In this document: positions 1-64,000 of the stretch, one piece after another
How the letters are laid out: every line of letters begins with the position of its first letter
Position numbering within the stretch: the first letter of the stretch is position 1
Source: Claveliimonas bilis
Lineage (GTDB): Bacteria; Bacillota; Clostridia; Lachnospirales; Lachnospiraceae
NCBI RefSeq assembly: GCF_020892095.1
Contig: NZ_AP024845.1
Coordinates: forward strand, 186,001 to 250,000
DNA: 64,000 nt
Direction: 5' to 3'
Notes under the pieces: model-generated
What the model was told of the DNA's origin: nothing
Database searches by the model: none
Seen by the model: the letters and a program-made list of their open reading frames with translations, nothing else
Program-made: the position numbers and the translations under genes

Positions 1-638
1 TCTACCAGAATATACCGGAACCTGGCCTGCCATTTTTCAAGAATATCCGGTCTGGACTTAAAAAGCTCATGGCAGAGGATCAGCATATCATCGAAATCGA
101 TCTTGCGCATTTCCTTTCTCTTCTTTTCATACATCTGGTAGATATCTGCAAATGCTCCCGGACATACGGACGCTTTATATGTCTGAATATCCAGCCCGTT
201 ATTTTTTACTTTTCCGATTTCTGTCAGAAGATCTCTGATAAAATCCTGTTCATCTTCCACTTCCAGCTTAAGGTCCAATTCCGGCAGAGCCAGGATCTGC
301 CCCAAAAGTCTGCTGCTCTCTTCCCCGGTCAGAATATTTGCCGAAGTAAATCCATAAGCCCACCTTAGAATTCCGTAATAGATCCCATGAAATGTCCCGA
401 ATGTTACAGGAGGACAGACTCCTCCCATAAGACTTTTAAATCTGTTCTGCATTTCATAGGAAGCATATCTGGTAAAAGTAATGACCAGAATTTCTTCTGG
501 TCTTACTTTGTACCTTTTAATCAGATTTTCTATTCTTGCTGCAATGGTAAGAGTTTTCCCGGAACCGGGACCGGCAAGGACCATACATGGCCCCTGGAAA
601 TGACAGGCTGCTTTTTGCTGTGCCTTATTCAGATGCAT
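1..638 (-). CDS. UvrD/PcrA-like superfamily 1 DNA helicase, N-terminal part (runs off the window edge)
   Basis: Read on the minus strand from an ATG at 638, the frame stays open to base 1, so only about 212 N-terminal residues are present. It begins MHLNKAQQKAACHFQGP and carries a Walker A GPGSGKT at residues 23-29, then ITFTRYASYEMQ (motif Ia region), GTFHGIYYGILR, and near the edge KIDFDDMLILCHE. This is the 1A-1B arrangement of UvrD/Rep/PcrA ATP-dependent 3'-5' helicases used in repair and replication-fork maintenance. The start lies 3 bases after the gltX stop, and its ribosome-binding purines are inside the last gltX codons, so the two are translationally coupled. The C-terminal half is outside the window, so PcrA cannot be told from smaller UvrD paralogues. 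Confidence 0.85.
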   Translation of the reverse strand, partial: MHLNKAQQKAACHFQGPCMVLAGPGSGKTLTIAARIENLIKRYKVRPEEILVITFTRYASYEMQNRFKSLMGGVCPPVTFGTFHGIYYGILRWAYGFTSANILTGEESSRLLGQILALPELDLKLEVEDEQDFIRDLLTEIGKVKNNGLDIQTYKASVCPGAFADIYQMYEKKRKEMRKIDFDDMLILCHELFKSRPDILEKWQARFRYILV

Positions 639-641
639 TCC

Positions 642-2105
642 TTACCTCGTTTCTAACAATTCAATTCCCTTACGGATCCTGCACAGGGACTCTTCTTTGC
701 CAAGTACTTCCATAATTTCTGTCGCTCCGCCAGGCGTATTCTGCTTGCCGGACACGGCAGTTCTCACCGGCCACATTACATAGCCGTTTTTGTAACCTTT
801 TTCTTCAATATATTTTTTCAGGGTGGCATACAGGGCGTCATTGCTGTAATCATCCTGCGCTTCCAGGATAGGAAGAACTTCTTTTAAAACTTCCAGAGAA
901 GTCTCTTCATTTGTTTTCATTTTCTTATGGCAGTACATTGCTGTGTCATATTCCGGCAATTCTTGGAAAAAGTCTATCTGGTCTTTGATATCAGGGAAGA
1001 TTTCGATTCTGGTCTTTACAAGCGCCGCAATCTTCTTCAAATCATAATCTTTTGTGATCACTTCTTCAATATAAGGCTTTGCCATCTCATAAAACCTGTC
1101 TGCATCCATTGCTTTCAGATATTCGCCATTCATCCATTTCAGCTTTGTCATGTCAAACACAGCCGGTGACTTGCTCATATGATGATAGTCGAAGATTTTT
1201 ACCAGCTCATCCAGAGAGAAGATTTCCTGTGTTCCCTCCGGACACCATCCCAGCAGAGCCACATAATTCACGATTGCTTCTGATACAAATCCCTGATCCA
1301 GAAGATCTTCATAAGAAGAATGGCCGCAGCGTTTACTCAGCTTTTTGTGGTTTTCATCCGTAATAAGCGGGCAATGCACATAAACCGGCACTTCCCATCC
1401 GAAAGCTTCGTAAATACGATTGTATTTCGGAGCAGAGGACAGATATTCATTTCCGCGGACTACATGGGTGATTCCCATCAGATGGTCATCCACTACGTTT
1501 GCAAAATTATAAGTCGGATATCCGTCCGATTTGATCAGAATCATATCATCCAGCTCTTCATTGGGCACTGTGATGTCCCCGTATATTTCATCATGAAAGG
1601 TTGTTGTCCCTTCTGTGGGCATGTTCATGCGGATCACATATGGCTTTCCTTCCTTCAGGTTCGCTTCAATCTCTTCCTTGCTCAGATGAAGGCAGTGTTT
1701 ATCATAGACAACAATCTCTGTATTTCCGTCTTCTGACACTTTGCTTCTTAAAGACTCCAGGCGCTCTTTATCACAGAAACAGTAGTATGCATCTCCCTGC
1801 TCAATGAGCTGTTTGGCATATTTCATATAGATACCTGCAGCGTTTCTCTCGCTCTGCACATAAGGACCCACTCCTCCGTCTTTGTCCGGTCCCTCGTCAT
1901 GTACAAGTCCGGTCTTTTCCAGAGTCCGGTAAATAATTTCAAGAGCCCCTTCCATAAAACGTTCCTGGTCTGTATCCTCGATCCGAAGCATAAAGCTTCC
2001 TCCCGCATGTTTCGCTATCAGATAAGCATATAATGCCGTCCTTAAATTTCCCACATGCATCCTTCCCGTAGGACTTGGTGCAAATCTTGTTCTTACTTTA
2101 CTCAT
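642..2105 (-). CDS. gltX: Glutamyl-tRNA synthetase
   Basis: 487 residues, normal length for bacterial GluRS. It charges tRNA-Glu with glutamate in the cytoplasm. The class I signature [12 protein letters not shown] (residues 9-20) is the HIGH-type motif and KLSKR (255-259) is the KMSKS-type loop. A YCFC pair (108-111) with C138/H140 resembles the zinc site of GluRS. The gene starts inside the 3' end of the upstream sirtuin-like gene (8-base overlap) and is followed after 3 bases by the helicase, so it is the middle gene of a three-gene operon. In Bacillus gltX sits between ispF and cysE. Here it has been moved away from that cluster, which lies at 52-58 kb. A true GlnRS is encoded at 49 kb, so this enzyme need not mischarge tRNA-Gln. 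Confidence 0.97.
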
Positions 2106-2853
2106 TGTTCTTCTCCATTTCTGTTATAATTTTATCCAGAGCATCATCCACTCTGCTGTTCCAGTATATATCTGCAAATTTATCTGAAAAATGCTGTTCT
2201 TTCGAGATCAGCAAAAGCTTATCTCCTTCATAGTAATCCAGAAGCTGTGTACAGAGATAACTTTTCAGGTTCGTACCAAGCACCAGCAGCACGTCGGCTT
2301 TCTGAATCTCCGTTGCAGCTCTTGTAATAACCTGATTATCCACCATTTCCCCAAACAGCCTCACATCCGGCCGAATAGCCTGTTTACATTTTTCACACAA
2401 AGGAATCTTCTCTCCATCCCTTACATACTCCATAGAATACTCCTGGCCGCAATGTGTACAATAATTGCGGTATACATTTCCATGAAGCTCAATGACATTT
2501 TTACATCCTGCACGTGAGGGTAAATGGAAAATACGCCGGGTAATAATGGTCTGCAAAATCCCCATCTCCTCCAGCCTGGCCATCTCATAAAATCCTTTCC
2601 CCGGCGGTGTATCCAGAGCCGAAAGGATTTCTTTTCTGTAGAAATCGTAAAACTGCGGTTTACGCGTCGAAAAAAAGGAACTGGAAAAGATCTCTTCTGT
2701 TGAATATCCGTACTTCTGTTCAATATCGTAGGACTCTCCCCCGTCACGAATTGCAGGATATCCGCTTTCCACAAGCATTCCAAAACCGCTTAATGCCACT
2801 GTGTACCTGCTTTTCTTCAGTATCTGACAGATGATTTCCGTTATATCTGACAT
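2098..2853 (-). CDS. Sirtuin-like (Sir2 fold) protein with degenerate NAD pocket
   Basis: 251 residues. The fold is recognisable from a Sir2 motif series: a GAGIS-like stretch replaced by [19 protein letters not shown] (21-39), ELHGN with the general-base His at 124, a zinc ribbon C132/C135/C153/C156, RPDVRLFGE (161-169) and GTNLK. Two hallmark NAD-binding and catalytic motifs are abnormal: the glycine-rich loop lacks GAGIS, and the TQNIDGLH box is replaced by [12 protein letters not shown] (105-116), losing the Asn and Asp. Deacylase activity is therefore doubtful. It may bind NAD or ADP-ribose in another way, or act as a regulator or toxin-like NADase relative. It is the first gene of the sirtuin-gltX-helicase operon. 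The family call is firm, the function open. Confidence 0.75.
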
Positions 2854-2900
2854 ACCTAGTCGCCTCCTCTTTCAGGCTGTGTATTATGCTTTTCATAATC

Positions 2901-2930
2901 AGTATAACACATGTGAATTATGGTAATCAA
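2901..2930 (-). promoter_or_regulatory. Sigma-A type promoter for the sirtuin-gltX-helicase operon
   Basis: On the minus strand TTGATT (2925-2930) is followed after 18 bases by TATACT (2901-2906), about 47 bases upstream of the sirtuin start. The -35 element overlaps the stop end of the preceding exporter gene. Predicted from sequence only. Confidence 0.5.
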
Positions 2931-3403
2931 CTATTCTGAATCTTTCTCTTGTGGATCCGGCGGCTCCTCCAGTAATCCGGGCGGAAAAATTCTCTGGGAA
3001 TAGAGACAATGCAGACAATGCCAAGTACTATGGCAAAAGCCACTTTTATCGCTCCAATCCCACGCTGTGCAGCCTCTCCCAGCTGATTCATGACAAGGTA
3101 GTAGGCGGTATAATAAACGCCCGCTCCGGGCACCAGGGGAAAAATGCCGGAGATCAGAAAAACAGTGATCGGGCACTTCATCCGCACTGTCAGCATTCTC
3201 GATATCAGAACTACCACCAGTGTTCCCAAAAAAGAGGCAATGGCTGCCGAGGTTAAATTGACTGTCAGACAGTATACGATCCACCCCATTGTACCGGTAA
3301 TGCCGCAGCTTAAATAAAACCGTTTCGGCACGTTAAACAGAACGGAAAAAGCAATGGTTCCAAAAAAGGGGCATATCAGATTTGCCACAATGTACTCTAT
3401 CAT
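2927..3403 (-). CDS. ThrE-type threonine/serine exporter, C-terminal-domain subunit (DUF3815)
   Basis: 158 residues, nearly all membrane: about four to five hydrophobic helices, with the family-like stretch GIFPLVPGAGVYYTAYYLV in the middle. It matches the small ThrE_2/DUF3815 half of split threonine/serine exporters, which pairs with the DUF1212 half in the plasma membrane to export Thr and Ser. The start overlaps the stop of the upstream partner by 4 bases (ATGA-type coupling), as expected for subunits made in equal amounts. The basic tail RRIHKRKIQNS is probably cytoplasmic. The exact substrate is inferred from the family. Confidence 0.85.
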   Translation of the reverse strand: MIEYIVANLICPFFGTIAFSVLFNVPKRFYLSCGITGTMGWIVYCLTVNLTSAAIASFLGTLVVVLISRMLTVRMKCPITVFLISGIFPLVPGAGVYYTAYYLVMNQLGEAAQRGIGAIKVAFAIVLGIVCIVSIPREFFRPDYWRSRRIHKRKIQNS

Positions 3404-4632
3404 CCAAGAACACCTCCTGCCATATTTGCATAAATCCCAAGTGTGATTCCCACGCCGATCGCTATATATACAAACACAAGAAGCGCATCGATCATCCGCA
3501 CTGTCCCCGACAGGAAATCACTGTCTGCTATATCACGGATTGCATTGACAAATCCCATTCCGGGCACTAAAGGCATAATAGATGCAATGATGATCCCGTC
3601 TCTTTGAAGCGGAACAGGGGCAATCTGCAGTGCCACAAGACCGAGAGTTGTCAGCAGCACGCCGCCTGTAATATTTACGATAATTTTGGACATATGATGC
3701 TTTTTCGCGGTCAGCACCCAAATATACAGAATACATCCTATCAAAAATGCTACAAAGCTCTCCGGGACTCCTGCTCCCAAAAGATACCCGAAGCATCCGC
3801 TGCCTATACCGGCAGAAAGGACCTGAAAATAGCTTCTTTTGGGCGGTATTTTTTCAATTTCCGCAAGCCGCTCAAACGCCTCATCCAATCCCACCATGCC
3901 GGCGGCAATCTCCCTGGATAAATCGTTCACTTCAGCTACAATTCCCAGATGAGCGGCAGAAAGCGGTATATGTTTTACCTTTGTGTAGGAATCTCCATCT
4001 CCGATTTTAACACTGATGATAATTGCATGGCTCATGGTAAATGTATCTACATCATTGACATGGAATCTCTTACAGATATGCTGGATCGTTTCTTCCACAC
4101 GAAAAATCTCTCCGCCGTTTTTCAAAAGGATCCTTCCCGCCTCCAAAGCCAGATCCATAACCCGCTTCGGATCCGATTCCTTAGCCAGATCCTTCTTCAG
4201 GTAAACCATGTCTGTCAGCAGCACACCATCTTCATAAATTTCTTCCCGGTAATTTTCCGTAAAAAATCCCGGCACGATATGAGAAGGAGTAAAACCGCAG
4301 TGTTCATAAAAGCCAATCGTCTTTTTGCTGTTTCCCGTTCCCACATACATGGTAGAGCATTGGAAACTGTACTTCTCGCACACATAGTGAAGCAGGGCCT
4401 TTCCGTATCCTCTGCCCTGCGCCTTTTCTCTCGTAGCAATATTTTTTAATTCACAGCTCCCTGCTTTGTTCATGGTAACAACACAGACTGACTGCACTTC
4501 ACCTTCTTCGTCATATAACGCAAACATATCCCCAGCGTCCAGATATTTCTCTATCATGTCCTCCTGGGGATCTGCCAGTAATAATAGATCCAAAAATGCC
4601 TTTTTATTTTCTGTAATCTGATGAATCCTCAT
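3400..4632 (-). CDS. Fusion of GNAT N-acetyltransferase and ThrE-type exporter (DUF1212) subunit
   Basis: 410 residues in one open frame. Residues 1 to about 150 form a GNAT domain: ELKNIATREKAQGRGYGKAL contains the acetyl-CoA loop (Q/RxxGxG/A as AQGRGYG), followed by NSKKTIGFYEHCGF. From about 155 onward is the DUF1212 exporter half: the cytoplasmic part DLALEAGRILLKNGGEIFRVEE and MSHAIIISV, then about five membrane helices, including SIMPLVPGMGFVNAIRDI. The ATG is preceded by GAGGAATCAAAAAT. Coupling an acetyltransferase to an amino-acid exporter suggests acetylation of the exported substrate or of a related small molecule, but this is inference. No stop or frame change is seen at the junction (DLAKESDPKRVMDLALEA). 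Confidence 0.85.
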   Translation of the reverse strand: MRIHQITENKKAFLDLLLLADPQEDMIEKYLDAGDMFALYDEEGEVQSVCVVTMNKAGSCELKNIATREKAQGRGYGKALLHYVCEKYSFQCSTMYVGTGNSKKTIGFYEHCGFTPSHIVPGFFTENYREEIYEDGVLLTDMVYLKKDLAKESDPKRVMDLALEAGRILLKNGGEIFRVEETIQHICKRFHVNDVDTFTMSHAIIISVKIGDGDSYTKVKHIPLSAAHLGIVAEVNDLSREIAAGMVGLDEAFERLAEIEKIPPKRSYFQVLSAGIGSGCFGYLLGAGVPESFVAFLIGCILYIWVLTAKKHHMSKIIVNITGGVLLTTLGLVALQIAPVPLQRDGIIIASIMPLVPGMGFVNAIRDIADSDFLSGTVRMIDALLVFVYIAIGVGITLGIYANMAGGVLG

Positions 4633-4715
4633 ATTTTTGATTCCTCGGTTATAATATTAACAGCTGTATCTTGCTTATTATAGCACTATCCGGGGAAAAA
4701 TTACAGATATTTTTT

Positions 4716-5909
4716 TTATCTTCCTGCCGGCCGTAAAATAAGACTTCCGTCTGTCCTGCTGTATAAAAGCCCTTCTCTGCTCTCATATACCGGATTATCT
4801 GAATCCACTTCAATATAAAACAGCAGAGGCAGGTTTTCCAGAGTTCCAGGTTCAATGTCAGTAATTCCGGCAGGAACATAAATTTCAAATATCTCTTCTG
4901 CAAATCCATCTAAGGATCCTGCCCTGATTCCGACACATCCTTCTCTATCCGGCAAAACAAGCAGCCCATCTGTAATCCCATTTCCTTCTCCTGTATAACT
5001 TGTAATATATCCTGCGTCATCACAGAGAAATCCCGTATATTCTTTCCATCCTGCATATAATTCCAGCTCTGTCTCTCCCCTTTTGGCTCTCTCAAAAGGA
5101 ATCGTACACGCCTCATCTCTATACCATCCGACAAATTCTTTTCCGGGACGAACAGGAACTGCCGTCTCTTCCAGCATATAATCTGTCAGATATGCCATAT
5201 CTGTCGTACAACTTCCTCCATTTCCGTTCAAATGGACTTTATAATCCACAACACCAAAGGGAATCTCTGCTTTACAGCCTTTGTACTCCACAGAAATTTT
5301 ATAATTCCCTGCTTTTCCTGTATCGGGAATTTTCACTGCCGCATCCTCCGGCATGATCTTCCCGCCCCGATACATTAAAGTAATATCCGACAGTTCCACT
5401 GTACTGCCCACACAGTAATCCATGGGAAGAGAACCATCAAATGTCAGCGCATATTCTCCTCCTGCTGTATCGGAAGATTCCTTATCCGCTGCCGGAACTG
5501 TTATTACTTCTTTTACCCCTGACGCTCCTTCTGATATAACGGCAGGTGCCGCCATTTCTATAGAAAGTTTCCGACCCGGGTTTTCTGTCTCATTCAAAGC
5601 TGTATTTTCTTTTTCCTCCAAAACTGCTTTTGCCAAAACAATTCGATTTTCCATCAATTTTAAAATACTGTGTGCTTCTTCTGTCACTTCACTGCCGACT
5701 CCGGGATACCGTCCGACGCTTTCTCTGGCTGTTTCCAGGCCAAAGCTTTCTCCTGTTCCCGGGTTCATTGCCTCCTCCTTAGACACTACAGATGCTGTAA
5801 TCCATACTGAAGCCGCCACCAGTACGCCTTTTAACACCCTTGTCATCACCGGCTTAAAATCCAGCCCCAATGACCCCTCATTTATTAACGCTATTGTTTC
5901 TGTTCTCAT
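4716..5909 (-). CDS. Membrane-anchored surface protein with InlB B-repeat and BspA-type leucine-rich segment
   Basis: About 397 residues from the chosen ATG at 5909 (AGAGG just upstream). A longer frame to 5993 exists, but its extra codons would run through the grdD terminator hairpin, so it was rejected. VLKGVLVAASVWITASVV near residue 24 is a signal anchor or signal peptide. A low-complexity acidic/Ser-Thr region follows, then an InlB B-repeat (Flg_new type; YKVHLNGNGGSCTTDMAYL ... GKEFVGWYRDEACTIPF ... YAGWKEYTG), then a BspA-like leucine-rich stretch (IYVPAGITDIEPGTLENL). There is no sortase motif at the C-terminus, so the protein is probably held by the N-terminal helix. Its role is likely extracellular adhesion or interaction, ligand unknown. 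Confidence 0.7.
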   Translation of the reverse strand: MRTETIALINEGSLGLDFKPVMTRVLKGVLVAASVWITASVVSKEEAMNPGTGESFGLETARESVGRYPGVGSEVTEEAHSILKLMENRIVLAKAVLEEKENTALNETENPGRKLSIEMAAPAVISEGASGVKEVITVPAADKESSDTAGGEYALTFDGSLPMDYCVGSTVELSDITLMYRGGKIMPEDAAVKIPDTGKAGNYKISVEYKGCKAEIPFGVVDYKVHLNGNGGSCTTDMAYLTDYMLEETAVPVRPGKEFVGWYRDEACTIPFERAKRGETELELYAGWKEYTGFLCDDAGYITSYTGEGNGITDGLLVLPDREGCVGIRAGSLDGFAEEIFEIYVPAGITDIEPGTLENLPLLFYIEVDSDNPVYESREGLLYSRTDGSLILRPAGR

Positions 5910-5956
5910 ATCCTCTATTATATAATTCCACAATTTTCCAAACAATATAAGGCGCA

Positions 5957-5997
5957 GAAAAAGGAAGTGGCATCTCGGCACACCGGCTGCCACTTCC
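5957..5997 (-). terminator. Rho-independent terminator of the grd operon
   Basis: Minus-strand stem GGAAGTGGCA (5988-5997) pairs with TGCCACTTCC (5963-5972) and is followed by a T-run (complement of 5957-5962). It lies 12 bases after the grdD stop. Confidence 0.85.
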
Positions 5998-6009
5998 CTG
6001 TACTGAACT

Positions 6010-7164
6010 TTAGTTAATATAACCTGCTTTTTTCAGCTCTTCTGCTGCTTTTTCATAATTTGCATCTGACACGAGGATAATAGGACCTGTACATCCCATT
6101 CCACTCTCTGCGTAAATGCCAAGCTTCCACAGAACTTTCACCCCGTCTTCCAGATCCATGATCTCAATTCCTGCAATCTGTGAAGTTACCGGTTCTTTCG
6201 GCGGTGCTTTTACTTCTTCCTCTTCCGCTGCCGGTTTTGCTGCCGCTTTTCTGGCATTCAAGATATCCTTCAGCCCGGCCTTATTGGCTGCTGCAAACTC
6301 TTTCTTTGCAACATCAAATACCTTTCCGCGGATCAGCTCTGCTGCATACCGGATAGCCCCCGTGATGAGAGGTGCTCCGGACGCCCTGGAAATGATCATA
6401 ACGAGCTGATCATACCCTTCCCCGATACCAGGGCCATAGCCATAACCGGTTGCTTCAAAGCTTCCTCCTGTCGTAAAGGATGACAGCATTTTAATCAGAA
6501 TATTTCCGGACAGCGAATCACATACCATAATATCCGGGGAGCCCTGCAGCACGTCATTCCCGCGCATTACGCAGCCTCCATCTGCCCTTGCTGATTCTGC
6601 AAATGAGATATCATACCCATTTTCCTTCAGCTGCTTCAACGCAATTTCTGTCTGACGTGCCCCATCCACGTTCAGAATACCTACGGTCGGATTGCTCTTC
6701 CCGCATGCTTTTGCAGCAATAATTCCATAAATCGCATTTTTGATCATTCCTTCCACGCGGTCTGCGCTGGAAGTACCTGTCGTTGTAGCGACAAACATTT
6801 CTTTTCCCTTTGCCGGTGTCACAGCGCGTCCCACTGTAGAAACTCCGATCGGGAATGGAAAATGCATTGTTACTGCACCGTCCACTTCCTTATTTTTCAG
6901 AAGTTCTTCCATCTTTTTGTGGCCTTCTTCTTCATCAGCCACCTTTACCGTGGTTACCCCTTCTGCCTCCAGAGTACCAATGTAGTATACATCTATGCCC
7001 TCTTTTGCCGCAGCAACGGCAGCTTCCATTGCATTTTCTTCCCCATGCTCACTGCCCATACCTGTCAGAGCAATCTTCGGCTTTTTCCCAAAGCTTCCGG
7101 TCTCCAGACCCTCTGCCATTTCCATAAAGGTGGAGGCAATCATTTTTTCAATACTATTTGCCAT
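6010..7164 (-). CDS. grdD: Glycine reductase complex component C, alpha subunit
   Basis: 384 residues from ATG 7164, which has AAAGGAG at good spacing. An in-frame GTG three codons earlier abuts the SD and was rejected. GrdD has a phosphotransacetylase/PlsX-like fold. With GrdC it takes the carboxymethyl group from Se-carboxymethyl-selenocysteine of GrdA and releases acetyl phosphate. The reactive cysteine motif GCTGP is present near the C-terminus (Cys358, matching the acetyl-carrying Cys of characterised GrdD). A linker rich in Ala, Glu and Pro (AAAKPAAEEEEVKAPPKEP) separates the main domain from this Cys-bearing tail. It is the last gene of the operon, followed by a strong terminator. Confidence 0.95.
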   Translation of the reverse strand: MANSIEKMIASTFMEMAEGLETGSFGKKPKIALTGMGSEHGEENAMEAAVAAAKEGIDVYYIGTLEAEGVTTVKVADEEEGHKKMEELLKNKEVDGAVTMHFPFPIGVSTVGRAVTPAKGKEMFVATTTGTSSADRVEGMIKNAIYGIIAAKACGKSNPTVGILNVDGARQTEIALKQLKENGYDISFAESARADGGCVMRGNDVLQGSPDIMVCDSLSGNILIKMLSSFTTGGSFEATGYGYGPGIGEGYDQLVMIISRASGAPLITGAIRYAAELIRGKVFDVAKKEFAAANKAGLKDILNARKAAAKPAAEEEEVKAPPKEPVTSQIAGIEIMDLEDGVKVLWKLGIYAESGMGCTGPIILVSDANYEKAAEELKKAGYIN

Positions 7165-7177
7165 TTTCTCCACTCCT

Positions 7178-8716
7178 TTACTCTGCCATTAATGTTGCTG
7201 CAAAATCCTTCATTGCTTTTGCGATCAGTCCTTTTACTTCCTCTTCAGAAACGCCTGCTTCAGCTTTCTCTGCCTCTGCAGTATTTCCATGAATAACAAA
7301 AGATACACCGTCAAAAAGATTTGTCATACGTCCAAGGAAAAGACTTCCTTTACCGATGATCATGGCATTCCTGATCTTTCCTTCCAGAATGTCTTCCCTT
7401 GCAACTCCGATATAAGGTACTCCGGAAGGAATATGTCCCTGTGTCGGAGCCCATCCGGTAAGTCCGTGTTTCTTTGTAAAGTCAGCAAGTTCTTTTCTGT
7501 CCAGCTCACCGCGTTTTACAGCCAGAGCTGCGATCATCTTGTAGTTTGCCAGAGGAACATCCCCTGCTCCTGCCGGTTTTGTAATATCCGGATTCTGCAT
7601 TTCCGGTGAATATTTATCGATATCCGGAATCTTCATGCCTGCCCTGTCAAGTGGATCTGCCACCAGGCTTCCGATAACAGCCTGCGGAGCGGAACCTGTC
7701 CCAACAGTGTGGCGTCCCAGAAGGCTAAGATCGATCTCCGGATTTACACCATCGTTTTCGGAAATAACAACAGCAAATCCTCCAAGGCAGTCCTCCAGGA
7801 TCGGAAGACCTTTTTTGATATGGTCTTTCCCGTTCATACCAAGTTTTGCAGTACATCCTCCGGACGTAACAACAACTGTTTTGTATGCTCCGGATTTTAC
7901 CAAAGCAGCTGCTTCAATCACAGCGTGAGTAGGTGCAGCGCAGAATCCTCTTGCATCAGAACCTGTTGCATTTACAAGTCCGGCCACTTCAGCTGCAGCC
8001 TTTGCAAAGTTTCCGCCGCCTCTCTGATTCATATCACCGCATGCTTCCTCTGCACAGTCGATCACGTATTCTACTTCTGATTTATCAATTCCCGCATTGC
8101 GAACCGCATAGAGCAGAGCCAGAATACTGGAAGCCTTGCTCATCAGGTTCTCATGCATAACATGAGCAGACAGGTTCACATCAATGTCGTGAGCAGCCTT
8201 TACACAGCCTACAAGTTTTCCATCGAAATACAGCCCTTCTGCATGTTCTTCGTTCACAAAATGTTCGATCTCGCTTAATTCCACACCCTCGTGAACTTTC
8301 TCAACGATATCCTCTGAGATAATAGGATCTTTTGCAAATGCATCCTTATATTTTGCAACAAAATCTTTGTCCAGACGTACGACTTCAAACATATCACTTG
8401 CCTGTACAAGAAGCAAAAATTCCTCTTCCGGCATGATCTCGCCGTATTTTCCATAGCGGTCGGCGTTTTCCATCTTCTTGTCATACCATGGGAACTCTAC
8501 TTCTGCCAGTTCTTCCGGATGTACGTTTCCGATATAGGTCTGGTTCGGCCAGTAAGCAACTGCATCCTCATAGGAACGAAGTTTCTCCGGCACTTCTTTC
8601 AGATACTCTGATTCCGGATTTACAATACGCTCTGTTGTCTGTGTTGTTCCATTATATAAAACCATGTCAGGAGTATGTACTAATACATAGCTGGCTCCTT
8701 TAATTACACTGTTCAT
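7178..8716 (-). CDS. grdC: Glycine reductase complex component C, beta subunit
   Basis: 512 residues from ATG 8716 (MNSVIKGASYVLVHTPDMVL, as in other GrdC proteins). GGAAAGGG lies 7 bases upstream, so the 12 extra codons to 8752 are not used. The protein has a beta-ketoacyl synthase III-like core with DARGFCAAPTHAVIEAA and VVTSGGCTAKLGMNGKDH as likely active-site loops. With GrdD it forms component C, which converts the carboxymethyl-selenoether on GrdA to acetyl phosphate. It sits 13 bases upstream of grdD and downstream of grdA, the usual neighbourhood. Confidence 0.95.
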   Translation of the reverse strand: MNSVIKGASYVLVHTPDMVLYNGTTQTTERIVNPESEYLKEVPEKLRSYEDAVAYWPNQTYIGNVHPEELAEVEFPWYDKKMENADRYGKYGEIMPEEEFLLLVQASDMFEVVRLDKDFVAKYKDAFAKDPIISEDIVEKVHEGVELSEIEHFVNEEHAEGLYFDGKLVGCVKAAHDIDVNLSAHVMHENLMSKASSILALLYAVRNAGIDKSEVEYVIDCAEEACGDMNQRGGGNFAKAAAEVAGLVNATGSDARGFCAAPTHAVIEAAALVKSGAYKTVVVTSGGCTAKLGMNGKDHIKKGLPILEDCLGGFAVVISENDGVNPEIDLSLLGRHTVGTGSAPQAVIGSLVADPLDRAGMKIPDIDKYSPEMQNPDITKPAGAGDVPLANYKMIAALAVKRGELDRKELADFTKKHGLTGWAPTQGHIPSGVPYIGVAREDILEGKIRNAMIIGKGSLFLGRMTNLFDGVSFVIHGNTAEAEKAEAGVSEEEVKGLIAKAMKDFAATLMAE

Positions 8717-8802
8717 GGGTTTTCCCTTTCCTTCCATCTTAAATTGTTCCAACCAAATATTACCTGATATACGGAGCGGCGGGGTGACGCCGCCCCGCCT
8801 GA

Positions 8803-9273
8803 TTAGAATTTACAGTATTGTTCTCTGATGGCTGTCATCTCTGAGATGATATCATCTACATCGAGAACCATTTCCATCATACTGATCTGTTCGTCATATA
8901 CTGCTTCGTCAAATTCTTCTTTCATTTCTGGTTCACATACGTGATAAACACGAAGTCCAAGCTGGACTCCTGTCAATGGACCTGCGAAAGTAGGATCTCC
9001 TGCTGTAACAGTCTCAGCTGCAAGTCCTGCAGCTTCACCTTCTGCTGCACCGAGAATTACTACTAAATTCTCAGCTCCCAGCTCGTCAGCAAATTCTTTT
9101 ACTCTCTTCTGGTTTTCCAGATCCATTGCGCCTGCGCTCGTTCAGACGAAACATTCCGTTGATGCAAATACAACCTCAGCACCAGCTGTTTTCACGCATT
9201 CTGCGATAGCCGGTCCCGGGATACCATCACGGTCTCCGATAATTATTGCTTTTTTACCTTCTAAAATAGCCAT
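8803..9273 (-). CDS. grdA: Glycine/sarcosine/betaine reductase selenoprotein A (UGA read as selenocysteine)
   Basis: 156 residues if the in-frame TGA at 9144-9142 is decoded as selenocysteine (Sec44). The start [20 protein letters not shown] at 9273 and the context [15 protein letters not shown] match known GrdA, whose Sec is also at position 44. A conventional gene caller would report only the 107-codon fragment after the TGA. GrdA is the small selenoprotein that receives a carboxymethyl group from component B and passes it to component C. It is re-reduced by thioredoxin, encoded just upstream. The Cys41/Sec44 pair is the redox centre. Confidence 0.97.
9109..9144 (-). promoter_or_regulatory. 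grdA selenocysteine UGA and candidate bacterial SECIS hairpin
   Basis: The UGA is at 9144-9142. About 21 bases downstream on the mRNA lies CTGG-AAAA-CCAG (9120-9109), a short hairpin in the window where SelB-recognised bacterial SECIS loops occur. The recoding itself is well supported by protein alignment; the exact hairpin is a guess. Confidence 0.6.
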
Positions 9274-9323
9274 AATTATGCTTTCTCCTTTCTTCAGTAA
9301 TTCATTTTGGTTGTTTTTTATGA

Positions 9324-9641
9324 TTAAAGATATTTCTTAATCATCGCTTCAATGCTTTCCTCTGTAGCATCGTCTTTTACAACTTCGTCGATCTTCTCTC
9401 CGTCCTTGTAAATAGCCATCACAGGAAGTCCCAGTACTTTCTGGGAAATTGCAAGGCGGCGTGCCTTTGTTGTATTCAGGGCTGTAAATTTCATTTTATC
9501 CCCGTAAGTATCAGCAAACTCATGTACCTTCGGCATCAATGCCTGGCACGGTACACATCCGTCACCGTAAAAATCTACGAAAACGTATCCGTCTGCTTTC
9601 AGAACTTCTTCTTCAAATGTATTCTTATCTACTTCTATCAT
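9324..9641 (-). CDS. trxA: Thioredoxin of the glycine reductase system
   Basis: 105 residues from ATG 9641. AAGGAG lies 8 bases upstream; an in-frame GTG at 9650 touches the SD and is unlikely. Thioredoxin fold: [18 protein letters not shown] contains the redox CxxC, here C-V-P-C and not the standard C-G-P-C, and FYGDG replaces the usual FWAxW. Such divergent active sites are typical of thioredoxins dedicated to amino-acid reductases. The protein carries electrons from TrxB to selenoprotein A. The cis-Pro segment is [13 protein letters not shown]. Confidence 0.95.
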
Positions 9642-9689
9642 TGTAATCACTCCTTCATGAATATTTATGGCATTTTTTGCTTCAGCGGT

Positions 9690-10634
9690 TTAGAAATAAT
9701 CTGAAAGACTTCTCTCTACCTGAACAGCTGCAATTGCGCCGTCAGCTGCCGCTGTCACTACCTGACGCAGGCTCTTGATCCTGACATCCCCTACTGCATA
9801 TACATTTGGAATATTGGTGTGCATATTCTCATCTGTCTTAATATAGCCTCTTTCGTCCATATCAATGATGCCCTCAAAGATCTTGGAATTTGGAACCGTT
9901 CCGATAAATCCAAACACACCGAACATGCCGTCCTCTTCGTCGGCTTCCACTGTCTTTACTTCGCCAGTCTTGACATTCTTTACTTTCATCCACTGCAGGA
10001 TATCGTCTCCGCCGACTTCCTCTACTACGCTGTCCCAGAAAAATTCAATCTTCGGATTTGCAAATGCCTTCTCCTGGATAGATTTTGCTGCGCGAAGCTC
10101 GTTTCTTCTGTGGATGATCGTAACTTTTCTCGCGAATTTTGTCAGATACATTGCTTCTTCTACTGCAGAATCACCGCCTCCGACTACAAACACTTCCAGA
10201 TCTTCAAAGAAGTTTGCATCACATGTTGCACAGTAGGAAACTCCTTTTCCTCTGAATGCCGCTTCTCCTTTGCATCCGATCGGTCTTGCATATGCGCCGG
10301 TTGCAATAATGACATTCTTTGCCTGATACTCTGCTTTTGCGCTCTTTAAGATCTTGATCTCTCCGCTGAAATCCACAGCATTGATCGTGTCAGAAACACG
10401 CTCTGCACCGAACTTTTCCACCTGCTGTGTCATTCTTGCGATCAATGACGGACCGGACTCTCCTTCTACGATCTGTCCCGGATAGTTCTCAATGTCGTCT
10501 GTGATCGCAATCTGTCCGCCGTCCTGTCCCTTTTCGATGACAAGGGTAGACAGACGGCTCCGTCCTGCGTACAGTCCTGCAGCAAGTCCTCCCGGACCTG
10601 CTCCAAGGATGATTACGTCATAAATTTTGCTCAT
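9690..10634 (-). CDS. trxB: Thioredoxin reductase
   Basis: 314 residues from ATG 10634 (AAAGGAG 9 bases upstream; the ORF could extend three codons but would overlap the SD). It has an FAD-binding GAGPGGLAAG at 11-20, a redox pair CATC (Cys135/Cys138) and an NADPH-binding GGGDSA following it, and a C-terminal FAD motif YAVGDVR. This is the low-molecular-weight flavoprotein that reduces TrxA with NADPH or a related donor. Its place between grdB and trxA makes it the electron entry point of the glycine reductase system. Confidence 0.96.
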   Translation of the reverse strand: MSKIYDVIILGAGPGGLAAGLYAGRSRLSTLVIEKGQDGGQIAITDDIENYPGQIVEGESGPSLIARMTQQVEKFGAERVSDTINAVDFSGEIKILKSAKAEYQAKNVIIATGAYARPIGCKGEAAFRGKGVSYCATCDANFFEDLEVFVVGGGDSAVEEAMYLTKFARKVTIIHRRNELRAAKSIQEKAFANPKIEFFWDSVVEEVGGDDILQWMKVKNVKTGEVKTVEADEEDGMFGVFGFIGTVPNSKIFEGIIDMDERGYIKTDENMHTNIPNVYAVGDVRIKSLRQVVTAAADGAIAAVQVERSLSDYF

Positions 10635-10664
10635 CGGTAACATCTCCTTTTTCAGCTGTTTTTA

Positions 10665-11975
10665 TTAATCAAAGATTGTCTGACCATCCACTTCTGTGGT
10701 AAGAGCTTCCAGAGCTTTCTCTACGATGTGACGGCGAAGTTCTTTCTCTTCCGCCGGGTCAAGTGCCGGATTTCCAAGCGGATGAGGAATTGCGATCGCC
10801 GGAACGATTCTGTTTGCTCCTACTGTCATAGAAATCGGAGTAACTGTACAAACATGTACAACCGGGATTCCTGCTCTCTCGATTTCTTTTACCATCGTTG
10901 CACCGCAACGAGTACAGGTACCTCAAGTGGAGGTCAGGATAACTGCGTCAACTCCGTCTGCTTTCAATTTCTGTGAAAACTCATCTGCAAAAGCCTTTGC
11001 AGATGCTACGGCTGTACCGTTACCTGTTGTTGTATAGAACAGATGGTGAAGTTCACCGATCTTTCCTTCTTTTTCCATTTCACGAAGAACGTCTACCGGA
11101 AGAACACGGTCTGCATCTTCATTTGCATATACCGGGTCATATCCGCCGTGAGCAGTCTCATATGTATCTGCTGTCAGATCCATAACGCCTGTGATGTCAT
11201 ATTCTCCATAATGAGAAGCACTGGAGCTTTCGATGTGGTCCGGATTTCCCTTCGGAACAATACCGCCGGAAGTAACCAGAGCGATCTTTGCATGTGCAAG
11301 ATCTTTCACAGCCGGATTCGGAGCTACTTTGTCAAAGCTCGGCATCGGATATTCTGTCACATACGGCTTGTCAGCCAGTTTCTGAAGGAGCATCTTCACT
11401 GCACGTTTGGATCCTCTCTCCTTCTCAAAGAAGTTTACACGAATGCCGTTCGGCATATATCCTTCTTCACAGGAAGCGCCGATCTTTTCGCCTTTCGCAA
11501 GCTTCAGCGCAAGAGGAGCCATCTTGCCCACTGCATCTCTCATACCTGCTGCGCTGTTCTTTGTAGATACCATGTATACCTGGTTCTTGAACATATCAGC
11601 ACCTGGATTCTCTACATACATACCTGTAACTGCCGGAATACCAAGTTCTTCCTGAACCGCTGCTGCGATCGTTCCGCATGCAACGCCGTAACGTCCTGCA
11701 TTGAAAGCCGGTCCTGCAACAAATACGTCAGGCGCCTGCTCTTTTACCATAGCAAGGATATCTGCTTTTGCCTTGTCAAGGTTTTCATTGAAATAGGAGT
11801 CACCGCAGACGATTGTTGCAATAATTTCTGCTTCATCCTTAAAGTTCATATTGAACGCCATACCTGGTCCTACTACTTCGCCTACACGAAGCTCTGCCGG
11901 GTAATCTGCTTTTTCCTCTCCACCGATATTTGCGAAGAACTGATTAATGTAATGTACTACTTTTATTTTACTCAT
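10665..11975 (-). CDS. grdB: Glycine reductase complex component B, selenoprotein gamma subunit (UGA = Sec)
   Basis: 436 residues with one in-frame TGA at 10925-10923 read as selenocysteine 351. The centre reads ILTST-U-GTCTRCGATMV, giving the expected UxxCxxC motif. Start ATG at 11975 (MSKIKVVHYINQFFANIGG). GrdB is the substrate-specific selenoprotein that, with the pyruvoyl subunit made from GrdE, binds glycine as a Schiff base and transfers its carboxymethyl group to GrdA. The pairing with grdE directly upstream favours glycine, as opposed to sarcosine or betaine, as substrate. Standard gene callers would split it at the TGA. Confidence 0.96.
10896..10925 (-). promoter_or_regulatory. grdB selenocysteine UGA and candidate SECIS hairpin
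   Basis: The UGA is at 10925-10923. Twelve bases downstream the mRNA can fold CGTTGC-GGT-GCAACG (10910-10896), a compact stem with a G/U-containing loop at the distance expected for a bacterial SECIS element. Confidence 0.65.
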
Positions 11976-11995
11976 TTTCGCGTATGTCCTCCCTT

Positions 11996-13276
11996 CTATC
12001 TTGCGCTCAGCTTGTTAAAGCCAGTCTCATTTGTTGCTCCGGTAATTACCTGAAGCTCAACCTCTAAGGAGCCGTCTTCGCGCAATGTTTCTTCACTTGC
12101 ACCAGCAATCTTTGTCACATAATCCAGTGTTCCGATCACTTTGTCAAGCTTCGGCAAAATAATAACCTCATTTGCATTTCCGCCTGTTACAACTGCATCT
12201 GCTGCAACGTCTGCGTCTGCAAGAGACTGGGATTTTCCGTCGCGTCCTGCGTATTCATCTGTAATAATAACAGTCTTAACACCCTCTGCTTCAATCTTCT
12301 TACAGTTCATGATAAGGTCTGTATCCGGGTTACCGAAACCTTCCTGTGATACGATAACACCGTCCAGATCCAGCATTTTACAAAGTTTTGCTGTCCAGTC
12401 AGAGGAACGCTGCTTGTCTGCCAGGTATACGTTCTCATTTGTAATGATCTGGCATACAAAGTTGATCGTCTTTCCATGTTCCTCAAAAAGGTCATGGACA
12501 ACCGGGTTATTCAAATGTACATAAGTTGGGTTCTTGTCACATGCGGATACACAGTTTCCTGATACGATCGCACCATCCATAATTTCTGTCGGGCTTAAAA
12601 TTGTCGGAACAATTTTCTTTGCATCTACGCCGTATACATATGTATCATGCAGAAGTCCCTGGCTCTGAAGCATCTGAACGTAAGCAACTCTTGGAAGATC
12701 CGGATATTTCTCAAATCCTTCCTTGATCGTACATGTCTCATATACTTTTGTCTCGTCAGGTGTCAGGTTACGTGCCAGTTCCCCAAGATAAACTGCCACT
12801 CTGAATCCTGCAAATCTCACTGCCTTTTCATAGTCATGCTGTTTGATATCATCAACTGGTTCACATACCATTACCAGGTTATTTGTCTGTGAAAATGGAA
12901 TATATTCTGCTCCCGGGCCAGTCATATCAATGATACCTTCCTGGAATCCGACAATACGTCCTGCAGTTACAACTGCCATTCCTTTAAGCGCATAAGTCTT
13001 TCCGCTTCCTACTGTATCAACTTTGGCGATCACTCCCGGGAAGATTCCTCCCTTGCCTTCTACTTTCACACGCGGCTCAATTACATCTTTTACCGGTGTA
13101 ATACGAACAGACTCTCCCGGACGGGCAATATCAAAGGATACGCTTTTGATCTTCTCGTCCTCCAGAGCTACTTTCTTTACTTCTTCTTCGGATACATAGA
13201 GGATTCCGTCTTCGATTTTTGACTCGCTTGCAAACTGGATGTCCTTAATGTATATGTGCCCCATTTCTAATTTCAC
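11996..13276 (-). CDS. grdE: Glycine reductase component B proprotein (pyruvoyl precursor, alpha/beta)
   Basis: 426 residues from a GTG at 13276 with AAGGAGG 9 bases upstream. The proprotein is cleaved autocatalytically at Asn-Cys, and the Cys becomes the pyruvoyl group that binds glycine. Here the site is VSGNCVSACDKN with Cys242, the position reported for the characterised clostridial enzyme. The C-terminal end also carries GRDGKSQSLADADVAADAVVT. It sits between grdX and grdB, 20 bases from the latter. The two cleavage products plus GrdB form component B. Confidence 0.96.
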   Translation of the reverse strand: MKLEMGHIYIKDIQFASESKIEDGILYVSEEEVKKVALEDEKIKSVSFDIARPGESVRITPVKDVIEPRVKVEGKGGIFPGVIAKVDTVGSGKTYALKGMAVVTAGRIVGFQEGIIDMTGPGAEYIPFSQTNNLVMVCEPVDDIKQHDYEKAVRFAGFRVAVYLGELARNLTPDETKVYETCTIKEGFEKYPDLPRVAYVQMLQSQGLLHDTYVYGVDAKKIVPTILSPTEIMDGAIVSGNCVSACDKNPTYVHLNNPVVHDLFEEHGKTINFVCQIITNENVYLADKQRSSDWTAKLCKMLDLDGVIVSQEGFGNPDTDLIMNCKKIEAEGVKTVIITDEYAGRDGKSQSLADADVAADAVVTGGNANEVIILPKLDKVIGTLDYVTKIAGASEETLREDGSLEVELQVITGATNETGFNKLSAR

Positions 13277-13353
13277 TGTGTGTTCCCTCCTTGTTAATCA
13301 TTGTTTTCTTTTTTTGTTTTCTGGCTTCACAGAAAAACCATCTCAAGGCATTA

Positions 13354-13731
13354 CTACGCATCTGCCGATGCCATTGCACTTTCCAGCAAAGTCCAGTCGA
13401 TCAGTTGAAAATCCTTATACACTTCCGGCTTATATTTGTCAGATTTAAAAACAAACTTCCGGCACGATTCTATAGCGGATTCTATGATCCTGACGGACTG
13501 TGCGTCAATCTCCTCCTTTCTGTTCCCAATCATAATGGATTTGTATGGTGTTTCATTAGGTTTTACACTTCCTGATAAAGGATGTGATAAAAGCCTGTAT
13601 CCCCGGTATACTCTGTCTCTTGCTTCCCGCAAAACATCTTCGTAAGAAATTTCTTTATAAATGACCTCTTTTTTGTCTTTCAGCGTATCGCGAACAAGAG
13701 GATTGTTTGTCAGGACACTATAGCTTGCCAC
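13354..13731 (-). CDS. grdX: GrdX family protein
   Basis: 125 residues from GTG 13731 (AAGGAGA 8 bases upstream). It matches the small GrdX proteins found at the head of glycine reductase operons (RGYRLLSHPLSGSVKPNETP, then SIMIGNRKEEID). No catalytic motif is evident and its biochemical role has not, to my knowledge, been settled; assembly or regulation of the reductase is a guess. It is the first gene after the glycine riboswitch, 78 bases before grdE. Confidence 0.9.
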   Translation of the reverse strand: MASYSVLTNNPLVRDTLKDKKEVIYKEISYEDVLREARDRVYRGYRLLSHPLSGSVKPNETPYKSIMIGNRKEEIDAQSVRIIESAIESCRKFVFKSDKYKPEVYKDFQLIDWTLLESAMASADA

Positions 13732-13813
13732 GTTTTCAATCTCCTTCCCAAAGATGTCTGTAAGAGAACTTTTTGCTCTATAGGACTTTTCTATAGATAA
13801 ACAAAGAGTTACG

Positions 13814-14036
13814 TTAAAAAGAAAAAGGACGTTGAAAACACTTCTGTGTGTTCATCGCCCTCTTCTGTCTTTTGTCTTATTGTCTGCGCAGAACACTTTT
13901 ACTCTGCCAGCTCTTACAAGATCCAGAATGCAGTACTTTCCCTAATCCTTTTGCCTGAAAGTTTCACCGCCCGGATGTTCACCCTCATCCTTGCGGTTTG
14001 CCTCTTCGGCGGCTGCGTCGTCACAGCTCTCTCGTA
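13814..14036 (-). promoter_or_regulatory. Glycine riboswitch with expression-platform terminator
   Basis: The minus strand shows the glycine aptamer core: CGAGAGAGCTG, CCGCCGAAGAGGCAAACCGC and GAAACTTTCAGGCAAAAGG (about 14036-13930). A second, weaker domain follows (TTCTGGATCTTG ... AAGACAAAAGACAGAA, about 13928-13863); its P1-like TTCTG/CAGAA arms pair but the CCGAAGGGGCAA core is lost. A GC-rich hairpin (13860-13827) and a long T-run (complement of 13814-13826) form an intrinsic terminator. It lies between agcS and grdX, on the grd side, so glycine binding should allow readthrough into the grd operon. Confidence 0.92.
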
Positions 14037-14110
14037 GGAAAAATCTACCTGCTGTCAAAATTTACTTATAGATTTTCTACATATATTTTACTAAATTATT
14101 CTATGTGTCT

Positions 14111-14139
14111 ATAGTACATTATGAACGTTTTTTTTGCAA
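14111..14139 (-). promoter_or_regulatory. Promoter of the riboswitch-grd transcript
   Basis: Minus-strand TTGCAA (14134-14139), a 17-base spacer and TACTAT (14111-14116) lie about 75 bases upstream of the aptamer, in the AT-rich gap after agcS. Confidence 0.6.
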
Positions 14140-14197
14140 CACCTATGAAAAAACAAACTCACTTTTGTGCGTATTGCACAATTCAAAATATATGTTT

Positions 14198-15604
14198 TTA
14201 TTTATTTTTCATATTTTCCTTTTGTTTCGGAAGGAAGTTATTAAAATAATCATCATGTACTTTCTTCACCATTCCACTAAGGGCCAGAAGACCGATTATA
14301 TTCGGCACAACCATCATACTGTTGAAGCAGTCCGCCATATTCCATACAAGGTCTACCTGCGCCAGAGACCCCAGGAATACACAGATGCATACCAGTATAG
14401 AGTAGATCGGCACTGCCTTGGGTCCAAACAGATATTTGATATTTGCCTGACCGAAGAAATACCATCCCACGATCGTGGAAAATGCAAAGAAGAACATGCA
14501 GATTGCAATAAATATCTCTCCGCCTTTTCCATATACAAGAGAATATGCAAACTGGCTAAGTGCCGCCGCTGTATATCCTCCGTCCACTACTTTGTAGGAC
14601 TCCGGCAATGCACGGGTTGTAACAATTACAAGTGCTGTCATTGTCAGCACAACAAAGGTATCAATAAATACGCCGATCATAGCGGCATGCCCCTGCTCAA
14701 CCGGATGATCCACTTTCGCAACCGCATGCGCATGAGGTGTGGATCCCATACCTGCTTCATTTGAGAAAAGTCCGCGGGCAACACCTTTTGTCAGAGCCAG
14801 TTTAATAGTAGCGCCAACTGCACCTCCTGCAATAGAAGACGGCGCAAAAGCTCCCACAAAAATCTCATAGAATGCAAGCGGAATATTTCTCCAGTTATAA
14901 ATAATAACGATCAGAGACCCGATAATATAAAGAGCAGCCATAAGAGGAACCATGGTTTCCGTAACCTTGGCAATTCTCTTCATACCGCCGGAAAAGATAA
15001 ACAATGCAAGGACAGCCACGATCAGGCCCATGATCCACTGCGGAATACCAAATGCGGTGTTAAAAGAAGATGCAATGGAATTGGACTGCACTGCATTTCC
15101 CATAAATCCAAGGGCAAAAATCAAAAGTACTGCAAAAATACCTGCCAGTACTTTTCCAAAAACATTGTTAAACGCTGCCCTGATATAGTAAACCGGACCT
15201 CCCGTTACGATTCCGTCTGCTCCTACCTGTTTATATTTCTGTGCCATCAGTGCTTCTGCATAGATCGTTGCCATTCCAAGAAACGCTGCTGCCCACATCC
15301 AGAAGATCGCTCCCGGACCTCCAATTGCGATCGCAGTAGCTGCACCTGCAATATTCCCAGTTCCGACCTGCGCCGCAATAGCTGTCGCCAGGGCCTGAAA
15401 AGAGCTCATTCCGTCATTGCCAGCCTCACCTTTCTTGCCGAAAAGCCCTCCGAACACCTGCTTCATACCGCGTTTGAAGCCTCTCACCTGAATGAATCCT
15501 GTGCGAGCTGTAAACCACAGCCCTGCCACCACAAGGGCGACAATCAAAATGTAGTCTGATAAGTAGTGCTGCACCTTCAGCACAATCTCGTTTAGTGTTT
15601 CCAC
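14198..15604 (-). CDS. agcS: AgcS-family sodium:alanine/glycine symporter
   Basis: 468 residues from a GTG at 15604 with AAGGAGGG 6 bases upstream. Polytopic membrane protein with about ten to eleven helices and the family signature ALATAIAAQVGTGNIAGAAT. It takes up alanine or glycine with sodium. Its place directly upstream of the glycine riboswitch and grd genes points to glycine as the main substrate here, supplying the reductase. It has its own leader and the grd genes have a separate promoter. A TTGTGC/GCACAA stem (14165-14181) after the stop is only a weak terminator candidate because the T-run is 13 bases away. Confidence 0.95.
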   Translation of the reverse strand: METLNEIVLKVQHYLSDYILIVALVVAGLWFTARTGFIQVRGFKRGMKQVFGGLFGKKGEAGNDGMSSFQALATAIAAQVGTGNIAGAATAIAIGGPGAIFWMWAAAFLGMATIYAEALMAQKYKQVGADGIVTGGPVYYIRAAFNNVFGKVLAGIFAVLLIFALGFMGNAVQSNSIASSFNTAFGIPQWIMGLIVAVLALFIFSGGMKRIAKVTETMVPLMAALYIIGSLIVIIYNWRNIPLAFYEIFVGAFAPSSIAGGAVGATIKLALTKGVARGLFSNEAGMGSTPHAHAVAKVDHPVEQGHAAMIGVFIDTFVVLTMTALVIVTTRALPESYKVVDGGYTAAALSQFAYSLVYGKGGEIFIAICMFFFAFSTIVGWYFFGQANIKYLFGPKAVPIYSILVCICVFLGSLAQVDLVWNMADCFNSMMVVPNIIGLLALSGMVKKVHDDYFNNFLPKQKENMKNK

Positions 15605-15625
15605 AACACGCCCTCCTTCTCCTAT

Positions 15626-15668
15626 AGATAACTTCGATAAATAAATAACAATCTATCGAAAATTATCT
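15626..15668 (-). promoter_or_regulatory. Inverted repeat in the agcS leader
   Basis: AGATAACTTCGATA (15626-15639) and TATCGAAAATTATCT (15654-15668) are near-complementary arms around a 14-base AT-rich loop, ending just before the agcS Shine-Dalgarno. It could be a leader hairpin or an operator. No known regulator site was recognised. Confidence 0.35.
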
Positions 15669-15711
15669 TATCACTTTTGTAGGACAAGTGCAATATCCAG
15701 GCTTAAACATT

Positions 15712-16575
15712 TTATTCTTTTGAAATCCCATTTAAATACTTCGCCCCCCGAAGCACATGGGCCGCCAGTATAGAGGTCGTCACGCCTCCCACTCCCCCCG
15801 GTACCGGAGTGATAAAGGCGGCTTTCTCTGCAAGAGACTCAAAATCCACATCTCCGCACATTCTTCCCTCTTCGTCTACGTTGATCCCCACATCTACGAT
15901 CACGGCATTTTCCTTTGCCATATCCCCTGTGATCATCCGCGGTTTCCCTGCTGCCGCTATGAGGATATCCGCCTCCCGGCAAACCTTCTCCAGATCTTTT
16001 GTACGCGTGTGGCAGATCGTAATGGTAGCATGACGCTTAAGGAGCAGCATAGAAAGCGGTCTTCCTACGACCATACTCCTTCCCACAACTGTCACCTTCT
16101 TCCCACAAAGAGAAATACCGTAATGTTCCAGCATCTTTATTACTGCTTCCGGCGTACAGGGTGCAAATCCGCTGTCATCCCCCGAGAATACTTTTGCAAG
16201 ATTTACCGGACTCATACAATCCACATCCTTAAAAGGATGAATGATATTTTTGATCTTCTCCTCATTCAAATGTTTCGGAAGAGGTTGAAATAAAAGGATA
16301 CCATGCACTTCCGGATCCTGATTCACCTTTTGAAATTCCTCTTCAAATTCCTCCTGAGTAATATCCTCAGACAACTCTACAACTTTGCACGCAATGCCCG
16401 CAAGCTCCATTCTTTTTTTCGCGCCTCTTTCATAAGACAGATCAGCGCTTCTGGCTCCAACGCGTATGATAGCCAGGCAGGGATCAATCCCTTTTTCTTT
16501 CAGCTCGTTCGCTTCCCGGATCAGCGTTTCTTTCATTTCTTTTGCTACCTCTGCCCCTTTCATGACAGTTCCCAT
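15712..16575 (-). CDS. folD: Bifunctional methylene-THF dehydrogenase / methenyl-THF cyclohydrolase
   Basis: 287 residues, normal length. It interconverts 5,10-methylene-, methenyl- and 10-formyl-tetrahydrofolate with NAD(P). Visible signatures: a catalytic-region YERGAKKRMELAGI (the usual Tyr, with Lys in KKR), GILLFQPLPKHL, DVDCMSPVNLAKV, the nucleotide-binding GRSMVVGRPLSMLLLKRHAT and PVPGGVGGVTTSIL. The canonical YVxxKxK is varied to YERGAKK. It lies 43 bases downstream of fchA, so two cyclohydrolases are encoded side by side. The pair probably supplies 10-formyl-THF to purine synthesis and links to glycine metabolism. Confidence 0.95.
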   Translation of the reverse strand: MGTVMKGAEVAKEMKETLIREANELKEKGIDPCLAIIRVGARSADLSYERGAKKRMELAGIACKVVELSEDITQEEFEEEFQKVNQDPEVHGILLFQPLPKHLNEEKIKNIIHPFKDVDCMSPVNLAKVFSGDDSGFAPCTPEAVIKMLEHYGISLCGKKVTVVGRSMVVGRPLSMLLLKRHATITICHTRTKDLEKVCREADILIAAAGKPRMITGDMAKENAVIVDVGINVDEEGRMCGDVDFESLAEKAAFITPVPGGVGGVTTSILAAHVLRGAKYLNGISKE

Positions 16576-16618
16576 GATGTTTTCTCCTTTCCGCTTTCAG
16601 GTCCGGTCTATGCCGGCA

Positions 16619-17245
16619 CTATTTGATATTCTTCATAACCTCCCGGCACACATCTTCTTTTATACTGCGTCCTTCCGCGATCAATGTGTTTGCACGGGCA
16701 TTCAGATCCTCTGCCCTTTCTTTATCCTTCATAAGCTTTGTATTGATAAATACGGTAAACGCCGCTCCCTCCATAGCTGCCTGCGCAAACAGGACTCCCG
16801 TCCCGGCATCACTGACTGCCAGCAGATTGCCCTTCTTTCCAAGCAGCTCCAATTCCTCCATTGCCAGATGGATTGTTTCCATGATCTGCAGCGGCACAAT
16901 AGCCGCCTGATAGAGCGCTTCCTCCATAATCTGTTCCTTATATTTCTTTTCTTCTTCCGTTTCTTTGGGCAGGCGGTACGCTTCTGCCAGGGGAACGAAG
17001 GCTTCGGCATCCTGATCTGTCAGCCTGATCAGTTTTTCTTTAAGAAATTCCAGGCTTTTTTTTGACTCTTCCATCTGGTTTTCTACGTCTTTGTATTTTT
17101 TCTTCCCTATTGTCAGATTCGCCACCATCAGCCCCAGGGCTGCTGCAAAAGCTCCCACAGCCGCCGATGCGCCTCCACCGCCCGGCACCGGGGCCGCCGA
17201 GGAGAGTTCTTCCAGAAATTCCGTTGTTTTCTTTTCCAGCATCAT
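16619..17245 (-). CDS. fchA: Cyclodeaminase/cyclohydrolase family protein (FchA-type methenyl-THF cyclohydrolase)
   Basis: 208 residues from ATG 17245 (AAGGAGG 9 bases upstream). All-helical FTCD_C-type protein: the N-terminal APVPGGGGASAAVGAFAAALG is the family's folate-binding signature, and SDAGTGVLFAQAAMEGAA lies in the C-terminal half. Family members hydrolyse methenyl-THF or deaminate formimino-THF. No formiminotransferase domain is present, so the FchA-like cyclohydrolase role fits. Neighbours are folD downstream and the purB terminator upstream. Confidence 0.85.
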   Translation of the reverse strand: MMLEKKTTEFLEELSSAAPVPGGGGASAAVGAFAAALGLMVANLTIGKKKYKDVENQMEESKKSLEFLKEKLIRLTDQDAEAFVPLAEAYRLPKETEEEKKYKEQIMEEALYQAAIVPLQIMETIHLAMEELELLGKKGNLLAVSDAGTGVLFAQAAMEGAAFTVFINTKLMKDKERAEDLNARANTLIAEGRSIKEDVCREVMKNIK

Positions 17246-17361
17246 CTGTCGTTTCCTCCTTAGTCATTTCCTATTGGGTCATTCCACAATTATATGGGAA
17301 GCAGGTAACTGTTGCAAGCAATATCTCTATATTTTCGCTCTTTATTTCCTGATCAAAAGAT

Positions 17362-17406
17362 AGCGTCGGTGTGCAAGGGGCAACACGCTCCTTGTACACC
17401 GACGCT
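17362..17406 (-). terminator. Terminator after purB
   Basis: A 17-base stem (AGCGTCGGTGTACAAGG on the minus strand, 17406-17390) pairs with 17362-17378 and is followed by ATCTTTTGATC. It separates the purC-purF-purB unit from fchA-folD. Confidence 0.8.
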
Positions 17407-17428
17407 TTCTTTCTAAAAACGCCGCTGC

Positions 17429-18862
17429 TTAGACATTAATCTCTGCTTTTACTCCCAGAATGTCCTTGTTTTTCTCCAGAACCGGGGCCACGACTTCTGC
17501 CAGGAAATGATCCACCTGATAAGCAGCCCGTCCTGTATATTTTGACGGATCCATCGTTTCCTTCAGTTCTTCGATACTTAATCCAAAGGCTGGATCCGCT
17601 GCGATCAGTTCCAGCAGATTATTGTCCAGTCCTTTTTCTTTTACATTGCGTCCCGCTTCCATAGAAAGCTCACGGATCCTTTCATGCAGCTCCTGACGGT
17701 CTCCGCCTGCTTTTACTGCATCCATCATAATATTTTCTGTAGCCATAAACGGAAGCTCTGACATCAGTCTCTTTTCAATAACTTTCGGGTAAACTACCAG
17801 TCCATCCACTACATTCAGGCAAAGATCCAAAATGCCGTCTATTGCCAGGAATCCTTCCGGAATACTCAGACGCTTGTTTGCAGAATCATCCAGCGTTCTC
17901 TCAAACCACTGTGTAGCGGAAGTAATTGCCGGATTCAGTGCATCTATCATTACATATCTGGAAAGGGAAGCAATTCTTTCGCTTCTCATAGGATTTCTCT
18001 TGTAAGCCATGGCGGAAGAACCGATCTGTGTCTTTTCAAACGGCTCCTCTACCTCTTTCAGATGCTGCAGAAGACGGATATCGTTGGAGAACTTATGCGC
18101 ACTTGCTGCAATTCCCGCAAGGACATTCAGCACTCTTGTATCCACTTTTCTGGAGTAAGTCTGCCCGGATACCGGATAGCACTCCTTAAATCCCATTTTC
18201 TTTGCAATCATGGGATCAATTTTATCGATCGTTTCCTGATCTCCATCAAACAATTCCAGGAAACTTGCCTGCGTTCCGGTAGTTCCTTTGGATCCCAGAA
18301 GTTTCAGACTTCCAAGCACATACTCCAGATCCTCCAGGTCCATAAGAAATTCCTGCATCCAAAGCGTTGCTCTCTTCCCCACTGTAGTCGGCTGTGCCGG
18401 CTGGAAGTGGGTAAACGCCAGGGTCGGAAGATCTTTGTTGCTTTTTGCAAAATCCGCCAGCTCCGCAATAACATTGATGAGTTTTGTGCGGACTAATTTC
18501 AGAGCTTCGGACATAATGATCATATCCGTATTATCCCCCACATAGCAGGAGGTAGCTCCCAGATGGATAATCCCTTTTGCTTTCGGGCACTGCTGTCCAT
18601 AGGCATATACATGGGACATTACATCGTGACGAACGATCTTTTCCCGTTCTTTTGCCACTTCATAATTGATATCATCTGCATGGGCTTTCAGTTCTTCAAT
18701 CTGTTCCTCTGTAATAGGAAGCCCCAGCTCTTTTTCCGTCTCTGCAAGTGCGATCCAAAGCTTTCTCCAAGTACGGAATTTCATATCAGGTGAAAAAATA
18801 TACTGCATTTCGCTGCTGGCATAACGCTCTGACAGCGGACTTACATATCTGTCATGACTCAT
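17429..18862 (-). CDS. purB: Adenylosuccinate lyase
   Basis: 477 residues. It cleaves SAICAR to AICAR and adenylosuccinate to AMP plus fumarate. The fumarase/aspartase-superfamily signature is clear as IGSSAMAYKRNPMRSE, with the catalytic Ser in the flexible loop; HLGATSCYVGDNTD and THFQPAQPTTVGKRA carry the substrate-binding His and Thr residues. It starts 27 bases after the purF stop and is followed by a strong terminator, so it closes a purC-purF-purB unit. Confidence 0.97.
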   Translation of the reverse strand: MSHDRYVSPLSERYASSEMQYIFSPDMKFRTWRKLWIALAETEKELGLPITEEQIEELKAHADDINYEVAKEREKIVRHDVMSHVYAYGQQCPKAKGIIHLGATSCYVGDNTDMIIMSEALKLVRTKLINVIAELADFAKSNKDLPTLAFTHFQPAQPTTVGKRATLWMQEFLMDLEDLEYVLGSLKLLGSKGTTGTQASFLELFDGDQETIDKIDPMIAKKMGFKECYPVSGQTYSRKVDTRVLNVLAGIAASAHKFSNDIRLLQHLKEVEEPFEKTQIGSSAMAYKRNPMRSERIASLSRYVMIDALNPAITSATQWFERTLDDSANKRLSIPEGFLAIDGILDLCLNVVDGLVVYPKVIEKRLMSELPFMATENIMMDAVKAGGDRQELHERIRELSMEAGRNVKEKGLDNNLLELIAADPAFGLSIEELKETMDPSKYTGRAAYQVDHFLAEVVAPVLEKNKDILGVKAEINV

Positions 18863-18889
18863 ATCGGTTTTTCCTTTCTCTTTTGAGTT

Positions 18890-20317
18890 TTATTCAAAAG
18901 CCTGGGAGATATCTCTTCCCGGCACCTTCATCGGATATTTCCCGGTAAAACATGCGTCACAATAGGACAGCTCCCCGACCATATCTTTTAATTTCTCTAT
19001 CTCCATATAACCAAGCGAATCTGCTCCTATCATTTCACGGATCTGCTCCGTTGTGTGCGAATGGGCAATGAGCTGTTCATTGGACGGTACATCCGTTCCA
19101 AAATAGCAGGGATACAAAAACGGAGGCGAACTGATCCTGACATGAACCTCTGTCGCTCCTGCCTTTTTCAGCATACGGATAATATTCGCACAGGTAGTTC
19201 CCCGCACGATCGAATCGTCCACCATGACAATACGTTTTCCGCGGACAACTTCTTCGATCACATTCAGTTTGATCTTGACACTGGATTCCCTTTCACTTTG
19301 CTTCGGTTTGATAAATGTTCTGCCCACATAGCTGTTTTTGTGGAAAGCCATTCCATAAGGGATTCCCGACTGTTCTGAATATCCTTTTGCTGCAACAAGC
19401 CCTGAATCCGGAACACCTACCACAAGATCTGCTTCTACCGGATAGGATTCTGCCAGCGCTTTTCCGGCAGTAAGACGGGAATGGTAAACATTTACCCCGT
19501 CAATCGTACTGTCCGTTCTGGCAAAATAAATATATTCAAAAATACATCTGGCCTGTTTTTCCGGTGCAATTGCCATACTCATATCCGAGTCGATACCGTG
19601 CTTTGTAATGCTCACAATCTCTCCCGGAAGAACGTCTCTTACAAACTCTGCTCCCACTGCCGCAAGAGCGCAGCTCTCCGAAGCAAAAATATAGGTATTA
19701 TCTCTTTTCCCAAGACAAAGAGGTTTCAGACCAAAGGGATCTCTTGCTCCGATCATCTTCCTGGGCGAGGTCACTACAAGAGCGTATGCTCCCTCAATCT
19801 TCTTCATAGCATTCTTTACCGCTTCTTCTGCCGAAGATGTCTTTAACCGCTCCCTCGCAATGTGATAGGCAATTACCTCGGAGTCAATTGTCGTCTGAAA
19901 AATTGCTCCTGTCAACTCAAGCTCCCGCCGAAGTTCTATCGCATTTGTCAGATTACCATTGTGCGCGATCGCCAAAATACCTTTCACGTAATTGATCACA
20001 AGCGGCATTGCATTTTCTGCCCTGGAACCTCCCGCCGTAGAATAGCGTACATGTCCCACACCAAGATTTCCTTTTAAGCTGTGGAGGGTTTCGCTGTCAA
20101 ACACTTCATTTACAAGTCCGAGGCCCTTTTTCGACTGTACCTTTCTCTCTCCATATGTGTCTGTCACAGCAATTCCGCAGCTTTCCTGCCCTCTGTGCTG
20201 CAATGCAAAAAGCCCATAATATACAGTGGGGGCTACATCGCCCCCATCCATATCATAGGCTCCAAACACACCGCACTCTTCACCCAGGCCTGTTGTTACT
20301 TTTTCAAAGTCATTCAT
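18890..20317 (-). CDS. purF: Amidophosphoribosyltransferase
   Basis: 475 residues. It makes phosphoribosylamine from PRPP and glutamine, the first step of purine synthesis. It belongs to the Bacillus type, with a short propeptide ending at Cys15 (GLGEE-CGVFGAYD), which becomes the N-terminal nucleophile. Cysteines in ARCIFEYIYFAR, FLYPCYFG and YCDACFTGKYP match the ligands of the [4Fe-4S] cluster, so the enzyme should be oxygen-sensitive. The PRPP loop is RIVMVDDSIVRGTT. It lies 17 bases after purC. Confidence 0.97.
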   Translation of the reverse strand: MNDFEKVTTGLGEECGVFGAYDMDGGDVAPTVYYGLFALQHRGQESCGIAVTDTYGERKVQSKKGLGLVNEVFDSETLHSLKGNLGVGHVRYSTAGGSRAENAMPLVINYVKGILAIAHNGNLTNAIELRRELELTGAIFQTTIDSEVIAYHIARERLKTSSAEEAVKNAMKKIEGAYALVVTSPRKMIGARDPFGLKPLCLGKRDNTYIFASESCALAAVGAEFVRDVLPGEIVSITKHGIDSDMSMAIAPEKQARCIFEYIYFARTDSTIDGVNVYHSRLTAGKALAESYPVEADLVVGVPDSGLVAAKGYSEQSGIPYGMAFHKNSYVGRTFIKPKQSERESSVKIKLNVIEEVVRGKRIVMVDDSIVRGTTCANIIRMLKKAGATEVHVRISSPPFLYPCYFGTDVPSNEQLIAHSHTTEQIREMIGADSLGYMEIEKLKDMVGELSYCDACFTGKYPMKVPGRDISQAFE

Positions 20318-20334
20318 GAATTCTTTCCTGCTCC

Positions 20335-21042
20335 CTATTTAATGCCAATTCTGCGGAATACTTCCTGATATGCATCTTCTACATTTCCCATGTCCCGGCG
20401 GAAACGGTCTTTGTCCAGTTTTTCATGTGTCTTGATATCCCACAGACGACATGTATCCGGTGAAATCTCATCTGCCAGAATCACCTCGCCGTGGTATCTT
20501 CCAAATTCGATTTTAAAGTCGATCAGTTCGATCCCTGCATCTGCAAAGAATTTCTTCAGTACTTCATTTACTTTAAAAGTATATTTTGTAATTTTGTCAA
20601 TCTCTTCTCTTGTGGAAGCACCGATAGCGATCGCCATATAATCATTGATCAAAGGATCACCCAGATCATCATCTTTATAGCTGAACTCCAGAGTAGGTGC
20701 CAGCAGTGCGCTTCCTTCTTCAATACCCAGTCTCTTGGAAAAACTTCCTGCAGCAACATTGCGGACAATTACCTCAAGTGGTACGATCTCCACTTTCTTT
20801 ACCGCTGTCTCTCTGTCACTTAACTCTTCTACAAAATGGGTCGGAACGCCTTCTTTTTCCAGAACCTGGAAAATATAGTTTGTCATACGGTTGTTGATCA
20901 CACCTTTTCCGACAATCGTTCCCTTTTTCTCGCCGTTAAAAGCAGTTGCATCGTCTTTGTAATCCACAATTACAATGTCCGGATCATCCGTCTTAAATAC
21001 TTTTTTGGCTTTTCCTTCATACAATTGTTCTAATTTCTGCAT
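20335..21042 (-). CDS. purC: Phosphoribosylaminoimidazole-succinocarboxamide synthase
   Basis: 235 residues from ATG 21042 ([16 protein letters not shown]). The frame extends four codons further, but that first ATG touches the AAAAGG ribosome site. It joins CAIR and aspartate to give SAICAR with ATP. Signatures include [41 protein letters not shown] and [12 protein letters not shown]. First gene of purC-purF-purB. The leader region shows no recognisable purine riboswitch. Confidence 0.97.
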
Positions 21043-21118
21043 ATGAACACCCATCCTTTTCTATTTTTTTCGCCGCGGACATAAGCCGCAGCTTTCTGTC
21101 AGCATTTGCACGTATAAG

Positions 21119-21167
21119 TATAATACAAGGCAGAAGGAAAAGCAATATTCCCTCCTGCCTTGTATTA
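21119..21167 (-). terminator. Hairpin terminator after the amino-acid ABC transporter operon
   Basis: TAATACAAGGCAG (21121-21133) pairs with CTGCCTTGTATTA (21155-21167), with extra inner pairs. On the minus strand it follows the ABC ATPase gene by about 60 bases and ends TTGTATTATACTT, a moderate U-tract. Confidence 0.6.
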
Positions 21168-21229
21168 TGTCTTATTTATTATTTATTTTTCAACCCACTT
21201 ATTACTTTTTCTTATAACTCATCCGTTAT

Positions 21230-21919
21230 TTATAAGTTATCACCTAATTTTCCAAGAAATTCCTGCATTCTTTTGTTAGAAGAACCAAAAACTTCTTCTG
21301 GAGTCCCTTCTTCCGCAATAATGCCCTGATCCATAAAAATAATCTTGTCTGCAACATTTTTTGCAAAGTTCATTTCATGAGTCACAATAACCATTGTCAT
21401 ATGCTCGGCAGCAAGATCCCTGATAACTTTCAGTATTTCCCCCGTCAGCTCCGGATCGAGAGCGGATGTAGGTTCATCAAAAAAGAGAATATCCGGTTTC
21501 ATGGCAAGAGCCCTTGCTATGGAGATACGCTGCTGCTGTCCTCCGGAGAGCTGGAACGGATACGCCTTCTCCTTGTCCTCCAGCCCCATTTTGCGAAGAA
21601 GCTCCCTCGCCTCTTCATAGACTTCCTCCTTTTTTCTCTTCTGCACCTTAATAGGCGCATCCGTAATATTTTTCATCACGGAATAGTGAGGAAACAGATT
21701 GAAGTTCTGGAAAACCAGGCCAAAAGTACCTTCGTACTTGATCTCACCGAAATCCTGCTTCTCCAGCCCGGTAGCACATCGAAGAAGGGTGGATTTCCCG
21801 GATCCCGAAGGTCCGATGATCCCCAGTACCTCGCCCTTTTCCACAGAAAGGGAAATGTCTTTTAACACAACCTGTCCGTCAAAGCTTTTCTTTATATTTT
21901 TCATTTCCAACAGACTCAT
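21230..21919 (-). CDS. Polar amino-acid ABC transporter, ATP-binding protein
   Basis: 229 residues. It has Walker A GPSGSGKST (35-43), a Q-loop VFQNFNLFPHYSVMKN, the signature LSGGQQQRISIARALAMKP and Walker B ILFFDEPTSALDPE, followed by the H-loop VIVTHEMNFAKNVAD. These are the features of the GlnQ/HisP group that energises uptake of glutamine, cystine and related amino acids. It is the last gene of the set binding protein, permease, ATPase. The exact amino acid cannot be read from sequence. Confidence 0.95.
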   Translation of the reverse strand: MSLLEMKNIKKSFDGQVVLKDISLSVEKGEVLGIIGPSGSGKSTLLRCATGLEKQDFGEIKYEGTFGLVFQNFNLFPHYSVMKNITDAPIKVQKRKKEEVYEEARELLRKMGLEDKEKAYPFQLSGGQQQRISIARALAMKPDILFFDEPTSALDPELTGEILKVIRDLAAEHMTMVIVTHEMNFAKNVADKIIFMDQGIIAEEGTPEEVFGSSNKRMQEFLGKLGDNL

Positions 21920-21941
21920 ACTCTTTTCTCCTTCCTGGTTC

Positions 21942-22592
21942 CTAGCGATAATAGTTCAGTTTCTTTTCCAGACGTTCCATCAAAAATGCCACAATAAGAT
22001 TCAATACATAGTAGAATATTCCCGCAAATACAAAGGGCAGCATATTTGTCTGTGATGCCGCCAGAGCCTTGGCTTTTGTAAACATTTCCACAATACCGAT
22101 GGTAAATGCAAGAGAAGTATCCTTTACAAGCGTGATAGTTTCATTCGTAATGGACGGCAGCACGGTTTTGATCACCTGTGGAAGGATGATCCGCACAAAT
22201 GTCTGTGCTTTCGTATATCCCAGGATCTGTGCAGCCTCGTACTGTCCGCGGGGCATTGCCTCTATGCCGCCCCGGTAAATCTCCGCAAAATAAGCCGCAT
22301 AGTTCAAAACAAATCCCACCATACATGCGATCGTCTTCCAGCTTGGTGAATTTGGAATACCGAATATGTAATAAGGCCCAAAAAAGATTACCATAAGCTG
22401 CAGCATAAGGGGCGTTCCTCTCATAATCGAGATATAAAGTTTAAAGACCGAACGAATAACGATATTTTTGGACATTCTTCCAAAGGATACAAGAAGTCCC
22501 ACCGGAAGGGAAAAGATAAGGGTGATCACAAAAATGGCAAGCGACCATACCATTCCCTCCATCAACTGACTCAACATGACTGAAATAGCCAT
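21942..22592 (-). CDS. Polar amino-acid ABC transporter, permease
   Basis: 216 residues with five predicted membrane helices. The EAA loop reads GQYEAAQILGYTKAQTFVRI, the contact site for the ATPase, and the N-terminal GTPLMLQLMVIFFGPYYIFG is typical of HisM/GlnP permeases. One permease only, so it probably acts as a homodimer. It lies between the binding-protein gene (with an attenuating hairpin between them) and the ATPase gene. Confidence 0.94.
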   Translation of the reverse strand: MAISVMLSQLMEGMVWSLAIFVITLIFSLPVGLLVSFGRMSKNIVIRSVFKLYISIMRGTPLMLQLMVIFFGPYYIFGIPNSPSWKTIACMVGFVLNYAAYFAEIYRGGIEAMPRGQYEAAQILGYTKAQTFVRIILPQVIKTVLPSITNETITLVKDTSLAFTIGIVEMFTKAKALAASQTNMLPFVFAGIFYYVLNLIVAFLMERLEKKLNYYR

Positions 22593-22611
22593 AACTTAAC
22601 TCCTCTCCGCT

Positions 22612-22638
22612 AAAAACGGGCCGCCCAAAGGACAGCCC
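22612..22638 (-). terminator. Intercistronic attenuator between binding protein and permease genes
   Basis: Minus-strand GGGCTGTCC-TTT-GGGCGGCCC (22638-22618), with G-U pairs, is followed by GTTTTTAG. Such hairpins usually keep expression of the binding protein above that of the membrane parts. Confidence 0.75.
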
Positions 22639-22652
22639 TTTTTCTTTTTAAC

Positions 22653-23501
22653 TTATTTTCCAATTGTTGTAATATCTTCTCCAAACCATTTGGTAGAGAT
22701 CTCTGCAACTTTTCCCTCTTCCGCCAGTTCGTTAAGAGCCTGCTGTACCTGATCTCTCAATGCCTCATTTCCTTTGGCAAATCCTACTCCATACTCTTCG
22801 GATGCAATCTCATAATCCAGGATCTTGAAATTTGCATCTCTGGAATCAATCTGATAGGAAGCTACAACAATATCCATTGCAACTGCGTCCACGGCACCGG
22901 ATTCCAGTTCCATAAATCCGGTATTATAGTCCGGCACAATCTGCAGATTACTGAATGTAGAAGTCAGATCCTGATTATCTTCCAACGCTTTCTGTGCAGA
23001 AGAATCTGTCTGAACATCTACGATCTTTCCTGCCAGGTCGGCTTCTGATTCAATTCCTGAATCTCCGCGCACAACAAAGACCTGTTTATTGTCAAGGTAA
23101 GGATCAGACCATGTATAGTCGTCTTCTCTTCCATTGATAGTAAATCCATTCCAGATACAGTCAATTGCGCCTGAATTTAAAAGAGCGTCTTTGGAATCCC
23201 ATGCAATAGGCTCTGCAACGAACTCAAGCTCCAGCTTGTCACAGACAGCCTGCGCAAGCTCCAGGTCAAATCCTGTGAACTCACCATCATCCCCTACAAA
23301 TCCCATAGGCGGGAAATCCTGATCAAATCCGACTGTAAAAGTATCTCCAGCCTCTTTTTCTTTAAATTCTACTTCTGTCTGTTCCTGACTTTCTGTATTT
23401 TCGTCGGAACTGCTGTTACTGTCGGAACTGCTGCCGCATCCGGCAACCACTGCAGATGCTGTCATTGCAAGCGCAAGAAGCAATGCTAATCTTTTTTTCA
23501 T
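22653..23501 (-). CDS. Polar amino-acid ABC transporter, substrate-binding lipoprotein
   Basis: 282 residues from ATG 23501 (AGGAGGG 7 bases upstream). A lipoprotein signal MKKRLALLLALAMTASAVVAGC places the lipidated Cys at 22, followed by a Ser/Asn/Asp/Glu-rich tether. Mature domain: FTVGFDQDFPPMGFVGDDG and FTGFDLELAQAVCDKL are the family-3 solute-binding signatures, with IDCIWNGFTINGRE and a later DAVAMDIVVASYQI in the ligand cleft. Anchored outside the membrane, it hands an amino acid to the permease. Confidence 0.95.
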   Translation of the reverse strand: MKKRLALLLALAMTASAVVAGCGSSSDSNSSSDENTESQEQTEVEFKEKEAGDTFTVGFDQDFPPMGFVGDDGEFTGFDLELAQAVCDKLELEFVAEPIAWDSKDALLNSGAIDCIWNGFTINGREDDYTWSDPYLDNKQVFVVRGDSGIESEADLAGKIVDVQTDSSAQKALEDNQDLTSTFSNLQIVPDYNTGFMELESGAVDAVAMDIVVASYQIDSRDANFKILDYEIASEEYGVGFAKGNEALRDQVQQALNELAEEGKVAEISTKWFGEDITTIGK

Positions 23502-23527
23502 AATATGACCCTCCTGCAATCAGCTTT

Positions 23528-23560
23528 ATTATATTATCAATTTACCAATTGATTACTCTA
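23528..23560 (-). promoter_or_regulatory. Promoter and possible operator of the ABC transporter operon
   Basis: A TATAAT (23533-23528) lies about 27 bases before the binding-protein start. Directly upstream is an inverted repeat ATCAATTTACCAATTGAT (23536-23553), positioned where a repressor would block the promoter. The -35 is poor. Confidence 0.35.
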
Positions 23561-23593
23561 CCACGCTAAATTGCTCTGTAATCATAACACGAA

Positions 23594-23620
23594 AGTGCTT
23601 TGCTTGTCAAGCAAAGCACT
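23594..23620 (-). terminator. Terminator of the DUF5717-DUF5716-TPR operon
   Basis: A perfect 12-base stem AGTGCTTTGCTT/AAGCAAAGCACT with a 3-base loop lies 14 bases after the TPR gene stop. The T-rich tail is weak (TTCGTGTT). Confidence 0.65.
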
Positions 23621-23634
23621 CTATAACAACATCC

Positions 23635-24402
23635 CTATTTTCCTGTTTTCCTGTATTCCTTTTTCCACTGACGGAAATCTTCTTCTGTTACATCCATATT
23701 GATCTTTTCCTCTGCCTTGCGAAGCTCTTCCTTTAAAATGGAGTCCATGCTCAGGTAGACAGGCTCCGCCGACAGCATTTTTACATACTGCGCTTCCGGC
23801 AAATAGCGGTAACAGCAGTACAGATAAGCTTTCAGCATTTTTGTATCCTGACATACCCGGAATCCTTTTTCATACATGGAGGCCGCCTCTTCATAAAGAA
23901 GCATCCGACCGTAAGCCGCACCCAGACATCCATAGACCTGTCCGTAAAATTCCTTTCCTACTGTCTCGTCCCACTCCTTGTTTACAATCCCCTGATATAC
24001 AAGAATGGCTGACGCATACTCTCCTGTCTGCAGCAGATTGTCCGCCTTATATTTTTCTCTCTCCACTTCATTCTGGCTTTTCAGACGTTCCAGCACATTA
24101 TGGATCCTTGTAATCTCTGCCGGTGAATAAATGGAAGAATGACTTAAGACGGTCAGAAGGAATTGTTCCACCGGGCCGTTCTGTTCCAACTGACTTCGCA
24201 GCTCATCTGCCAGATCATACAGTTCCAGCTCCTCCTCCAGCCAGTCGCAGAGCTGACGGTTTACGATCGTATAATCTACCAGATAGAGATTATTACAAAA
24301 ATAGTAGCACAGTTCTTCTATTGTATAGATCCTTTTATGGATTCTTGCAATCTCATACGGATGCTTTGCTTTCTTTCTATGACAAAGAATTAAACTGCCC
24401 AT
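23635..24402 (-). CDS. Tetratricopeptide-like protein, third gene of the actin-like/scaffold operon
   Basis: 255 residues, predicted all-helical and cytoplasmic (no signal or membrane segment). TPR-like helical pairs are visible around NLLQTGEYASAILVYQGIV and YGCLGAAYGRMLLYEEAASM, with a third in LKAYLYCCYRYLPEAQYV. A Cys/Tyr-rich N-terminus is followed by EELCYYFCNNLYLVDY. The ATG has AGGAGG and overlaps the upstream DUF5716-like gene by 26 bases, so synthesis is coupled. Function unknown; it is probably an adaptor for its two neighbours. Confidence 0.75.
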   Translation of the reverse strand: MGSLILCHRKKAKHPYEIARIHKRIYTIEELCYYFCNNLYLVDYTIVNRQLCDWLEEELELYDLADELRSQLEQNGPVEQFLLTVLSHSSIYSPAEITRIHNVLERLKSQNEVEREKYKADNLLQTGEYASAILVYQGIVNKEWDETVGKEFYGQVYGCLGAAYGRMLLYEEAASMYEKGFRVCQDTKMLKAYLYCCYRYLPEAQYVKMLSAEPVYLSMDSILKEELRKAEEKINMDVTEEDFRQWKKEYRKTGK

Positions 24403-25660
24403 TGCTTCCTCCTAAATGTATGGTCTTTTCCACCTGAAAATCTGTTGCCGGGAAAAACTCCCCAAATCCGGCGTCCTTAAATGTAATCCGGCAGGTCTGT
24501 TCATCTAAAAACATCACTTCGATCGTCAGACGCATCGCATAGTCTTTTCTCTCCGGCAGTCCTGCCAGCGACACTGTCTCCGCCTGGAGTTCTCCGCTGG
24601 CCAGCGATTCAATATGTATCTCAATGTCTGAGGTATCCTCAAGAAGCACATCCCACTGCCCGTCAGCCTCGTACCAGTGAGAGCCCCACTGTACAATAGG
24701 ATACCACCCTTCCTTGCCTCTTACCCGCATACGCAGACAGATCTGATCCGTCATCTTACTTTCATCCAGATAAATAGGACTGTCCTCATAATCTCTGCAT
24801 TTACGGTACGCCGTATAACAAGCCCCTTTGCTGTAGAGATTGTTGCCAAGGAAGGCTCTTCTTCCATTGCAGAGCACTTTCAAAGATGCCGGATACCAGT
24901 TGTTTTCAAAGCCTTCTCCTGTCAAATACACAGAAGAGACAACTTTTTTATCAAATACACTCTGAATAAACGCCTTGAACCGTTCATCCGCATCCTTCGC
25001 CTTGTCTACATTCAGTACAGGATAGATCGCCGCAAGTTCTTTCATATGGGCATTTGCCACCTCATCCACCGCTACGAACAGTTCATCGCCGCGCCCTCTG
25101 ACACCACGGAGACGACGCAGCATATAGGCTCTGATCTCATTCCTGTCGCAGTAAAACAAAGCAGCCTCATACTGCCATAACTCTTTAGGCTGATAAAACA
25201 TGTAATGGCAAAAGCTTTCCTTATAATCCTGCACATAGACAGAATCCTTAGCGATTCCTACGAACTGCGCAATCCCCTTCAGCATCTTACTGATATCGAT
25301 ATCTGTGCGCGGAACCGAAAAAGTCAGATATTCAATCTGCCGGAATCTCTCTAACGCCAGCTCAAAAAACTTGGCCAGAAGCCAGACCGCGTCATGATTC
25401 TTCCCTCCAATCCGGACTTTCTCCTGACGCAGCGCTTTCTGATACAGGTCAGAGACCGTGCATCCTTCATTGATCGTCGCCAGTCTTTTTGCCTCTTTGC
25501 CGTAAACCCACTGTTCCTTATAATATCCCAGGATGAGAGGAATCTGATAATTGTCTACCGCCACTTCCAGCGTTTCCGGCTCATGTTTCGCTTCGTCGTA
25601 AAAGCTGATCTGGCAATACTGGTCATTCAGTTCAATTCCTAAAATACTTCCGCCTCTCAC
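24377..25660 (-). CDS. DUF5716-like protein with actin/Hsp70-type fold features
   Basis: 427 residues from GTG 25660 (AGGAGG 7 bases upstream). The N-terminus ILGIELNDQYCQISFYDE resembles phosphate-1 of the actin/Hsp70/FtsA superfamily. Later VSSVYLTGEGFENNWYP and CNGRRAFLGNNLYSKGACY match the adenosine-side motif and the loop after it. The last 130 residues look beta-rich (WYPIVQWGSHWYEADGQWDV onward), an added domain not found in DnaK. From memory this is the Lachnospiraceae family labelled DUF5716. ATPase activity and filament formation are inferred, not shown. It is the middle gene of a three-gene operon. Confidence 0.75.
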   Translation of the reverse strand: MRGGSILGIELNDQYCQISFYDEAKHEPETLEVAVDNYQIPLILGYYKEQWVYGKEAKRLATINEGCTVSDLYQKALRQEKVRIGGKNHDAVWLLAKFFELALERFRQIEYLTFSVPRTDIDISKMLKGIAQFVGIAKDSVYVQDYKESFCHYMFYQPKELWQYEAALFYCDRNEIRAYMLRRLRGVRGRGDELFVAVDEVANAHMKELAAIYPVLNVDKAKDADERFKAFIQSVFDKKVVSSVYLTGEGFENNWYPASLKVLCNGRRAFLGNNLYSKGACYTAYRKCRDYEDSPIYLDESKMTDQICLRMRVRGKEGWYPIVQWGSHWYEADGQWDVLLEDTSDIEIHIESLASGELQAETVSLAGLPERKDYAMRLTIEVMFLDEQTCRITFKDAGFGEFFPATDFQVEKTIHLGGSNGQFNSLS

Positions 25661-25703
25661 CGTAATTCCTCCTAAGCTTTTGTACTGTTTCTACTCTCTT
25701 TTT

Positions 25704-28700
25704 TTAATATTCCCTGAAAATCTCCTCTGCCATGACGATTTCTTTCTGATAATCGATCATTGCCTGTTTTCTCTTTGCAGGAGACATGCCAGCCATCGCA
25801 TTGAGTTTGCCGTATTTCCCAATTGCCGGCACTTCCCGGGTCTGTTCCAGGATCCTCTCTTCCTGACGTATGGTTTTCTTTTCTTTTTCCTGTGTTTCCT
25901 GGAAATAATACCGAACTACATCACCCTGATAGAGGATAAAGTCCTTCACATAAATATTTTCATACATAGGCGTCAGGCTTTCGCTCTGATAACCCAGATC
26001 TTCCACAGCATCCTGGCGCATTTTATAGGAGATGCGTACCTTTCCGCCTTTCTTTGCATGATATTCAACCATAACCTTATCATAAAGCTGTGCCTCTCTA
26101 AGCCACTTATCAGGATACTTCAGATAGAACGGGAAAATAATCTGTTTCTCGCACAGCTGTCCCAGTACCTTATGCAAAACTTCCTCCACTTCATGATCAT
26201 ACTCCTTGTCCGAGTAATAATGAAGAAGCGCAATTTTGCAGATATCCGCCAGGCTTTCTCCCAGCCGATACTCGTTGACGATAATCTCAAAAATAGTGTG
26301 GCCCGTTTTCCGCCCGCTAACCAGATATTCCCTGGATACAAAGGCAAGATAGGCCTGTTTCAGACGGAAATAAGCATTTCCGTTCAGATAATACTCAACA
26401 AAAATCTCTTCCTCCTGAAACATATCTTCTGAAAAGAGCATCTGTGTAATGATCCTCTCTCCCAGCTTCCCTTCCTGGATTCCATAATCCTTCGCTGTTT
26501 TCCAAAGAGCTTTCATATCTTTTGTTGCTCCACAGAAGAAATTAACAAGATAGGTAAGGGTCACTTTATCATACTGCTGTCTCTTAAACAGTTCAAAGCA
26601 AAGATACAGAAGAAATTCATCTTCTTCATAATTCTCTTCGCGTATACGTTTGCTGCAAAGCTGAAATACCTCTTTTTCCTCAAATTCTTCCAGCCCTTTC
26701 ATACGGAGGTTTTCAAATGTCACCTCTTCTTTTTGCCCTTCTCCTCCCCAGTTATTGATATGGGACAGATACTTTTTGCACATTTCCAGATATCTGGGTT
26801 CGTAAAAAAGGCGTCTTGTCTCATAAACAATGGAATCTGTATGGTGCTGCCCTTCCATAGACTCCCATACGATCCGCGCCTCTTTGTCATAAAGATAGAC
26901 AATTGCTCCCCCTTCTGTATAAGGAACTCTCTGTTTCACTGTTCCGTCTTTTTCGATCACAAGAACACATTTCATCCCCTGCACCTTAGTTGTCACTTCA
27001 TATGCATAACAAATGTCCCTCATCGCTTCCAGACGTTCGCCTGTCATTTCTTCCTCTGTACAGAATCTTTTATAAATCACCTTCAGAGAATCATTGATAT
27101 GTCTTTTGACAAGCTGATCCCATGCAAATTCTACCATTTGTTCCCGATAACTGATATACAGATCACTTGCATACTGTTCATAGGTAATAAGGTTGGCATA
27201 CAAAAGCGCCGCCTTCTTATAATCCAGATTATTTCCATGCATAAAATAGAGGAAAATGGATCTGGGAAGCGCTTCCCTCACCCGGTCCTCCTCAATGGTT
27301 TCCATGTAATACTCATAGAGCTGTGCAATTTTAAGCTCTGCATCTACCGCTCTCTGATACCATACAAAATATCTCTGCTGCATCTTATTCCCTTTAATAA
27401 GAAGCGTGCAGATCGCATTCAGTATCATCGGCTCCTCATACATTTCATAGATCCTCTCCAGGATCCGGAACAGTCCGCTGTCATAGTGCTTCTGCTGACT
27501 GGCAAGGTTGGCCACATAAAGAGCCAGCTCTCTCGTAATAAGCCGGTATTTTGTAGCAAAATTAAGCACATGCAGTTCAAATTTTCCCAGCTTTTTCAAA
27601 AGATTGCTTCGGTCCTGATAACACAGATATGCTTTCTGGTAAAAAAGAACATGATTCGCGCCATATGAATAAAACTGCTGTTCCAAGACTTTGATCCGCC
27701 TGTAGGAATCCCTGTACTGCGGATCCAGCATCAACAGCATAGCCAGAAGCGCCCAGGAATCCTGATGCCGAAGATAGGTCTTTCCGATTTCATCAATCAC
27801 CCTCTCCACATGATTTCCGGTCTGCCGGATCAATGCGGTGAGGAAAAGATAGTAGGCGTTTGTTGTGGGATCTTTTCCAATAGCAAAACGATTGTAATTA
27901 TAATTTTCCAGAATCCACTTTGCCTCTTCCATGCGGTCGCCCTTAATATAAATATGCGCCTGAAACAGCTGCAAAGAATCATCCATCGGCGCGTAGTTCC
28001 GCATTTTTTTTGATTTTTCTATGGCGCTGTCAACCCAGCTGTTAATATCAATCCTTCCTGCCTCACACGCCACATATTCCTTCAGGATTTGTGCCATAAG
28101 AAATTCGATTTCCCGATGATTCTCATCATATTCTCCATTTTGCAAAACTTCTACTTCGTAGGTAAGAATTTCATAGGGAGTTACAAGATGAATCTTTCCG
28201 AAATTTCTTCCTGCGTGCAATTTCTCTGCATTGACAACAAATTCCAGCTCGTAAACATTACCGACAAAATCATCTGTCGTAATCTCCGGACGGCTGACTG
28301 TAATAAATCCGCCCTCCGACTCTATTCTCACAGGCATAAATCCCCATGTGTTTTTGATAACAGTCAGGCTCCCTTTTGTAGACTCTTTCAAATCCTCAAA
28401 GAGCATTCCTTCTCCTTGGAGCGTCAGAAAAATACACTCTTTTTGCTTAATTCCGACTAAGAACTCTTCCATGGCCTGCTCATCAAGGGACCATTTTCTC
28501 ATATTATCATATAAATGAAAAACCCGGGGATTTTCATATTTTAAAACTTCATAAAATTCTCTGGAGCGGAACAGCCTCTGCGCCTCTGAAAAGTCTTTGA
28601 TAGCCAGTCTCTTAAAGTCATCTGTGCTCTGCACCTTTCCATAATTTGTCATGACATAGGGTTTTTCTATAATTGCGGTAAAAGGCACTTCAAATTCTCC

Positions 28701-29003
28701 GCCGTTGCACACAATAGAAAATTTTCCCTGCTCCACATGTCCCGGCGTAAGTCCTTTCCCGTCGTACTCGAATTGGATTGTCACAGGGTTTCCTTCAAAG
28801 CCCTGCTCAATGCAGTGCATACGAAAAGAAGACGGATAAACAATTCCTCGTATTGCTCCGTCTGTCCGGCTTTTCATCGTAAAACTTCCCCGGTACACTT
28901 CTCCCTCTCCAATGGTGAGGATCAGACATGTGTCATTAAAGACAATCTCCGGATGTACCACTTGAAAGTCCCCTTTTGAAAATTTTTTAATTTTATTTTT
29001 CAA
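25704..29003 (-). CDS. DUF5717-like giant helical-repeat protein
   Basis: About 1,099 residues. The frame opens at GTG 29012, but that codon touches the SD. TTG 29003 has AGAGG 8 bases upstream and is preferred, though uncertain. No signal peptide. The first 300 residues are beta-rich with repeated sheet-like segments (VFNDTCLILTIGEGEVYRGSF; GKIHLVTPYEILTYEVEVL), perhaps two immunoglobulin-like domains. From about 310 to 900 there is a long run of helical hairpins like an alpha-solenoid (AHIYIKGDRMEEAKWILENY; TYEEAK-like pairs). The C-terminus is basic (SPAKRKQAMIDYQKEIVM). Resembles families annotated DUF5717. Probably a scaffold for the actin-like and TPR partners downstream. Function unknown. 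Confidence 0.75.
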   Translation of the reverse strand: MKNKIKKFSKGDFQVVHPEIVFNDTCLILTIGEGEVYRGSFTMKSRTDGAIRGIVYPSSFRMHCIEQGFEGNPVTIQFEYDGKGLTPGHVEQGKFSIVCNGGEFEVPFTAIIEKPYVMTNYGKVQSTDDFKRLAIKDFSEAQRLFRSREFYEVLKYENPRVFHLYDNMRKWSLDEQAMEEFLVGIKQKECIFLTLQGEGMLFEDLKESTKGSLTVIKNTWGFMPVRIESEGGFITVSRPEITTDDFVGNVYELEFVVNAEKLHAGRNFGKIHLVTPYEILTYEVEVLQNGEYDENHREIEFLMAQILKEYVACEAGRIDINSWVDSAIEKSKKMRNYAPMDDSLQLFQAHIYIKGDRMEEAKWILENYNYNRFAIGKDPTTNAYYLFLTALIRQTGNHVERVIDEIGKTYLRHQDSWALLAMLLMLDPQYRDSYRRIKVLEQQFYSYGANHVLFYQKAYLCYQDRSNLLKKLGKFELHVLNFATKYRLITRELALYVANLASQQKHYDSGLFRILERIYEMYEEPMILNAICTLLIKGNKMQQRYFVWYQRAVDAELKIAQLYEYYMETIEEDRVREALPRSIFLYFMHGNNLDYKKAALLYANLITYEQYASDLYISYREQMVEFAWDQLVKRHINDSLKVIYKRFCTEEEMTGERLEAMRDICYAYEVTTKVQGMKCVLVIEKDGTVKQRVPYTEGGAIVYLYDKEARIVWESMEGQHHTDSIVYETRRLFYEPRYLEMCKKYLSHINNWGGEGQKEEVTFENLRMKGLEEFEEKEVFQLCSKRIREENYEEDEFLLYLCFELFKRQQYDKVTLTYLVNFFCGATKDMKALWKTAKDYGIQEGKLGERIITQMLFSEDMFQEEEIFVEYYLNGNAYFRLKQAYLAFVSREYLVSGRKTGHTIFEIIVNEYRLGESLADICKIALLHYYSDKEYDHEVEEVLHKVLGQLCEKQIIFPFYLKYPDKWLREAQLYDKVMVEYHAKKGGKVRISYKMRQDAVEDLGYQSESLTPMYENIYVKDFILYQGDVVRYYFQETQEKEKKTIRQEERILEQTREVPAIGKYGKLNAMAGMSPAKRKQAMIDYQKEIVMAEEIFREY

Positions 29004-29053
29004 GCCTTCCACCTCTTCTTGCGTTGCATTTTTCTTTAAACATACTATAATGG

Positions 29054-29083
29054 ATTATAGCATTATTCTGACAAGTATGGCAA
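29054..29083 (-). promoter_or_regulatory. Promoter of the DUF5717-DUF5716-TPR operon
   Basis: Minus-strand TTGCCA (29078-29083), an 18-base spacer and a consensus TATAAT (29054-29059), about 50 bases before the start. It lies in the short divergent gap shared with the aminotransferase gene. Confidence 0.65.
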
Positions 29084-29125
29084 TGCCGTAATCAGAAAAT
29101 ATAGAAGAAATATGGGGGAATTTAT

Positions 29126-30226
29126 ATGCAAAACGCGAAACAGCCCGCTTTTCACGGAAGCGATCTGGAACAGATTGCAGAATATTACAATCTTCCACAA
29201 AAAGAGATCATAAGCTTTGGAGCCAATGTAAACCCGCTGGGACTTTCCGCCCGGGTCAAAGAAAAACTTGCTGAAAATCTGGATATTATTTCCAGATATC
29301 CCGACCGTAATTATACTACTTTAAAGGAAACCATATCCGCGTACTGCAAAATTCCTGTCCAGTACATCGTCACCGGCAACGGCTCCACAGAACTGATCTC
29401 TCTTTTAATCACACAGCTTAAAGCCTCTCATGCAGTCGTTATCGGTCCCACTTATTCTGAATACCAAAGAGAACTTGCCCTTACCGGCGGACATATCTCC
29501 TTCTATACATTAAAAGAATCGGAAAATTTCTGCCTGGATATCAATGATTTTATGGAACAGCTTCCGAAAGATGCAGATCTTATCATTCTATGCAACCCTA
29601 ACAATCCTACTTCTTCCGCTGTCCCTATCTCTGATTTGGAAAACCTCATAGCTTCCTGCCGCAAAAGAGGTGTTTTTGTTATGGTGGATGAGACATATGC
29701 AGAATTTGCCCCTTCTGTAGATGAGATCTCCGCCGTTCCTCTGACTCGCTCTTTCGACAACCTTATGGTTATCCGCGGCGTTTCCAAATTTTTTGCAGCT
29801 CCGGGCCTTCGCCTGGGCTATGGGATCACCAGCAGCAAGGACTTTCTTAAGGCTCTTCAGATTCATCAAAATCCCTGGAGCGTCAGCAGCATTGCTGCCT
29901 TTGCCGGGGAAGAAATGCTGAAGGATACCGGGTATATCGAAAAGACCCGGAACCTTATCTTTTCCGAGAAAAAGCGGATCTGTCAGGTTCTGGACGGCTT
30001 TCAAAATGCCAGATACTATGAGCCTTATGCCAATTTCATTTTAGTGCGTATCGAAAAGGAGGGACTCTCCTCCTTCCAGGTATTTGAGCATGCCATCCGG
30101 CAGAAAATGATGATCCGCGACTGTTCTTCTTTTGAAGAACTGGAGGGAGAATATATCCGTTTCTGTATTATGCGCCCCGAGGATAATGACCGGCTTTTGA
30201 AATGCCTGGGTGAAATTCTTGCATAA
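29126..30226 (+). CDS. PLP-dependent class I/II aminotransferase, CobD/HisC-like
   Basis: 366 residues. One of the few plus-strand genes; GGGGGA lies before the ATG. Fold-type I PLP enzyme: GNGSTELISLL (phosphate loop), CNPNNPT (157-161, Asn binding PLP), VDETYAEF (Asp188), and the Schiff-base Lys221 in GVSKFFAAPGLRLGYG. These fit the group containing L-threonine-phosphate decarboxylase (CobD) and histidinol-phosphate aminotransferase. No cobalamin or histidine genes are near, so the substrate is undecided. The opening FHGSDLEQIAEYYNL and SFGANVNPLGL are more like CobD. The gene is monocistronic with its own terminator. Confidence 0.85.
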   Translation: MQNAKQPAFHGSDLEQIAEYYNLPQKEIISFGANVNPLGLSARVKEKLAENLDIISRYPDRNYTTLKETISAYCKIPVQYIVTGNGSTELISLLITQLKASHAVVIGPTYSEYQRELALTGGHISFYTLKESENFCLDINDFMEQLPKDADLIILCNPNNPTSSAVPISDLENLIASCRKRGVFVMVDETYAEFAPSVDEISAVPLTRSFDNLMVIRGVSKFFAAPGLRLGYGITSSKDFLKALQIHQNPWSVSSIAAFAGEEMLKDTGYIEKTRNLIFSEKKRICQVLDGFQNARYYEPYANFILVRIEKEGLSSFQVFEHAIRQKMMIRDCSSFEELEGEYIRFCIMRPEDNDRLLKCLGEILA

Positions 30227-30275
30227 AAACAGTAGGATACACCTTTCTAAGCAGAGGCGTATCCTACTGTTTCTG
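30227..30275. terminator. Bidirectional terminator between convergent genes
   Basis: AAACAGTAGGATAC (30227-30240) pairs perfectly with GTATCCTACTGTTT (30259-30272). The hairpin starts at the stop of the plus-strand aminotransferase and also faces the minus-strand SnoaL-like gene. Confidence 0.85.
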
Positions 30276-30310
30276 TCCTTTACAGAAAATACTACAAACT
30301 GTCCGTCATA

Positions 30311-30865
30311 TTACTCCTGTCCACAGCGCCATTCTTCCCAGGATTTCGGTGTCCAGCCTTCAGGAACATCGTAATCCTCCAGTTCTCCTTCCATTTTCCG
30401 ATATCCGATCCGCATTGTACTGATCCGCCAGATACCGTCTTCACACTTGCGGAAATCATCACAGTATACCGAAAATCCTTCAGCGGTCTGTTTGCTTTCC
30501 CGGTAGGTATTGTTATCCTCATAAAGGAAAATTCCCCTTGCCTCTGTATCGCTTATAAGCCAGATCAACGGATTATGGCTCATATGCATTGTCATCATAT
30601 TCCGATTGACATACTTGGATCTCATTGCCTGATCCTTTGGAGCTGTTTTATTTTCCACATAGCACCGGTAGGTGAAGTCTTCTGTAAACAGATCACAGAT
30701 ATATTCCTCTTTTTTCATATCCATAGCCCAATAATAAAAGAACTGGGCATCTATGATCTTCTGCCTCTCACAGAGCTGCTGCGGCGTATAACTCTGGCTT
30801 CTGGCATGTTTCATAACTTCTACTACCATTTTTTTAATTGTCATATCCTGCTTAATTACTTTCAT
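30311..30865 (-). CDS. SnoaL/NTF2-like protein resembling bile acid 7-alpha-dehydratase (BaiE)
   Basis: 184 residues, a single NTF2-like cone domain with no signal peptide. Compared from memory with BaiE, the residues reported as catalytic can be lined up: Tyr44 and Asp49 (FFYYWAMDMKKEE; Tyr30/Asp35 with the same spacing of five) and His94 (TMHMSHNPLIWL; His83 in SMHMGHTPEI). The following region GIFLYEDNNTY also resembles the BaiE strand RWYLEDNLIF. A dehydratase on a steroid-like or other CoA/cyclic substrate is therefore possible. SnoaL folds are common and many are not dehydratases. It lies 95 bases downstream of the BaiCD/BaiH-like flavoenzyme on the same strand. Confidence 0.7.
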   Translation of the reverse strand: MKVIKQDMTIKKMVVEVMKHARSQSYTPQQLCERQKIIDAQFFYYWAMDMKKEEYICDLFTEDFTYRCYVENKTAPKDQAMRSKYVNRNMMTMHMSHNPLIWLISDTEARGIFLYEDNNTYRESKQTAEGFSVYCDDFRKCEDGIWRISTMRIGYRKMEGELEDYDVPEGWTPKSWEEWRCGQE

Positions 30866-30905
30866 TTTCTTCTCCCTTCTTTGCCTTTCCGATCATTCTT
30901 TTTTT

Positions 30906-30950
30906 ACGAAATCGCCAGCAGATCCAAAAGAATCTGTTGGCGATTTTCGT
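30906..30950. terminator. Strong hairpin between the flavoenzyme and the SnoaL-like gene
   Basis: Near-perfect arms ACGAAATCGCCAGCAGAT (30906-30923) and ATCTGTTGGCGATTTTCGT (30932-30950). On the minus strand the 3' arm ends GATTTCGT without a long T-run, so it may attenuate transcription and not stop it. Confidence 0.5.
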
Positions 30951-30960
30951 TCCCCGATTT

Positions 30961-32898
30961 TTATATTTCCAATGCGGCAAGATAGGCTTCATAAATCGTA
31001 TCCAGAGCCTTTCTTGCCCGTTTTGCGTCGCCGATCACATATACCGGTATTCCCAGCCTTTCACAGCATTCCTGGAGATCTGTACTGTCTTTTGCCCGGG
31101 AACCAGTAGCAATCACCACATAGTCCGCCGGAACTTCCATCGTTTCTCCCTTTACTTCCAGCACAACACTTTTTTCCCGAATTTCCTTACATGCTGCATT
31201 TACAATCTGGTGAATATGTCCTTGTTCCAGCTGGATCTGTACCGCTGTTTTCCTCATATGTCCCAGATCGATCCCAATACCCTCGCGCATTTCAACTACT
31301 GTCACATGGCAGCCCCGGCGCTCCAGATGCTCTGAGACTTCCAATCCTACCAGACCTCCGCCGATCACTACAACATTTCCGCTCATGGGAACTTTAGTTC
31401 CCGAGAGTACCTCTTTAGAACTCATAACATTTGCCTGATCAATACCTGCTATCGGTGGAACAAAAGGCACTGAACCAACTGCAACAACGACGACATCCGG
31501 CTTTTCCTTCTCAATAACTTCTGCAGTCACTTCGGTATTCAGGAAAATATCAATCCCTGACTCCATCGCTTTCTGGGCAGCCATTCTTCCGGCCATGCCA
31601 AAGTCATCCTTCCTCGGCGCGGTCCCCGCAAGCACAAACTGACCTCCCAGGGTTCCAGTTTTTTCATAAATAGCAGGTTTGTGTCCTCTTTGCTGAAGGA
31701 TATCCGCAATTTCCAGTCCGGCAATTCCACCGCCTGCAATCATGACACGTTTCGGTTTTTCGGCAGCCTGAACTTTCAGTTCTTCTTCCTCTCCTACCGC
31801 CGGATTTCTCATACAGCTGATATGATCTTTCTCCGGGTTGATAAAATAATCATAACACCCTTGGTCGCATCCCACACAATAATTAATCTGAGCCAGCTTG
31901 CCTTCCTTTGCTTTTTTACAGAAGTAAGGATCTGCCAGCTGTGCGCGGGACATGGCGATCAGGTCGGCTTTGTCCTCCTCCAGGATTTCTTCAGCAAACC
32001 CCGGCGTATTGATACGTCCGGACGGCATTGTCAACATTCCTGTCTCCTTTCGAATACGGGAAGCCGGCCCTACATTTATTCCTTTAGGAAGATCAATCGG
32101 AGGAATTTCATAAATCTGGGCACGGGTCAGGAAATTACCTCTGGAAATGTTCAGAACATCCACTCCCTCCCGGCCTGCCAGCTTACAAAATTCAATAACC
32201 TCCCCCTCTGTCAGACCATTTTCCAGATAATCGTCATGGCAGACAATCCTCATGAAAAGAGGCATCCCTTCCGGAATATTCTGACGAATAGCCCGGATAC
32301 ATTCCAAAGGAAATCTGCATCTGTTTTCAAAGCTACCTCCGTATTCATCTGTCCGGTGATTTATGCCTCCTGACAGAAAAACATGGGGCAGGTAGGTGTG
32401 CGCTGCATGAAATTCTACAGCGTCCATTCCTGCCTGTGCAGCTCTTCTGGCAGCTTCGCCATAAGCTTTCACAATGGAATGGATCCGTTCTTTACTCATT
32501 CCTTTTATACTTACTTTCCGTGAAAGCCTCATTTTTGAGGCAACTAAAATTTCAGCATCCGGATCGCTTCCCACAGCCAGCGACCCCTGCCACAGCTGCG
32601 GGCAGATCTTTCCTCCCGCCTCATGCACTGCATCTGCCAGTTTCTTCATCCCCGGAATATACTTGTCATCGCTCAAGGCAAGGAATCCTTTCGGCGCACT
32701 TGCCGCATCTACAGAACAGACTTCCACCGTATTCAGTCCCACACCGCCACGGGCACGTTCTACATGATATCTGATCAAGCGGTCAGTTACTTCTCTTCCA
32801 TCTCCTCCGACCATCCGGGTCCCCATTCCTGTCATCACTACCCGATTTTCCAACTCCATATCCCGGATACGGATAGGGGAAAACAATCGTTCAAACAT
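30961..32898 (-). CDS. FMN/[4Fe-4S]/FAD NADH:flavin oxidoreductase of the BaiCD/BaiH/2,4-dienoyl-CoA reductase family
   Basis: 645 residues. An N-terminal old-yellow-enzyme barrel (LFSPIRIRDMELENRVVM; EFHAAHTYLPHVFLSGGIN; RTDEYGGSFENRCRF) binds FMN. The cluster site CVGCDQGC plus a Cys 12 residues later has the Cx2Cx3Cx11C pattern. After about residue 380 come FAD- and NAD(P)-binding Rossmann domains (IAGGGIAGLEIA; VVIGGGLVGLEVSEHL) and the terminal YVIGDAKRARKA. Length and many segments resemble BaiCD (639) and BaiH (661), which reduce or oxidise the 3-oxo-delta4/delta6 bond of bile-acid CoA esters. Related enzymes act on enoyl-CoAs, enoates and xenobiotics, so the substrate is open. First gene of a pair with the SnoaL-like gene. 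Confidence 0.85.
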   Translation of the reverse strand: MFERLFSPIRIRDMELENRVVMTGMGTRMVGGDGREVTDRLIRYHVERARGGVGLNTVEVCSVDAASAPKGFLALSDDKYIPGMKKLADAVHEAGGKICPQLWQGSLAVGSDPDAEILVASKMRLSRKVSIKGMSKERIHSIVKAYGEAARRAAQAGMDAVEFHAAHTYLPHVFLSGGINHRTDEYGGSFENRCRFPLECIRAIRQNIPEGMPLFMRIVCHDDYLENGLTEGEVIEFCKLAGREGVDVLNISRGNFLTRAQIYEIPPIDLPKGINVGPASRIRKETGMLTMPSGRINTPGFAEEILEEDKADLIAMSRAQLADPYFCKKAKEGKLAQINYCVGCDQGCYDYFINPEKDHISCMRNPAVGEEEELKVQAAEKPKRVMIAGGGIAGLEIADILQQRGHKPAIYEKTGTLGGQFVLAGTAPRKDDFGMAGRMAAQKAMESGIDIFLNTEVTAEVIEKEKPDVVVVAVGSVPFVPPIAGIDQANVMSSKEVLSGTKVPMSGNVVVIGGGLVGLEVSEHLERRGCHVTVVEMREGIGIDLGHMRKTAVQIQLEQGHIHQIVNAACKEIREKSVVLEVKGETMEVPADYVVIATGSRAKDSTDLQECCERLGIPVYVIGDAKRARKALDTIYEAYLAALEI

Positions 32899-33190
32899 TT
32901 TCTTCCTCCTTCTGTATATCTTCCATACTTTCGTGATATTATTGTCTTTTCTTTATCATACTTGATTTTTTTCAGACAATAGAGCCAAAATCCCTTTGCC
33001 TCACTACTATTTAACTGTATGGGAGTGATGCTTTTTCTTACCGATCCGGGTACAATTTTTCCTGTTTTACTATCACATTTTCTTCCCTTTCTCTTTTTTC
33101 CTGTGCTTCTGAAAAAATTTCTCTGAATATGCAGTCTAATTTTTCGTTATTTCCAAAAGAACACTTTGTTAACTATTCTTTTTTTGCTAT
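32899..33190. other. Non-coding gap between flavoenzyme and surface-protein genes
   Basis: AT-rich, pyrimidine-rich on the plus strand. It should hold the minus-strand promoter of the flavoenzyme gene, whose AGAAGGAGG ribosome site is at about 32905. No convincing -35/-10 pair, small ORF or RNA was recognised. Confidence 0.4.
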
Positions 33191-33234
33191 AAAATAACCC
33201 TCCAAACTGATAAATTTTACATCAGTTCGGAGGG
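33191..33234 (-). terminator. Terminator of the large surface-protein gene
   Basis: Minus-strand CCCTCCGAACTGAT (33234-33221) pairs with ATCAGTTTGGAGGG (33211-33198) apart from one mismatch, followed by TTATTTTATAG. It lies 47 bases after the stop codon. Confidence 0.8.
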
Positions 33235-33280
33235 CTGCACAAACTTCGAAATATTTCCTTAAATATAACCTATGATATCA

Positions 33281-36200
33281 CTATTTGCGGTATTTCCCTT
33301 TTGAACACACTGTAACTGCAATTCCGGCAAACGCCAAAATTCCTGCCGATACATAACCGGTAATCGGAGCGGTGTCACCTGTCCTTGCTGCCTTTTTATC
33401 AAGGGACACTTCTGCTCTATCCCCTGCAACTTCATCGGCATCTGCCTGCAATGCTGTCAGTATAGCCTGTGTCTTCTTATATTTCTCTTTTGCCTGTTCA
33501 TAAGCGGTTTCCGCCTCTTTTAAAGCAACTTCCTTCTCTTCTTTAATGGCAAGGGCTGCTACCACATTGGCATCCGCTTCATGCACGGCATCAATGTAAT
33601 CGTTCAGGTATGAGAAATCCGGATCCGTAATCGGGTTTGTCAAGGCATCCTCATAAGAAAGGAGGGTCGCCCGGAGGTTTAAGTCCTTCGCTTCCTCATA
33701 TGTTTTTTCCGCCTCTAGCAGCTTGTTGTTGGCATCCGCAAGGGCTACCGTTGCATCCACAAAGGCCTGCTGTGCCCCTGACAAGGTGTTAAATGCTCCA
33801 TCATAGGCTTTCTGTGCATCCCGAAGAGGGGTGATTTCTTCTACAATTGCATCGTATTCTTCTTTTGCCGTATCCGCAACTTCTTTTGCAGCATCCCGGA
33901 TTCCGGAAACGTTTTGGTATACCTCTCCTGCCGTCACTAAGTCAGAAGCAATCTTAGTCAGTTCTTTTTCTAGGTGTCCTATCTCATTTGATGCAGCTTT
34001 GATAGCATTTTCTGCCTTAGTTTTCTCTGCTTCTGCATCTTCCAAAGCCTTCTCTTTTATCTCCATATCCATTCGTTTGTCTAAGATATCTTTAAAGTAG
34101 GCATCTTCTATACGATTCTTTTCTTCAGCCGCTTCCATAAGGTCTTTTTCTTTTTCGGAATAAATGCTTACTGCATCATCGTAAGCTTTTTGTGGAGCTA
34201 CAAGCTCTTTCTTTGCATCTTCCAATTTCTTTTCCTTCTCCACTGTTACCGCATGATATTGGGATACCAGAACATTTGCATTGGCAAAATGTGCCTTTGC
34301 TTCATCCATAGATCCAATGGTAACTCCTGGCTGGTAGTAGAACAGCCCGTCCTTATATTGCCCTAAGGTATCGTAGAAAGCTTTCTCCTTTGCATCCTTT
34401 TCCGCCTTCTTAAACGCTGCATTTTCTTTTGCCTTCTGAAGTTCAGCATTCGCCGTATTTACTTTACCCTGTTTTTCCTCTACCGCTTTTTTTGCAGTTT
34501 CCGATTCTTTTTGCGCTGCTGCCACTTTTTCTTTTTCTGCCGTCACCTTACTTTCAGCTGTTTCTACAGCTTTACTCTTTGCTGTTACGTCAGATGATGC
34601 TGCATTGAAATCGGATGCTGCCTTTTCCGCATTTACCTTAGCAGTACTTTCTTCTTTCTGTTTATTGAAATAGTTCAAAGCTTTCGCATCCGCTTCTTTC
34701 TTTGCTGCAGTATAGTTCGCGTTAGCTACATCCAGAGCTTTCTTTGCTGTATCCAGAGCTTTCTTTGCCTGCTCAGTGATGGAAGGTGCATTGTAAAGGC
34801 TGTTATAGTAGTCCATGAACCGAGAATAGTAATCGTCAAACAAGTAATATCCATAATCTTCTGGGTTTTGATCTGCTGGGATGATACCCGCATTAAAAAA
34901 CACCTGACCGTGGCATGTACCGTATTTATTTGAATAGGTATTATATGCAAATCCTGTTGCCGTGTAATCTGAATCTATAATATTCAAATAATGCCCTGTC
35001 TGCCCGCCGTTTTGAGCTATATAATTCCTTTTCTCTTCATAATACCAGCCATCAAATGGATTTTTACTGCCACCATATCCCCAAGCAAGATTTTCTCCTA
35101 CAGTATAAAGCCCGGAATGGTTCTCAAGTACAGAGCCTATGTTGGTCTGCACCTGGGAAATAGCCATCAGCTGGTCAGATACATAAACTGGGTTTTCGCC
35201 GTCACGTCGGTTGCAGTGTTCCCCCTCCAAAAGCACGTCATAGTAACTCTTCAAAGTTTCTAAAGCAATCTTCATATTTTCCAAGGAGGTGGCATCCTTT
35301 GCACCCCCGATAGTAGTATACTGAGAATAGGATGGATTCGTCATCGCATCTGTTAATACATTAACGGCATCCTGGGACTTCATGGTTTCAAAAAAGCCAA
35401 GGGAGCCTTTTGCAATCTGGGCAGCGGCAGTGCTCTCCAACGCTTGTGCGTCTTTCAAAGCCTGCTGTGCCTCCTCATAATCTGTCTGTGCAGTATCCGC
35501 TTTCTTCTTAGACTCTTCTGCTGCTTTTTCTGCATTTTCCTTCTCTGTCAGGGCAGAAGCAGTATCCTTCTTTGCCTGCTCATACGTGTGGTTTGCATTA
35601 TCCATGGCCGTTTGGGCGTTGACCTTCGCGTTTTCTGCATCTGACAAGGCAGTATTTGCTTTTGCAAGCTCCCCTTCTGCCAACGTTAAAGACGACTGGG
35701 CAGCTGCAACTGCCTGATCTTTTTCTTTTTTCACTGCCTGGGCGCTTGCAAGCTCTCCGTTTGCTGTATCATATATGCCCTGCTTTTCTATCTGAACGGA
35801 TAAGGCAGAATCATATGTACCCTGTGCATTAATCGCCTCAATCTCCAAGTTGGCAAGGGTCTGTTCTGCATTCGCCTTTGTTTCCTCATCCCGGGCAGAA
35901 TTCACCGCTTCCTGGGCCTGGGCCACTTTCCCTTGTACTTCCTGAAGCGCTGCATAGGTGCGGTTTACTTCCGCTGTTGCGCGATCCAGCTCGCCTTGTG
36001 CTGCATTTACTTTTTCAACCGCCGCTGCATATTCCGGGGAATCTTCCAATGCGGAAGCAACGGCTTCGTCATAAACTTTTTTTGCTTCATCATAAGCAGC
36101 TTGTGCGGATACGATCACCTCTTCTGCTTCTGCCTTTGCCGCTTCTGCATCCTTTAATGCCTGCTGTGCATCGATATATTCCTGTGTGGAAGTCTCCTGG

Positions 36201-36778
36201 AGATTCTCCAGCTCATCAATCCTTGCCTGTGCATCTTTGACAGCCTGTTCCTTTTTTACGAGGTCATCATTAGCCTCATCAAGGGCATTCTTTTTCACAG
36301 TTACATCTTCCTCTGTAACCTTCACGGTTTCTTTGATTCCTTCCAACACCGTTTCTGCATCTTCCATAGCCTGCTGCGCCTTATCATAATCTTCCTGACG
36401 CTCTTTTAAGGCTGCTTCTGCTGCAAGCAGATTTTCACTGCTAGCATCCTTTAATAACCCGGCATTGTCAAACAATTCTTTGGCGTCTGATTGCGCTTTG
36501 GCAAATTGCTCCTTGGCGGTATCAACGGCCTGGTTACTTTTGTCAATGGCCGCAAGTGCATTTTTCGCTGCATCATCTGCTTCCTTTTTTGCCGTGTCAT
36601 ACTGTTTCTTAGCTTCCTGTTCCTCTTTTTCCGCTTTTGCGTTTGCGTCTTTTGCCTCACTTAAGCTGTTTGCCTCATCGGCAGCCTGGACGACCATTTG
36701 CATAGGAACACCCACTTGGGATGCTGCTACAGCAGCCAATGTTGCCGCTGTTGTTGCCTTCCATGCTCTCCTTTTCAT
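33281..36778 (-). CDS. Large secreted coiled-coil surface protein with central CAP/SCP domain and sortase-like tail
   Basis: 1,165 residues from ATG 36778 (AAGGAGG 9 bases upstream; the frame runs 20 codons further but without an SD). Signal peptide MKRRAWKATTAATLAAVAAS. Two Ala/Glu/Lys/Asp-rich coiled-coil blocks (about 35-425 and 660-1110, many AEKE/DAQKA-type heptads) flank a CAP domain near 440-640 (LENMKIALETLKSYYDVLL; VGENLAWGYGG; GQTGHYLNIIDSDYTATGFA; ...HGQVFFNAG). The C-terminus has ARTGDTAPI, a hydrophobic helix and a basic KGKYRK end, a variant of the PKTGD-type sorting signal without the Pro. It probably projects from the cell wall; the role of the CAP domain is unknown. It neighbours an IS256 remnant. 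Confidence 0.8.
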   Translation of the reverse strand: MKRRAWKATTAATLAAVAASQVGVPMQMVVQAADEANSLSEAKDANAKAEKEEQEAKKQYDTAKKEADDAAKNALAAIDKSNQAVDTAKEQFAKAQSDAKELFDNAGLLKDASSENLLAAEAALKERQEDYDKAQQAMEDAETVLEGIKETVKVTEEDVTVKKNALDEANDDLVKKEQAVKDAQARIDELENLQETSTQEYIDAQQALKDAEAAKAEAEEVIVSAQAAYDEAKKVYDEAVASALEDSPEYAAAVEKVNAAQGELDRATAEVNRTYAALQEVQGKVAQAQEAVNSARDEETKANAEQTLANLEIEAINAQGTYDSALSVQIEKQGIYDTANGELASAQAVKKEKDQAVAAAQSSLTLAEGELAKANTALSDAENAKVNAQTAMDNANHTYEQAKKDTASALTEKENAEKAAEESKKKADTAQTDYEEAQQALKDAQALESTAAAQIAKGSLGFFETMKSQDAVNVLTDAMTNPSYSQYTTIGGAKDATSLENMKIALETLKSYYDVLLEGEHCNRRDGENPVYVSDQLMAISQVQTNIGSVLENHSGLYTVGENLAWGYGGSKNPFDGWYYEEKRNYIAQNGGQTGHYLNIIDSDYTATGFAYNTYSNKYGTCHGQVFFNAGIIPADQNPEDYGYYLFDDYYSRFMDYYNSLYNAPSITEQAKKALDTAKKALDVANANYTAAKKEADAKALNYFNKQKEESTAKVNAEKAASDFNAASSDVTAKSKAVETAESKVTAEKEKVAAAQKESETAKKAVEEKQGKVNTANAELQKAKENAAFKKAEKDAKEKAFYDTLGQYKDGLFYYQPGVTIGSMDEAKAHFANANVLVSQYHAVTVEKEKKLEDAKKELVAPQKAYDDAVSIYSEKEKDLMEAAEEKNRIEDAYFKDILDKRMDMEIKEKALEDAEAEKTKAENAIKAASNEIGHLEKELTKIASDLVTAGEVYQNVSGIRDAAKEVADTAKEEYDAIVEEITPLRDAQKAYDGAFNTLSGAQQAFVDATVALADANNKLLEAEKTYEEAKDLNLRATLLSYEDALTNPITDPDFSYLNDYIDAVHEADANVVAALAIKEEKEVALKEAETAYEQAKEKYKKTQAILTALQADADEVAGDRAEVSLDKKAARTGDTAPITGYVSAGILAFAGIAVTVCSKGKYRK

Positions 36779-36951
36779 CTTAAATTTCCTCCTTGTTTCA
36801 AATACTCTATTTAAAGGATGAATTCCTGATGCAAGCAACTCAAGTAAGACCCACGGATTTTACATCCCTCTTTACTATAGCAAACTGACTTTTGTTCCTA
36901 CTTTTTAGCTAATCTCCCCATTTGCACACTTATATCTATAATCTGCCACAA

Positions 36952-36980
36952 ATTATAGCATATTGTACATTAGTTGTTAA
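36952..36980 (-). promoter_or_regulatory. Promoter of the large surface-protein gene
   Basis: Minus-strand TTAACA (36975-36980), a 17-base spacer and TATAAT (36952-36957), leaving a 5' leader of about 165 bases. Confidence 0.6.
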
Positions 36981-37094
36981 TATAATTTGATATTGATTTC
37001 ATTTTTTGACACATTTAAGAAGATATTAACTGATTACATGCATTTTTTGTTATAAAATTATAATGGATATGTTTAATATGATGATAATAAGAAA

Positions 37095-37139
37095 TTAAAA
37101 AAAGACATCTCACCCTAAACTTAAGGCTGTTGGGATGTC
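37095..37139 (-). terminator. Terminator beside the IS256 remnant
   Basis: GACATCTCACCCT (37104-37116) pairs with AGGCTGTTGGGATGTC (37124-37139) with small bulges. On the minus strand it is followed by seven T (complement of 37097-37103). It stops transcription leaving the transposase fragment. Confidence 0.75.
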
Positions 37140-37160
37140 ACAAAGTATATCCAAAGTTAC

Positions 37161-37463
37161 TCATCGCAACAATAGCCGGGCATGCAATAGAAATTCCATA
37201 GAGCCATAGCTGCTGTTTACACATTTACGTTTGTAACCATTCCGGTAATCGTCATTATCTGAACGCTCAGATTTTTCGTACCCAAGAGGATCCTCCATTT
37301 CTGCTTCCATCATTTCTTTGATTGTTCCGCCAAGTAGATCCTTGAGAGCATCCTGAATATCTTCGGCTGTCTGAATATCGTATTCTTCCAGTAGCTGATG
37401 GATAATGTTACGTTTCCCTTCTGTCATTTGTACCCGATGGACAGGTTTCTTTTGTTTTGCCAT
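37161..37463 (-). pseudogene. IS256-family (mutator-type) transposase, 5' fragment
   Basis: 100 codons, of which the first 83 or so (MAKQKKPVHRVQMTEGKRNI ... NDDYRNGYKRKCVNSSYGSME) match the N-terminus of IS256-family transposases, normally about 400 residues. The homology breaks at SSYGSME and a short unrelated tail (FLLHARLLLR) leads to a stop. The DDE catalytic domain is missing, so the element is dead. Upstream, GTGTGAAACTTTTTCTGT (about 37525-37545) resembles an IS256-type terminal repeat. The other end was not found, consistent with a deletion that removed the 3' part. It marks a past insertion next to the surface-protein gene. Confidence 0.8.
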
Positions 37464-37806
37464 AATAAAAGGCCCTCCTATGAATTAGATTTTATCATAG
37501 AAGAACCTTTGATGACATATTTACAGAAAAAGTTTCACACCGCCTATATAGATTACAGAAAAGGATAGAAGCACAGTCTTCTATCTTTTTTTACGATTTA
37601 CCATCACAAAAAATAGTTAATATAAATACATAATATTCTATTATCAATGTGTTTATATTAGATAATTTTTAGATAGAATCACCCACTAAATTTTTATTTA
37701 TTACTACGCCATTTTTGGCTTGTTACTACACCATCACTACGCCATTTTGGTAACAAGATATAATAATTTATAACAAAATATCTAAAAAGCAGCAATTTTA
37801 ATATCA
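37464..37806. repeat. AT-rich intergenic stretch with short repeats
   Basis: No gene. Two copies of ACTACGCCATTTT (37703-37715 and 37736-37748) and an inverted pair CTTGTTAC/GTAACAAG (37719-37726 and 37750-37757), which could fold into a 39-base stem-loop. It also holds the presumed left end of the IS256 remnant. It may be a small mobile-element scar. There are too few units and no spacers for CRISPR. Confidence 0.4.
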
Positions 37807-37829
37807 CCTTAAAAGCGGGTCAAACCCGC
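37807..37829 (-). terminator. Terminator of metA
   Basis: Minus-strand GCGGGT-TTG-ACCCGC (37829-37815) followed by TTTTAAGG, 13 bases past the metA stop. Confidence 0.75.
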
Positions 37830-37841
37830 ATAAAAACGCCC

Positions 37842-38762
37842 TTAAAACGGTGTTCCTATCATGTCGTACGGTGTTACCTGATATACATAATAATTAAGCC
37901 AATTTGTATAGAGATTGTTACCGTGCGCCCTCCAGGTCAGTAAAGGTTTGTTTTCCGGATTATTTTCCGGATAATAATTTTCGGGCATCTTGATAGGCAG
38001 TCCCTTGGACAGATCCCTCTTATATTCTCCATCCAAAGTAATTCTGTCATATTCCGGATGACCCATGACAAAAATCTGTCTTCCTTCCTCTGCCATGGAA
38101 AGAAATACGCCTGCTTTTTCTGATTCTGCTAAAATCGTAATCCTGTCATCTGCACGGAGCTTTTCCACAGGCACATCCGTATGGCGGGAATGAGGCGCTA
38201 AAAAGACATCGTCAAAGCCTCTCACAAGAGGAATTTTCCGGTTCAGCACCTTATGCCAGAATACGCCGAACAACTTTTCCTCCAAAGGCTCCTTGTTGAT
38301 CCCATAATGATAGTACAGGGCAGCCTGTGCTCCCCAGCAAAGATGGAGCGTGGAAGTTACATGGGTCTTTGTCCACTCCATGATCTCTGTCAGTTCTTCC
38401 CAGTAGTCTACTTCCTCAAACGGAATCTGCTCCACCGGAGCTCCTGTAATAATAAAACCGTCAAATTTCTGATCCTTAATATCTGTAAAAGGCAGGTAAA
38501 ATTTGTTTAAATGGCTGGTCGATGTGTTTTTTGATACATGACTTGACACATTTACAAAAACAACATCCACCTGCAGAGGTGTATTGGACAAAGAGCGGAG
38601 AATCTGAAGTTCTGTATCTTCCTTCAGCGGCATCAGATTCAAAAGTCCGATGCAGATCGGACGGATATCCTGATGAACAGCCCGGTGCTCATCCATGACA
38701 AAAATATTTTCCTGTTCCAATATCTCTTTTACCGGAAGATCGTTTTGTACTCGAATCGGCAT
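37842..38762 (-). CDS. metAA: Homoserine O-acetyltransferase (MetA type)
   Basis: 306 residues, full length. It activates homoserine for methionine synthesis. The catalytic Cys is Cys142 (LHLCWGAQAAL); the His and Glu of the triad are in VMGHPEYDR. Residue 111 is Glu (GAPVEQIPFEEVDYW). In this family Glu at 111 goes with acetyl-CoA and Gly with succinyl-CoA, so acetylation is predicted despite the MetA name. It starts 4 bases after the stop of the AI-2E-type permease gene. No SAM riboswitch or T-box is visible directly in front, so any methionine control must act further upstream. Confidence 0.95.
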   Translation of the reverse strand: MPIRVQNDLPVKEILEQENIFVMDEHRAVHQDIRPICIGLLNLMPLKEDTELQILRSLSNTPLQVDVVFVNVSSHVSKNTSTSHLNKFYLPFTDIKDQKFDGFIITGAPVEQIPFEEVDYWEELTEIMEWTKTHVTSTLHLCWGAQAALYYHYGINKEPLEEKLFGVFWHKVLNRKIPLVRGFDDVFLAPHSRHTDVPVEKLRADDRITILAESEKAGVFLSMAEEGRQIFVMGHPEYDRITLDGEYKRDLSKGLPIKMPENYYPENNPENKPLLTWRAHGNNLYTNWLNYYVYQVTPYDMIGTPF

Positions 38763-38765
38763 AGC

Positions 38766-40121
38766 TTACTCTCCTTTATTTTCCTTTTGTGAAATGTTTT
38801 CTTCTGAATGCACATAATTTCCCTCATCATCCACATAACTCATTTCATCGTAGTAATCCGAATGCCCGGGAAGATGCTTCTTCTCCAATCGGCTGTTAAT
38901 GATCATTTGGACGATATAATAAATTACTGCAAAGGTTGGTACTCCCATCAGCATACCCAGGAATCCGAAAAGTCCTCCGCCCAGCAAAATGGAAAAAATA
39001 ACCCAAAATGCTGACAAGCCTGTTGAATTTCCCAGGATCTTCGGACCTATAAAGTTTCCGTCCAGCTGCTGCAGTAAAAAGATAAAAATGATAAAATAAA
39101 TCCCCTTAACAGGATCAGAAAGCAGGATCAGGAGTGCACTGGGGATTGCTCCAATATAAGGACCGAAAAAGGGAATTACATTAGTCACCCCTACAATGAC
39201 GCTCACAAGCATGACATATGGCATATCAAGCAGGGAAATCCCAATAAAGCACAACACTCCGATGATAGCAGAATCTATGATTTTGCCAATGATAAAACCA
39301 CCAAAAATCTCATTGCTCTTTCTTGTCAGATGAAGGAGCACATTGGCATTGTGAAAAGAAAGCACTGCATATACCGTCTTCTTTGTCTGACGCACGAATT
39401 TTTCTTTACTGAACAGTATGTATACCGAGACAATGACACCGATCAGAGCATTAAATAATTCCCGAAGTATATTCAGCACTCCCACGGTAAGACTGGACAT
39501 CAGATCATTAGCCCGGGGCAGAAGATCCGTACGAAGCCAGGTCTGAAACATCTGTGCCCCCTCACTAATCCCTGCTTTCACAAGGTTACCTGCTGCCGAA
39601 TCGTTACTGTAAAGCTCATTGAGATCAGCGACAAAATCATTTAACTGCCCTGGAAGAGTAATCACCATATCACGGACACTTTTATATAATTCCGGAATCA
39701 ACATACTGAACAAAGCAATGATGATCACAAAAAACACAATGATCGCCAAAAAAATTCCCATTGCCCGTGAAAGCTTTGCCGCCTTTTGTTCGTTTTTCAG
39801 CTTTTTCTCCAAAAATGGAATAAAGTAGTGATCTACCTTTTTCACGATAGGATTTAAAAGATAGGCAATTACAAGTCCGTATAGAATGGGCTTCAATACA
39901 TCGATAACCTTCCAGAATACATCTGTAAGGTTTGTTGCTCTAAGCAACGCAAAATAAAAAACAATACTCGCTGCAATCACCAGAAAATAGGTCATTCCTT
40001 TTCCAAACTGCTGTCTGATCCAGGACGATCCCCTGCTGGCTCCGATCCGCAGACGATTACCATAATAACCGCTGTTGGTTTTGTTATTTTTCAGGTCCTT
40101 TTCCTGAGTTTCCTTTTCCAT
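38766..40121 (-). CDS. AI-2E family transporter (PerM/YtvI-like)
   Basis: 451 residues with about eight membrane helices. Family stretches: LKPILYGLVIAYLLNPIV near the N-terminus, SVYILFSKEKF, IIGKIIDSAIIGVLCFIG and LLQQLDGNFIGPKILGNSTG. An acidic/His-containing cytoplasmic tail follows (HLPGHSDYYDEMSYVDDEG). Members were named for autoinducer-2 export, but many are ion or proton-coupled exchangers, so the substrate is not assigned. It precedes metA by 3 bases. Confidence 0.88.
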   Translation of the reverse strand: MEKETQEKDLKNNKTNSGYYGNRLRIGASRGSSWIRQQFGKGMTYFLVIAASIVFYFALLRATNLTDVFWKVIDVLKPILYGLVIAYLLNPIVKKVDHYFIPFLEKKLKNEQKAAKLSRAMGIFLAIIVFFVIIIALFSMLIPELYKSVRDMVITLPGQLNDFVADLNELYSNDSAAGNLVKAGISEGAQMFQTWLRTDLLPRANDLMSSLTVGVLNILRELFNALIGVIVSVYILFSKEKFVRQTKKTVYAVLSFHNANVLLHLTRKSNEIFGGFIIGKIIDSAIIGVLCFIGISLLDMPYVMLVSVIVGVTNVIPFFGPYIGAIPSALLILLSDPVKGIYFIIFIFLLQQLDGNFIGPKILGNSTGLSAFWVIFSILLGGGLFGFLGMLMGVPTFAVIYYIVQMIINSRLEKKHLPGHSDYYDEMSYVDDEGNYVHSEENISQKENKGE

Positions 40122-40207
40122 TGTCTATTCAGATCCTTCCGATACTCATTACACATGTAGATTATATTATAGCAACGAATAGGGGAAAAAGCAAATTTGT
40201 TAAAACG

Positions 40208-40254
40208 TTAACGGGTGACGTAGTAAAGTTTAACTTTACTACGTCACCCGTTAA
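40208..40254. repeat. Perfect 47-base palindrome (23-base arms, 1-base centre)
   Basis: TTAACGGGTGACGTAGTAAAG and its continuation to 40230 is the exact reverse complement of 40232-40254. It lies 4 bases after the DUF1540 gene stop and before the AI-2E permease gene. The RNA would form a very long hairpin in either orientation. The following T content is low (GTTAACGTTTTAAC), so it is an atypical terminator or another element. Confidence 0.7.
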
Positions 40255-40258
40255 TCAT

Positions 40259-40582
40259 TTAACACTTAAATGTCGCACATTCTGTCTGCCCGCACTGACA
40301 GGCATTACTGCCTTCCACGCTGATCTTGCCGGCATGGCACTGGCAATTATCATTGTACCGGCATTGTGTTGCCTGACAATCTACGCTGCTGCATGCAGAT
40401 GCTGTCTGTCCGGCGGAATTTCCATAAGAATTCTGTGCGGATCCTTTTCTTTCCTCAAAGCTGTCGCAGCATGTCTCCTCTGCATTCTTTGCGGATGAGC
40501 CTCCCACCTGGATTTTGTCCAACGCACAGTAAAAATCTTTATTGTGCATACAAGTCTGTACAGTACATTTTAATTCCGGCAT
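40259..40582 (-). CDS. Cysteine-rich protein with two DUF1540 domains
   Basis: 107 residues, ATG with AAGGAGG 7 bases upstream. Two copies of a DUF1540-type metal-binding pattern: CTVQTCMHNKDFYCALDKIQ with ETCCDSF (residues 5-41), and CQATQCRYNDNCQCHAGKIS with CQCGQTECATF (69-105), joined by a Ser/Gly/Asn/Gln linker. The alternating Cys suggests zinc or iron binding. No signal peptide. Related small proteins occur in sporulating Clostridia, but no function is established here. Confidence 0.85.
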   Translation of the reverse strand: MPELKCTVQTCMHNKDFYCALDKIQVGGSSAKNAEETCCDSFEERKGSAQNSYGNSAGQTASACSSVDCQATQCRYNDNCQCHAGKISVEGSNACQCGQTECATFKC

Positions 40583-40646
40583 AATACTACCTCCTTAGAT
40601 TTGTTTATCAGAAGTAGTATCTGCATTTTTTTTATAAAATATACTT

Positions 40647-41081
40647 TTATTTTTTCTGTTCCATTCCAGGTGCATTTACAAACATTTCATGAAAATCAGG
40701 AAAATCTTTTTTCAGGGAAACCGGTCTGCCCTTGCTGTTTAAAAAGCAGTGCTTTGTAAGTCCCCGGCAGTGTACCATACCTGTTTTATCATCAACGATC
40801 TCATACTCCACTGTCATTTTGATCCCGTTATATTCCCGGATTTTCGTCTCTATTGTAACGCTCTCCCCAAAGTAAACCATCCGGCGATAGTCTGCCTCCA
40901 CAGAAAGGACCGGACTTACGATCCCTCTCCTTTCCATCTCATCGTACCCCATCCCCATTTGTTCCATGAAATCTGTCCTTGCTTCTTCAAACCAACGGAT
41001 ATAATTGGAATGATGTACAACTCCCATCTGATCTGTCTCATAATACTGTACTTTATGCCTGTAAAGCCTGATATTGTTCAT
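40647..41081 (-). CDS. Acyl-CoA thioesterase, 4HBT/YbgC-FadM type
   Basis: 144 residues, single hotdog domain. The active-site segment YYETDQMGVVHHSNYIRWFEEAR contains the Asp and the HxxY pattern of 4-hydroxybenzoyl-CoA thioesterase relatives. It hydrolyses acyl-CoA esters in the cytoplasm; chain or ring specificity cannot be read. Neighbours (DUF1540 protein, aldo/keto reductase) do not define a pathway. Confidence 0.9.
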   Translation of the reverse strand: MNNIRLYRHKVQYYETDQMGVVHHSNYIRWFEEARTDFMEQMGMGYDEMERRGIVSPVLSVEADYRRMVYFGESVTIETKIREYNGIKMTVEYEIVDDKTGMVHCRGLTKHCFLNSKGRPVSLKKDFPDFHEMFVNAPGMEQKK

Positions 41082-41141
41082 TTTGCTCCGCCTTTCTCTC
41101 TTACCTTTCCCCGGATTTCACCTGCCCAGTCTGACTAAAAT

Positions 41142-42005
41142 CTATTTGGAAGCCCCGCGTATACTCCCAAAGTCGGGATGCAGTCCTGACCAGCCGGCCT
41201 GAGCCATTGTTCCAATACGGTACATATCTTCTTTGCTGATCTCAAAACCAAATACATCCTGGTTCTGCTTCATTCTCTCTATTGTAGAGGATTTCGGAAG
41301 CGGAATAATTCCCCTTTGAAGGGCATAATGAATGCACAGCTGCGCCACAGAAACTCCGTAGGAATCAGCGATCTCCATCAGCATTTCATGATTAAGGAGC
41401 GCGCTTCTCCCTATGGGACTCCAGGCCTGAACCTGAATATTTTTTTCTTTACAGTATTGAACCGTCATCTCCTGAGTATAGCCCGGATGAAATTCAATCT
41501 GATCTACAGCCGGCCTGATTTCGCAATTTTGAAGAAGATTCTCGATATGATGAGGCAGGAAATTGCTTACACCGATCGCTCTTACCCGGCCGCTCCGGTA
41601 AATTTCCTCCATTCCTCTCCAGGTCTCAATATCCAGTCTCTTCCAGTCTTTATAGCCTTCTTCCGGCAAGGGCCAATGTATGAGATACATATCAAGATAA
41701 TCTGTCTCCAGTGTCTCCAGTGTCTTCTCAAAAGCCTTTTTTACATTTTCATATCCCATTTCTGTTTTCCAGGCTTTTGATGTAATAAAAAGCTCTTCTC
41801 GTTTTATGCCGCTGGCTTTGATTGCCTCGGCCAGATATCCTTCCGTTCCATAAAAAGATGCAGTGTCAAAATATCGGTATCCAGCGTCAATGGCTGTCCT
41901 TATAATCTCTGCACTTTTACTGTCAGCCGCTTTGAATGTACCAAATCCGATACACGGATTTTCCACACCGTTATTCAACTGAAATGCATCATACATATCC
42001 TTCAT
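41142..42005 (-). CDS. Aldo/keto reductase
   Basis: 287 residues from ATG 42005 (AAGGAG 9 bases upstream; a GTG eight codons earlier lies before the SD). NADPH-dependent carbonyl reductase with a TIM barrel. The catalytic tetrad is visible as Asp and Tyr in YFDTASFYGTE, Lys in LFITSKAW and His in MYLIHWP. Also AIGVSNFLPHHIENLL and the C-terminal PLPKSSTIERMKQNQDVF (cofactor loop). It resembles prokaryotic AKR5-type enzymes. Substrate unknown. Confidence 0.94.
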   Translation of the reverse strand: MKDMYDAFQLNNGVENPCIGFGTFKAADSKSAEIIRTAIDAGYRYFDTASFYGTEGYLAEAIKASGIKREELFITSKAWKTEMGYENVKKAFEKTLETLETDYLDMYLIHWPLPEEGYKDWKRLDIETWRGMEEIYRSGRVRAIGVSNFLPHHIENLLQNCEIRPAVDQIEFHPGYTQEMTVQYCKEKNIQVQAWSPIGRSALLNHEMLMEIADSYGVSVAQLCIHYALQRGIIPLPKSSTIERMKQNQDVFGFEISKEDMYRIGTMAQAGWSGLHPDFGSIRGASK

Positions 42006-42035
42006 CGCTTTTCTCTCCTTCCGGTTCACTAAAGT

Positions 42036-42746
42036 CTATCCCAAAATCCACATCTTCCACACTGCAAAAAACTCTCTTACTGCATAATTAAGAAGCAAGA
42101 TCCTGCTGCACCCTGCCGGAATGCCGCATGTATTTTGATATCCAAGTTTCCTGGCGTATTGTCTTGCCCTGTAAATATGAAAATTATTGGTCACAATCCC
42201 CACCGGACAATTCATATCCGGAAGCATTGCTGCCGAAAACGCAAGGTTTTCTTTTGTCGTCGTTGACTGATCTTCCATTTCAATGCAGCTCTCTTTTATC
42301 CCATGCTGCTGAAGATACTTCTTCATTGCCTCTGCCTCAGTGACTGTTTCACCCGTACCTCGCCCCCCGGAAACAATGATCCGGGTCTTTGGAAATTTCT
42401 CTTTATACTGCATCGCCTTATCCAAACGTCTTTTTAACGAATTTGTAACTTGATCGCCCTCTATATGTGCGCCCAATACGATCAGGTAGTCGCACTTCTT
42501 TTCCTGCTTATTCAAAAGTTCCGAAAAAATTCTGATCTCTACAGCCAAAAAAATAAAAACAGCAACGGAAAAAGTAAACCACACCACCGTTTCCAGCCAT
42601 TCCGGAAGATATGCCGTCAGCAGACGGACAGCCAGACAGCCGATCCCGGCCGCCGCCCAGAAGCCTGCAAATGTAGAGGTCCACTTTCCCATTGCCAGAC
42701 GTATTAATACAAAATACAACAGACAGAATATACCCAGTTCAGTCAT
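42036..42746 (-). CDS. YdcF/SanA family (DUF218) membrane protein
   Basis: 236 residues. Two to three N-terminal membrane helices (about 5-70), then a DUF218 domain: DYLIVLGAHIEGDQVT, RLDKAMQYKEKFPKTRIIVSGGRG, TEAEAMKKYLQQHGI, EDQSTTTKENLAFS and VTNNFHIYRARQYARKLG. These are the conserved acidic and Asn/His positions of the family, linked to envelope integrity and possibly S-adenosylmethionine or lipid-carrier binding. Function in this organism unknown. Confidence 0.88.
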   Translation of the reverse strand: MTELGIFCLLYFVLIRLAMGKWTSTFAGFWAAAGIGCLAVRLLTAYLPEWLETVVWFTFSVAVFIFLAVEIRIFSELLNKQEKKCDYLIVLGAHIEGDQVTNSLKRRLDKAMQYKEKFPKTRIIVSGGRGTGETVTEAEAMKKYLQQHGIKESCIEMEDQSTTTKENLAFSAAMLPDMNCPVGIVTNNFHIYRARQYARKLGYQNTCGIPAGCSRILLLNYAVREFFAVWKMWILG

Positions 42747-42749
42747 TTT

Positions 42750-43256
42750 CTATCTTCCGCAGCACTTTTTATACTTCTTTCCGCTTCCGCATGGGCAAGG
42801 ATCGTTTCGTCCCACTTTTTTGCCCTTGCGTATTGTACCGGATTCCTTCTGCTCTTTGTATAGTTTTTTCCGTTCTTCCTCTGAAAAAATTTCTTTCCAC
42901 TGCGGCAGTTCATAAAGCCAGTCCGCCTTTGCAGCCACCATATTTTTATACAGAAGTTCTTTATCATATACAAGGTTTACTTCTGTATCCTCATCCATTG
43001 TCTCAATCGGATTCGGAACTTTCAGACTCTCATCAATGCCGTCCAGAAAACCTACCATTGTCATGACGCTCTGATGATATCTTTCAGCCAGCTCTTTTAC
43101 TGTCCCTCTTACCTCTTCTTCCGGATTAGAAAGAAGCTGTTCGTAGATCTCCTTTTCAATCTGAAAATAGGATGCCCAGAATTGCTGAAGCTGTCCTCTG
43201 TCTGATTTTTCATTATAAGCAACTGCTCTCCACTGCTCTAATAATGTATTGCTCAT
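42750..43256 (-). CDS. SEC-C motif protein
   Basis: 168 residues. A helical N-terminal domain of no recognised family is followed by a C-terminal SEC-C zinc motif [20 protein letters not shown], the same zinc finger as at the end of SecA. Soluble, no signal peptide. Stand-alone SEC-C proteins may contact ribosomes or the secretion machinery; this is inference. The ydcF-like gene starts 3 bases after its stop, so the two are cotranscribed. Confidence 0.88.
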
Positions 43257-43427
43257 ATTCTATATACTCCTTTGTAAGTTATTCTGCACGAATTATTATA
43301 TACCATTTTCCATTTTTTTCAAAGAGCCAGTATTTGATTTTTTCACTGTTTCCATATATAATATGAAACATCTGACAAACTTGCGGCAAAAGCTTCCTCT
43401 TGCTGCATAAAGAAAGGATTTCTGCTT

Positions 43428-43682
43428 ATGAAAAAAATGAAACGTTTTCTTGCATTGTTCGGCGCTGTTTTGCTTTTCGCCTTATATGGAAGCACTTTAT
43501 TTTTTGCTTTCACAGACCGCTCTGCTGCAATGGGAATGCTGAAAGCTTCCATTGCCTGTACGATCATTATCCCTGTCCTTCTTTATGCCTACACACTGGT
43601 ATACAAAAATATCAGAGGCGATCACCAGAAGCCAGATGAGCTTTCCTATAAGGATGATACGGAACAGGATAATCAAACGTAA
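43428..43682 (+). CDS. Small two-helix membrane protein
   Basis: 84 residues, plus strand, with AGAAAGGA before the ATG. Two hydrophobic helices (FLALFGAVLLFALYGSTLFF and ASIACTIIIPVLLYAYTLVY), then a charged cytoplasmic tail (RGDHQKPDELSYKDDTEQ). No known domain. Its last 10 bases overlap, on the other strand, the end of a 51-codon gene. Confidence 0.7.
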   Translation: MKKMKRFLALFGAVLLFALYGSTLFFAFTDRSAAMGMLKASIACTIIIPVLLYAYTLVYKNIRGDHQKPDELSYKDDTEQDNQT

Positions 43683-43828
43683 AGCTCTGCCCACATCCAG
43701 GCGGGGCTCTTTTCTGTTTTTCTCTGTTCTTTTTTGGATTCTTTTTCTTTTATTTTTTGTCTTCTGTCCAGATATTCCTCCAGGGATATGATTTCCTGGC
43801 TGCCGCTTTTTCTCATATCATGTCTCAT
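43673..43828 (-). CDS. Putative 51-residue charged protein
   Basis: ATG 43828 has GGAGG 7 bases upstream. The product starts MRHDMRKSGSQEIISLEEYL, continues with a Lys/Glu/Arg-rich helix and ends SPAWMWAELYV. Its composition looks protein-like and the ribosome site is strong. It is tail-to-tail with the preceding plus-strand gene (10-base overlap). No family recognised. Upstream (43829-43998) is AT-rich with no other gene. Confidence 0.55.
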   Translation of the reverse strand: MRHDMRKSGSQEIISLEEYLDRRQKIKEKESKKEQRKTEKSPAWMWAELYV

Positions 43829-43998
43829 GTTCATACCTCCGTTCTTTACTGACTTTCTTTTTATCCAAATCTTTCGGCTTTATTATTATATTTGCCATTT
43901 TCCGATGTTATGACTCTTTTTGTTTACAGATTCAAGTATAGCAGTTAAATATGTACAGTCTGTGGAAAATAGATAAAATAAAACTAAGGAATTTCTTA

Positions 43999-44042
43999 AA
44001 AAAAGCGGAAAAATTGTCATCTTTGACACTTTTTCCGCTTTT
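43999..44042 (-). terminator. Terminator of purA
   Basis: AAAAGCGGAAAAA (44001-44013) pairs with TTTTTCCGCTTTT (44030-44042), with TTGTCA/TGACA inside. On the minus strand it ends in seven T. It lies 45 bases after the purA stop. Confidence 0.85.
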
Positions 44043-44086
44043 GTACGAACTATTTTTCAATTTTATTTGTTATATCCGCCCTTTAA

Positions 44087-45361
44087 TTACCGATAAATAA
44101 TATCATGACGCCCCGGTCCATTTGAGATCATTGTAATCGGGTATCCAATCTCCTTTTCTACGAACTCTATATAATTTCTGCAGTTTTCCGGAAGATCTTC
44201 ATACTTTTTAATTCCACGGATATCGCACTTCCATCCCGGAAGCTTCTTTAATACAGGTTTTGCCTTTTCCAGAAGATGTGTAGTCGGGAAGTCTGTTGTC
44301 ACTTCTCCGTCAATTTCATATCCCACGCATACAGGAATCTCATCCAGATATCCCAGAACATCCAGAACCGTGAAAGCCACATCTGTCGTTCCCTGCAGCC
44401 TGCAGCCATATTTGGAAGCAACACAGTCAAACCATCCCATACGTCTCGGACGTCCTGTGGTAGCTCCAAATTCACCTCCGTCGCCTCCCCGGCGGCGAAG
44501 CTCATCTGCCTCTTCCCCGAAGATCTCACTGACAAAAGCTCCTGCCCCTACAGCGCTGGAATATGCTTTGCACACTGTGATGATCTTTTTAATCTCATAT
44601 GGAGGGATTCCCGCTCCGATTGCACCGTATGCAGCAAGGGTGGAAGAAGAAGTGACCATCGGATAAATTCCGTGATCGGGATCCTTCAGAGAACCAAGCT
44701 GTCCCTCCAGAAGGATTTCTTTCCCTTCCTTCAGCGCATTATGAAGGAACAATGCCACATCACACACATATGGCTCTATCATTCTTTTATATTCTTGCAA
44801 CTCATTATATAAATCAGCAGGATCTATCAATGGCTTATGGTAGAGATGCTCAAGCAGTACATTTTTCTGTTCCGCCACGCGTACTGTCTTTTCCTTCAGA
44901 AGCTCATCATCAAACAACTCGCTCACCTGGAAGCCGATTTTCGCATACTTATCTGAATAAAACGGCGCGATTCCGGACTTTGTAGAGCCAAAAGATTTGC
45001 CTCCCAGCCTTTCTTCCTCATAGGCATCAAAATTTTTGTGATAGGACATTACCATCTGCGCGCGGTCCGATACAAGGATCTTCGGCATAGGAACCCCCTT
45101 TTCCACAATGGACTGGATCTCCTCAAATAACCTCGGCACATCAAGGGCCACTCCATTTCCAATGATACTTGTTGTATGGCTGTAGAATACGCCGGAAGGC
45201 AGTGTATGAAGTGCGAATTTACCATAATCATTTATGATCGTGTGCCCTGCATTGGCTCCTCCCTGGAAACGGACAATAATATCCGCATTTTCTCCCAGCA
45301 TATCGGTAATCTTCCCTTTACCTTCATCGCCCCAGTTGGCGCCTACTACTGCTTTTACCAT
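44087..45361 (-). CDS. purA: Adenylosuccinate synthetase
   Basis: 424 residues. GTP-dependent joining of IMP and aspartate on the way to AMP. The N-terminal GTP loop is GANWGDEGKGKITDML, with the catalytic Asp and Lys; GQLGSLKDPDHGIYPMVTSS holds the family signature in a slightly divergent form (GQLGSLKD in place of the usual GAQG..LDID). RRRGGDGGEFGATTGRPRRM is the switch-like loop. It is monocistronic with its own terminator and about 130 bases of leader. With purB, purC, purF and purL, it is one of five purine genes in this window. Confidence 0.96.
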   Translation of the reverse strand: MVKAVVGANWGDEGKGKITDMLGENADIIVRFQGGANAGHTIINDYGKFALHTLPSGVFYSHTTSIIGNGVALDVPRLFEEIQSIVEKGVPMPKILVSDRAQMVMSYHKNFDAYEEERLGGKSFGSTKSGIAPFYSDKYAKIGFQVSELFDDELLKEKTVRVAEQKNVLLEHLYHKPLIDPADLYNELQEYKRMIEPYVCDVALFLHNALKEGKEILLEGQLGSLKDPDHGIYPMVTSSSTLAAYGAIGAGIPPYEIKKIITVCKAYSSAVGAGAFVSEIFGEEADELRRRGGDGGEFGATTGRPRRMGWFDCVASKYGCRLQGTTDVAFTVLDVLGYLDEIPVCVGYEIDGEVTTDFPTTHLLEKAKPVLKKLPGWKCDIRGIKKYEDLPENCRNYIEFVEKEIGYPITMISNGPGRHDIIYR

Positions 45362-45488
45362 ATCAATTCCTCCTGTGTGTCATTTACATTACTATCCAAT
45401 AGCTGCTCTTTAACAGCCATAAGCATTATACTATATTTTTTTCTTATTGTACATTATTATTTTTGCTAATCTATCTGATTTCCTTCTT

Positions 45489-47048
45489 CTACATAAGAGG
45501 AGCAAAAAGACGCAGCATCTGACCTGCCAGTTTGGTCAGCATTGTTCTCTTTCTTACATCCAACAGGCTGATTTTGTGGCATTTTGCCAGAGTCTGCTGA
45601 AAATCTCTTTCAATTTTATCGATAACTGAATTGTTATAAATAAATACACCGCATTCAAAGTGCAGATACAAGCTCCGATAGTCCAAGTTGATCGTTCCGA
45701 CTGTTGCCGTATCGTCATCTGAGACAAAGACTTTCGCATGTACAAATCCCGGTGTATATTCATAGATCTGCACTCCTGCCCGGATCAATTCTCTGTAATA
45801 AGTTTTAGCCAATGCAAATGCGTACCATTTATCCGGTATATGCGGCATGATAATGATTACTTCGATTCCGCTCTTTGCAGTTCTTGTAAGCGCAGAGATC
45901 ATCTCACTGTCCAATATAAGATAAGGCGTCATAATATGCACATATTTCTTTGCGTGATTCAATATATGGAAATAGACTTCTTCCCCTACGTTTTCGTTAT
46001 CAAAAGGACTGTCCCCATAGGGGAGCACATATCCCAATTCCCTTCTCAGTCCGTCTTTTCTGGGCGTCAGATACCGCTGATACCTCTCCGGCCGCTTTTC
46101 ATCGATGTTCCACAGCTGCAGAAACATCATTGTAAGGCTCTGCACTGCATCCCCTTTCAGCATAACCGCCGTATCCTTCCAGTGCCCGAATCTTTCTTTT
46201 CGATTGATATATTCATCACCCAAATTAATTCCGCCGGTAAAACCGACCTTTCCATCTATCACACAGATCTTTCTATGGTCGCGGTTATTCTGTACTGTGG
46301 ACAAAAAAGGCTTGATAGGGTTCATCATCTTACACCTTATTCCTCTGCTTTCCAGCTCTGAAGGATAATCGTAGGGAAGCATGGAAATCGCGCAAGTGCC
46401 GTCATACATAAATCTGACTTCCACCCCTTCTCTTGCTTTCCGGGTGAGGACCTTCAAAATACTGTCCCACATATACCCTTTCTCCACAATAAAGTATTCC
46501 ATAAAAATATATTTCCGGGCTTTTTCCAATTCCGGGATCATTGCACGGAACTTATCCTCACCCAGCGGGAAATAAGTGATTTCCGTATTACGATATACCG
46601 GAAATCCCAGGTGATGAGACAGATAATATGCAAGATTGGCATTTGCCGGCTTGCTGGCTCTAAGAGCATCTACCACATCCATGTCCTGCAGCATATATGA
46701 GTCTGTCTCGATCCGGAGCGTGGCCAGGCGTTTCCCCATCCAGCGCACTCCCCCCTGCGTTTTTACATATATATAGAAAAGTGTTCCCACTGCCGGAAGT
46801 CCTACAATACACAACATCCATGTCATTTTAAAAGCAGGGTTATCTTCAGAATTAATAATGTAGATTACCACAATGACACTCAATACCGTAATCGCCCCAT
46901 GGATAAACATTGCATATCTTTGCAGCAGATTCGTTGTAACGACAAATATTCCAAGCTGTATCAGGATCAGTAAAAGAATGAAACCCGTCCGGCTGAATAT
47001 AATTCTTGACAGGCCTTTCTTTGCCTTTCCCGGTTCTTTGTAAGCCAT
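45489..47048 (-). CDS. cls: Cardiolipin synthase
   Basis: 519 residues from ATG 47048 (AAGGAGG 6 bases upstream; 18 further codons lack an SD). Two or three N-terminal membrane helices, then two phospholipase-D HKD motifs: HRKICVIDGKVGFTGGIN and HAKVFVSDDDTATVGTINLD. It condenses phosphatidylglycerol molecules to cardiolipin at the membrane. Single gene, with a 24-base tandem repeat just upstream. Confidence 0.95.
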   Translation of the reverse strand: MAYKEPGKAKKGLSRIIFSRTGFILLLILIQLGIFVVTTNLLQRYAMFIHGAITVLSVIVVIYIINSEDNPAFKMTWMLCIVGLPAVGTLFYIYVKTQGGVRWMGKRLATLRIETDSYMLQDMDVVDALRASKPANANLAYYLSHHLGFPVYRNTEITYFPLGEDKFRAMIPELEKARKYIFMEYFIVEKGYMWDSILKVLTRKAREGVEVRFMYDGTCAISMLPYDYPSELESRGIRCKMMNPIKPFLSTVQNNRDHRKICVIDGKVGFTGGINLGDEYINRKERFGHWKDTAVMLKGDAVQSLTMMFLQLWNIDEKRPERYQRYLTPRKDGLRRELGYVLPYGDSPFDNENVGEEVYFHILNHAKKYVHIMTPYLILDSEMISALTRTAKSGIEVIIIMPHIPDKWYAFALAKTYYRELIRAGVQIYEYTPGFVHAKVFVSDDDTATVGTINLDYRSLYLHFECGVFIYNNSVIDKIERDFQQTLAKCHKISLLDVRKRTMLTKLAGQMLRLFAPLM

Positions 47049-47107
47049 ATGTACCTCCTTCCAAACACAACATATAGTGTACCATACTTTCAAGATCTCC
47101 ACAACTC

Positions 47108-47155
47108 ATCTGCAGTGAATCCGAACTGTCTATCTGCAGTGAATCCGAACTGTCT
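47108..47155. repeat. Tandem duplication of a 24-base unit upstream of cls
   Basis: Two exact adjacent copies (47108-47131 and 47132-47155) of a unit beginning ATCTGCAGTGAATCCGAACT, about 60 bases before the cls start. The copy number may vary by slippage and might affect the cls promoter. Confidence 0.9.
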
Positions 47156-47279
47156 ATACTCTTCCAAACAGAAGGTCCAAATTCAGTACAATATTTAACG
47201 CTCCCCCCTTCCTTTTTCTTTCGAAAAGTATTACAATATATCTTAACATATTTGCAAAGCAGAGAAAGGAGCCACATAT

Positions 47280-47540
47280 ATGTCTAAATGGTTAAAACGT
47301 TTATTAGGACTGGCCGCTGTAGGAAGTGCAATTGCCGGACTTATTTATTATCTGAAAAAGTCTTCTAAAGATACACCGGAAGAAGATTCTGATGACTTTG
47401 AAGACGATGACTTTGATCTTGATAATGATCTGAAACCTGTCACCGACCGTGAATATGTCCCCCTTGGCGGAACCCCGAAGGAAACGGAAGAAACAGCCGA
47501 AGAGGAAAGCAACTCTGAAGAGGAAGATTCTGAGGATTAA
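47280..47540 (+). CDS. Small membrane-anchored acidic protein
   Basis: 86 residues, plus strand. GAAAGGAG lies 9 bases before the ATG. One N-terminal helix (LLGLAAVGSAIAGLIYYLKK), then a very acidic Asp/Glu/Ser tail (EEDSDDFEDDDFDLDNDL onward) with a PVTDREYVPLG island. Topology is probably N-terminal anchor with an acidic cytoplasmic or surface tail. No family recognised. It ends at a strong terminator. Confidence 0.75.
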   Translation: MSKWLKRLLGLAAVGSAIAGLIYYLKKSSKDTPEEDSDDFEDDDFDLDNDLKPVTDREYVPLGGTPKETEETAEEESNSEEEDSED

Positions 47541-47593
47541 AAAATAACAGAGGATACAGCGGAATGTAATTTCGTTGTATTCTCTGTTATTTT
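47541..47593. terminator. Bidirectional terminator
   Basis: AAAATAACAGAGGATACA (47541-47558) pairs with TGTATTCTCTGTTATTTT (47575-47593), flanked by A- and T-runs. It serves the plus-strand acidic protein and the minus-strand MocR gene. Confidence 0.9.
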
Positions 47594-47596
47594 TTA

Positions 47597-49030
47597 TCAA
47601 TTTTTCCAGATTTCCCCAAGGACAGCGCACGCCTCTTTAATCTTCTCTTCCGACATATTGGCATATCCAAGCAAAATCGTTGCTTCTTCCCTTTTCTCGT
47701 CCTCATCTACAATATAATCGGATAATCCGTATACTTTAATCCCTTCTTCCGCCGCCCGGAGAATCAACTCTGACTCTTCCCGGCCTCCCGGGAAATGCAA
47801 AAGAAGATGCACACCTGCATTTTCTCCGGATATCCGGCATTGTCCTGCCAATGGCCGAAGTCCCAGGATCAACTGGTCATGGCGGCTTTTATAGAGCGCC
47901 CTTGTCTTATTCAGATGACGCTCATAATAGCCTTCCTCAATAAATCGGCATACGATCAGCTGATCTACTTTGGAAACAGTGGAGCTTAAAAACCGGCACT
48001 TTTGCTGGTAGGCTTCACAAAGCTCCGGTGGAAGCACCATATAGCTTAAACGGATAGCCGGAGCAATCGACTTTGAAAATGTGCCGAGATACACTACTTT
48101 TCCATGGGCATCATAGCCCTGAAGGGCCGGGATCGGTTTCCCTTTATAGCGAAATTCACTGTCATAATCATCTTCTACAATATAGCGTCCTTCTTCCTCC
48201 TCCGCCCATTTCAAAAGCTCCATTCTTCTGCCTATAGGCATTACGATCCCTGTGGGATACTGATGGGACGGCGTAACATATGCAATATCTGCCCCTGATT
48301 TTCTAAGAGGATCTATCTTCATTCCCATCCCGTCCATAGGAACAGGCATCACTTTATACTCCTGACTTTGAAACAATCTGTAAGCCTTCTTATAAGTGGG
48401 GTTCTCTACTGCGATCACATGATCTCTTCCGATAATGGTGCAAAAAAGCATCATGAGATAATCGCTTCCGGCTCCCACGATAACCTGTTCCGGGGTACAG
48501 TTCACTCCTCTTGCCTGATACAGATACCGGCAGATCACACTCCGAAACTCATACTCACCTCTTGGATCTCCCAGCCGGAACAGTTCCGTGCGGTCATCGG
48601 ATAAAATCTCTCTTGATAGCTTCCGCCAGGTATTATAGGGAAAACTTTTCAGATCCACTCCATTGGGAGTAAAATCATACTTGATTTTCTTTTCCCCGTT
48701 TATTTCCATTTGTTCCCTGGACTCCTCTTTTTTCTCCAGAAAAGAATCCTTTTTTCTTTCCGCCTCCAAATGATACAGCTCGTCCACCTGCGCTACAAAA
48801 AAACCTCTGTAAGGCACTGATTCAATATATCCCTCAGATAAAAGCTGTTCATAGGCAAGTTCCACCGTGCTTCTGCTGACCTCCAGGTAAGAGGAGAGCG
48901 CTCTTGTAGACGGAAGCTTCTCCTTGCACAGGATCCTTCCGGCTCTGATCTCATCTTTAATATAAGTGTAAATCTGCTCATAAAGAGGCTCTTTATCTGA
49001 CGGTCGTAAATTAATCGTTAATTCATGCAT
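47597..49030 (-). CDS. MocR/PdxR-type GntR regulator with aminotransferase domain
   Basis: 477 residues. An N-terminal GntR winged helix (residues 13-80: PLYEQIYTYIKDEIRAGRI, then LPSTRALSSYLEVSRSTVEL) is joined by a charged linker to a fold-type I aminotransferase domain, with VEDDYDSEFRY and the PLP Lys in YLGTFSKSIAPAIRLSY. Such proteins sense PLP or an amino acid and control vitamin B6 or amino-acid genes. No pdxS/pdxT or aminotransferase operon lies beside it, so the target is unknown. It is 10 bases downstream of glnS, giving a possible cotranscript. Confidence 0.9.
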   Translation of the reverse strand: MHELTINLRPSDKEPLYEQIYTYIKDEIRAGRILCKEKLPSTRALSSYLEVSRSTVELAYEQLLSEGYIESVPYRGFFVAQVDELYHLEAERKKDSFLEKKEESREQMEINGEKKIKYDFTPNGVDLKSFPYNTWRKLSREILSDDRTELFRLGDPRGEYEFRSVICRYLYQARGVNCTPEQVIVGAGSDYLMMLFCTIIGRDHVIAVENPTYKKAYRLFQSQEYKVMPVPMDGMGMKIDPLRKSGADIAYVTPSHQYPTGIVMPIGRRMELLKWAEEEEGRYIVEDDYDSEFRYKGKPIPALQGYDAHGKVVYLGTFSKSIAPAIRLSYMVLPPELCEAYQQKCRFLSSTVSKVDQLIVCRFIEEGYYERHLNKTRALYKSRHDQLILGLRPLAGQCRISGENAGVHLLLHFPGGREESELILRAAEEGIKVYGLSDYIVDEDEKREEATILLGYANMSEEKIKEACAVLGEIWKN

Positions 49031-49040
49031 GGTTCCTTCT

Positions 49041-50708
49041 TTATTTCGGTAATTTAAATGAACTCTTCAGCGAAACGATCCTGTTAAACACCAGTGCATC
49101 CGGAGCGGAATCTTTGGCGTCAATGCAGAAATATCCGTTCCGTACAAACTGGAAACTGTCATACGCCCCACATCCGTCAAAGCTCGGTTCCACATAGCAG
49201 TTCCTTCGGATTTCCAGAGAATTGGGATTCAGATTTAAAGAACCATCTTCCTTATTATAGACGCCCTTTTCTTCATCAACCAGATTCTCGTACAGCCGAA
49301 CCTCTGCTTTCTGTGCATGGCTGGCCGGCACCCAGTGGATCGTTCCTTTTACCTTCCGTCCGGTAAATCCTGTCCCTGCCTTTGTCTCCGGATCATATGT
49401 CACATGCACTACTGTTACATTTCCCTGTTCATCTGTTTCATATCCTACACATTTCACAAAATAAGCATGCATCAGGCGCACTTCATTTCCCGGAAACAGA
49501 CGGAAATATTTCTTCGGCGGCTCGATCATAAAGTCATCCCGTTCGATGAACAGCTCCCGCTCAAAAGGAACCTTTCGCGTCCCCAGGTCTTCATTTTCCA
49601 GGTTGTTGGCAACATCCAGATATTCCACCTGGTCTTCCGGATAATTGTCGATCACCAGTTTAATGGGATCCAGCACCGCCATCATACGCGGACGCTTCAT
49701 TTTCAAGTCCTCCCGGATACAGTATTCCAGCATCGCGTAATCCACAGAGCTCTGGCTCTTGGAAACACCGCACATATCCACAAACATTTTAATGGATTCC
49801 GGTGTAAATCCGCGGCGGCGAAGGGCCGCAATAGAAACAAGGCGCGGGTCATCCCATCCATCCACAATACCATCCTGCACCAGCTTCTTAATGTAACGTT
49901 TTCCTGTCACAACATTTGTCAGATACAGCTTGGCAAACTCGATCTGACGCGGAGCCGGATCAAACTCACATTCTCTTACCACCCAGTCATACAGCGGTCT
50001 GTGATCTTCAAATTCCAGTGTACAGATGGAGTGGGTAATCTTTTCCACCGCATCCTCAATAGGGTGAGCGAAATCATACATCGGATAAATACACCATTTA
50101 TCTCCTGTATTGTGATGGGACATATGCGCCACACGGTAAATAATAGGATCTCTCATATTGATATTAGGCGAGGACATATCAATTTTTGCACGAAGAACTC
50201 TTTTTCCATCTTCCACCCGGCCGTTTTTCATCTCTTCAAAAAGCGCTAAATTTTCTTCCACAGAACGCTCTCTGTAAGGACTGTTTTTCCCCGGTTCTGT
50301 CAACGTTCCGCGGTACTCCCTGATTTCTTCGGGGCTTAAGTCACAGACATAAGCTTTTCCTTTTTTGATCAGTTTTACTGCACATTCATACATAATATCA
50401 AAATAGTCGGATGCATAGTACAGATGATCACCAAAGTCAGCCCCCAGCCATTCCACATCTTTTTTGATGGATTCCACAAATTCCATATCTTCTTTTGTAG
50501 GATTTGTGTCATCAAACCTTAAATGAAATGTTCCATTATATTTTTTTGCAAGTCCATAATTTAAAAGAATTGATTTTGCATGCCCAATATGAAGATAACC
50601 GTTTGGTTCCGGCGGAAACCGGGTGCAAACATTCTGATAAACACCTTCTGCCAGATCTTTATCTATTTCCTGTTCAATAAAATTTTTAGAAACCACTTCT
50701 TCTCCCAT
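49041..50708 (-). CDS. glnS: Glutaminyl-tRNA synthetase
   Basis: 555 residues, class I. The start has AGGAGG 5 bases upstream. The HIGH-type motif [15 protein letters not shown] follows the N-terminus, and [15 protein letters not shown] and [20 protein letters not shown] are GlnRS-specific. The KMSKS loop is varied to [12 protein letters not shown] where Proteobacteria have VMSKRKL. It attaches glutamine directly to tRNA-Gln, so this organism need not depend on the GatCAB route for that tRNA. The presence of both gltX and glnS in one window supports a discriminating GluRS. Confidence 0.96.
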
Positions 50709-50849
50709 GGCAACCTCCTGCTAACTATAATCTAATCATGGCTTTTATCTTATCATACTTCCAAAAAATCGACAATAGAATTATTTTCAAAAACCATTGA
50801 CAAACCACCTTGCATATTGTATATTAATCACGTTGCATAAAAAATATGT

Positions 50850-50922
50850 GCTGCCTTGGCTCAGTCGGTAGAGCGTCGCCTTGGTAAGGCGGAGGTCGGC
50901 GGTTCAAGTCCGCTAGGCAGCT
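50850..50922 (+). tRNA. tRNA-Thr (anticodon GGT)
   Basis: 73 bases. Acceptor arms GCTGCCT/AGGCAGC pair fully. The anticodon stem CGCC/GGCG encloses TTGGTAA (anticodon GGT), and the T-arm is GGCGGTTCAAGTCCGCT. CCA is not encoded. A hairpin terminator follows. Confidence 0.96.
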
Positions 50923-50927
50923 TGAAA

Positions 50928-50956
50928 AGAACTCCTGAATATCAGGAGTTCTTTTT
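50928..50956. terminator. Terminator shared by tRNA-Thr and the CNNM gene
   Basis: AGAACTCCTGA-ATA-TCAGGAGTTCT followed by a T-run on the plus strand, and by TTTTC on the minus strand. The stop codon of the CNNM/CorC gene lies inside the hairpin. Confidence 0.9.
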
Positions 50957-52237
50957 TACTATCATCTCAACGATTCTGTGATTTTCCACCTTCAGCACAT
51001 CAATCTGCAGCTCTTCTGTTTCACATGAAAAACATTCCCCGTCTTCCGGTATACGGTCAATGACACCGCACACGAATCCGCCAAATGTGTCATAATCATC
51101 TTCTGCAATTTCTATTTTTAATTCCTCTTCCACATCCTCTACATCGGCGCTTCCCTGGATCTTCCACTGATTTTCACCGATTTTCACAATATCTTCCGGT
51201 TCCTCTGCTTCATCCTGCTCATAAAGATCGCCTACCAGGGACTCTATCAGATCATGAAGGGTAATAATGCCGCTGACGCCGCCGTACTCATCTACAAGTA
51301 CCGCAAAATATACTCTCTTTTCTCTCATCTTCTGGAAAAGCGTGTTTGCCTTCATGGTTTCCGGCACGAAGAATGGTTTTTCCAGTGTATGATGAATCAC
51401 ATTTTCCCTGCTCTTATCTTCCAGCCGGAAATAATCCTTTGTATCGAGGATTCCCACGATATCTTCCTGATTTTCTTTGCACACCGGATAATGGGTATGT
51501 CTTGTAGCATGTATTCTGGCTTCCCATTCACTCACATCTTCATCCAGATAAAGTGTTTCCATATCCACCCGATGTGTGCAGATCTGCTCAATAGAAATGT
51601 CATCAAATTCAAAGACATTTCTTATCATTTCACTTTCTTCTTCATCAATATTCCCCTGATCTTTTCCTTCCACAAGAAGCATACGGATTTCTTCTTCCGT
51701 CACCTGTTCCTCCTCTTCTTCCGGATTAATTCCCATTAGTTTTAAAATCCCATTGGTTGATCCGGTAAGCAGAAACACAAGGGGCGCAAACACTTTGGAA
51801 ACTCCGTAGAGAAGCCCGGAAAGAGCCAGTGCCAGCTGCTCTGATTTTTTCATGGCAATCCTTTTGGGAACAAGTTCACCGAATACCAGATTAAAGTAGG
51901 CAAGTACAAGAGTAATCAGCACAAGGGAGACTGATTTGATGACGTTTTCCGGTATTTCCACCCCAAGTCCTACAATCCATTTTGCCAAAGGTCCCGAAAA
52001 ACTTTCCGCCGCAAAAGCACTTCCCAGAAGTCCCGCCAGAGTGATCGCCACCTGTATTGTGGCCAGAAAACGGGCAGGCTGTTCCGTCAGTGTATACAAA
52101 TGGCGGGCTTTCTTATTCCCTTCTTCCGCCATAACTCTAAGCTTTGTCTCATTCATGGAAATTACTGCAATTTCAGCACTTGCAAATGTAGCGTTTAATA
52201 AAATCAGCACAATCTGCAGTACAATTGGTCCTATCAT
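50942..52237 (-). CDS. CNNM/CorC-type hemolysin family protein (putative Mg/divalent cation transporter)
   Basis: 431 residues. An N-terminal CNNM/DUF21 membrane domain of about four helices (NATFASAEIAVISMNETKLR; VFGELVPKRIAMKKSE), then paired CBS domains (about 205-330: RTHRVDMETLYLDEDV-like and FAVLVDEYGGVSGIITLHDL), and a C-terminal CorC_HlyC domain (WKIQGSADVEDVEEELKIEI). The CBS pair usually binds adenine nucleotides. Related proteins extrude magnesium; the hemolysin label is historical. Single gene, minus strand. Confidence 0.93.
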   Translation of the reverse strand: MIGPIVLQIVLILLNATFASAEIAVISMNETKLRVMAEEGNKKARHLYTLTEQPARFLATIQVAITLAGLLGSAFAAESFSGPLAKWIVGLGVEIPENVIKSVSLVLITLVLAYFNLVFGELVPKRIAMKKSEQLALALSGLLYGVSKVFAPLVFLLTGSTNGILKLMGINPEEEEEQVTEEEIRMLLVEGKDQGNIDEEESEMIRNVFEFDDISIEQICTHRVDMETLYLDEDVSEWEARIHATRHTHYPVCKENQEDIVGILDTKDYFRLEDKSRENVIHHTLEKPFFVPETMKANTLFQKMREKRVYFAVLVDEYGGVSGIITLHDLIESLVGDLYEQDEAEEPEDIVKIGENQWKIQGSADVEDVEEELKIEIAEDDYDTFGGFVCGVIDRIPEDGECFSCETEELQIDVLKVENHRIVEMIVKKNS

Positions 52238-52276
52238 TTTTATATTTTCCTCCTAATCTCAAGCACAAATATCGCT

Positions 52277-52345
52277 GTAAAAACCGCAGAAGGGTATAAC
52301 CCGCACAGGCTTTTCTATATACAGACCTGTGCAGGCTATACCCTT
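52277..52345 (-). terminator. Hairpin terminator after the sigH unit
   Basis: AAGGGTATAACCCGCACAGG (52290-52309) pairs with CCTGTGCAGGCTATACCCTT (52326-52345) apart from one bulge. On the minus strand it is followed by CTGCGGTTTTTAC. Confidence 0.75.
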
Positions 52346-52347
52346 AT

Positions 52348-52515
52348 CTATTCATAATGTTCTACATGGATTTTTTTTCTGATTTCTACCTGAGTATTTT
52401 TTTCCTGTTCAGTGTCGCTTTCTCCACTGTCATCCATGTATTTGATCACACCTTTCTTTTCTGATATCCTGAATGCCCGCTTTATACAGCTTTCAGATGA
52501 GTAATAAGATATCAC
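52348..52515 (-). CDS. Putative 55-residue protein downstream of sigH
   Basis: Reading from GTG 52515 the frame gives MISYYSSESCIKRAFRISEK and then KGVIKYMDDSGESDTEQEK up to ...HVEHYE, ending just before the terminator. An inner ATG at 52437 is also possible. The SD is weak for the GTG. The gap after sigH is otherwise unexplained and the composition is protein-like, but coding is unproven. Confidence 0.35.
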   Translation of the reverse strand: MISYYSSESCIKRAFRISEKKGVIKYMDDSGESDTEQEKNTQVEIRKKIHVEHYE

Positions 52516-52530
52516 AGCAAAAACTTTCTG

Positions 52531-53145
52531 TCAATCCTCTTCTTTCAAAAGAATCTTTTCTGTTTTTGCTTTGATTCTCTGAATGGCATTATCTACTGTC
52601 TTCGGACTTTTATCCAGCAGCTCCGCAATTGTCCGGTAATCCGTCCCAAGAAGGTGGAGATACAATACACGTTTCTCCAGATCACTTAGATTTTCTCCCA
52701 ACTCTTTTTCCAACCTCCGGGCATTTTCTTTACTCAAAAACGCCTGTTCCGGATTACTTTCCTTCCCGGCCTCTATTGTATCAAGAAGATTGGTATTCTC
52801 CTCGTCGTTTTCATTTTCGTAGAGAGACACATAGGAATTAAGAGGAATATGCTTTTTCCGGCGGGACGCCTCGATCGCACTGTAAAGCTGCCTTGTCACA
52901 CACAGTTTAGCAAAACTGTAAAAGGACGACTCCTGATCTGCATCGTAATTCTGGACCGCTTTAAAAAGGCCGATCATCCCTTCCTGGATAAGGTCGTCAC
53001 TCTCTCCCCCAAGAAGATACATTGCCTTGGCCTCCTTGCGGACCATTCCTTTATATTTTTCCATCAGATAATCTATGATGGCTCTGTCGCCGCCTCGCAG
53101 CCGACGAATCAGCTGCTCGTCGGTCATCGTCTCATATCTTGACAT
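52531..53145 (-). CDS. sigH: RNA polymerase sigma factor, SigH type
   Basis: 204 residues. Region 2 reads YLMEKYKGMVRKEAKAMYLL, then DDLIQEGMIGLFKAVQNYD (core binding) and SSFYSFAKLCVTRQLYSAIEASRRKKHIPLNS-type region 2.3-2.4. Region 4 has LSDLEKRVLYLHLLG and the helix-turn-helix YRTIAELLDKSPKTVDNAIQR. It directs stationary-phase and early sporulation transcription in Bacillus/Clostridia. The order cysE-cysS-mrnC-rlmB-sigH matches the Bacillus locus, except that yacP is absent. Confidence 0.92.
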   Translation of the reverse strand: MSRYETMTDEQLIRRLRGGDRAIIDYLMEKYKGMVRKEAKAMYLLGGESDDLIQEGMIGLFKAVQNYDADQESSFYSFAKLCVTRQLYSAIEASRRKKHIPLNSYVSLYENENDEENTNLLDTIEAGKESNPEQAFLSKENARRLEKELGENLSDLEKRVLYLHLLGTDYRTIAELLDKSPKTVDNAIQRIKAKTEKILLKEED

Positions 53146-53168
53146 ATAATCCCTCCGGCAGCCTTACG

Positions 53169-53927
53169 TTACACACTCATGCGCTGCCTCACAATCTCAT
53201 AAGCCAGTACTCCCGCCGCCACTGAGGCATTTAAAGAATCGATGTCTCCTTTCATGGGAATACTTGCTGTGAAATCACAGTGTTCCTTCACCAGGCGGCT
53301 GACTCCTTCTCCTTCATTTCCGATCACCAGCCCTATCGGCCCCTTCAAATCCAGATCATACATCTGTGTTCCGCCCATATCGGCACAGACAAACCACAGT
53401 CCTTTTTGCTTCAGCTCTTCCATTGTTTTCGCAAGGTTCGTCACCTTAGCTACCGGGGTATAATGAAGCGCCCCTGCAGACGTCCGGGCTACTGTCGCCG
53501 TCAGGCCCACGGCACGCCGTTTTGGTATGATAACACCGTGCGCACCTGCCAGGTTTGCTGTACGGATGATCGCACCCAGATTGTGGGGGTCTTCGATATT
53601 ATCCAAAAGGATCAAAAAGGGAGGTTCCTTCCGGCTTTCAGCCAAAGCCAGCATATCCTCTACTTCTGAATATTTGTATGCTGCCGCATAAGCCACAACG
53701 CCCTGGTGCTTTCCCGTCTCCGAAAGCTGTGCAAGCCTCTCTTTGCTGACAAAATTAAGGATCGCATCTGTTTTTTTTGCTTCTCTTATGATCGTACGGA
53801 TGGGACCATCCTGACATCCATCCAGCACATACAGCTTGTCAATCGTTTTGCCGGAGCGAAATGCCTCCAGCACCGCATTTCTCCCCTCGATCACTGTAAG
53901 ATTGCTCTCCGCATTTTTTTCTTTCAT
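53169..53927 (-). CDS. rlmB: 23S rRNA (guanosine-2'-O-)-methyltransferase, RlmB type
   Basis: 252 residues. An N-terminal substrate-binding domain (VIEGRNAVLEAFRSGKTIDK) is followed by a knotted SpoU domain with motif 1 LDNIEDPHNLGAIIRTA, motif 2 LVIGNEGEGVSRLV and motif 3 IPMKGDIDSLNASVAAGVLA. It 2'-O-methylates a guanosine in 23S rRNA using SAM. It lies between mrnC and sigH, as in Bacillus. Confidence 0.94.
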   Translation of the reverse strand: MKEKNAESNLTVIEGRNAVLEAFRSGKTIDKLYVLDGCQDGPIRTIIREAKKTDAILNFVSKERLAQLSETGKHQGVVAYAAAYKYSEVEDMLALAESRKEPPFLILLDNIEDPHNLGAIIRTANLAGAHGVIIPKRRAVGLTATVARTSAGALHYTPVAKVTNLAKTMEELKQKGLWFVCADMGGTQMYDLDLKGPIGLVIGNEGEGVSRLVKEHCDFTASIPMKGDIDSLNASVAAGVLAYEIVRQRMSV

Positions 53928-53993
53928 TTCTACTCCTGTCTTTTTGCTTTTATATATTTATCCTTTGCCGAGTGAAACTCGCCCTTGCAAAAT

Positions 53994-54464
53994 CTATAGA
54001 TCCCGGGACTCCCGGGAAGCCATATCATCCAGACCGATCTTCACCAGCTCCAGCATTCGCTTCCACTCTTTTTTCAGGTAAAGATAGCCAACCAAAGCTT
54101 CAAATCCTGTCGCCCGTCTGTAATCTGTCACGGACTGGTTCTTTGCAGGGGATACGCTTTTTGCATTTCTGCCCCTTTTGTAAATTCCGTGCTCTTCTTC
54201 TGTCAGATATTCCTGAATCTTCCGCATCATTCTGGACTGCGCCGATGCCTGAACATAAGAGCTGGTTCTTTTGTGAAGCTTCTGAACAGGCTGATTCCCC
54301 TCATTTATCATAAGGCTTTTTATGATCAGATCATATATCGCATCCCCGATATAGGCGAGAGTGAGGGGGGAATATTCCCGCACATCCACATCCCTCATCT
54401 CGAACATTTCTCTCATATAGGAATCAAATTCCCACTCGTTACGATCTTCTAAGCTCTTTTCCAT
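53994..54464 (-). CDS. mrnC: Mini-ribonuclease 3
   Basis: 156 residues. An RNase III catalytic domain without the double-stranded-RNA-binding domain: [20 protein letters not shown] carries the metal-binding Asp, and [19 protein letters not shown] the second acidic site. In Bacillus Mini-III trims 23S rRNA precursor ends. It overlaps the 3' end of cysS by 16 bases, so the genes are translationally coupled. Confidence 0.95.
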
Positions 54465-55855
54465 TTTACCCCTTCCCTGGTATCTTCCAGAATAATTCCT
54501 TTCCCGGCCAATTCATCACGAATCTGATCAGCTCTTGCAAAATCCTTTGCTTTTCGCGCTGCCTGACGCTCTTCGATCAATGCCTCAATATCTTCATCCA
54601 GAATTTCTTCTTTCTTATTAACGATCAGTCCCATCACATCTGTCAGTTTCTGAAGAACGGATAACAGCTTCTCTGTATATTCCCTGGAACTGTTTCCATC
54701 TGCTGTCGTATTGCAGTATTTTACCAGATCAAAAATAGATGCAATTGCGTCTGCTGTATTGAAATCATCATCCATAGCAGCTTCAAAGGCTTTCACAAAA
54801 TCTTCTGTCTTTTCCAGATCTGTCTTCTCTTTTTCAGTCATATCTTCTGTCTTGGCATTTCCGGACAGGAATTTCAGATTTTCCGCTGCATTTACAATTC
54901 GCTCCAGACCGTTTCTGGAAGCTTCCATCAGCTCTGCGCTGAAATTCAGCGGACTTCTGTAATGTGCACTCAGCATAAAGAAACGAAGGATCTGAAGATC
55001 ATACTGCTCGCTGATTTCCCGAACCGTACGGAAATTTCCCAGAGATTTGCTCATCTTGTGGTTGTCAATATTTAAAAACGCATTGTGCATCCAATATTTT
55101 GCAAATGTTTTTCCGTTTGCCGCCTCACTCTGGGCAATCTCATTTTCGTGGTGAGGAAAGATCAAATCTTCTCCTCCTGCATGAATGTCTATTTCCTCCC
55201 CCAGATATTTTTTGGACATAACAGAGCACTCAATATGCCATCCCGGACGTCCGTCGCTCCACGGCGACTCCCAGGCCGGTTCTCCCTCTTTCTTCGGCTT
55301 CCACAATACGAAATCTAAAGGATCTTCCTTTTCATCCTCCCCGCTTACCAAAAGGGTCCGGTTACCGGATCTTAAATCATCCAGATTTTTATGAGACAGC
55401 TTTCCATACTCTTCAAATTTTCTTGTACGGAAATATACTGTACCATTCTTTTCATAGGCATATCCTTTGTCAATAAGCTGCCGGATCATCTCCACCATCC
55501 CACAGATTTCCTCTGTGGCGAGAGGATTTTTGGTGGCAGGTTTAATGTTCATCCCTTCCATATCCTTTTTGCACTCTTCGATGTAACGCTTGGAAATCTC
55601 ATCTGCGGAAACATGCTCCTCAATTGCCTTGTTGATAATCTTGTCATCTACATCTGTGAAATTGGATACATAATTCACATCATAGCCCTTGTACTCAAAA
55701 TATCTTCTTACTGTGTCAAATACGATCATGGGCCTTGCATTTCCGATGTGGATAAAATTGTACACTGTAGGTCCGCACACGTACATTTTTACCTTTCCTT
55801 CCTCCACCGGAACAAATTCTTCCTTTCTCCTTGTCATTGTATTAAAGATTTTCAT
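54449..55855 (-). CDS. cysS: Cysteinyl-tRNA synthetase
   Basis: 468 residues from ATG 55855 ([27 protein letters not shown] 6 bases upstream, inside the end of cysE). Class I: HIGH-type [16 protein letters not shown] and KMSKS loop [11 protein letters not shown]. Zinc-binding residues are the Cys in YVCGPTVYN, Cys in [10 protein letters not shown], and His/Glu in [12 protein letters not shown]. It overlaps cysE by 14 bases and mrnC by 16, and is expressed under the upstream T-box. Confidence 0.97.
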
Positions 55856-56567
55856 GATTTTCCTCCTTGTCTTCCCCGGCTTCATCCGGCCGGATTTCTA
55901 TTGAATTATCACGCACGCAGCGCATGTGTTTCTCCAGTTCCTTCACCTTTTTCTGAAGGCGGATATTATCTTTTTGCAGTTCCCTGATATCATTGCTGAT
56001 AGGATCCGGCAAATGAACCTGATCCATGTCGGAACGGGGAATCTTCTGATCTCCCATCCGCACGACTCTTCCCGGAACTCCAACTACAGTACAGTTGGGC
56101 GGCACTTCCTTCAAGACCACTGATCCGGCACCGATCTTAGAATTTTCTCCAATAGTAAAAGATCCCAGAATCTTTGCACCGGCGCTCACCATTACATTAT
56201 CCTTCAATGTAGGATGCCGTTTCCCTTTCTCTTTTCCGGTTCCTCCCAGGGTTACTCCCTGATACAAAGTCACATTGTTACCGATAATAGTTGTCTCCCC
56301 GATAATGACCCCTGTACCATGATCGATAAACAGCCCTTTCCCTATCCTGGCGCCGGGATGGATCTCGATCCCGGTCTTTCTGACTGCCCTCTGGGAAACC
56401 CATCTTGCCAGAAAATAATGCTTTTTCCGGTAAAGGCGGTGTGCTACCCGATAGCTCAATATTACCTTAAAACTGGGATATAAAAAGACTTCCCAATTTG
56501 ATTTTATTGCCGGATCTCTTTCCCTGATGACCTGTATTTCTTCTTTTACGTATGATATAAGTCCCAT
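55842..56567 (-). CDS. cysE: Serine O-acetyltransferase
   Basis: 241 residues. It makes O-acetylserine, the first step of cysteine synthesis. Left-handed beta-helix hexapeptide repeats: [20 protein letters not shown] and [20 protein letters not shown], with the catalytic Asp-His in FIDHGT and a second His in KRHPTL. An extra C-terminal coiled-coil of about 50 residues ([20 protein letters not shown]) follows, where other CysE enzymes have their cysteine-synthase-binding tail. First gene after the T-box. Confidence 0.95.
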
Positions 56568-56583
56568 GCTCCACTCCTTGAAT

Positions 56584-56840
56584 AAAAAACGTCCCTTACA
56601 GTATATCTGTAAGAGACGAATAAATCCGCGGTTCCACTCTTATAAAGAACAGGACGTCATATCCCATTCTCCGCTTTTGGCAGTTAACGCCTGCAAAACG
56701 TATCCGGCTACTCCTTGCTTTCGCCGGATCAACTCCCGGGGGCACTTCATATGGTCTCCCCTTGAGACTGCTTTCAGCCGGTGACAGTCTCTCTCTTTCA
56801 GGTTTACTCCATATTACTTTTCCCGTTCCTAGTCTTTTCA
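56584..56840 (-). promoter_or_regulatory. T-box leader (probable tRNA-Cys sensor) for cysE-cysS
   Basis: On the minus strand the T-box sequence AGAGTGGAACCGCG lies at 56640-56627, followed by the terminator CGTCTCTTACAG/CTGTAAGGGACG (56618-56590) and six T. The upstream stem I region carries a large hairpin with AGAGAGACTG/CAGTCTC arms. A TGC (Cys) triplet in GAAGTGCCCC on the 3' side of stem I is the best specifier candidate, fitting cysE-cysS. Uncharged tRNA-Cys should allow readthrough. Confidence 0.9.
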
Positions 56841-56894
56841 CTGTTGGTTATATACTATGTGAAAATTTTCCTTTTGTCAACCTCTGAAATCCTT

Positions 56895-57890
56895 TTATAC
56901 AACCTCATTCAGAAAAATCCGGGACAAAGGTACGATTTTCTTCAGCTCATTTTTCATCCTGTCTGACATTTTTACGCCTTTTTCTTCTGCAATCTCCTCC
57001 GCTGAGGCCGCTCCGAAGATCAGCCTTGCCAGTGCTCCGACCGTAAGCGTACCTTCGCTGTTCTCCTCTTTCCCCTCCATGAGCATAACACCGGAAGCTT
57101 CCGTGCCGGTAATAAGGAAACACCGGTTGTTCTCTTCGATCAGAGGATCCGTCACATGAAAACAGACTGCTGTCAGATAGTTCAAATCGAGCAGAAGCAG
57201 CATCCTTCTGACGTCCACAAGCCGCACCATAATCTTGGGTCTTTCCTTGGGAATCTCCGAAACACGGGGGCAGCACCACAAAATCTCCCCGTCCTTTTCA
57301 CCGATCATCAGACAGCCGCCGTCGCTTTCGTACTCTTTCATAAGACGGACATAATACTCTTCTTCCCGTTTTGCATAGACATCAAAATTTCCTTCCAGGG
57401 CAGCCGTTGCCATTCGGGCCATAGAAGCAGCGTCCTTAGGCACTGCCCGTCTCTCCCGGATATCCGCCTTCTTCTCTGACGGTTCCCAGTATTTTGTTGT
57501 CTGTTCATAAACCGTACGGAAATCGTGGGGGTAATAAATCTTTTCCGATGCCGGCATCAGATAGGTAAAGGGCTCTCCCTGGCGGTACATTGCCTGAAGA
57601 GACTCTTTTAAAAGCGCAGCCATATACCCCCTCTTCCGGTAAGGTTCCTGAGTTGCCACGGCCACAATATAATGCAGCTTTTCCTCTTTTTTGTTTACCA
57701 TGACATCATAGGGATTCAGATGAATCATGGAACGAATTTCCCCATCTTCTGTCACTGCATAAATAATGTTATCTTTCGTCTTTTCTGTATAATAATAATT
57801 TACAAAGCTTTCGCTGTCCTCTGAAAAAACCTCCTCATACAGGGATCTTGTAGCGGAATGCTCTGTCGGATCCAATTTTCTGATTTCCAT
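56895..57890 (-). CDS. GNAT acetyltransferase of the Eis type
   Basis: 331 residues from ATG 57890 (GGAGG 9 bases upstream; the frame runs 59 more codons into ispF without an SD). An N-terminal GNAT domain (IVAVATQEPYRKRGYMAALLKE carries the acetyl-CoA loop RKRGYM), a second GNAT-like half, and a C-terminal SCP2-like domain (SEGTLTVGALARLIFGAASA). This is the three-part layout of Eis proteins, which acetylate amines on aminoglycosides, spermidine or peptides. It sits 19 bases after ispF. Substrate unknown. Confidence 0.85.
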   Translation of the reverse strand: MEIRKLDPTEHSATRSLYEEVFSEDSESFVNYYYTEKTKDNIIYAVTEDGEIRSMIHLNPYDVMVNKKEEKLHYIVAVATQEPYRKRGYMAALLKESLQAMYRQGEPFTYLMPASEKIYYPHDFRTVYEQTTKYWEPSEKKADIRERRAVPKDAASMARMATAALEGNFDVYAKREEEYYVRLMKEYESDGGCLMIGEKDGEILWCCPRVSEIPKERPKIMVRLVDVRRMLLLLDLNYLTAVCFHVTDPLIEENNRCFLITGTEASGVMLMEGKEENSEGTLTVGALARLIFGAASAEEIAEEKGVKMSDRMKNELKKIVPLSRIFLNEVV

Positions 57891-57909
57891 AATCTTAAGC
57901 CTCCGCTTT

Positions 57910-58449
57910 TTAAACCTCTCGCGGGCATCCCTTACACCCGGCACACCCTTCTTCACCAAGTGCATAGCTGTAATTTGCAATCGTTTCCAGGCAGGCAACA
58001 GCCTGTGCAGAGATTCCCTCTCCTGTTCCGGTGAAACCAAGGCCTTCTTCTGTTGTCGCCTTAACATTCACCTGACTTTTATCTATACGGAGAACTCCGG
58101 CAATATTTTCCCGCATTTTCTCTATATAAGGAGCCATTTTCGGCTTTTGGGCGATAATTGTCGCATCGATATTACTGATAACGTACACTTCTTGTTCTAT
58201 CAATTCTCCAACTTTTGCAAGAAGTTTCATGCTGGAAGCTCCTTTATATGCATCATCCGTATCCGGGAAATGTTTTCCGATATCTCCAAGAGCCGCCGCT
58301 CCCAGAAGCGCATCCATCACAGCATGAAGGAGCACATCGGCATCCGAATGTCCGAGAAGCCCCTTCTCGTATGGAATCTCCACGCCTCCAAGAATCAGTT
58401 TTCTTCCTTCCGTCAGCCTGTGAACATCATATCCCATTCCAATCCTCAT
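57910..58449 (-). CDS. ispF: 2-C-methyl-D-erythritol 2,4-cyclodiphosphate synthase
   Basis: 179 residues. MEP-pathway enzyme. Signatures [12 protein letters not shown] (metal-binding Asp and His), [20 protein letters not shown] and [17 protein letters not shown]. Usual length is about 157; here about 20 extra C-terminal residues ([18 protein letters not shown]) carry three closely spaced cysteines that could bind metal. Lies upstream of the Eis-like gene and, as in Bacillus, near cysE-cysS. Confidence 0.95.
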
Positions 58450-58452
58450 AAT

Positions 58453-58737
58453 CTACTCACCATCTCTACTTTCTTTCTCTTCTTTCTTTTCTATCTCCTG
58501 TACCTCTGTCTCCTCTTTTTCAGGCTGTGATTCAGTACTGTCTTGCTTTTTACGCAGCCCTTTTATACCCTGCACTGCAATATAAGCCCCAAACAAAACA
58601 AACAACACGCCTGCCGCTGAAAACATCATATAATTATCCGGCTTTTCTTTCATAACATTTACAAACAAACTGATTCCGTTATAGGCCAGGTAAACGCCTG
58701 CAACCAGCCAAAGTCCGTGTCTTGTCTTATTACTCAT
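58453..58737 (-). CDS. Small membrane protein with charged tail
   Basis: 94 residues. Two membrane helices (GLWLVAGVYLAYNGISLFVNV and MMFSAAGVLFVLFGAYIAVQ), then a Lys/Glu-rich cytoplasmic tail (SQPEKEETEVQEIEKKEEKE). It ends 3 bases before ispF starts, so the two are cotranscribed. No family recognised. Confidence 0.75.
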   Translation of the reverse strand: MSNKTRHGLWLVAGVYLAYNGISLFVNVMKEKPDNYMMFSAAGVLFVLFGAYIAVQGIKGLRKKQDSTESQPEKEETEVQEIEKKEEKESRDGE

Positions 58738-58797
58738 TTTTTTATCCTCCAGTTTTCATATGTACAAGTATATAATTTTCCGCACCAGCTTGTCAAA

Positions 58798-58845
58798 CAA
58801 AAAAACAGACCCAGCACTAAGATTGTTCTTAATACCATGTCTGTT
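58798..58845 (-). terminator. Terminator of the tRNA-Val/tRNA-Met transcript
   Basis: AACAGAC (58845-58839, minus) pairs with GTCTGTT (58810-58804), with inner AAGA/TCTT pairs, followed by a T-run. It lies 5 bases beyond tRNA-Met. Confidence 0.7.
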
Positions 58846-58849
58846 CAAA

Positions 58850-58923
58850 TAGCGGGAACTGGATTCGAACCAGCGACACTACGGGTATGAACCGTATGCT
58901 CTAGCCAACTGAGCTATCCCGCC
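58850..58923 (-). tRNA. tRNA-Met (anticodon CAT), elongator-like
   Basis: 74 bases. Acceptor GGCGGGA/TCCCGCT, anticodon stem TACGG/CCGTA around TTCATAC, T-arm GCTGGTTCGAATCCAGT. There is no C1-A72 mismatch and no three G-C pairs in the anticodon stem, so it is not an initiator. A CAT anticodon modified for isoleucine cannot be excluded. CCA is not encoded. Confidence 0.93.
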
Positions 58924-58933
58924 GCAATATATA

Positions 58934-59006
58934 TGGGACCTATAGGGCTCGAACCTATGACCCTCTGCTTGTAAGGCAGATGCTCTCCCAGCTGAGCTAA
59001 GATCCC
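58934..59006 (-). tRNA. tRNA-Val (anticodon TAC)
   Basis: 73 bases. Acceptor GGGATCT/AGGTCCC with one G-U pair, anticodon stem TCTGC/GCAGA around CTTACAA (anticodon TAC), T-arm ATAGGTTCGAGCCCTAT. Ten bases upstream of tRNA-Met, same transcript. CCA is not encoded. Confidence 0.95.
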
Positions 59007-59175
59007 ATATTTTTGTTTCTGCAAGTCGCTTTCCCGCAACCCGCTTTGCTATTATACTATTATATTTCATGAAATGTCAACACTTTTTTACAATTTTTTT
59101 CAGCCTTTTTTTCGAGTATCCCAAGAGGCCGTTTTCTTCCCAATTTTCGTATAAAATTCCCTGTTAACTGTTAAA

Positions 59176-59222
59176 TAGAGAAAGCAGACCGGCAGATCAC
59201 ACTGCCCTCCGATCTGCTTTTT
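59176..59222 (-). terminator. Terminator of gdhA
   Basis: Minus-strand AAAGCAGATCGG (59220-59209) pairs with CCGGTCTGCTTT (59192-59181), one G-U, followed by CTCTATTT. It lies 23 bases after the gdhA stop. The rest of the gap to tRNA-Val shows nothing else. Confidence 0.75.
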
Positions 59223-59244
59223 TCATTTATATTTCTGTAAAATT

Positions 59245-60606
<1,362 letters not shown>

Positions 60607-60618
60607 TTAATCGCCAAA

Positions 60619-60646
60619 GAAAAAGAGCAGACAATCTGCCCGCTCT
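60619..60646 (-). promoter_or_regulatory. Terminator-like hairpin in the gdhA leader
   Basis: Minus-strand AGAGCGGGCAGA-TTG-TCTGCTCT followed by TTTTTC (60646-60619), about 40 bases before the gdhA start and downstream of the predicted promoter. This is where an attenuator would sit. Confidence 0.55.
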
Positions 60647-60733
60647 TTGTGACTTCTTTGCCTCTTTAAAAGGATAAAATATTTCAAGGCAAAACACAAG
60701 TGTTTTTTGCATTTTTTATTATTTTTTTGCAAC

Positions 60734-60761
60734 TTTATACTTTCATTCCTGCATTTTGCAA
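60734..60761 (-). promoter_or_regulatory. Promoter of gdhA
   Basis: Minus-strand TTGCAA (60756-60761), a 16-base spacer and TATAAA (60734-60739), about 155 bases before gdhA. Confidence 0.5.
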
Positions 60762-60793
60762 TCCGTTTCGTGCATTTTCCCAAAACGGATTGC
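60758..60793. repeat. Inverted repeat between purL and gdhA
   Basis: GCAATCCGTTT (60758-60768) and AAACGGATTGC (60783-60793) are perfect 11-base arms with a 14-base loop. It lies 33 bases after the purL stop and touches the -35 of the gdhA promoter. No T-run follows, so it may be an operator or an RNA-processing hairpin. Confidence 0.55.
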
Positions 60794-60825
60794 AACATTG
60801 TATGAGTAAAAATGCATTTACTTGA

Positions 60826-63800
60826 CTATTTAAAATAAGCGACGCCGGATTCAAAAATCTTCAGATCCTGCTCTCCATAAATATTAACTGCTACGCTGCG
60901 TCCTCTTCTCTCTGAGTGAGCCATCTTTCCAAGAACCCTTCCGTCCGGACTTGTAATTCCCTCGATGGCAAAATAAGATCCGTTGATGTTCCACTCTTCA
61001 TCACCGACGGAAATATTGCCTTCCGGATCACAGTAGCGTGTGGCAACCTGACCGTTTGCAAATAATTCCTCAATTGTCTCCTTAGGCGCAACAAAACGTC
61101 CTTCGCCGTGAGAAGCCGGATTCACATACACACCGCCAAGCTGTGCCTGGGCAAGCCACGGAGATTTGTCCGTCACTACTTTTGTATATACCATCTTGGA
61201 AATGTGACGTCCAATAGTATTATAGGTAAGAGTCGGAGAGTTTTCTGTCTGTCCGATGATCTTTCCGCTTGGAACAAGGCCAAGTTTGATCAGCGCCTGA
61301 AAACCGTTGCAGATACCAAGTGCAAGTCCGTCCCGCTCTCCAAGAAGCTTTTCCACCGCCTCTTTCAGTTTCGCATTCTGGAATGCGGTTGCAAAGAATT
61401 TTGCAGATCCGTCCGGTTCGTCTCCTGCACTGAACCCGCCTGGGAACATGATGATCTGAGACTGTCCGATGGCCTTTTCAAATACCTGTACAGAATCTAC
61501 GATATCTGCCGCATCCATATTCTTAAATACTCTGGTGATCACCTTTGCCCCGGCTCTTTCAAAAGCTTTTGCGCTGTCATATTCGCAGTTTGTTCCAGGG
61601 AATACCGGTATAAATACAGTAGGCTGCCCGATCTTATGGCTGCAGATATGCACCTTAGCCGCATGGAAGCACCCATCCTCATCCAGTCTTCCCTCTTCTG
61701 TTTCCTTTTCTGCCAGGAAATAGGCAGCCGGATCCTCCTCTGCGCCGGAAGTAGTCGGGAATACTCTCTCCAGTGTTCCCTTCCATACATCTTCCGCCTC
61801 ATCCAGTCCGATCACCGTATCGCCATATGCGAATGTTCCGTCTGCTGTCACTTCACCGATCACTGTGTAGGAAATCTGCAGTTCTCCCACCTTGTCTTCT
61901 GCAACTTCTGCCACTAAATCGCCAAATGCCGGTGCAAACAGCTCTCTTGGATCCATGCTGTGCTCTATTTTTACACCCATACCGTTTCCAAAAGCCATTT
62001 TGCTGACTGCTGCAATGACTCCATGACGGTCCGGAACATAAGCGGAAAGAATCCTTCCCTCTTTGATGTCCTCTGCAAATTTTCCGTACTGCTCCATCAC
62101 TTTATCATAAACCGGAAGATCGTACTCATCCTTCGGTATGCGAAGCCATACAAGCTTACTTCCGGCTTTCTTAAGCTCCGGTGTAATGATATCCTTTTCC
62201 TTGGCAACGTCTACTGCAAAAGAAACAAGGGTCGGAGGAACATCGATATCTTCAAATGTACCGGACATACTGTCCTTTCCTCCAATGGACGGAAGACCGA
62301 AACCGATCTGTGCGCTGTAAGCTCCAAGAAGCGCTGCAAACGGCTGGCTCCAGCGATGCGGATCTTCCGACATCCGACGGAAATATTCTTGGAATGTGAA
62401 GCGGATCTTCCTGTAATCGCCTCCGTTTGCAACAATTTTTGCAACGGATTCCGTCACTGCGTAAACTGCTCCGTGATAAGGACTCCAGCTGGAAAGATAG
62501 GGGTCAAAGCCATAGCTCATCATCGTGACAGTATCGCAGTCTCCCTTCAGTACCGGAAGTTTGGCTACCATTGCCTGGGTCTCTGTCATCTGATACTTTC
62601 CTCCGTGAGGCATGAATACAGAGCCAGCTCCAATGGATCCGTCAAACATTTCCACGAGGCCTTTCTGTGAGCATACATTCAGATCTTTTAATGTATCCAG
62701 CCATTTTTCTTTTACATCAGCAACCTCTGCCTTCTCTGTCAGAATGCTGTCTTTTCTGTTTGGAATATCCACAGCTACCGCTGTTTCCTGATGAGCGCCG
62801 TTTGTATCAAGAAATGCTCTGGAAAGATTGACGATCTCTTTTCCTCTCCAGGAAAGCACCAGCCTCGGTTCTTCGGTGACAACTGCCACTTCCACAGCTT
62901 CCAGGTTCTCTTCCTTTGCATATCCCATAAACTGTTCTACATCTTTTGGATCTACAACAACAGCCATTCTCTCCTGGGATTCTGAAATCGCGATCTCTGT
63001 TCCATCCAGTCCTGCATATTTCTTCGGCACCTTATCAAGATCCACCTTAAGGCCGTCAGCCAACTCTCCAATGGCAACAGAGACTCCGCCTGCGCCAAAG
63101 TCATTACATTTCTTGATCAGGCGGCTGACTTCTTCTCTTCTGAAAAGTCTTTGTATCTTTCTCTCTGTAGGCGGATTTCCCTTCTGCACCTCTGCACCGC
63201 AGGTTTCAATGGATTCTTCTGTATGGACTTTGGAAGATCCGGTGGCTCCTCCGCAGCCGTCACGGCCGGTACGTCCGCCAAGAAGAATGATAACATCTCC
63301 CGGATCCGATGTTTCTCTGATTACCGCCCGACGCGGAGCCGCGCCTAATACAGCACCGATTTCCATACGCTTTGCCACGTAATTCGGATGATAAATTTCT
63401 TTGACCGCTCCTGTGGCAAGTCCGATCTGGTTTCCGTAAGAACTGTATCCGTGCGCTGCCTCTCTTACCAGTTTTTTCTGCGGCAGCTTGCCTTTCATGG
63501 TATCTTTTACAGAAACAGTGGGATCTGCAGCTCCCGTCACGCGCATTGCCTGATAAACATAGGTACGGCCTGAAAGCGGATCGCGGATCGCTCCTCCAAG
63601 ACAGGTTGCCGCCCCACCGAAAGGCTCAATCTCTGTAGGATGATTGTGAGTCTCATTTTTAAAGTTTACAAGCCATTCTTCCTCTTTGCCGTCTACGGTC
63701 ACCGGAACAACAATACTGCAAGCATTAATTTCTTCTGATTCTTCCTGATCCTGAAGTTTTCCTTCCTTCTTCAGACGGCGCATTGCCATAAGCGCCAGAT

Positions 63801-64000
63801 CCATCAGACAGACAAATTTATCCTCCCTGCCCTTAAAAATCTCGCTGTGATCTGCAAGATACTGGCGATAAGTCTCTTCTATCGGAGCTTTGTAATCCCC
63901 TTCGCCAAATGTTACTTCCTTCAGTTCCGTGGAAAATGTCGTATGGCGGCAATGGTCTGACCAGTACGTATCCAGAACGCGGATCTCTGTCATGGACGGA
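60826..64000 (-). CDS. purL: Phosphoribosylformylglycinamidine synthase (5' end outside the window)
   Basis: The frame is open to the window edge, giving about 1,057 C-terminal residues of a single-chain enzyme that is normally about 1,250. An ATG at 63993 is internal (the family reads ...TEIRVLDTYWSDHCRHTTF here). It converts FGAR to FGAM with ATP and glutamine. The synthase part has NFKNETHNHPTEIEPFGGAAT and LGGRTGRDGCGGATGSS. The fused C-terminal glutaminase has FIPVFPGTNCEYDSAKAF, MFPGGFSAGDEPDGSAKF, the nucleophile in LALGICNGFQALIKLG, and the His/Glu in NPASHGEGRF. Fused PurLQ of this kind is common in Clostridia. Confidence 0.96.
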   Translation of the reverse strand, partial: PSMTEIRVLDTYWSDHCRHTTFSTELKEVTFGEGDYKAPIEETYRQYLADHSEIFKGREDKFVCLMDLALMAMRRLKKEGKLQDQEESEEINACSIVVPVTVDGKEEEWLVNFKNETHNHPTEIEPFGGAATCLGGAIRDPLSGRTYVYQAMRVTGAADPTVSVKDTMKGKLPQKKLVREAAHGYSSYGNQIGLATGAVKEIYHPNYVAKRMEIGAVLGAAPRRAVIRETSDPGDVIILLGGRTGRDGCGGATGSSKVHTEESIETCGAEVQKGNPPTERKIQRLFRREEVSRLIKKCNDFGAGGVSVAIGELADGLKVDLDKVPKKYAGLDGTEIAISESQERMAVVVDPKDVEQFMGYAKEENLEAVEVAVVTEEPRLVLSWRGKEIVNLSRAFLDTNGAHQETAVAVDIPNRKDSILTEKAEVADVKEKWLDTLKDLNVCSQKGLVEMFDGSIGAGSVFMPHGGKYQMTETQAMVAKLPVLKGDCDTVTMMSYGFDPYLSSWSPYHGAVYAVTESVAKIVANGGDYRKIRFTFQEYFRRMSEDPHRWSQPFAALLGAYSAQIGFGLPSIGGKDSMSGTFEDIDVPPTLVSFAVDVAKEKDIITPELKKAGSKLVWLRIPKDEYDLPVYDKVMEQYGKFAEDIKEGRILSAYVPDRHGVIAAVSKMAFGNGMGVKIEHSMDPRELFAPAFGDLVAEVAEDKVGELQISYTVIGEVTADGTFAYGDTVIGLDEAEDVWKGTLERVFPTTSGAEEDPAAYFLAEKETEEGRLDEDGCFHAAKVHICSHKIGQPTVFIPVFPGTNCEYDSAKAFERAGAKVITRVFKNMDAADIVDSVQVFEKAIGQSQIIMFPGGFSAGDEPDGSAKFFATAFQNAKLKEAVEKLLGERDGLALGICNGFQALIKLGLVPSGKIIGQTENSPTLTYNTIGRHISKMVYTKVVTDKSPWLAQAQLGGVYVNPASHGEGRFVAPKETIEELFANGQVATRYCDPEGNISVGDEEWNINGSYFAIEGITSPDGRVLGKMAHSERRGRSVAVNIYGEQDLKIFESGVAYFK

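Follow-up and report, generated by a model that had tools for sequence, protein, structure and literature searches.

Ssz1, a subunit of the eukaryotic ribosome-associated complex (RAC, Ssz1-Zuo1), has a complete SBD-beta and no SBD-alpha lid, does not hydrolyse ATP and works with permanent partners (PMC7083937). Published variants of the GAP1-N2 conflict systems bring together an Hsp70 and a GrpE with a further Hsp70 that lacks the peptide-binding domain and with a beta-repeat protein carrying fused TPRs (PMC7159879). The locus described here, located in a window of 64,000 nucleotides of the Claveliimonas bilis contig NZ_AP024845.1, encodes a DUF5717 protein, a DUF5716 protein and a TPR protein, and has a larger counterpart in sister families of Lachnospiraceae. 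The DUF5716 protein shares with Ssz1 the Hsp70 fold with an SBD-beta and no lid, a likeness of fold only, in which Ssz1 (VIA Z 21.9 over 274 residues, rmsd 3.6) is tied with DnaK (Z 21.5 over residues 4-427). However, Ssz1 still binds ATP, whereas in DUF5716 the loss extends further into the ATP site and includes subdomain IIB; and Ssz1 sits with a J-domain partner on the ribosome and works with the active Ssb, whereas DUF5716 is accompanied by a PapD/ASH-solenoid scaffold and a TPR protein, with no J-domain found among the trio and no known ribosome link. Compared in this way, DUF5716 and Ssz1 are best described as resembling each other in their working parts and not as members of one system.

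The larger operon also recalls the DnaK/GrpE/DnaJ system, with its three intact DnaK-like Hsp70s (whose fold DUF5716 shares) and a GrpE-domain protein, but these Hsp70s are lidless, GrpE is joined to a long coiled coil, the operon yielded no J-protein, and only the dead Hsp70 persists in Lachnospiraceae. With the GAP1-N2 variants, it has in common the association of an Hsp70, a GrpE, a second, reduced Hsp70 and a beta-domain protein with TPRs. The locus differs from them by the fusion of a VWA domain to an Hsp70, by gene lists in which no GTPase or GAP1 component was recognised by eye, and by a single-copy, near-universal instead of sporadic presence.

Operon organization and distribution

Some of the dominant butyrate producers in the human gut belong to Lachnospiraceae. 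The locus is carried by 148 of the 150 Lachnospiraceae genera examined, and DUF5716 is present in single copy in 145 of them; three of the five genera without it retain DUF5717, in broken assemblies. This operon of practically every genus of the family had no previously assigned function: none is recorded for DUF5716_C (PF18980) or DUF5717 (PF18984/PF18983) in the Pfam library used, and a literature search for both names returned no functional paper. The family names given in the initial annotation were correct (DUF5717_N, E 6e-210; DUF5717, E 5e-96; DUF5716_C, E 2e-106), with scores above the curated cut-offs (355.7, 699.8 and 322 bits for the DUF5716/DUF5717 families), and an NCBIfam search gave chance matches only.

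The three genes are closely packed on the minus strand in the order DUF5717, DUF5716, TPR protein (Table 1), with 43 bp between the first two and an overlap between the last two whose extent had been given exactly. They had been proposed to form a co-expressed operon. Chance falls far short of explaining their shared orientation. About 110 more loci of Lachnospiraceae show the same colinear arrangement, the genes being separated by median gaps of 14 and 7 bp, and DUF5716 and the TPR protein are fused into a single ORF in five other genera; the conserved order and the fusions bear out the proposal. The TTG start of DUF5717 at 29003 is preceded by a well-spaced Shine-Dalgarno sequence, AGAGGTGG; a mechanical caller gave an alternative GTG start at 29012 (1,102 aa).

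Table 1. Features of the locus, in positions of the window.
Feature	Position	Strand	Details
Perfect inverted repeat 3' of the TPR gene	23590..23624	-	13-bp stem; -21 kcal/mol, z -3.4
TPR protein	23635..24402	-	255 aa; ATG; AGGAGG
Reading-frame overlap DUF5716/TPR	24377..24402	-	exactly 26 bases
DUF5716, degenerate Hsp70	24377..25660	-	427 aa; GTG; AGGAGG 7 nt upstream; PF18980
DUF5717 scaffold	25704..29003	-	1,099 aa from TTG 29003; PF18984, PF18983
Candidate sigma-A promoter	29054..29083	-	TTGCCA-N18-TATAAT, extended -10; 11/12 consensus match
Class-I aminotransferase, divergent	29126..30226	+	outside the system; synteny marker

The proteins evolve under purifying selection (dN/dS about 0.06), with a median identity across the family of about 26-29%, versus 69% for purF. 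The trio had been thought to be restricted to Lachnospiraceae-like bacteria. It is indeed near-exclusive to Lachnospiraceae, the only group with matches in a scan of public contigs with alignment A7, but no fewer than 13 other families of the order have a larger, catalytically intact version. Weak matches outside the order (G642 and G760 in the phylum, G265 in the class) correspond to unrelated proteins in unrelated neighbourhoods.

A degenerate Hsp70 and its partners

DUF5716 had been assigned to the actin/Hsp70 superfamily. Profiles and the AlphaFold2 (AF2) model confirm this fold and place the protein more precisely among the Hsp70s instead of among actin-like ATPases in general. The solved-structure search with the single window sequence gave no match, and family profiles were needed: profile A1 of the DUF5716 family matches DnaK (E 1.4e-14), and hhalign aligns Lachnospiraceae DUF5716 with the intact Hsp70s of the larger operon (97.7%, E 1e-12). 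The window protein itself scores 9.4 bits against PF00012 (HSP70), short of the cut-off of 20.6 bits, with a weak, N-terminal similarity (E 0.35), while its orthologue in the larger operon of locus L038 scores 63.6 bits. With the AF2 model (pLDDT 84, pTM 0.82), the 50 best listed matches in both fold searches, by Foldseek in the PDB (best E 1e-18) and by VIA, are all of Hsp70 type, and actin, MreB and FtsA are absent among them.

The model shows a two-lobed nucleotide-binding domain of Hsp70 type (residues ~3-293, VIA Z about 21), followed by an SBD-beta (~300-415), the alignment to DnaK extending through residue 415-427. The beta-rich domain previously described as an addition is thus the Hsp70 SBD-beta itself; DUF5716_C also matches the SBD-beta region (residues 415-535) of an intact operon Hsp70. 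The protein stops after this domain and the SBD-alpha lid is missing. The retained SBD-beta contains DxGFGExFP, a motif that ranks among the best conserved in the family, which suggests that this domain still has some role.

We surveyed the catalytic motifs in an alignment of 110 DUF5716 homologues against DnaK. Lys70 is present in none of the 110, the threonines of phosphate-1 (GTTN) are replaced and the GGGT loop of phosphate-2 is lost in essentially all of them, and subdomain IIB is mostly deleted, the segment between phosphate-2 and the adenosine motif measuring 55 versus 143 residues. The adenosine-loop glycine is conserved in 110/110. Two acidic residues involved in holding Mg in DnaK are conserved in most members of the family, with Asp at the Asp8 position in 106/110, and Asp (78/110) or Glu (15/110) at the phosphate-2 Asp position; the window protein has Glu and Tyr there. 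Loss of Glu171 was not counted, since MAFFT places a non-acidic residue at this position and a one-residue shift aligns a common Asp. Judging from these motifs, DUF5716 is homologous to Hsp70s without being an active one. Since the Mg-holding positions are mostly kept, it may still bind a nucleotide without hydrolysing it.

DUF5717 corresponds in its AF2 model (pLDDT 84.8, with a pTM of 0.47 that indicates low global confidence) to the predicted succession of beta-domains and alpha-solenoid. Two PapD/ASH-like Ig domains (residues ~22-117 and 193-294) are followed by an alpha-solenoid (297-668), a small beta domain (670-735), a second solenoid (739-973) and a C-terminal beta domain (979-1054). 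The Ig domains match ASH/PapD-like domains with VIA Z-scores of 10-12.9, the first resembling FimC (Z 11, rmsd 2.0) and the second domains of HYDIN and OCRL (Z 10.7-10.8), and DUF5717 is reminiscent of proteins with ASH domains and solenoids that take part in large assemblies. A PADLOC match of DUF5717 to Cas2b (E 6e-4) was regarded as generic or due to chance. Profiles likewise agree with the TPR-like nature assigned to the third protein, in which a conserved N-terminal region of ~110 aa precedes about two TPRs (~115-190). It is orthologous to a 387-aa protein with six TPR stretches in the sister families. Its profile also matches the TPRs of Hsp70/Hsp90 co-chaperones such as STI1 and TAH1; these matches are generic and strongest to consensus TPRs.

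In other families of the order (at least 13), seven or eight genes make up the syntenic locus. They encode DUF5717, which is often split, an intact Hsp70, a coiled-coil GrpE-domain protein, the DUF5716 orthologue, another intact Hsp70, an Hsp70-VWA fusion that is likewise intact, and the TPR protein. The intact Hsp70s have no SBD-alpha, and in one of them VWA stands where the lid would be. The domain of GrpE, the nucleotide-exchange factor of Hsp70s, is fused to a long coiled coil, and the corresponding profile retrieved only ordinary GrpEs of 180-330 aa across the phylum. No J-domain was detected in the three window proteins or in the seven operon proteins of L038. PADLOC matches of operon Hsp70s and of the TPR protein to PDC models were again dismissed as generic or chance matches. 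The DUF5716 orthologue is already degenerate in the larger operon. In the tree, DUF5716 groups with these degenerate copies, sharing a 100/99 node with the f72 copy. In BLAST, the degenerate copies come nearest to one of the intact operon Hsp70s, in agreement with the proposed direction of change. Lachnospiraceae have lost all active Hsp70s of the operon together with GrpE, and have kept the dead Hsp70, the scaffold and the TPR protein.

Possible functions of the trio

We consider it rather probable that the trio descends by reduction from a dedicated multi-Hsp70 chaperone machine, and that DUF5716 would be a non-hydrolysing, lidless peptide-binding subunit of a cytoplasmic scaffold. The three proteins of Lachnospiraceae would form one cytoplasmic complex, with DUF5717 providing the frame through its two PapD/ASH-like domains and long solenoid, and the TPR protein joined to DUF5716, sometimes as a single chain; the fusion in five genera supports such a physical link. 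The lidless SBD-beta may hold a short hydrophobic stretch, belonging either to DUF5717 or to a client, independently of any ATP cycle, and DUF5716 could for this reason act as a constitutive, low-affinity holdase or adaptor, similar to Ssz1. Among the roles suggested in the initial annotation, that of a dedicated chaperone comes nearest, although the active chaperones have been lost. A surface-organising role found no support; no transmembrane or signal segment was noticed on plain inspection of the three proteins.

It is rather unlikely, in our opinion, that the trio instead serves as a RAC- or Hsp110-like partner that recruits or regulates the sole canonical DnaK at a particular site, in replacement of the lost operon Hsp70s. 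The only full Hsp70 of the window genome is indeed a 629-aa DnaK, the best structural matches of DUF5716 include two partners of active Hsp70s (Ssz1 and Sse1/Hsp110), and the profile of the TPR protein also matches co-chaperone TPRs. However, the Hsp110 and Ssz1 matches are tied with ordinary DnaK, the TPR similarity is generic, no J-domain was found in the trio, and the original Hsp70 partners and GrpE of the operon are gone. The loss of the catalytic site, the fast divergence of a strongly constrained fold, and the resemblance of DUF5717 to components of large assemblies would fit a DUF5716 that is a mere fold module, without peptide binding, in a structural or cytoskeletal assembly based on DUF5717; the retention in the model of the SBD-beta, with its conserved motif, makes this improbable.

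The idea of an ATP-driven assembly, powered by ATP cycling of DUF5716, agrees with the Hsp70 fold, including the weak PF00012 similarity, and with the conserved adenosine-loop glycine and Asp8 position. It is nevertheless very unlikely, given the loss of Lys70 and of both phosphate loops, the shrunken IIB and the absent lid. An origin as the relic of a GAP1-N2 GTPase-type conflict (defence) system, to which the composition of the larger operon would point by its resemblance to the published Hsp70/GrpE variants (PMC7159879), appears equally remote: no GTPase was recognised by eye in the gene lists within ~10-18 kb of the larger operons, the near-universal, single-copy and vertical presence is unlike that of defence islands, and the PADLOC matches are weak and at the domain level only.

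The preferred reading of a reduced multi-Hsp70 machine can be extended, in a way that we regard as doubtful, to an undescribed machine of the order, made of three intact lidless Hsp70s (including the one with VWA) and a dead one, together with a GrpE of its own, a PapD/ASH-solenoid scaffold and a TPR protein. Stripped in Lachnospiraceae to its dead-Hsp70 core, it might have become a near-universal housekeeping platform, a bacterial counterpart of RAC for nascent chains or for one dedicated client.

With DUF5716 recognised as a degenerate Hsp70, and with the larger operon of active Hsp70s and GrpE in the sister families, the two DUFs become a chaperone problem open to experiment. The locus is also a clear case from nature of a machine from which every engine disappeared while selection maintained the dead one; what it could not do without was evidently the non-catalytic subunit.

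Transcription signals and neighbouring gene

A single promoter and a terminator had been proposed for the operon. The candidate promoter has a near-consensus sequence, but sites of this kind are no more frequent in our scan than expected from shuffled sequences. The downstream hairpin combines a perfect stem with a poor T-run (TTTCGTGTT), and the loop contains TTGACA (23610), a candidate promoter element of the downstream ABC-transporter gene. The hairpin could therefore be a terminator and/or an operator. On the other side of the operon, the aminotransferase gene faces DUF5717 head-to-head in 62 of the 100 loci from Lachnospiraceae, and it is also present at the larger-operon loci L185, L187, L188 and L189 of other families.

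DUF5716 as a degenerate Hsp70 and its partners

The DUF5716 family profile, which includes distant orthologues, directly matches DnaK (E 1.4e-14). The best PDB matches listed for the AlphaFold2 model (55 sequences, pLDDT 84, pTM 0.82) are all Hsp70-type and span the nucleotide-binding domain and the substrate-binding sandwich (SBD-beta); in VIA-align, Ssz1 (Z 21.9) and DnaK (Z 21.5) are effectively tied. Because of this span, the beta-rich domain regarded as an addition in the initial annotation is present but corresponds to the SBD-beta of Hsp70s. The SBD-alpha lid is missing. Among 110 Lachnospiraceae sequences, none retains Lys70, and other residues take the place of GTTN in the phosphate-1 loop and of GGGT in the phosphate-2 loop. 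The phosphate-2 and adenosine motifs are separated by 55 residues, versus 143 in DnaK, so that subdomain IIB is mostly lost. Judging from these sequences, the catalytic apparatus of Lachnospiraceae DUF5716 is gone. Binding of nucleotide without hydrolysis is possible, since Asp8, the first acidic position, is kept in 106/110 sequences (the window protein has Glu there) and the glycine of the adenosine loop in 110/110.

The DUF5717 model (pLDDT 84.8, pTM 0.47) comprises two PapD/ASH-like Ig domains, a long alpha-solenoid that a small beta domain interrupts, and another beta domain at the C-terminus. The Ig domains resemble FimC/PapD-type chaperone domains, HYDIN, OCRL and CEP192 (Z 10-12.9). 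The profile of the third protein matches TPRs.

A larger operon in sister families

In an order-wide scan, 13 further families showed DUF5716-like genes, most often as a pair of matches ~1.6 kb apart. The larger operon was read at nine loci (families f72, f73, f75, f79, f83, f85, f88 and, twice, f90), all with a single gene order. DUF5717 is followed by an intact Hsp70 of about 558 aa and by a coiled-coil protein that bears a GrpE domain at its C-terminus (PF01025, E 3e-13) and is reduced to 279 aa in f72. Next come the DUF5716 orthologue, of about 470-540 aa, another intact Hsp70, of about 546 aa, and a third intact one, of about 692 aa, that carries a fused VWA domain; a TPR protein of about 385 aa with six TPR stretches closes the series. 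All tabulated catalytic residues are present in the three intact Hsp70s in every sequence examined, and Lys70, Thr199 and GGGT are already missing from the DUF5716 orthologue (8/8 sequences). DUF5717 is often encoded by two adjacent genes, for the PapD/ASH part (about 390-420 aa) and the solenoid (about 885-905 aa), as at loci L041, L042, L044, L186, L188 and L193; the single Lachnospiraceae gene is therefore probably a fusion.

In the Hsp70-VWA protein, the C-terminal VWA domain (PF00092, E 2e-10; DTTGS metal-site motif) occupies exactly the position expected for the SBD-alpha lid, a domain architecture for which we know of no precedent in the literature. In several families, proteins of 380-480 aa with a coiled-coil and/or membrane-like character directly adjoin the operon and could possibly be a membrane anchor.

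Lachnospiraceae DUF5717 matches its larger-operon counterpart with an hhalign probability of 100%, and the window-type TPR protein matches the six-TPR orthologue at 99.8%. In 62/100 Lachnospiraceae loci DUF5717 is flanked by a divergent aminotransferase, which also flanks the larger operon in f79, f88 and f90 (L185, L187, L188, L189), and a valyl-tRNA synthetase lies near the opposite end in several loci of both kinds. These common neighbours mark the loci as orthologous. The full-length GrpE-coiled-coil protein occurs in families having the larger operon and in 0/9 Lachnospiraceae tested. The extra Hsp70 matches listed in 40 Lachnospiraceae genomes resemble MreB or DnaK or HscC-like copies; the length and score of Hsp70-VWA are not seen in any of them.

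In an unrooted 55-sequence tree, Lachnospiraceae DUF5716 falls in one clade that groups with the f72 copy (support 100/99) and adjoins the other degenerate copies, with the intact Hsp70s and DnaK across a 100/100 branch. By BLAST, a 551-aa intact operon Hsp70 is nearest to the degenerate copies. The simplest reading, with details uncertain given long branches and the unrooted tree, is that an operon Hsp70 would have been duplicated, that one duplicate would have lost its ATPase, and that the Lachnospiraceae ancestor would have lost the three active Hsp70s and GrpE, f72 being an intermediate. Three genomes (G387, G406, G349) carry the GrpE-coiled-coil gene with no DUF5716 member apparently detected, which may reflect an additional step of loss or a DUF5716 copy that has diverged strongly.

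Conservation and possible role of the trio

DUF5716 is single-copy in 145/150 sampled Lachnospiraceae genera, with a second match in two of the 145. Three of the five others have DUF5717, cut off by the end of a contig or located in an incomplete, fragmented assembly; neither gene was found in two of the 150. In a class-wide sample (n=196 genomes), convincing DUF5717 matches are confined to Lachnospiraceae. Contig permitting, the trio is colinear in 32 further loci and 80 named loci (including Roseburia, Pseudobutyrivibrio, Butyrivibrio and Agathobacter), with median intergenic gaps of 14 and 7 bp. In five genera, a single reading frame encodes DUF5716 together with the TPR protein, independent evidence for joint function. 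Median identity to the window copies is 26-29% across the family, compared with 69% for purF (nine loci only) and 49% for the adjacent aminotransferase. Despite this fast divergence, dN/dS is only ~0.05-0.07 between near relatives, so the genes are functional. In the Butyrivibrio fibrisolvens 16/4 draft, DUF5717 is in two frames (627 + 536 aa) beside a short TPR protein; the break is likely a sequencing error.

Our search of open-licence PMC papers found none on the function of DUF5716 or DUF5717, nor any that describes the larger operon. Most likely, the trio forms one cytoplasmic complex, in which DUF5716 would bind peptide or a partner constitutively via its lidless SBD-beta and DUF5717 would serve as the frame. 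The best functional parallel, we infer, would be Ssz1 of the eukaryotic ribosome-associated complex, which lacks a lid, binds ATP without hydrolysing it, gains stability from its partner and holds on to nascent chains at low affinity (PMC7083937). Rival readings are an ATP-driven machine; a purely structural DUF5716 module; a regulator of DnaK, the one other full Hsp70 in the window genome; and a relic of a conflict system, such systems containing Hsp70/GrpE having been described (PMC7159879).

The window locus

Coordinates of the trio and of associated features
Feature	Locus	Coordinates	Strand	Remarks
DUF5717	window	29003 or 29012 to 25704	-	reading frame, Pfam match
DUF5716	window	25660-24377	-	reading frame, Pfam match
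TPR-like protein	window	24402-23635	-	reading frame
Class-I aminotransferase (CobD/HisC-like)	window	29126-30226	+	head-to-head with DUF5717
Hairpin after TPR gene	window	23581-23610	-	13-bp perfect stem; loop contains TTGACA
Hsp70-VWA	L038	5495-7573	-	orthologues at other loci
Coiled-coil/membrane-like	L186	4828-6150	-	adjoins larger operon
Coiled-coil/membrane-like	L190	10195-11643	+	adjoins larger operon
Coiled-coil/membrane-like	L040	4692-5852		adjoins larger operon
Coiled-coil/membrane-like	L041	4099-5238		adjoins larger operon
Coiled-coil/membrane-like	L193	5226-6443		adjoins larger operon
DUF5717 in two frames	L101	6435-9967		B. fibrisolvens 16/4 draft

The three reading frames, and the 26 bases shared by those of DUF5716 and the TPR-like protein, lie exactly where the initial annotation had placed them, and a Pfam search confirmed both family names that it gave. 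A consensus promoter is present upstream of DUF5717, but the promoter scan overall was not above chance. The hairpin 3′ of the TPR gene is perfect, but it has a weak T-run, and the hairpin shares bases with the candidate promoter of the next gene downstream, a polar-amino-acid ABC transporter. Since the TTGACA of that candidate promoter lies inside the loop, the hairpin may be an operator for the transporter.

Follow-up and report, generated by a model that had tools for sequence, protein, structure and literature searches.

The window (the whole 64,000-nucleotide stretch of DNA analysed here) carries two neighbouring genes on its minus strand between positions 30311 and 32898. An earlier interpretation made without database searches, hereafter the sequence-only reading, had described them as a pair consisting of a 645-residue flavoenzyme and a SnoaL-like protein, and both open reading frames were confirmed. 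The features of the locus are as follows.

33196..33236, minus strand: terminator-like stem of 17 pairs upstream of the flavoenzyme gene
30961-32898, minus strand: flavoenzyme gene, 645 aa, Oxidored_FMN and Pyr_redox_2; FMN/FeS/FAD oxidoreductase of the old-yellow-enzyme type
30906..30950, minus strand: strong hairpin in the gap between the flavoenzyme gene and baiI (-26 kcal/mol, z -4.67)
30311-30865, minus strand: SnoaL protein gene, very probably a baiI orthologue, 184 aa, SnoaL_4/NTF2-like, with Tyr44-Asp49-His94; predicted bile-acid 7beta-dehydratase

The flavoenzyme gene and baiI are separated by 95 bases. The hairpin within this gap is absent from the terminator calls and is no standard terminator, because no T run follows its stem. 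The upstream stem probably marks the end of the preceding gene (1185 aa), so that the pair would begin its own transcript downstream of it; the count of terminator-like sites in that scan was not above that of shuffled sequences. A sigma-70 scan upstream of the flavoenzyme gene gave no convincing promoter.

Comparison with known bai proteins indicated that the SnoaL protein is very probably the orthologue of BaiI. It is 49.2% identical over 179 aa to the protein encoded directly after baiH in C. scindens ATCC 35704 (G323), and two trees unite it with operon-encoded BaiI in a clade distinct from that of BaiE, with a support of 100/100. We therefore rejected the BaiE-like identity suggested by the sequence-only reading, as the protein lies outside the BaiE clade and is only 30% identical to the host's own BaiE. 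BaiE itself aside, the host genome holds no further BaiI-type match. The residues singled out in that reading did align as described, with Tyr44, Asp49 and His94 corresponding to BaiE Tyr30, Asp35 and His83, which we take to be the catalytic residues, and the triad is invariant in all 13 aligned BaiI/BaiE-type sequences. The best PDB sequence matches are BaiE structures (E 1.5e-4), and a fold search with a structure model (mean pLDDT 73, built from 13 sequences) recovered the NTF2 fold, the leading hits including BaiE structures; the top matches by Z are a mix, and the fold does not separate a dehydratase from an isomerase or a binding protein. The C. scindens baiI (L035:11490-12044) likewise encodes a SnoaL_4 protein of 184 aa with the Tyr/Asp/His triad, but is the last gene of the bai operon, straight after baiH, whereas the gene in the window is detached and lies beside another flavoenzyme. 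In addition, the window protein has MHMSH in place of MHMGH and, like the detached BaiI of genome G779, carries an insertion of two residues. A detached baiI in c-25, tagged EUBC25_02220, was reported by Song et al. in 2021 (PMC8623032, section 3.4); the window gene, also detached and the only BaiI match of its genome, is almost certainly this gene, known already since then, and a crude gene count puts it at number 215.

The host, Eubacterium sp. c-25, is a proven deoxycholate producer and 7-dehydroxylating strain. It carries a full, divergent bai cluster of nine genes at C1:2.62 Mb, far from the window baiI at C1:0.216 Mb, and the nine genes match the nine tags EUBC25_24880-24960 given in PMC8623032. 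BaiB of this cluster passes its model cut-off (868.8 versus 650), BaiE is 55% identical to its C. scindens counterpart, and the BaiCD gene of the cluster is located as follows.

L011:13819-15753: c-25 BaiCD, adjoining baiE

No other bai gene was seen among the annotated window neighbours of the pair, so the isolation noted in the sequence-only reading holds within the window and fails genome-wide. The connection to bile-acid 7-dehydroxylation drawn there is firmer than was then held, because the host 7-dehydroxylates and has a full bai cluster. The same reading suggested an orphan reductase-dehydratase pair whose substrate would be some other steroid, a terpenoid or an aromatic compound with no link to bile acids. 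The lack of bai neighbours fits this proposal, as do the specificity residues of the flavoenzyme, which match neither known clade (see below), but the BaiI clade membership, the full bai cluster and the deoxycholate production of the strain all speak against it. We consider it very improbable: reduction and dehydration of a steroid are plausible, an unrelated substrate is disfavoured, and the pair looks instead like a part of the host's bai genes that lies apart from the rest.

We also compared the upstream regions of the pair with the bai promoters. The best common 20-mers were alike at no more than 16 of 20 positions and gave no convincing motif; in 11 of 12 comparisons they fell below the best of the 10 single-base shuffles that served as background for each, and in the twelfth (flavoenzyme upstream versus AraC upstream, minus strand) they exceeded the best shuffle by one base. 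We therefore claim no regulatory motif linking the pair to the bai promoters. The lack of a shared bai-promoter motif and the hairpin within the 95-base gap count against a joint module.

The flavoenzyme is a member of the BaiCD/steroid 5beta-reductase superclade and, in the best tree, branches early beside the hormone 5beta-reductases. Its description as an FMN/FeS/FAD oxidoreductase similar to BaiCD was borne out by the two domains, by the cysteine stretch of an iron-sulphur site and by the NCBIfam BaiCD equivalog model NF041087, which it passes with 973.9 bits (cut-off 825). This model does not split the clades, because the window paralogue outscores both the genuine BaiCD of C. scindens (892.4) and the baiE-linked BaiCD of c-25 (805.4, under the cut-off). 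Identities are 40% to the host cluster BaiCD, 43.7% to C. scindens BaiCD and 32.6% to c-25 BaiH. In a first tree a support of 100 unites the flavoenzyme with BaiCD and the relatives of the 5beta-reductases, and one of 98 with fused relatives. In a second tree, from which rows L014, L024 and L038 had been removed, it forms one set with 15 relatives (100/99.7), outermost and on a long branch, and the BaiCD clade is recovered without it (100/100); an AU test did not reject its grouping with BaiCD (p 0.189). It lies outside the BaiH clade in both trees. The trees were built without ci2350 itself and with duplicate loci dropped, and the fused relatives G250 and G170 were left out because their open reading frames extend past the ends of the loci. 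The suggestion that the enzyme is BaiCD/BaiH-like is thus right at the level of the superclade, but the best tree sets it outside both clades; a position far from the Bai clades, which that earlier reading had named as its refutation, is found in part for the flavoenzyme and not for the SnoaL protein. Two identities were rejected, namely that of the host's baiE-linked BaiCD (40% identity, separate tree placement, BaiCD proper adjoining baiE) and that of the host BaiH (32.6% identity, outside the BaiH clade).

The flavoenzyme shares its domain order with BaiCD of C. scindens (L035:3430-5349) and of c-25, but has Val173 where 11 of 11 BaiCD sequences have Glu, the bile-acid clade residue at the position of ci2350 S171 (PMC12238238). 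Its nearest relatives, 49-57% identical, are probably steroid-hormone reductases, in line with its grouping beside the ci2350 family of Delta4-3-ketosteroid 5beta-reductases. In PMC12238238 the specificity positions are ci2350 N166 and S171, Asn and Ser being needed for full progesterone activity, and the hallmark of hormone reductases is fusion to a 3Beta_HSD/Epimerase part. Such fusion enzymes make up 5 of the 15 relatives, with the 3Beta_HSD/Epimerase part present in both of the two scanned. The window enzyme keeps Tyr169 and the SRGN motif, but is unfused to a 3beta-HSDH/I domain and carries Thr168 and Val173 where the relatives mostly have Asn and Ser. The tree placement would suit an independent hormone Delta4-3-ketosteroid 5beta-reductase that is a chance neighbour of baiI, with BaiI serving the main bai cluster in trans. 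BaiCD and hormone reductases do co-occur in 15 genomes (PMC12238238), and in two congeneric genomes some 13 kb separate the fused enzyme from BaiCD, and it does not adjoin baiI. Given the departure from Asn and Ser, the long branch outside the relatives and an adjacency to baiI that both genomes of the species retain, we regard a chance neighbour as unlikely, though a serious alternative.

To place the pair among other genomes, we surveyed BaiI and its surroundings. Of the 13 BaiE-bearing genomes, 11 have a strong BaiI match (>250 bits), and all five BaiI-bearing genomes among 397 of the family also have BaiE and BaiCD; a class-wide search found BaiI in 1 of 381 genomes, that of the host. BaiI follows BaiH, another flavoenzyme, in six of the nine other neighbourhoods examined (C. 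scindens, G085, G384, L015, L016, L017) and has no adjoining flavoenzyme in the remaining three (L018, L020, L094). Both genomes examined for the species carry the window pair intact within different flanks; between them the flavoenzyme differs by 10 bases and 1 residue, and BaiI shows no change. The pair was seen nowhere outside the species in the genomes searched. Class-wide searches for closer pairs found nothing, the flavoenzyme being matched at E<=1e-150 in 3 of 371 genomes, host included, and a SnoaL neighbour was present, within the stretch read, in none of the 15 placed flavoenzyme relatives. A third SnoaL family linked to bai genes also has the triad. It occurs in 10 of the 13 genomes with BaiE and, among 378 genomes of the bacterial family, in three, each of them BaiE-bearing; the c-25 member lies at C1:2640226-2640735.

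Gut bacteria can convert ursodeoxycholate (UDCA), a drug in wide use, to toxic lithocholate (LCA). We propose, with a probability of about 0.5, that the two genes form an accessory bai module apart from the main cluster, with the flavoenzyme performing the 3-oxo-Delta4 step and BaiI removing a 7-hydroxyl, most likely 7beta. The flavoenzyme would catalyse the reversible 3-oxo to 3-oxo-Delta4 conversion, as BaiCD, BaiH and the 5beta-reductases do, and BaiI would then dehydrate the 3-oxo-Delta4 intermediate at C7. BaiI would most likely act on the 7beta-hydroxy form, of the UDCA or ursocholate type; the resulting 3-oxo-Delta4,6 product could be reduced to lithocholate or deoxycholate by the BaiH, BaiCD and BaiA homologues of the main cluster. 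As regards the parts of this proposal, action of the flavoenzyme on a 3-oxo-Delta4 steroid is likely, a common route for the two proteins is slightly favoured, and specificity of BaiI for 7beta is an even call.

We infer the 7beta-dehydratase role of the window protein, because the activity of BaiI is unproven in print. A review lists BaiI hypothetically as a 7beta-dehydratase and ascribes the 3-oxo-Delta4-UDCA step to BaiH (PMC10382948), and PMC12175502 still gives the role of BaiI as unverified in 2025 and reports that expressed Sphingobium BaiI homologues yielded no active 7beta-dehydratase. BaiI could therefore be a real bai protein whose target is a different hydroxyl or substrate, or an isomerase, with a different protein, for instance the third SnoaL family and its Tyr-x4-Asp and His pattern, carrying out the 7beta step; the NTF2 fold is common to dehydratases, isomerases and other proteins. 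However, all three residues of the BaiE triad are retained in BaiI, the protein co-occurs with bai genes, and the third family was not found in the BaiI-bearing genomes G085 and G384, which makes this explanation quite unlikely in our view.

A bolder form of the module proposal, which we put forward only tentatively, is that the pair is a stand-alone 7beta cassette, in which the flavoenzyme, rather than BaiH, would supply 3-oxo-Delta4 7beta-hydroxy bile acids to BaiI as a true 7beta-dehydratase. If so, UDCA would be converted to LCA in this gut species by a genetically separate and separately regulated branch. In favour of a 7beta step, the title of a 1985 paper reports 7beta-dehydroxylation by a Eubacterium strain C-25; against it, that of a 1982 paper connects the 7-dehydroxylation of UDCA with assistance from Bacteroides, so that epimerisation could come first. 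The enzyme that removes the 7beta-hydroxyl of UDCA is still unproven, BaiI being a hypothesis only, and the pair offers a concrete candidate for this step: with a detached baiI beside its own flavoenzyme in a strain with title-reported 7beta-dehydroxylation, the step becomes testable apart from the 7alpha operon. The pair was not found in print in a search, made without locus-tag queries, of open-access literature that excludes most subscription journals. The main text of PMC8623032 does not discuss the flavoenzyme beside baiI, as the word 'oxidoreductase' is absent there and 'flavin' occurs solely in one reference title. Finally, because NF041087 ranks the paralogue over real BaiCD and misses that of c-25, metagenome counts of baiCD may mix bile-acid and hormone reductases.

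The sequence-only reading had described a flavoenzyme gene followed by a gene for a SnoaL-like protein, and this observation is confirmed: both open reading frames were found with their Pfam domains, 95 bases apart on the minus strand.

Features of the pair and its neighbours
30961-32898, minus strand, flavoenzyme, 645 aa, Pfam Oxidored_FMN and Pyr_redox_2
30311-30865, minus strand, SnoaL protein, 184 aa, Pfam SnoaL_4
29126-30226, strand opposite to the pair, neighbouring CobD-like aminotransferase
33281-36838, neighbouring protein, 1185 aa, weak match to a CAP domain

About 4 kb from the pair, a 100-aa open reading frame (37161-37463, minus strand) gave a partial match to Mutator-family transposases.

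The SnoaL protein had been likened to BaiE, an identity that the trees do not bear out, as they place it outside BaiE in a BaiI clade (100/100) with proteins from C. scindens, genomes G085 and G384, Sporofaciens musculi and others. C. scindens ATCC 35704 carries a canonical bai operon with a 184-aa protein directly 3' of baiH, and this protein is the best C. scindens match to the window SnoaL protein (49.2% over 179 aa). In S. musculi, baiI is reported directly downstream of baiH (Song et al., PMC8623032), and we found a BaiI homologue at that position (locus L016). The BaiI profile matched only two proteins in the host genome, the window protein with 290 bits and BaiE with 43 bits, and a crude gene count puts the window gene at about number 215 from the contig start, near tag 0222. 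The clade, the two profile matches and the gene count make it almost certain that the window gene is the baiI published for Eubacterium sp. c-25 (EUBC25_02220). The Tyr/Asp/His triad (Tyr44, Asp49 and His94) is kept in alignments, and the protein has an NTF2 fold with BaiE structures among its best matches (4leh, Z 16.2, 135 residues, 2.6 A).

Strain c-25 (AP024845), which we take to be the host and whose genome is a single contig of 3,042,110 bases, comes from a human and converts cholate to deoxycholate (PMC8623032). In its main bai cluster (locus L011, at 2.62 Mb), the genes for a BaiCD-type flavoenzyme and, after it, BaiE (55% identical to C. scindens BaiE) diverge from seven others, which share a strand and encode a CoA transferase, an MFS transporter, a CoA ligase above the BaiB model cut-off (868.8 vs 650), an SDR, a 199-aa protein, an AraC regulator and a BaiH-type flavoenzyme. 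Song et al. list nine tags, EUBC25_24880-24960, with which these nine genes agree, and a tenth, EUBC25_02220, the baiI located "in a separate chromosomal region"; cholate induced baiB 218.8-fold, baiCD 291.8-fold and baiH 13.9-fold (PMC8623032). The c-25 BaiI is already published, and the main text of that paper holds no discussion of the flavoenzyme beside it. New here are this partner of BaiI, the off-clade residues at its specificity positions, the conservation of the adjacency and an annotation trap.

BaiI is rare and linked to other bai genes. The window protein had matches at E<=1e-5 in 5 of 397 genomes of the host family, all five with BaiCD and BaiE, and in a class-wide draw 1 of 381 genomes, the host, had a BaiI match. 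Strong profile matches (>250 bits) occurred in 11 of 13 BaiE-bearing genomes, the exceptions being G777 and G780. The nearest BaiI found outside the species, from Candidatus Limivicinus contigs (G779, L094:9123-9716), is 61% identical, shares a small insertion with the window protein and likewise lies apart from other bai genes, with none in its 12-kb stretch. Genome G778, which has BaiI and BaiE, also encodes a strongly diverged additional BaiI-like protein (L099:6813-7310).

The flavoenzyme is 40% identical to host BaiCD and 43.7% to C. scindens BaiCD, whereas these two share 54%. Across the 397 family genomes its best relatives share 50-57% identity with it, and several of them lie within frames of 1,156-1,172 aa; in the two fused proteins scanned, the extra part matched Epimerase and 3Beta_HSD, the type of extra part reported for fused 5beta-reductase/3beta-HSDH/I enzymes (PMC12238238). 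The proposed likeness to BaiCD holds in part: in a first tree the flavoenzyme groups with its relatives (98), and this group joins BaiCD at 100; a second tree, with 15 relatives, supports the grouping with the relatives at 100/99.7. At the positions of N166 and S171, reported as decisive in the steroid-hormone 5beta-reductase ci2350 (PMC12238238) and located from the alignment around a conserved Tyr, it has Thr168 and Val173, whereas 11 BaiCD proteins have Thr or Ser and then Glu (11/11); in the relatives the two positions are mostly Asn and Ser. Since these residues match neither pattern, an AU test did not reject grouping with BaiCD (p 0.189), the flavoenzyme branch is long and the trees were built without ci2350 itself, we file the protein in neither the BaiCD nor the hormone-reductase clade. 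Fused 5beta-reductase/3beta-HSD-type enzymes also occur in the host's genus (G402, L068:8482-11946; G404, L070:8106-11570), about 13 kb from the bai cluster with other genes between.

The NCBIfam BaiCD equivalog model NF041087 gave its highest score among the proteins scanned to the window flavoenzyme (973.9), above C. scindens BaiCD (892.4, L035:3430-5349), while the baiE-linked BaiCD of c-25 (805.4, L011:13819-15753) and that of S. musculi (796.6, L016:8043-9977) fell below its cut-off of 825. The top score is a weakness of the model and not support for BaiCD.

The search for the pair in other genomes, suggested by the earlier reading, found it in G296 of the same species, with gene order retained and the block 99.6% identical (10 bases and one residue changed in the flavoenzyme, none in BaiI, two in the gap). 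The flanks in G296 are unlike those in the window: baiI is followed by about 3.9 kb of additional DNA, and the upstream neighbourhood is another one, with open reading frames that resemble transposase by eye; as flanking DNA differs between the two genomes, the region is rearranging. Within the stretches read, none of 15 tree-placed flavoenzyme relatives had a SnoaL-type neighbour. A very stable hairpin between the genes (30906-30950, minus strand) is without a T run, and co-transcription is therefore predicted as likely; the hairpin might have a role in RNA processing or attenuation.

According to the accepted pathway, a 3-oxo-Delta4 intermediate formed by BaiA and BaiCD loses its 7alpha-hydroxyl through BaiE, after which the diene is reduced by BaiH and BaiCD; with 7beta-hydroxy substrates the Delta4 step is assigned to BaiH, and BaiI is the hypothesised dehydratase (PMC10382948). 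If the pair works in an analogous way, the flavoenzyme would take the 3-oxo-Delta4 step and BaiI the dehydration; from this we infer a putative substrate, reaction direction, cooperation of the two proteins and 7beta specificity. Cultures of BaiI-bearing C. scindens have been observed to 7beta-dehydroxylate UDCA with cholate present (PMC11293179). The title of a 1985 paper, among the c-25 studies cited in PMC8623032, names 7beta-dehydroxylation by Eubacterium strain C-25, although a review attaches that reference to strain 36S.

We also observed a third bai-linked SnoaL/NTF2-like family (alignment A2) with the BaiE-type Tyr-x4-Asp and His pattern. It was found in 10 of 13 BaiE genomes; of 378 family genomes, three had it, and all three have BaiE.

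Members of the third SnoaL family (locus:coordinates; C1, host chromosome)
L012:4218-5012; C1:2640226-2640735, minus strand, host member
L096:10513-11034, minus strand
L069:14459-15049
L071:13772-14293
L093:9310-9834
L018:11754-12248
L020:11757-12251
L092:8801-9337, minus strand

In S. musculi, G402 and G404 its gene comes directly after that of the BaiF homologue; in G779 it is flanked by BaiB and a BaiG-type transporter, and in L018 and L020 it adjoins BaiI. No name for it was found in open-access literature; it is another candidate for a dehydratase step that has no assigned enzyme.

Elsewhere in the window, a SECIS_4 element (10885-10922, minus strand, 66.4 bits) at the edge of the open reading frame 10923-11975 and a nearby glycine riboswitch (13933-14046, minus strand) suggest selenoprotein genes.
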